Source: Actinomycetes bacterium (GTDB taxonomy: Bacteria > Actinomycetota > Acidimicrobiia > Acidimicrobiales > RAAP-2). From it: a DNA stretch of 16,708 bases. Shown here piece after piece: positions 1-16,708 of the stretch (the first letter of the stretch is position 1; every line of letters begins with the position of its first letter). The notes beneath the pieces are model-generated. The model saw only the letters and a program-made list of their open reading frames with translations. It was not told the DNA's origin and searched no databases. The stretch spans positions 1 through 16,708 of the forward strand of contig JAJYWG010000475.1 in assembly GCA_021791615.1 (NCBI GenBank), given 5' to 3'. A program made the translations under genes and the position numbers.

Positions 1-846
1 CGGCAACTCTGCTGCGCTGGCACCGCGACCTCGTCACCAAGCGCTGGACGCATTCCCACGGCCGACCGGGTCGACCTCCCATCGCCGAGGGGACCACCGC
101 CCTCGTGCTCCGCTTCGCGAAGGAGAACCCGAACTGGGGCTACCGCCGCATCCACGGTGAGCTTGTCACCATGGGCATCGTCATCGCGCCCTCGAGCGTC
201 TGGGCGATCCTGAAGCGTCATGGTGTCGAACCTTCACCGCGCAGGTCGGGGCCGACGTGGGCTGAGTTCCTCGCCGCCCAGGCGAGGGGTCTGATGGCGT
301 GTGACTTGCGACGTCGACACCATTCTCTTCCGCAGGCTCTACGTCCTCGTGTTCATCCATCACGACACACGCCTCGTCCGGATCACCGGGATCACGGCCA
401 ACCCCGTGGCCGCGTGGGTGACCCAGCAGGCCCGCAACCTCTCGATGGAGCTTGCCGACGAGGCGAACGCGGTCACGTTCCTCATCCGCGATCGCGATGC
501 CAAGTTCACCGCCTCCTTCGACGCCGTCTTCGCCGCCGACGGCACCAGGATCATAAAGACCCCGGTCCGGGCACCTCGGGCGAATGCCATCTGCGAGCGT
601 GTGGTGGGCACCATCCGGCGCGAGTGTCTTGACCGGACGCTCATCCTCGGACGCCGTCACCTTGCGGCGGTCCTGGTCGAGTACGTCGAGCATTACAACT
701 CGCATCGTCCCCACCGGTCTCTCAGCCAACGCCCCCCGGCTGCACCCGATGTGACGCCCCCGACCATCGGCGATGTTGACATCGCCAGGCTACGAAGAGG
801 CGATCGGCTGGGCGGCCTCATCCACGAGTACCGGATGGTCGCCTGA
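1..846 (+). pseudogene. IS transposase, integrase-core (DDE) type, frameshifted and 5' cut by window edge
   Basis: This is the middle and C-terminal part of a DDE recombinase that would cut and join IS ends. Reading starts in frame at base 3 (ATLLRWHRDLV) and continues through the HTH_21-like KENPNWGYRRIHGEL region and EFLAAQARGLMACD, where the last Asp should be the first catalytic residue. Near 303-308 the frame is lost; the downstream frame resumes with DVDTILFRRLYVLVF. It carries the second Asp region (LIRDRDAKFT) and the catalytic Glu region (RANAICERVVGTIRRE), then ends normally at LGGLIHEYRMVA. Compared with the usual family sequence about 2 nt are missing at the junction. A programmed frameshift is unlikely inside the catalytic core, so I call it inactive. 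A second family member begins at 16177 in the same orientation. Confidence 0.85.
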
Positions 847-977
847 GCTGGGCGGATGGGGTTCCCGGCACCCACACGCTCGTCGCGCTCCTGGTCGACC
901 TCGCCGCGCTCGGCGCCCTGCTGTACCGGCATGCCAGCAACGCCCGGGCGCGGATCCAGGAGGGAGGCGAAGGGTGA
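847..977 (+). pseudogene. 3' tail of a truncated membrane-protein gene
   Basis: Directly after the transposase stop, the third frame is open up to a TGA at 975-977. It reads WADGVPGTHTLVALLVDLAA and continues with one hydrophobic helix, then a basic Arg-rich tail and EGGEG. This looks like the last transmembrane helix and cytoplasmic end of a protein whose 5' part was removed by the IS event. The family cannot be told from so short a piece. Its TGA overlaps the GTG of the next gene (GTGA, 974-977), the usual arrangement of translationally coupled genes. The lost protein was therefore probably the operon partner of the PPOX enzyme. Confidence 0.5.
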
Positions 978-1345
978 GCGTGTTCTCCGAAGCAGAGCTT
1001 TCCTACCTGGCAGAGCGCCGCCTCGGGCGCCTCGCCACCATCGGCCCGCACGGCCGGCCCCACGTGGTCCCCCTCGGCTGGTCCTACAACCAAGCCCTCG
1101 ACACCATCGACGTCGGCGGACGGGACTTCGCCAACACCAGAAAGTTCCGAAACGCCAAGGCCAACCCCAAGGTCACCTTGGTCATCGACGACGTCCTGCC
1201 CCCCTGGCGGCCACGGGCGGTCATGGTCGCCGGCGACGCCGAGACCCTCACCGAAGCCACGGGCCCTGATGGCGGGCCGCTCGGGGCGATCATCCGCATC
1301 CACCCCGTCGAGATCATCAGCTGGGGTCTCGACACCACCACATAA
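974..1345 (+). CDS. PPOX-class F420-dependent oxidoreductase (MSMEG_5819/OxyR-like)
   Basis: A 123-residue single-domain split beta-barrel protein of the pyridoxamine-5'-phosphate-oxidase fold. Visible family signatures are the N-terminal FSEAELSYLAERRLGRLATI, the GRPHVVPLGW strand, LDTIDVGGRDFANTRKFRN, the VIDDVLPPWRPRAVMV block and the terminal IRIHPVEIISWGLD. Known relatives bind the deazaflavin F420 and reduce small substrates in the cytosol; the substrate here cannot be predicted. GTG at 974 is chosen because AGGAGGG at 958-964 lies nine bases upstream. GTG at 980 is an alternative. The gene overlaps the tail of a truncated membrane gene by four bases and is followed after 37 bases by the DUF6069 gene, so it likely belonged to an operon. 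Confidence 0.85.
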   Translation: MSVFSEAELSYLAERRLGRLATIGPHGRPHVVPLGWSYNQALDTIDVGGRDFANTRKFRNAKANPKVTLVIDDVLPPWRPRAVMVAGDAETLTEATGPDGGPLGAIIRIHPVEIISWGLDTTT

Positions 1346-1382
1346 CCCCCAGACCCATCACCCACTCGAAAGGAAATCAACC

Positions 1383-1898
1383 ATGACCACCGAGACCAAG
1401 ACCCAGCCCGTCCCATCCTCACACCTCAGGACGTCCGCCATCCGGGCGGCCGGCGCCGCCGGGGCCATCGGAGCCGCCGTCACCGTCTGGCTCCTCGCCC
1501 GCTTCGCCGCCGGGGTGACCTTGCGACAACCGGCATTCAGCGCCGCCGGGCGCCCCGCACACCTCGCCATCGGTTTCGTCGTCGCCGCCGCAGCCGTCGC
1601 GTTACTCGCCGGGTCGGCCGTCGCCAGCCTGATCGAGCATGCGACCCGGCGGCCACGCGCCACCTGGGTGATCATTGCCACCGCAGCCACCGTGTGCTCG
1701 CTGTCCATGCCCTTCTCCGGGCGCGGCATCACCGTCACCCAACGCGTCGCCCTCGCCTGCATGCACCTCGCCGTCGCAGCCGTGCTGATCCCGGTGCTCG
1801 CCGCAACTCTCCCGGCGCAGCGCCGCTCGGGCCGGAACCGCGCAGCGGGCTTCCTCGCTGGTGACACCGCCCAGCCAGCCGCCCCGAGCTCCCGCTGA
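1383..1898 (+). CDS. DUF6069 family four-helix membrane protein
   Basis: A 171-residue integral membrane protein. After a polar N-terminus it shows four hydrophobic segments at about residues 20-42, 60-84, 97-113 and 122-144. The loop between helices two and three has the EHATRRPRATW pattern, which resembles DUF6069 proteins of actinobacteria, as does the helix AFSAAGRPAHLAIGFVVAAA. No catalytic motif is visible and the function is unknown. The C-terminus is Arg/Ala/Pro-rich. The ATG at 1383 is supported by GAAAGGA at 1368-1374 with a normal spacing. It lies 37 bases after the PPOX gene and just before the sigma-factor gene on the same strand, so cotranscription with PPOX is plausible. Confidence 0.75.
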   Translation: MTTETKTQPVPSSHLRTSAIRAAGAAGAIGAAVTVWLLARFAAGVTLRQPAFSAAGRPAHLAIGFVVAAAAVALLAGSAVASLIEHATRRPRATWVIIATAATVCSLSMPFSGRGITVTQRVALACMHLAVAAVLIPVLAATLPAQRRSGRNRAAGFLAGDTAQPAAPSSR

Positions 1899-1983
1899 CA
1901 CGACCCGCCACCCGACCATCGGGGGATCCGACCACCAACATCGCCCGGCCCGTCACGCAGACAAAAGTGAGCTCCCGTGTTGT

Positions 1984-2010
1984 GGAACTCCTGGGCGCCT
2001 GATGCGTAAG
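1984..2010 (+). promoter_or_regulatory. Candidate ECF-type promoter upstream of the sigma-factor gene
   Basis: GGAAC at 1984-1988 is followed after 16 bases by CGTAAG at 2005-2010. GGAAC near -35 and CGT near -10 is the common promoter form of ECF sigma factors. It would place transcription start close to ATG 2017, suggesting autoregulation. With one weak -10 match the call is tentative. Confidence 0.35.
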
Positions 2011-2016
2011 ACAAGG

Positions 2017-2616
2017 ATGATGCCGGTGGCAACGGAGGACGACGCAACATTGATTCGGGCGGCGCTAACTGATCCGGCCTCTTTCGGCGCGCTCTTCGAT
2101 CGCCACTTCACCCCGGTCTACCGGTTCTGTGAGCGGCGGATCGGGCGAACGATGGCCGAGGACCTCGCCGGCGAGACGTTCCGGCGGGCGTTCGAGGCCC
2201 GCCACTCCTACGACCTGAGCAGGCCGAGCGCTCTTCCGTGGCTGTACCGGATCGCCCTCAACCTCGTTCGCGACGCGCTCCGTGCGAGAGCGGCCGAGGA
2301 CCGCGCCTACGCCCGGCTGCACGCCCTGGCGGGGGCGGGCTGGCCGAGCGAGAATGACCAGGCGGCGCGGCGCTCCGAGGCCCGAGCCGACCTCGCCGTG
2401 CTCGCCCGGCTGCTCCTTGCCGAACCGCAACAGGACGTGGATGCCCTGTTCCTTCATGTCTGGGACGGGTTGAGCTACCTCGACGTCGCGACTGCCCTTG
2501 GCGTCCCCGTCGGCACGGTCCGGTCCCGGCTGAGCCGGCTCCGCCACCGACTCGAAGAAGCCCTGGCGATCGAGGGTGGCGGCTCGCCCTCGTCCCGGTA
2601 CAAGGAATTGGAGTAG
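2017..2616 (+). CDS. ECF-family RNA polymerase sigma factor
   Basis: A roughly 199-residue sigma-70-like protein that would direct RNA polymerase to a small regulon. Region 2 runs from FGALFDRHFTPVYRFCERRI through the DLAGETFRRAFEAR and LPWLYRIALNLVRDALR helices. Region 4 is ALFLHVWDGLSYLDVATALG with the recognition helix VPVGTVRSRLSRLRHRLEEAL. There is no region 3, as expected for ECF factors, and no extra C-terminal domain. The start is uncertain. ATG 2017 is preferred because an ECF-like promoter ends at 2010. ATG 2002 (no visible Shine-Dalgarno) and GTG 2026 (AAGG nine bases upstream) are alternatives. The stop is two bases before the ATG of the membrane protein that follows, so the pair is one transcript. 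Confidence 0.9.
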   Translation: MMPVATEDDATLIRAALTDPASFGALFDRHFTPVYRFCERRIGRTMAEDLAGETFRRAFEARHSYDLSRPSALPWLYRIALNLVRDALRARAAEDRAYARLHALAGAGWPSENDQAARRSEARADLAVLARLLLAEPQQDVDALFLHVWDGLSYLDVATALGVPVGTVRSRLSRLRHRLEEALAIEGGGSPSSRYKELE

Positions 2617-2618
2617 CG

Positions 2619-3479
2619 ATGGATAGACTCGCCCAGCTCGTAGGCCAGCTCGAACCGGAGACGGCGCCGCCGCCGCCAGACGCCCAGTCCCGCCAGCGTG
2701 CCGCGCTTTTCCAGTCGATGGAGGCGGCGGACCGAGCACGGTCAGTCCCGGCGCGCTGGCGCCCTCGGCGCGGCGGCTGGCTCCTGGCGATCGCCGGGGC
2801 GGCAGCCGCGGCGGTAATTGGGGTGGCGGTGGTGCCCGGCTGGCTATCGGCTCCGCGCACCTCGTCACACCCACCGGGCGTGGCGCCGGGCACCTCGGCG
2901 GTGCTCACGGCCGTCACGAGAGCGCTCGCCGGCACGGGCGGCGACATCGAAGAGGTCCGCTCGACGGTGTCGGTGGTCGGGCTCGACTCGACGGCCTGGG
3001 TGAACCTCGCCACCGGGGCGTGCCGTGTGGATACGGCGGTGGGCGGCAAGCCCACCCTGACGGTCTATGTCGAGGACGGACGAGCGGTCATCGTGGACTA
3101 CACCAACCGGCAGTGGTGGTCCCGAAACAGCGACGGCGTGACCTGTGCGCCGCTCACTCCGCAGACCATCGAGCAGGACCTGGCCGCTGGCCGTTACAGC
3201 CTCGCCGGTCATGGGATCATTAATGGGCGGCCCGCGTTGCGGCTCGTCTCGACGGCAGCGACCTCGGGGCTCCACCCGGTGACGAAGCCGACGACGCTGT
3301 GGGTGGACGCGACCACCTACCTGCCGATCCAGTCGACCTCGACCGGCCATCTCACCGAGAAGACGGTCTTCGCCTGGTTGCCCGCCACGGCCAGCAACCA
3401 GGCGGTGCTCAAGATCGCGGTTCCTGCCGGGTTCCAGCACGTCGGCGCGCCGCCGCCCAGCAGACGGCCCGCTCCGTAG
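2619..3479 (+). CDS. CU044_5270-like single-pass membrane protein, probable sigma-factor partner
   Basis: A 286-residue protein with a cytosolic N-terminus of about 50 residues, basic just before the membrane, one transmembrane helix at about 53-75 (GGWLLAIAGAAAAAVIGVAV) and an extracytoplasmic domain of about 200 residues. That domain has two Cys residues (GACRVDTA and VTCAPLTP) and a beta-rich pattern ending in TLWVDATTYLPIQS and FAWLPATASNQAVLKIAVPAGF. This layout matches actinobacterial CU044_5270-type proteins encoded after ECF sigma genes. By context I infer an anti-sigma or envelope-sensor role, but no classical zinc-binding anti-sigma motif (HxxxCxxC) is present in the N-terminus. GGAG at 2610-2613 and AAGGAA at 2602-2607 precede the start, and the gene is tightly coupled to the sigma factor. 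Confidence 0.75.
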   Translation: MDRLAQLVGQLEPETAPPPPDAQSRQRAALFQSMEAADRARSVPARWRPRRGGWLLAIAGAAAAAVIGVAVVPGWLSAPRTSSHPPGVAPGTSAVLTAVTRALAGTGGDIEEVRSTVSVVGLDSTAWVNLATGACRVDTAVGGKPTLTVYVEDGRAVIVDYTNRQWWSRNSDGVTCAPLTPQTIEQDLAAGRYSLAGHGIINGRPALRLVSTAATSGLHPVTKPTTLWVDATTYLPIQSTSTGHLTEKTVFAWLPATASNQAVLKIAVPAGFQHVGAPPPSRRPAP

Positions 3480-3617
3480 GGCGCCTGCACGATGCCCGCG
3501 AAGCACCCGCACACTCCCATGCCAGCCAAGCATCGGCCGGAGGCCGGCACGGTTGCCGTCGCGATGAGCGGCAGGCCCTGTCGACCTCGTCAGTGGGTCT
3601 CACACCGGCGGTTTGCA

Positions 3618-5309
3618 ATGGTTCGAGGACGGCGGGCCGTCGTGGTGACGAGGCTGCTCACCGCGCTGGTCGTCTCGGCCCGTAGTGCCCTCGGGTTGGT
3701 GCATCGCCGGCCCGGGGTCTTCAGGCGAGACACCGAACCCGAAGGCGCTACCCACGACGTCGCCCGACAGAGCGGCCTCTGCCCGAGACGGTGCCCTCGG
3801 TCACGCCGGGCCGGGCTGATGACGGCCGGAGCACTCGCGGCGAGCATGGCGGTCGCGGCCTGCGGTGGCCCGTCGACGCCCGGTGCGGCGACGGGCTCGA
3901 CCGCCGCGCCCGCCAACCCCGCCAGTCACGGCGCCAGCCAGGCGGCGGGACTGGCTGCGTACACCAACTGCATGCGCACCCACGGCGTGGCGAACTTCTC
4001 CCCCCACCCCACCACCAGCGTCGGGGCCCCCAAGAAGGACCGCCAGCAGCAGCGACAGAGCCTCCAAAAGCTGAAGGTCAGCAAGTCCCAGCTCCTGGCA
4101 GCCGAGAAGGCCTGTGAGCAGCTGCTCCCCGCCGGACCCTCCCCGAGCGTCCTCGCGGCGCCCACGGCCGACCCCTTCTACCGCTGGAGCGGACCGCTCA
4201 CCCAGACGCCCGGGACGATCCTGCGGACGCGGACGATCTCGTTCGCCGCAGCCGCAGCGACCACGCCGGTGCGGGCGGCCCAGCTGCTCTACGTCACCAC
4301 CGACGAGTTCGGTCGCCGGACGGTCTCGGTCGCCACCGTGCTCCAACCCCTGGACAAGGCAGCCTCGGCGGCCGCCGGTCTGGTCTCCTACCAGGCCGCC
4401 TACGACGCCCTCGGCGCCCAGTGCGACCCCAGCTACACCCTCCGGGCCGGCGCGCCGTCCGCGCCCATCATGGCCTACCTCGCCGCCGGTGACACCGTGG
4501 TCACCGCCGACTACGAGGGAGAAGATCTCGCCGAAGGGGCCGGCCAGCAGTACGGGTACGAGACCCTCGACGCCATCCGGGCGGCCGAAACCTGGCTCGG
4601 AGTGCCAGAGGTCTCCACGCCCGTCGGGATGGTCGGCTACTCGGGCGGCTCCATCGCCACGGAGTTCGCCTCCGAGCTGGCGCAGGGCTACGCCCCCCAC
4701 CTCGACATCGTCGGTGTGGCAGAAGGCGGCCTTCCCGTCGACCCGCTTCACGAGCTCGCCTACGTCGACCATCCCGGCTCGCCGTGGACGTGGGTCATCC
4801 CGGTCCATCTCGAAGGCGCTGCCCGGGCCTTTCACCTCCAGGACCTCAACGAGTACCTCACCCAAGCGGGCATCGCCGCCGTCGCCGCCAACCAGGCCCA
4901 GTGCGTCGGTCACTTCGCCGGTCTCACGACTGCGCAGTTGTTGAAGCCGCAGTACCAGGACCTCGAAAAGGTGGGAGTCTTCGCCCGGATCTTCGACCAC
5001 CTCATCATGAGCCGGACCGGCACCCCGCGTGCCCCGCTGTTCATCGCGAACGGGCTCTCGGACCCGACCGGTGACGGGGTGATGGTCACCAGAGACGTCC
5101 AGGAGCTCGCGTACACCTACTGTCAACGGAGGGTCCCCGTCGAGCTCCAGATCTACAACGGGCTCGACCACCAGCAGGCCGCCTTGCCCTTCCTCGACCA
5201 GGCGCAGGTCTTCCTCACCCAACGCTTCGCGCACCAGCCCGCCCCGAACGGATGCGGCGAGATCGGCCCCGGTAACTCCATCGCCCCCGTGCCGGTACTG
5301 GCGCCCTGA
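3618..5309 (+). CDS. Lipoprotein: CMRxHGV domain fused to secretory (LIP-family) lipase
   Basis: A secreted, probably lipid-anchored alpha/beta hydrolase. After a basic stretch (RRCPRSRRAGL) comes a hydrophobic segment and lipobox with the acyl-anchor Cys at 3861-3863 (AVAACGG), then an Ala/Pro/Ser linker. Next is a small domain with NCMRTHGVANF and, about 50 residues on, EKACEQLLPAG, a module usually found alone in actinobacterial lipoproteins. The rest, from about 4170, resembles secretory lipases of the Candida lipase A fold: nucleophile Ser in GYSGGS (codon at 4641), a probable acidic residue in NGLSDPTGDG, and a probable His in NGLDHQQAA. The start is weakly defined. ATG 3618 is used because the signal peptide needs upstream positive charges; 3492 and 3699 are also possible, and no good Shine-Dalgarno is visible. 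It follows the ECF/membrane-protein pair on the same strand. Confidence 0.75.
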   Translation: MVRGRRAVVVTRLLTALVVSARSALGLVHRRPGVFRRDTEPEGATHDVARQSGLCPRRCPRSRRAGLMTAGALAASMAVAACGGPSTPGAATGSTAAPANPASHGASQAAGLAAYTNCMRTHGVANFSPHPTTSVGAPKKDRQQQRQSLQKLKVSKSQLLAAEKACEQLLPAGPSPSVLAAPTADPFYRWSGPLTQTPGTILRTRTISFAAAAATTPVRAAQLLYVTTDEFGRRTVSVATVLQPLDKAASAAAGLVSYQAAYDALGAQCDPSYTLRAGAPSAPIMAYLAAGDTVVTADYEGEDLAEGAGQQYGYETLDAIRAAETWLGVPEVSTPVGMVGYSGGSIATEFASELAQGYAPHLDIVGVAEGGLPVDPLHELAYVDHPGSPWTWVIPVHLEGAARAFHLQDLNEYLTQAGIAAVAANQAQCVGHFAGLTTAQLLKPQYQDLEKVGVFARIFDHLIMSRTGTPRAPLFIANGLSDPTGDGVMVTRDVQELAYTYCQRRVPVELQIYNGLDHQQAALPFLDQAQVFLTQRFAHQPAPNGCGEIGPGNSIAPVPVLAP

Positions 5310-5441
5310 CCGGCAACACCAATGACGGTGGTCGCGCTCGCCGGTGCCCGCGGCACGTCACGACCGTCGTGTGCAAGAGGGCCGACCCGGTCCAGGAAGG
5401 CAGAGGGGGAGTGCGCCGCCGGATACGGGCGAGGGGGTTAT

Positions 5442-6311
5442 TCATCTGACCGGACCGACAGCTGGCTGAGCTGGGCCACCGCTGGTGGGGACGAGCGTGT
5501 GGCCTGCAGTAGTCCGCTCACGTGGATGACTCCTACGGACGAATGCGCCGCGGCGCACGCCGAGGGTGCCGTCGGCGAGCGCTGCTGCGAAGTTGAGCGT
5601 CCGGGTGAACCCGTCCTCGATGAGCATCGCCAGGTGGGGTCCGGGGCGTCGGTGGTCGGCGAAGGCGGTGTCGAACCACGAGTTGGCCCAGGTGGTCTCG
5701 TCGACCCATTCGACGGGCTCGAAGCCCGCGCCGAGGATGGCAGCGCGCAGGTCGTCGGCGGTGGTCAGGTGGCTGTCGCTCCCGTCCATCGACCATGGCA
5801 TCGGCCAGGACAACTCTTCACCCGATGTGCGGCAGACCTCCCACACCGCGAAGCGGGCTCCGGGTGCGAGCCGCCGGGCGATCTCGGAGAACCACTCCCG
5901 CTTCGCCTCGATGTTCATCTGGACGTGCATGGTGAACCCGGCGTCGAACGGCTGGTCGGGCTCGAGGTCGGCGATGTCGCCGTGGACGAACCGGACTCGG
6001 TCCGCCATTCCGCAACGATCGGTGAGCTCGGTGGCGGCCTCGACATAGGCCTCGGTGGTGTCCACACCGGTCACCTGGCAGCCGGAGCTGGCGGCGACTT
6101 GGCGGGCCGGACCGCCCAGGCCTGACCCGATGTCGAGGACGGTGTCCGACGGGCGAAGGTCCAAAGTGTCGAGCAGCCGCTCTACGGCCTGGGGTCCGCC
6201 GGCGTGGTACTGGTCGAGGTACTCCAGCACCTCAGGTGTGGTCCGTCCGGTCGAGCCTTCCGACACCAGCCGGTCGATGGTGGCGACCAAGTTCTTCTCG
6301 GCGTAGGTCAT
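5442..6311 (-). CDS. Class I SAM-dependent methyltransferase
   Basis: A 289-residue cytosolic methyltransferase. Motif I is VLDIGSGLGGPAR at residues 58-70. The ribose-binding acidic strand is QVTGVDTTEAYV with Asp 84, and the adenine-side motif is VHGDIADLEP at 109-118. The region MHVQMNIEAKREWFSEIARR with LAPGARFAVWEVC follows. The GGPAR version of motif I is common in methyltransferases that act on small amines or polyketide-like molecules, but no substrate can be assigned. ATG 6311 is supported by GGGAG five bases upstream on the minus strand. It lies 72 bases downstream of the MFS transporter on the same strand, so it may be the second gene of that operon. A decayed copy of its C-terminal half lies at 13945-14337. 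Confidence 0.85.
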   Translation of the reverse strand: MTYAEKNLVATIDRLVSEGSTGRTTPEVLEYLDQYHAGGPQAVERLLDTLDLRPSDTVLDIGSGLGGPARQVAASSGCQVTGVDTTEAYVEAATELTDRCGMADRVRFVHGDIADLEPDQPFDAGFTMHVQMNIEAKREWFSEIARRLAPGARFAVWEVCRTSGEELSWPMPWSMDGSDSHLTTADDLRAAILGAGFEPVEWVDETTWANSWFDTAFADHRRPGPHLAMLIEDGFTRTLNFAAALADGTLGVRRGAFVRRSHPRERTTAGHTLVPTSGGPAQPAVGPVR

Positions 6312-6383
6312 GTCACTCCCGGGTGATCAGGGTGTCCGGATGGTCGCCGGACGTGGCGGTCGTCCACGCTCCGTCATGGCCGG

Positions 6384-7958
6384 TCAAACGACCCGGGCCA
6401 GCTCGGCGACGCCAAGCTCGGCGGAGCCGGTGGCCACGCCGTCGAATATGGCTGTCGGTGGCTGCGACGGCAGGAAGACCACGGCGAGCACCACGCCGAG
6501 AGCGGCCACGCCCCCGGCCACGTAGCAGCCGGCGTAGAGCCCGGCCAGGAAGGCGTTCGTGGCTGCCTGGTGCACCGCCGCACCCAACGCCGGGTGCCCG
6601 AGCTTGCTGGCGCTGCTGGCGACGGCCAGGGCGGCTCCGACCGACTGGTGGGCGGTCGCCGCGTACCGGGCCGAGAGCAAAGGCGGGAGGTGGCGGGCGA
6701 GCCGTGAGCCGTAGATCGATGCGTAGACGCTCCCGATGACCGCGACCCCGAGGGTGCCTCCGAGCAGCCGGGTCGAGTCGTTGACCGCGGAGCCGACCCC
6801 GGACTTGCCGAGCGACACCGCGCCCATGATGGAGTCCGTGGCCGGGGACTGCGCGAGCCCCATCCCCAGCCCGAGCACGACCATCTGCGCAGCGATGAGC
6901 CCGTAGCTCGTGGTGGGAGTGAGGGTGAGCGCCGTCCAGACGTAGAAGATGGTCATGGACGCGAGGCCCGTGGCCACGATCACCTTGGTCCCGACCTTGA
7001 CCGCCAGCGCCGTGCCGAGCACAGAGCCGACCGCCACAGCCATGGCCACGGGGAGCATGTGGACCCCCGCGGAGAGCGGGCTCCAGCCGCGGATGACCTG
7101 CATGTACTGGATGATGAGGAAGATGAACCCGAACAAGGTGAACAACACGATGGTCACCGAGCCGCTCGCCGCGCTGAACCGCAGGTTGGAGAAGATCCGC
7201 ACGTCGAGCATCGGGTGGTCGGTGCGGGACTCGGCCAGCACGAAGCCGCCGAGGAGGATAAGGCCGCCTGCGAGCCCGGCGATGGTGCGTCCGGCGCCCC
7301 AGCCGTAGGTCGGGGCCTCGATGATCGTGTACACGAGGAGCGCCATGAACCCCGTGGACAACAAGAAGCCTGGGACGTCGACTGCCTGGGCGTCGGGGTC
7401 ACGCGAGGGCGGAACGCTGAGAGCGACCAGGCCGATGGCAAGGGCGGCCACCGGTCCCATGGCAAAGAAGATGCTCCCCCACGAGTAGTGCTCGAGGAGG
7501 AAGCCTCCGGCGATGGGACCGACAGCGATCGCTACTCCGGTCGCTGCCCCCCACAAACCGATGGCCAGCGCCCGCTCGTCGCGGCCGGTGAACACGTTGG
7601 AGAGCAACGACAGCGTCGCCGGGAACGTCATGGCCGCGCCCAGGCCCATCACCATCCGCGCCGCGATGAGCGCCCCGGGGCTGGTCGCCAGGCCGCCGAC
7701 GACGCTGGCCGACCCAAAGATGGCGAGGCCGGCGAGCAGCATGCCCTTGCGCCCGAACCGGTCGGACAGGCTCCCAGCGGTGAGCAACAACGCGGCGAAG
7801 ACCAGGTTGTAGGCGTCGACCACCCACTGGAGCTGGCTGGTCGAGGCGTGGAGCTCGCGGACCAGCACCGGGAGCGCCACGTTGACCATGGTCGTCTCCA
7901 GGCTGACCAGGAAGGCGGCGACGAGCAGGGAGGCGAGGATCATGGGCTTGGATCGCAT
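6384..7958 (-). CDS. MFS transporter, DHA2 (14-helix) drug-efflux type
   Basis: A 524-residue inner-membrane proton antiporter-type exporter. Helix 1 carries the DHA2 signature LVSLETTMVNVALPVLVREL, followed by QLQWVVDAYNLVFAALLL. Motif A is GSLSDRFGRKGMLL between helices 2 and 3. Motif C-like Gly/Pro-rich helix 5 is GVAIAVGPIAGGFLLEHYSW. Fourteen hydrophobic segments and about 520 residues fit EmrB/QacA-like multidrug efflux proteins. ATG 7958 is preferred over a start 36 bases upstream because a TTGATT-17-TATTAT promoter ends seven bases before it, making the message leaderless. The -35 box lies on the CTTGAT operator repeats shared with the divergent HxlR gene, so that regulator probably controls it. 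The substrate is unknown. Confidence 0.9.
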   Translation of the reverse strand: MRSKPMILASLLVAAFLVSLETTMVNVALPVLVRELHASTSQLQWVVDAYNLVFAALLLTAGSLSDRFGRKGMLLAGLAIFGSASVVGGLATSPGALIAARMVMGLGAAMTFPATLSLLSNVFTGRDERALAIGLWGAATGVAIAVGPIAGGFLLEHYSWGSIFFAMGPVAALAIGLVALSVPPSRDPDAQAVDVPGFLLSTGFMALLVYTIIEAPTYGWGAGRTIAGLAGGLILLGGFVLAESRTDHPMLDVRIFSNLRFSAASGSVTIVLFTLFGFIFLIIQYMQVIRGWSPLSAGVHMLPVAMAVAVGSVLGTALAVKVGTKVIVATGLASMTIFYVWTALTLTPTTSYGLIAAQMVVLGLGMGLAQSPATDSIMGAVSLGKSGVGSAVNDSTRLLGGTLGVAVIGSVYASIYGSRLARHLPPLLSARYAATAHQSVGAALAVASSASKLGHPALGAAVHQAATNAFLAGLYAGCYVAGGVAALGVVLAVVFLPSQPPTAIFDGVATGSAELGVAELARVV

Positions 7959-7965
7959 GGTTGCA

Positions 7966-7994
7966 ATAATAACGCGTCTTATAGAAAAAATCAA
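7966..7994 (-). promoter_or_regulatory. Leaderless promoter of the MFS transporter
   Basis: On the minus strand TTGATT (7994-7989) is followed by 17 bases and TATTAT (7971-7966), then seven bases to the ATG at 7958. No Shine-Dalgarno is present. The -35 box is part of a CTTGATT repeat. Confidence 0.6.
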
Positions 7995-8016
7995 GTTCTA
8001 ATCCTTGATTATCAAG
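7990..8016. promoter_or_regulatory. Probable HxlR operator: three CTTGAT half-sites
   Basis: ATCAAG at 7990-7995, CTTGAT at 8004-8009 and ATCAAG at 8011-8016. The last two form a 13-base palindrome CTTGAT-T-ATCAAG; the first two form a wider inverted repeat with an 8-base spacer. The repeats lie on the -35 boxes of both divergent promoters. The stretch is AT-rich compared with its surroundings. Confidence 0.6.
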
Positions 8017-8032
8017 TACGGTCGGCTATGCT
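8005..8032 (+). promoter_or_regulatory. Leaderless promoter of the HxlR regulator
   Basis: TTGATT (8005-8010), 16 bases, TATGCT (8027-8032), then six bases to the ATG at 8039. The only purine-rich stretch, GGAAG, is too close to the ATG to act as a ribosome binding site. Confidence 0.55.
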
Positions 8033-8038
8033 GGAAGC

Positions 8039-8674
8039 ATGAAGTCCTACGGACAGCTCTGCTCGGTGGCCAAGGCGCTCGACGTCCTGGGCGACCGCTG
8101 GACGCTGCTCATCCTCCGAGAGATGCTCATCCAGGGACCGTGCCGCTACACCGACCTCGCCAACGGCCTGCCCGGGATCGCCTCCAACCTGCTTTCGGAC
8201 CGGCTCCGGAGCCTCGAGACTTCAGGCCTCGTCTGGCGCGAGTCGGCGCCGCCGCCGGTCGCCACCACGCTGTTCCACCTGACCGAGCGGGGTCGGGACA
8301 CCGAACCCATCGTGGTGGCGCTCGCCCGCTGGGGCACGCCACTCATCGCCGACGCGACACCCGACGACGCGATCCGCGCCCGGTGGGTGCCCTTCTCCGC
8401 GTCAGTCTTCCTGCGCGACCACGACCCGGACGGCCTCCCGACGACGGTCCAGCTGCACACGCCGCTGGGCCCCTCGGTCGTCGAGGTCACCGCAGACGGC
8501 GTCTCGACCCGGGCGGGGACCGTCGACAACCCCGACATCACGCTCGAAGGGATGCCGCAGGTGATCCTTCGGTTCCTCAGCGGCGACCTCACCCTGACCG
8601 AAGCCCAGGAGCAAGGCCTGGCGCTACACGGTGACTCCGCGGTCCTCGACGGCTTCCACCTCGGCGCCGCATGA
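8039..8674 (+). CDS. HxlR-family winged-helix transcriptional regulator
   Basis: A 211-residue DNA-binding protein. Residues 1 to about 100 form the HxlR winged helix: GQLCSVAKALDVLGDRWTLL, ILREMLIQGPCRYTDLANGL, the recognition helix region SNLLSDRLRSLETSGLVWRE, and the wing with TTLFHLTERGRD. The C-terminal ~100 residues are an extra domain (VQLHTPLGPSVVEVTADG, LEGMPQVILRFLSGDLTLTEA) that resembles an SCP2/sterol-carrier-like module. It probably binds a small molecule. It is divergent from the MFS transporter and shares the CTTGAT repeats, so I infer that it represses the transporter and itself. The ligand may be the exported compound. A cysteine sits at position 8, the position of the redox Cys in some HxlR proteins. 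Confidence 0.9.
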   Translation: MKSYGQLCSVAKALDVLGDRWTLLILREMLIQGPCRYTDLANGLPGIASNLLSDRLRSLETSGLVWRESAPPPVATTLFHLTERGRDTEPIVVALARWGTPLIADATPDDAIRARWVPFSASVFLRDHDPDGLPTTVQLHTPLGPSVVEVTADGVSTRAGTVDNPDITLEGMPQVILRFLSGDLTLTEAQEQGLALHGDSAVLDGFHLGAA

Positions 8675-8789
8675 CCGGCGTCGAACCCTCGCCGGTGACC
8701 GCCTACCACGCGCATCTCACCAGCCGTGCCCATCGGGCAGATCTGGGCGGAGCGGTGGCCAGGGCGCTCCGGATCGTGCCGGCAAGGGA

Positions 8790-8925
8790 TGGACCTACGG
8801 CCACCTTGGGCGGCAGCTGGACTCTGCGATCGGATCCACCTGGTCGAGGAGTGGGCGCGCCATAACGGGAACGCAGACCTCATCCGTCAAGCGATCGACG
8901 GGACCACCGGCAATAGGAACGGGGC
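8790..8925 (+). pseudogene. Remnant of a DinB/DUF664 (mycothiol-transferase-like) gene, C-terminus
   Basis: The frame around 8834-8910 reads [20 protein letters not shown] followed by IDGTTG, the C-terminal helix typical of actinobacterial DUF664/DinB proteins, which use mycothiol or related thiols. Just upstream WTLR ends at 8829 in another frame. Removing one base near 8831 joins them as LRWIHLVEEW, the expected family sequence. The N-terminal two thirds of the family are not visible, so this is a frameshifted fragment. No other gene is seen in 8675-8971. Confidence 0.6.
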
Positions 8926-8971
8926 GACGGGCGCCATGCCACCGGAGGTATCGGAGATATCGGTTCGCCAG

Positions 8972-9703
8972 TCAGAGGTGTCGGAGGCCGCTCGGACCGC
9001 GTTGGAGCCGTCGGTCGAAGTCGTCGGCTACTGCGCCGAGGGCGGAAGGGACGTCGCCGCTGAAGGCGGGACCGTGCATGAGTGCCATCGTCGTCGCGCC
9101 GACTGAGGCAAGGCGGCGTAGCGTTGGTCCGCTGGCCGGGGTCACCGCACTGGCCCCACCGCGGTTTTCGGTCGCGATCGCAGGGGTGACGATGTCACCC
9201 TCGGTGCGTGCCGGTACCCGGCCGGCCATGGTGAACAGGTCCCCGGCAAACAGCGTCCGGGTGGTCTCTTCGTAGATCAGCCCGGCGTCCCAGCCGTGGG
9301 GCACGTGTGGGGTATCGATCCAGCGCACCCGCTTGCCGCCGAGGTCGAGGACCTCTCCGTCTCGTAGCGCTCGGGGCGGGCGGTCTGCCAAGTCGTTCAC
9401 CGACACCAGCACGCCGGTGCTCCCCTGCACGACCTCGGCTCGGCCTGCGACGCCCAGCCAGTGGTTCATGGCCCCGAGCTCGTCGGCCTCGACGTGGCCG
9501 AAGCTGATCCACCGCAGTTCGGCCGGTGGGAGCACACGGCCGAGGGTCTCGAGCACCGAGGGGAAGAGCTGGCGATGCCCGCAGTGCCAGAGAAACGGCT
9601 GCTCGGCCACGATCAGGAACTGGTTGAACACGAGGTCCGCCGGCTCGACGTAGGTGGAGATCCGGTAGATGTCCTCGGCGATCTCGGTGAGCTCGGTCCC
9701 CAC
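8972..9703 (-). CDS. Solo MBL-fold protein with flavodiiron-type (ODP) metal motif
   Basis: A 243-residue metallo-beta-lactamase-fold protein. The metal motif is H70-V-E72-A-D74 ([13 protein letters not shown]), not the hydrolase HxHxDH. Further ligands would be His 136 ([11 protein letters not shown]), Asp 155 ([11 protein letters not shown], 18 residues after His 136) and His 210 ([10 protein letters not shown]). HxExD-H-x18-D-H is the diiron pattern of flavodiiron/oxygen-binding diiron proteins. Those proteins reduce O2 or NO, but here the flavodoxin domain is missing, so electrons would have to come from a separate partner. The start is GTG at 9703; there is no clear Shine-Dalgarno, so the start is moderately sure. 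No partner flavoprotein is nearby; neighbouring genes are fragments. A cytosolic location is expected. Confidence 0.8.
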
Positions 9704-9947
9704 ACCACAGACGATAAGGCCCGGCGCGGCTCTCGTGCGGTCCTGCCGCAGCGACCCGCCAGTGGAGCGGTGACGACCACTTTGCCGGCGCGGTCATCGA
9801 GCCTCTTCCCGAGGCCTCGGTTCGAAGCGACCGGGTCTTCGCCACTCCTTCACCCGCCCCGGCTGACGCATCGCCGTCGAGGCGTTCATCGCCTGGACCG
9901 GCCGTGACCCACGCTGGTCGCCAGTTGCCGGCCGGTGGGGATCTGCC

Positions 9948-10169
9948 GTGGGCTACGCGAACACCTTCATCGCCGTCGCCGAGGACCGCCCGGCAACGAC
10001 CGGCCAGGTTCCCCCCGAGCGAGCGGGCGGCCCCACGGTGGCCGCCATCCAGTACGCCATGCTCGTCGGCGCTCCCCGACGCTGGACCCAGGAAGACGTA
10101 CTGTTCGCTTCCTCACCAGGCGTCCGCGTCCACGACGACTTGAGCGACGGACCAGCGCCGGACGGCTGA
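9948..10169 (+). pseudogene. Truncated DUF6157 family gene (N-terminal half)
   Basis: The reading frame encodes 73 residues beginning MGYANTFIAVAEDRPATTG, then VPPERAGGPTVAAIQYAM and WTQEDVLFASS, which matches the N-terminal half of DUF6157 proteins (usually about 130 residues). The expected second half, with its conserved region of the type FFAKPQxCLRASPLxKRYGWG, is absent. The frame ends at DDLSDGPAPDG and I cannot find the missing part in another frame. GTG 9948 with GTGGGGA upstream is a reasonable start. Function of the family is unknown. Confidence 0.65.
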
Positions 10170-10354
10170 GCGCGCTCGGGATCGTCGTCGAGGCGTCCCC
10201 TACGGTCGCGTCGAGCTGAGGCTGGATGAAGAAGATTGCCCGGTCGAGCTTCGCACAGCGCAGGTCGGGCGGCCTTCAGGACCTGCCGACCTCCGCGGCG
10301 TCAGTCTCCCAGGCGCATCCCCGATCGGGTCGCCCCATAGCTTCGCCCCGGCGA

Positions 10355-10556
10355 GGTCGGCCACCCTCCGCCACCTCGGGGTCGCTGCCGCCAGTCCGCT
10401 CCGCCGAGGGTGACCTGCACGACGTGTTGGCCGACGCCGAAGCAGTCGAAGGCGGCGCAGCCCTTGAAGCCCCGGTCGCCAAGAACATCGTGGTTGGCCC
10501 AGCCGGAATCGTCGACCAGGTTGGGGCACGCTCGGCCGGCTGGCTTGGCGCGGCGT
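10355..10556 (-). pseudogene. Remnant of a pentapeptide-family protein, N-terminal Cys-rich domain
   Basis: On the minus strand the sequence reads AKPAGRACPNLVDDSGWANH, then DRGFKGCAAFDCFGVGQHVV, then QVTLGGADWRQ. This matches the N-terminal domain that precedes pentapeptide repeats in some actinobacterial proteins annotated as pentapeptide-repeat or oxetanocin-resistance-like (family pattern CPNL...HxxLRxRGFxGCxxFDCFGAGQxVxQVTFGGxDWR). A one-base shift near 10382 then gives SDPEVAEG in the next frame, again as in the family. The following helical part and all repeats are missing. Nothing else is recognised in 10170-10354 or 10557-10777 apart from one hairpin. Confidence 0.55.
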
Positions 10557-10728
10557 TCACGTCACCAGCAGAGGCGCACTCCTGCGGTCGCACCGAGCAC
10601 GTTGCATGCGGCGTTTCGTTCGCCGATCGCTGGCTGGGCCGTTCCCATGGGCAACTGACCACCTGCTTCGCGCTGTTGCGGGTTCCTCGTCCTACGGCCC
10701 GACGCGCCAGAGGTACCGATTCCGGTTC

Positions 10729-10749
10729 CGGTTCGATCGCATCGAACCG
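10729..10749. terminator. Perfect hairpin downstream of the TetR gene
   Basis: CGGTTCGAT and ATCGAACCG (9-base arms) flank a CGC loop. It begins 29 bases after the stop of the minus-strand TetR gene. There is no T-run, so it may be a weak terminator or a stabilising 3' end, or a protein-binding site. Confidence 0.4.
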
Positions 10750-10777
10750 CGAGCCACCTCGTTCAGCCAGCCCGCGC

Positions 10778-11344
10778 TCAGCTCGCGGCGCTCGCGCCCG
10801 GCCACATGAGCTCGACGGCGAGGGCGAGGAAGGCCCCGCGGTCCTCCTCGGCGGGGTCACCGGCGGGGTCCGCCCCTCGGAGCAATGCCATTCCCAGGTA
10901 GAGCGCGTACGCCAGGCGGGCTCGAAGCTGTGGATAGTCGCAGTCGACATCCTCGTAGAGGTTCGCGAGGAAGTCCAGACGGGTGCGGGTGACGCGCCCG
11001 AGCACCTCTGCCACTTTCGGGTTGTTGCCGTGAGCCAAGAGCGTAGCGAGGGTGGTCCCGGTGGCGGCATGGGCGTAGGCACCCGAGCCGAGGGCAGCCA
11101 GGCGCTGTTTGGGATCGGCGATGGCGGCAATGCCCGTGATCACCTCGGTTGTCTCGCGCTGCTCCCACAGCTCGAGGGTGGTTGCTACCAGCTCGGCGCG
11201 ATCAGCGAAGTGCCAGTAGAAGCTTCCCTTGGTCGTGCCGAGCGACCTCGCGAGCGGCTCAACGGCGAGGGCGTCAAGCCCTTCGCTCAACAGTAGGGCC
11301 AACCCGGCTTCGACCCAGTCGCTCCTCGACAGCCCCACGACCAT
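10778..11344 (-). CDS. TetR/AcrR-family transcriptional regulator (divergent from DUF3995 gene)
   Basis: A 188-residue repressor-type protein. The N-terminal HTH is visible as WVEAGLALLLSEGLDALAVE, PLARSLGTTKGSFYWHFADR and AELVATTLELWEQ. The C-terminal two thirds are alpha-helical and would hold the ligand pocket and dimer face (for example RLAYALYLGMALLRGA). ATG 11344 lies inside a 30-base perfect-arm palindrome that also contains the ATG of the divergent DUF3995 gene, with only ten bases between the two starts. A TACGGT box lies five bases upstream of the ATG on this strand, so translation is probably leaderless. I infer that the protein binds this palindrome and controls both genes. A hairpin follows the stop. 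Confidence 0.9.
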   Translation of the reverse strand: MVVGLSRSDWVEAGLALLLSEGLDALAVEPLARSLGTTKGSFYWHFADRAELVATTLELWEQRETTEVITGIAAIADPKQRLAALGSGAYAHAATGTTLATLLAHGNNPKVAEVLGRVTRTRLDFLANLYEDVDCDYPQLRARLAYALYLGMALLRGADPAGDPAEEDRGAFLALAVELMWPGASAAS

Positions 11345-11364
11345 ACGTTACCGTATGGTCGTGG
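11335..11364. promoter_or_regulatory. 13+4+13 palindrome: TetR operator containing both start codons
   Basis: Left arm CCACGACCATACG, spacer TTAC, right arm CGTATGGTCGTGG, with all 13 pairs matching. Each arm contains an ATG pointing outwards (11344-11342 and 11355-11357), so both proteins begin Met-Val-Val. Each strand has a TANNNT box five bases before its ATG (TACGTT 11344-11349 on plus, TACGGT 11355-11350 on minus). No clear -35 boxes are seen. Confidence 0.75.
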
Positions 11365-11897
11365 ATGTTGGCCAAGCAGCCCGGGCGGGCCACAACCGCC
11401 CGGGCAGCGCAGCGGCGCTCGCCGCCTGTGCTGTGGGCCTGGCGTACGCGGGTATCAGCGCGTACTGGGCTTCGGGCGGCACCTGGCTTCTCTCGACGGT
11501 CGGGGCATCGCTCGCGCGACCAGGTGGCCCGGGTCCAGTTGCAGTTGCCGTCGTCGGGGTGTGGGCGGCAGTCGTGGCGAAAGTGCTGGCCGCCCTGGTG
11601 CCGCTCGTCGTGGTTCGAGCCATGTTCGAGGGAGGCTGGGCCCGGCGCGCATCGGTCCTCGCGTGGATAGAGACCATCGTCCTCGTCGTTTACGGCTTCA
11701 CCTGGAGCGCCACCGAGATCCTGATTGAGATCTTCAGCAGCCCTCCCGCCTCTGAGCGGCGGGCCTACGCCTGGCACGCGTACCTGTGGGACCCGTGGTT
11801 CCTCCTCTGGGGCCTCCTCGCCGCTACTGCACTTCTTCGCCGTCGCACCGGCGCCCGCACACGCAGCCACCGGCCGAGAGAACCGGCTGGGATGTGA
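11355..11897 (+). CDS. DUF3995 family membrane protein
   Basis: A 180-residue integral membrane protein with four hydrophobic segments at about 16-38, 62-86, 101-123 and 144-163. Family features are the first helix followed by SAYWASGGTWLLSTVG, the second-helix block VGVWAAVVAKVLAALVPLVV, the YGFTWSATEILIE segment and the end motif WHAYLWDPWFLLWGLLAATAL. The family occurs mostly in actinobacteria and has no known activity. It is divergent from a TetR gene with a shared operator, so it is probably the main target of that regulator. ATG 11355 has no leader and lies in the right arm of the palindrome. The last ~18 residues are basic and likely cytosolic. Confidence 0.8.
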   Translation: MVVDVGQAARAGHNRPGSAAALAACAVGLAYAGISAYWASGGTWLLSTVGASLARPGGPGPVAVAVVGVWAAVVAKVLAALVPLVVVRAMFEGGWARRASVLAWIETIVLVVYGFTWSATEILIEIFSSPPASERRAYAWHAYLWDPWFLLWGLLAATALLRRRTGARTRSHRPREPAGM

Positions 11898-12014
11898 ACG
11901 CCCGGTCCGGCGAAACCTCCGAAAGACCCCCGGACCGGCGCCACGACGTACCGCTACGGTCTCGCAGCAGCCTCCTGCCTGCAGACGGACAGTGGCCTCG
12001 TTGCCACAAGCGCT

Positions 12015-12281
12015 ATGCGGGTCAGGAAGTCCATCATCCAGCTGATGCTTGACTGCCGGGACCTCACCCACATCGTGCGCGACCTCCCAGCACGCTCGCT
12101 GGTCACCCGCCGGCCCGACCCGCGCGACCGCCGCCAGTCCCTTGTTGAGGGGACCCCCGCCGGCGGCTCGATGCTCGACCGGCTCGACCTGGTCCTCGGC
12201 GAGGTCCAGACCGAGGTCTTCGCCGCCTTGACTGCCAGCCAGCGCCGCACGCTGCTCCATCTGCTGCAACTGCTCTCGTAG
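12015..12281 (+). pseudogene. Remnant of a MarR-family regulator, C-terminal part
   Basis: The frame reads DLTHIVRDLPARSLVTRRPD, PRDRRQSLVEGTPAGGSMLD, then RLDLVLGEVQTEVFAALTAS and QRRTLLHLLQLLS. This is the recognition helix, wing and C-terminal dimer helix of a MarR protein. The N-terminal ~60 residues (helices 1 and 2 and the start of the HTH) are absent, and the sequence before ATG 12015 does not look coding in this frame. Changes at usually conserved spots (LPARSL for LEARGL, TPAGGS for TPAGRA) suggest decay. It was probably a regulator next to a gene now lost. Confidence 0.6.
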
Positions 12282-12374
12282 GGTAAGCGACGGCGACTCG
12301 GGCAAGGCTCACGCCCTGCCTGAAGTCCGCTCGCCGCACTACGCCTTGGCCGTCGCAGTGGATCGCGGTCGGGG

Positions 12375-12394
12375 TGACAGGAGCTGGCCTGTCA
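12375..12394. other. Short inverted repeat after the MarR remnant
   Basis: TGACAGG and CCTGTCA separated by AGCTGG. It may be a weak hairpin or a protein site. The stretch 12282-12518 otherwise shows no recognisable gene. Confidence 0.25.
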
Positions 12395-12518
12395 GTCGCC
12401 CTGACGCCTTGGAGATTTTGGCGTGCGACACACGGTGGAGAATGAGGGCACCGAGCACGATCACCGCAAGTGGTCATCTGCTCCATGCGCCCCATGCCCT
12501 GTTCCGAGTGCCGGAGAC

Positions 12519-12546
12519 TTGCCAAACCTCCTGTGCCTACTAGTAT
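12519..12546 (+). promoter_or_regulatory. Leaderless promoter and possible operator of the second TetR gene
   Basis: TTGCCA (12519-12524), 16 bases, TAGTAT (12541-12546), then seven bases to GTG 12554. The -10 box lies in an imperfect 18-base palindrome (12533-12550, seven of nine pairs) centred on TACTAGTA, a likely autoregulatory site. Confidence 0.5.
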
Positions 12547-12553
12547 GTACGCT

Positions 12554-13135
12554 GTGAGCGAGACAGCGCAGACCCGGCTGATCGAAAGCGCTCAGGAACT
12601 GCTGTGGGAGCGGGGCTACGCCGCCACGAGCCCCAAGGCGATCCAGCGGCTCGCCGGAGCCGGGCAGGGCAGCATGTACCACCACTTTTCGGGCAAGGCG
12701 GACCTGGCGCTGGCCGCGATGGGGCGCAGCGCCGGGCAGCTTCGCGACAGCGTGGACGAGGTGCTGTCTGGCACAGGCGATCCCTACCAGCGTCTCTGCG
12801 CCTACCTGACGTGTCAGCGCGACGTGCTGCGTGGCTGCCGGATAGGCCGGATGACCGCAGACCCGGAGGTCATGGCCAACCCGGCGCTGCGCGAACCCTT
12901 GCAGGCAACCTTCGCCTGGCTGCAAGGATGCCTGGCCGAAGTGATCGGACAGGCCCAGGGCGCCGGCACGCTCGCCGCACACCTCGACCCGGTGGCTATG
13001 GCCGCGACGATCGCGGCCGTGGTCCAAGGCGGCTACGTCCTCGCCAGGGCCGCCGGGTCCGAAGAGCCGTTCGAGCGGGCGATCGCCGGTACCCTCGCCC
13101 TGCTGGGCGCCGTCCACTTGGGGGAGTCGGAATGA
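12554..13135 (+). CDS. TetR/AcrR-family transcriptional regulator (paired with MBL hydrolase)
   Basis: A 193-residue regulator. The HTH is RLIESAQELLWERGYAATSP, KAIQRLAGAGQGSMYHHFSG, KADLALAAM. The C-terminal domain includes CQRDVLRGCRIGRMTAD, with a Cys-x4-Gly pattern seen in the YxaF/LmrA-like group of TetR proteins, and a final helix VVQGGYVLARAAGS typical of that group. GTG 12554 is preferred over ATG 12545 because a promoter -10 box covers the ATG, leaving a leaderless message, and because MSETAQTRLIESA is the natural family beginning. Its stop overlaps the start of the next gene (ATGA, 13132-13135), so regulator and MBL hydrolase are translationally coupled. Autoregulation is likely. 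Confidence 0.88.
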   Translation: MSETAQTRLIESAQELLWERGYAATSPKAIQRLAGAGQGSMYHHFSGKADLALAAMGRSAGQLRDSVDEVLSGTGDPYQRLCAYLTCQRDVLRGCRIGRMTADPEVMANPALREPLQATFAWLQGCLAEVIGQAQGAGTLAAHLDPVAMAATIAAVVQGGYVLARAAGSEEPFERAIAGTLALLGAVHLGESE

Positions 13136-13926
13136 CCTCGGTCCTGCTGATCGGCGGCCCGACCGCGCTCATCGAATGGGGGGGTCTGAGGCTGTTAACC
13201 GATCCCACCTTCAGCGAGGTCGGCGTGCACGAAAGCGCACCTGGGCGACCGTTGACCAAGCTCGAACCGCCGGCACTGCTCGCCGACCAGGTGCTGCCGG
13301 TCGACGCGGTGCTGCTCTCCCACGATCAGCACGCCGACAACCTCGACCCGGCCGGCCGGCAGATGCTGGCCTCGATCCCCGTTGTGCTCACCACGCCCGA
13401 GGCTGCCCTACGGCTCGGCGGCAACGCCCGTGCGCTTCGCACCTGGCAGGACGCCCAGCTGTCAGGCCCCGAAGGTCAGCCAATCACGATCACGGCCGTC
13501 CCGGCCCGTCACGGTCCGCCAGGCTGCGAACCGCTCACCGGTACCGTCACCGGGTTCGTGCTCAGCGCGCCGGACCTGCCCACCGTCTACATCAGCGGAG
13601 ACAACGACTCCCTCGACGCCGTCACCCAGGTCGCACAACGCTTTGGTTCTGTGGAGATCGCCCTGCTCTTCGCGGGCGCCGCCCGAACCAGCCTCTTCGA
13701 CGGCGCTGCGTTGACTTTCACCAGCGCTGACGCCGCCCGGGCCGCGGTGATCCTCGGCGCCCGCCGTGTCGTCGCCCTCCACGTACGCGGATGGGCGCAT
13801 TTCACCGAAGGACCCGACATGATCAGCAGCGCATTCGCCCAAGCGGGGATCGCCGACAAGCTCACCAACCCCGTCCCAGGCGAGACGACGCACTGGCCCG
13901 ACGACCCGAAGGTCCGGTCTGCATAG
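13132..13926 (+). CDS. UlaG-like MBL-fold metal-dependent hydrolase
   Basis: A 264-residue metallo-beta-lactamase-fold protein of the UlaG/NAPE-PLD-like branch: N-terminal VLLIGGPTALIEWGGLRLLT-D-P, then the metal loop LLSHDQHADNLDPAGR (His 64, His 67, Asp 69), His 127 in VPARHGP, Asp 157 in VYISGDND and His 217/223 in ALHVRGWAHF. The loop is HDQHADN where related proteins often have HDHHADN, so one potential ligand is Gln 66. Whether two metals bind is therefore open. Such enzymes hydrolyse phosphoester, lactone or amide bonds in small molecules; the substrate is not predictable. It is coupled to the TetR gene upstream by a four-base overlap. Confidence 0.85.
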   Translation: MTSVLLIGGPTALIEWGGLRLLTDPTFSEVGVHESAPGRPLTKLEPPALLADQVLPVDAVLLSHDQHADNLDPAGRQMLASIPVVLTTPEAALRLGGNARALRTWQDAQLSGPEGQPITITAVPARHGPPGCEPLTGTVTGFVLSAPDLPTVYISGDNDSLDAVTQVAQRFGSVEIALLFAGAARTSLFDGAALTFTSADAARAAVILGARRVVALHVRGWAHFTEGPDMISSAFAQAGIADKLTNPVPGETTHWPDDPKVRSA

Positions 13927-13944
13927 CGACGTCGGAGGAGCGCA

Positions 13945-14337
13945 TCAATCGCTGGGTCGGACGAACGCGCCGGGGCGTACTGCGAGGGTGCCGCCGGCGA
14001 GCGCTGCTGCGAAAATTGAGTTTGCGGGTGTACCCGTCATCGATGAGCATCGCCAGGTGGGCTCTGGGGTGTAGGTGGTCGGCGAAGGTGGTGTCGAACC
14101 ATGAGATGGCCCAGGCCGTTTCGTCGATCCATTCGACGGCTCGAAGCCCGCGCCGAGGATGGCGTCGGCCAGGGCGTCGGAGGTGGCCAGGTGGCTGTCG
14201 CTTCCGTCTATCCACCATGGAATAGGCCGCGACGGTTCTGCGTCCGACGGTCGGCAGACCTCCCACACGGCGAAATGGGCTCCGGGTGCGAGCCGCTGTG
14301 CGATCTCGGCGAACCACTCCCGTTTCGCCTGGATGAA
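13945..14337 (-). pseudogene. Decayed copy of the methyltransferase C-terminal half
   Basis: On the minus strand, IQAKREWFAEIAQRLAPGAH, FAVWEVCRPSD and WWIDGSDSHLATSDALADAI match residues ~134-200 of the methyltransferase at 5442-6311. One base is missing near 14139, after which VEWIDETAWAISWFDTTFAD and HLAMLIDDGYTRKLNF continue in another frame. One extra base near 14012 restores the first frame (AAALAGGTLAVRPGAFVR). DNA identity to the intact gene is roughly 80% by eye over ~390 bases. The SAM-binding half is absent, so this is non-functional. It sits in the same orientation relative to the window as the intact copy. Confidence 0.85.
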
Positions 14338-14444
14338 CCGGCTCTCTCGCAGAGTCAGGTACCTCTACCCGTTGAATGGCACAGCCAGAGCGTGTTCGAG
14401 CTGCGCTCTCCGGGCAGGCGATCCCATGTGGGACACTTTCCACC

Positions 14445-14801
14445 ATGGGCACTCCTGAACCAACCGGGTTCGCCAACGAATGGATCGCAAACTGGAACTC
14501 CCGCGACGTCGAGGCCGTCCTATCCCAATATGCAGACGATGTCGTGTTTAGCTCCCCGACCGCCTTACGGGTCGTCCCAGCCAGCGATGGCACCGTCCAA
14601 GGCAAAGACGCCCTCCGTAACTACTGGACTCTCGCCCTCGAAGCGAACCCCGACCTTCACTTCGAGCTGGTAGGCACCTACGCCGGAATCGACACGATCG
14701 TGATGCACTACCGGAATCAGCAGGGCGCCCTGGTCAACGAGGTGGTGACGTTCCGAGGCGGGTTGATCGTGGCCGGACACGCGACGCACCTCCAGAGCTG
14801 A
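14445..14801 (+). CDS. SnoaL-like (NTF2-fold) polyketide-cyclase-type protein
   Basis: A 118-residue single-domain protein of the NTF2-like cone fold. Features are FANEWIANWNSRDVEAVLSQ and YADDVVFSSPTA, the GTVQGKDALRNYWTLALEAN helix and the strands LHFELVGTYAGIDTIVMHYR, then LVNEVVTFRGGLIVAGHATH. The family includes SnoaL cyclases, isomerases and many proteins of unknown role that bind small hydrophobic molecules. ATG 14445 is preferred by homology. No strong Shine-Dalgarno is present; GACACT at 14432-14437 lies seven bases upstream and could be a -10 box for a leaderless message. It is next to the methyltransferase remnant and UlaG-like gene, but there is no evidence for a shared pathway. 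Confidence 0.8.
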   Translation: MGTPEPTGFANEWIANWNSRDVEAVLSQYADDVVFSSPTALRVVPASDGTVQGKDALRNYWTLALEANPDLHFELVGTYAGIDTIVMHYRNQQGALVNEVVTFRGGLIVAGHATHLQS

Positions 14802-14805
14802 CGAC

Positions 14806-14822
14806 CTTGCTCTGCGAGCAAG
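14806..14822. terminator. Hairpin just after the SnoaL-like gene
   Basis: CTTGCTC and GAGCAAG (7-base arms) with a TGC loop start five bases after the stop codon. No T-run follows, so termination is plausible but not certain. Confidence 0.4.
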
Positions 14823-15188
14823 CGAGGCCGACTGCACGGCAGCCTTGAACGCCCGCAAGCGGATCGGAGGATTCTTGCGGTGGTGTCGCAAACAAGCAAC
14901 CGAACGCGCGTGCGCACCGCAGGGGATGGGGCTGCAGGACAGTAGTGCCGGTGATAGCGGCTGCTGCCGCAAGATTGGTGACGGTTCAAGTCCACGCCGG
15001 CTGGGCGTGCGCGTATCTCGGCGGCAGGTGCGGCCAAGCAAGGGCCTCGCCGTCGATCCGTCCTGGCGCGCTGATGCCGCTCCAGCCCTCGCCGAGGCTC
15101 ACGCGGTAGGCGGCGGCCTGGCTGGCCTCCTCGGACAAAGCCTCCGGGCTGGGTCAGACGGGGTCGGGGATGGTCGGGCCCCGACACC
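14823..15188. other. Stretch without a recognisable gene
   Basis: No family was recognised in any frame. A minus-strand open stretch of about 55 codons (about 15155 down to a TGA at 14986) reads AYRVSLGEGWSGISAPG and then WPHLPPRYAHAQPAWT. It could be the tail of another truncated gene but has no recognisable domain. The missing N-terminal part of the IS30 transposase is not seen here. Confidence 0.5.
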
Positions 15189-15605
15189 GTGAGTCACGAG
15201 ACCATCCACCAGTCGCTCTTCGTCCAAGGGCGTGGTGCCCTCAAGCGTGAGCTGGTCAAATGCCTGCGAACCGGCCGGGCTGAACGACGTCCCTGCCGAC
15301 GCTCGAGGCGCCGAGCGGCGGGGCAGATCCCGAACAAGGTCATGATCTCCGGGCGCCCCGCCGAGGTCGCCGACCGCGCCGCGCCCGGTCACTGGGAGGG
15401 CGACCTCATCGTGGGCGCCGGGCATCGCTCGGCCATCAGCACGCTCGTCGAACGGACGAGTCGCTACGTCCTGCTGCTACACCTGCCCGAGGGCGGGACC
15501 GCCGAGGCCGTGAACGCCGCCATTGCCGAGGCCATCGGCCGTCTGCCCGCAGAACTCGGCCGCTCGGTCACGTGGGACAAGGGCACCGAGTTGAGCAAGC
15601 ACGTT
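15189..15605 (+). pseudogene. IS30-family transposase fragment, both ends missing
   Basis: The sequence begins abruptly at VSHETIHQSLFVQGRGALKR and runs through GQIPNKVMISGRPAEV, GHWEGDLIVGAGHRSAISTL (first catalytic Asp in EGD) and LGRSVTWDKGTELSKH (second catalytic Asp). The N-terminal helix-turn-helix region and everything after the second Asp, including the catalytic Glu, are missing. After about 15604 the plus-strand frame stays open only by chance, because the DNA is the response-regulator gene on the other strand. The element is dead. Its junction with that gene suggests a deletion after insertion rather than a simple insertion. Confidence 0.85.
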
Positions 15606-15698
15606 GGCCAGGATCTCGAGGACGGTCACCAGACCCTCCCTGACCACGCGCTGATCGTCGGCGACCACGACCCGCACGGCAGGCTTCGCCTCGCTCAT
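15604..15698 (-). pseudogene. Response regulator, first ~31 codons only (NarL type)
   Basis: The frame starts MSEAKPAVRVVVADDQRVVR and continues EGLVTVLEILAN before entering IS30 sequence. VVVADDQ is the acidic pocket at the start of a receiver domain. The phosphorylated Asp, the rest of the receiver and the LuxR-type HTH are lost. Its ATG overlaps the TGA of the histidine kinase (ATGA), the usual kinase/regulator coupling. Confidence 0.75.
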
Positions 15699-16115
15699 GG
15701 CGGTACACGCAGGTCGACGACCCAGCCGGCACGGTTGGGGCCGGCACACAGCGTGCCTCCCCACAGCTCGGCGCGTTCCTTGATCCCCGACAGGCCATAT
15801 CCTCCGCCGGTGGCGGCCAGGGCGTGGCCGTCGGCGTCCGCTGCTGCCCCGTCGTCGGCGACCCGCAGGGAGACGGCGGCTGGCTCGTAGGGAGACGGCG
15901 GCTGGCTCGTAGGTGAGCGACACGGCGATGCGGGAGCCTTGGGCATGCTTGCGGGCGTTGGCGAGCGCCTCTTGGGCAGTGCGGTAAGCGGCGAGGCCCG
16001 TGCTGGGAGTGAGCTGGCGGGGGGTGCCGGTGAGCTCGTAGGAGACCTGCCCGTGGCGCTCGTCGCTGGAGGTCAGGGCAGCCAGCATCTCGGGGAGCTG
16101 TCGGTGCCGAAAATG
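15695..16115 (-). pseudogene. NarL-type sensor histidine kinase, C-terminal ATPase domain, frameshifted
   Basis: The fragment begins near LPEMLAALTSSDERHGQVSY and carries the N-box AAYRTAQEALANARKHAQGS, the D-box VSLRVADDG, the G-box GGGYGLSGIKERAELWGG and the C-terminus GWVVDLRVPP. It would have phosphorylated the adjacent response regulator. A 22-base tandem duplication at 15868-15911 breaks the frame between IAVSLTYEPAAVSL and RVADDG. The sensor and dimerisation parts are missing: in frame a stop appears at 16116-16118 and the sequence beyond belongs to the IS copy whose transposase starts at 16177. The gene is non-functional for two separate reasons. Confidence 0.8.
15868..15911. repeat. 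22-bp perfect tandem duplication in the kinase remnant
   Basis: Two adjacent identical 22-base units (15868-15889 and 15890-15911), each beginning GGGAGACGGC and ending GGCTCGTA. As 22 is not a multiple of three, it shifts the reading frame of the kinase. Confidence 0.9.
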
Positions 16116-16127
16116 TCATCCATGGCC

Positions 16128-16708
16128 TGTGAGCCGCACTTTGACGGCTGGCGCCTGGCGCGGCGGGCATCCAGACATGACCCTCTCGTTCCTCTACCGA
16201 TCGTTCTGCCGCGTCCTTCAGTTGATCCGTCTCACCGTTCGCAAAGAAGCGGATCTGGCCGCCGAGGTCGTCGTCTTGCGCCACGAGGTGGCGGTCCTGC
16301 GACGCCAAGTCCATCGACCAGCACTCGAGCCGGCAGATCGCGCCGTGATCGCAGGCCTCGCACGACTGCTCCCCCGTCGGCGACTCGGGGGCTTCTTCGT
16401 CCAGCCGGCAACCTTGATGCGCTGGCATCGCGACCTTGTTGCCAAGCGCTGGACGCATGCCTATGACAGCCCGGGTCGGCCTTCCCACGGCGAAGGAACC
16501 ACCGCTGTTGTCCTCCGATTCGCGAAGGAGAATCCAACCTGGGGCTACCGCCGCATCCACGGTGAGCTCGCCACCATGGGGATCGCGATCGCCCCCTCGA
16601 GCGTCTGGGCGATCCTGAAGCGCCACGGCATCGAGCCGTCACCGCGAAGGTCAGGACCAACCTGGGCGGAGTTCCTCGCCGCGCAGGCGAAGGGACTGAT
16701 GGCCTGTG
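16128..16708 (+). mobile_element. IS element copy 2, left part (runs off the window)
   Basis: The histidine-kinase reading frame is lost near 16116, and the transposase ATG lies at 16177. The IS left end should lie between these points. TGTGAGCCGCACTTTGACGG at 16128-16147 is a candidate terminal sequence, but the matching right end is outside the window, so the exact boundary is inferred. Confidence 0.5.
16177..16708 (+). CDS. IS transposase, integrase-core (DDE) type, 3' end outside window
   Basis: The first 177 codons of a transposase related to the broken copy at 1-846. It begins MTLSFLYRSFCRVLQLIRLT, has a helical segment AAEVVVLRHEVAVLRRQVHR, then the DNA-binding part LMRWHRDLVAKRWTHA, the GYRRIHGELATMGIAIAPSS segment, and reaches EFLAAQAKGLMAC just before the first catalytic Asp. 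The frame is open throughout the visible part, with ATG 16177 as natural start (no strong Shine-Dalgarno). Bases 16406-16708 align without gaps to 1-303 at roughly 80% identity by eye, so the copies are relatives, not recent duplicates. Whether the rest is intact cannot be seen. Confidence 0.8.
   Translation, partial: MTLSFLYRSFCRVLQLIRLTVRKEADLAAEVVVLRHEVAVLRRQVHRPALEPADRAVIAGLARLLPRRRLGGFFVQPATLMRWHRDLVAKRWTHAYDSPGRPSHGEGTTAVVLRFAKENPTWGYRRIHGELATMGIAIAPSSVWAILKRHGIEPSPRRSGPTWAEFLAAQAKGLMAC

Follow-up and report, generated by a model that had tools for sequence, protein, structure and literature searches.

The perfect inverted repeat between the divergent tetR and DUF3995 genes of the window (the whole 16,708-nucleotide stretch of contig JAJYWG010000475.1 that was analysed) is probably the operator of a local TetR autorepressor and, at the same time, the shared promoter of the two genes, both of which would be leaderless. 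In the proposed mechanism, the TA at the symmetry centre of the operator core would give each strand a TANNNT -10 box that overlaps the box of the other strand, and from these boxes RNA polymerase would start either way, at or beside GTG 11338 for tetR and GTG 11361 for the DUF3995 gene, and two leaderless mRNAs would result. A TetR dimer bound to 11341-11358 would sit over the two -10 boxes and abut both start sites, silencing both genes until a ligand freed the operator of TetR. If true, this would be a minimal natural three-way switch in which the symmetry of the promoter and the symmetry of the repressor are one symmetry.

The repeat occupies 11335-11364 (30 bp, no strand), as an earlier sequence-only reading had claimed. 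Its arms, CCACGACCATACG (11335-11347) and CGTATGGTCGTGG (11352-11364), are 13 bases each and 100% complementary, with the spacer TTAC between them. Each arm was also said to contain the ATG of one gene, and the ORF positions bore this out: the ATG of the TetR ORF lies at 11344-11342 (- strand) and that of the DUF3995 ORF at 11355-11357 (+ strand), with ten bases between them. Read from these ATGs, both ORFs begin ATG GTC GTG; because the inverted repeat takes in the first codons, the identical Met-Val-Val starts are not an independent coincidence. The 18-base core at 11341-11358 (no strand; CCATACGTTACCGTATGG on the + strand and CCATACGGTAACGTATGG on the - strand) has the form CCATAC-N6-GTATGG. 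It recurs near the TetR starts of relatives and is near-identical in the close relative L001, where the arms are 9 bases long (CCATACGGTACCGTATGG), so the outer bases of the palindrome, outside the core, are not conserved in L001.

The recurrence of the core was quantified by aligning TetR homologues and keeping 80 loci of 515 relatives (one-genome-per-species contigs). The region from -130 to +10 of the TetR start was scanned, and 140-bp windows elsewhere in the same loci served as controls. The window core was found exactly in 25 of the 80 loci and with at most one mismatch in 48, while 5 of 5546 control windows contained it at either setting. The relaxed pattern CCRTACNNNNNNGTAYGG (CCRTAC-N6-GTAYGG), which the window core matches exactly and which was chosen after the loci had been seen, was exact in 47/80 loci versus 5/5546 control windows (Fisher p ~1e-88, with loci that are not phylogenetically independent). 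By genus or MAG label, 34 of 58 carried the exact relaxed pattern, and the loci with exact sites include, according to record titles, Actinobacteria, Alphaproteobacteria and Myxococcota. Two or three operators were present in 43/80 loci and one in 16/80, and an operator with at most one mismatch was absent from 21/80; a spacing of 22-23 bp between operators was seen in 16 of the 43 loci with two or three. A repeat as long as that of the window (perfect, arms of at least 13 bases, spacer of at most 10) did turn up in 2 of 200 dinucleotide shuffles of the window, which leaves some room for a chance palindrome in GC-rich divergent coding DNA, but dozens of loci have the core at this same position, and chance, whose probability we put close to nil, was rejected on this conservation.

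With the core recurring at the TetR starts of relatives, the comparison supported the claim that the palindrome is TetR's own operator, and the palindrome core is a well supported candidate for that operator. Palindrome and Met-Val-Val starts had been put forward together for comparison across homologous loci; the 18-base core proved to be conserved, whereas the outer arm bases, compared in L001, and the Met-Val-Val starts did not. In eight whole genomes, exact sites were found in seven, at the tetR locus each time, with one extra site in G890; the whole-genome pattern search gave zero exact sites in G893. As a control the pattern was reversed; it then matched as often as the real pattern in G001 (once) and G891 (twice), and nowhere in the other six genomes. 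Because the exact sites in whole genomes sit at the tetR locus, the operator looks like a locally acting one with no regulon. The 14-base operator centre, ATACGGTACCGTAT, had no match in the literature searched, and among the matches listed for the half-site strings there was, by title, no paper on a TetR operator. With this pattern, an operator sequence can be put to the test in a TetR group of Actinobacteria, Alphaproteobacteria and Myxococcota.

TANNNT motifs were then located in the palindrome. The boxes reported earlier, five bases before each ATG, were found: TACGTT (11344-11349, + strand) before ATG 11355 and TACGGT (11350-11355, - strand) before ATG 11344. A second pair had been missed, TACCGT for the DUF3995 gene (11349-11354, + strand) and TAACGT for tetR (11345-11350, - strand). 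These predicted -10 boxes occupy operator positions 9-14, six bases before GTG 11361-11363 (+) and GTG 11338-11336 (-), respectively; in sequence terms they overlap and have the central TA step in common. With TA as the two bases at the centre of the core, each strand reads TANNGT at positions 9-14, which gives overlapping -10 boxes. The centre TA was present in 28/43 proximal versus 5/43 distal operators of the loci with two or more. TANNNT is rare in the whole GC-rich window, with 18 occurrences on the + strand and 12 on the - strand; on each strand, three of these start within the palindrome. A -35 element was not identified. At the sequence level, -10-like elements overlap on opposite strands, as in bidirectional promoters, and they support the suggestion that the two putative divergent promoters overlap.

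The distance from box to start codon was determined in the 53 of 82 sequences that have an operator (at most one mismatch) at -60 to +9, the rest being left out; the 53 include the window, L001 and L088. TANNNT was found at positions 9-14 in 35 of the 53, and an in-frame TetR start codon followed 5-8 bases on in 31 of these 35 (6 or 7 bases in 30, 8 in one), the exceptions being L035, L053, L056 and L076. Without the box at positions 9-14, an in-frame start codon followed at this distance in 4/18 (box versus no box, Fisher p ~3e-6). Codon 3 of the window TetR ORF was examined in 52 of 120 listed homologues (645 found), in which the start motif was matched and which begin at least three residues before the motif. 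All 52 of these homologues, annotated from upstream, have V or M at this codon, and V encoded by GTG was seen only in homologues read at the DNA level. In 13 homologues with a frame running further upstream, codon 3 was V or M in 13/13, and codon 1 was M in 5, T in 5 (P0006, P0114, P0115, P0117 and P0118) and another residue in 3. The comparison puts the TetR start at codon 3, which speaks against the palindrome ATGs as start codons and revises the start-codon assignment: tetR likely starts at GTG 11338 (-). Symmetry suggests GTG 11361 (+) as the start of the DUF3995 gene, as do 6 of 10 close relatives, which have V or M at codon 3 or are annotated to start there; P0122-P0125 begin MNPN, and their layout may therefore differ.

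The sequence-only reading had placed the starts at ATGs 11344 and 11355, with the boxes TACGGT and TACGTT and an operator overlapping the N-terminal codons. The ATGs and boxes do exist with their five-base spacing, an in-frame ATG stands at operator position 15 in L001, L088 and others, and the database form of the DUF3995 protein, P0121, begins at the ATG. However, many relatives have the half-site GTACGG, with no ATG, and their TetR start codon still follows the box by 6-7 bases; L005 and L019 do have an operator ATG, but not in frame; and the 13 homologues running further upstream have M at codon 1 in 5 cases only and V or M at codon 3 in all. For a -10 box, a gap of five bases is also on the short side. 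We consider these ATG starts unlikely. Conservation of the Met-Val-Val starts did not hold either, since the DUF3995 protein of L001 reads MGV and P0006 has T for the palindrome's Met. The idea that operator and protein N-termini are constrained together was left without support: GTG starts at 11338 and 11361 leave the operator core at 11341-11358 wholly non-coding, so no joint constraint is necessary.

Under the preferred GTG starts, both mRNAs would be leaderless. The -10 box begins 12 bases before each GTG, and the 20 bases preceding each window ATG contain nothing that resembles a Shine-Dalgarno motif. A TANNNT box about 12 bases upstream with no Shine-Dalgarno sequence marks leaderless genes of this type in Actinobacteria, according to sections of PMC3160421. 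In G001 (260,741 bases), TANNNT lay 6-7 bases before 7/366 candidate starts versus 1/1173 internal codons, a thin count that is consistent with leaderless starts in the lineage. The earlier suggestion of leaderless messages stands in that a leaderless-type box spacing was found at the TetR start, but this spacing refers to the GTG and not to the ATG.

Conventional leadered transcripts from a TetR operator, with the DUF3995 start further upstream, for example at TTG 11229, are far less probable. The DUF3995 frame extends upstream without a stop as far as 11229, and a purine-rich, Shine-Dalgarno-like run, recognised by eye, precedes the DUF3995 start in 7 of the 9 two-operator relatives with an adjacent DUF3995 gene (it is absent in L006 and distant in L004). 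Against this, such a motif is lacking in the 20 bases before the window ATGs, an upstream DUF3995 start would fall inside the opposite gene, and the TetR box-to-start spacing is conserved. The inverted repeat is perfect, as might also be expected of an RNA hairpin (an attenuator or terminator) with no protein-binding site; however, with the proposed starts each predicted mRNA has one arm only, and conservation across phyla falls on the 18-bp core close to TetR starts, as would be the case for an operator. The hairpin was rejected because of the single arm per predicted mRNA, and we regard it as barely credible.

The TetR-family repressor gene occupies 10778-11338 (- strand) with the GTG start, which gives 186 aa; the alternative ATG 11344 would give 188 aa. 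The database copy of the protein, P0001, is the 186-aa form. An N-terminal helix-turn-helix domain was detected with TetR_N (PF00440; 37.4 bits, cut-off 24), and the segment TKGSFYWHF is common to the window TetR and its close relatives. The structural model (mean pLDDT 81.6) has nine helices and the all-helical TetR fold. As helix 1 of the model does not begin until residue 7, starting two codons later would leave the predicted structure intact. The leading PDB matches of the model, 2np5_A (TM 0.79) among them, are TetR-type regulators. A TetR search at E <= 1e-50 found G001 alone among 390 members of its class and one locus, L088, among 399 members of the class of G488; L088 has two operators with one mismatch each and no DUF3995 match. 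No relative was found in viral contigs. A second TetR gene of the window lies at 12470-13135 (TetR_N and TetR_C_13), with no core match of up to three mismatches nearby.

The DUF3995 membrane-protein gene would run from 11361 to 11897 (+ strand; 178 aa from the GTG), the alternative ATG 11355 giving the 180 aa of P0121. The protein belongs to DUF3995 (PF13160; 56.1 bits, cut-off 34.3), and its model shows four helices at low confidence (pLDDT 62.9). A GC-rich imperfect inverted repeat at 11376-11408, in the first DUF3995 codons (13-base arms, 92%, 7-base loop), could form an mRNA fold.

The divergent partners of the related tetR genes were also investigated. A profile search, in which seven of the 17 positive loci were themselves seeds of the profile and the weakest match had E 3e-4, found a divergent DUF3995 domain within 1.5 kb in 17/80 loci; no DUF3995 partner was detected in 63/80. 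The domain lay within 130 bp of the TetR start in 10 loci (L001, L004-L006, L008-L012 and L023) and 388-594 bp from tetR in 7 of the 17. Pfam assigned 7 of 10 hand-picked divergent proteins to DUF3995 and 2 to DUF2867, and found no family in one. With the same operator, L007 and L003 have a DUF2867 partner in place of DUF3995, from which the regulator seems to have changed partners. In L002, L029, L040, L071 and L072 the divergent partner has a DUF3995 or DUF3995-like domain after an N-terminal extension, confirmed by Pfam in L002 and L029 and matched by the profile in L040, L071 and L072. When 147 relatives and 395 class members of G001 were searched for DUF3995, only G001 and L082 gave a match, and L082 had no TetR relative in the 3.2 kb around; plasmids gave no DUF3995 match. 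These data support the view that the partner varies while DUF3995 recurs, and that the TetR/DUF3995 pair is a recurrent module, which would tie DUF3995 to a dedicated regulator in several genera. In the literature searched, neither DUF3995, alone or with TetR, nor DUF2867 with TetR was found.

The best match and sole close relative among the 80 loci was L001, an Actinomycetes MAG whose TetR has 75% identity to that of the window. It has a divergent DUF3995 gene, the same ten-base gap from ATG to ATG and, as in the window, a single operator. In the window and L001 no leader is predicted, and both predicted starts abut the one operator. Nine of the 10 loci with DUF3995 adjoining tetR have two operators, L001 being the one with a single operator; the switch had been called unusually compact, and judged by these sequences its compaction is indeed unusual for loci with DUF3995 next to tetR. 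The single-operator DUF3995 layout is represented by DNA from two loci, the window and L001, whereas having just one operator is in itself no rarity, with 16 such cases among the 80 loci. The two-operator loci L005 (Lentzea), L006 (Longispora) and L012 (Actinokineospora) resemble the window in their related TetR, operator pattern and partner family, and in a -10 box followed 6-7 bases later by the TetR start. Unlike the window, with its one operator and no leader, they have two operators 22-23 bp apart and a DUF3995 start beyond the second. The simplest account would be that the distal operator and the leader were lost from an ancestor. We give an even chance to the fuller version, in which the 18-bp palindrome would be operator and both -10 boxes at once, leftward polymerase, rightward polymerase and TetR would compete for it, and a two-operator ancestor would have lost its second operator and the leader of the partner gene.

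The mRNAs of E. coli acrA/acrR have leaders, unlike those predicted for the window. This locus likewise has a TetR-family autorepressor and a partner gene on a bidirectional promoter, and differs in its activation by SoxS/MarA and its efflux partner, as described in part of PMC12825309. Divergent start sites were 10-23 bp apart in the five promoters studied there, and 23 bp is predicted for the window (11338 to 11361). Bidirectional promoters with symmetric -10 elements, with TetR-family autorepressors acting on them, are known from portions of PMC12825309 and PMC5712553. CalR3/calT of Streptomyces chartreusis, in the portion of PMC5712553 consulted, resembles the proposal for the window in having a divergent TetR autorepressor on a bidirectional promoter; one binding site extends over the two -10 regions and a start site, and a second overlaps the start codon of the partner. 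It differs in its 156-bp intergenic region, two binding sites, exporter-like partner, other operator sequence and a calR3 transcript start 104 bp before the start codon (same portion of PMC5712553). Divergent leaderless regulator-target pairs are likewise known: M. tuberculosis prpD and Rv1129c, a divergent gene and regulator, are both leaderless with TANNNT promoters, according to excerpts of PMC3898074, in which ATG and GTG starts are similarly frequent among leaderless genes of this species. Gene and regulator are other than those of the window, and the same excerpts describe no shared palindrome (PMC3898074). Against the literature searched, the operator core and its pairing with DUF3995 appear new, while symmetric bidirectional promoters, TetR autorepressors and leaderless pairs are known.

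Elsewhere in the window, an MFS exporter ORF (-) and an HxlR-type regulator ORF (+) at 6384-8674 are divergent and 44 bases apart, with an AT-rich gap. A methyltransferase gene lies at 5442-6311, and a similar, frame-broken copy was recognised by eye at 13862-14605. The overlapping frames at 105-846 appear by eye to be a transposase/integrase remnant.
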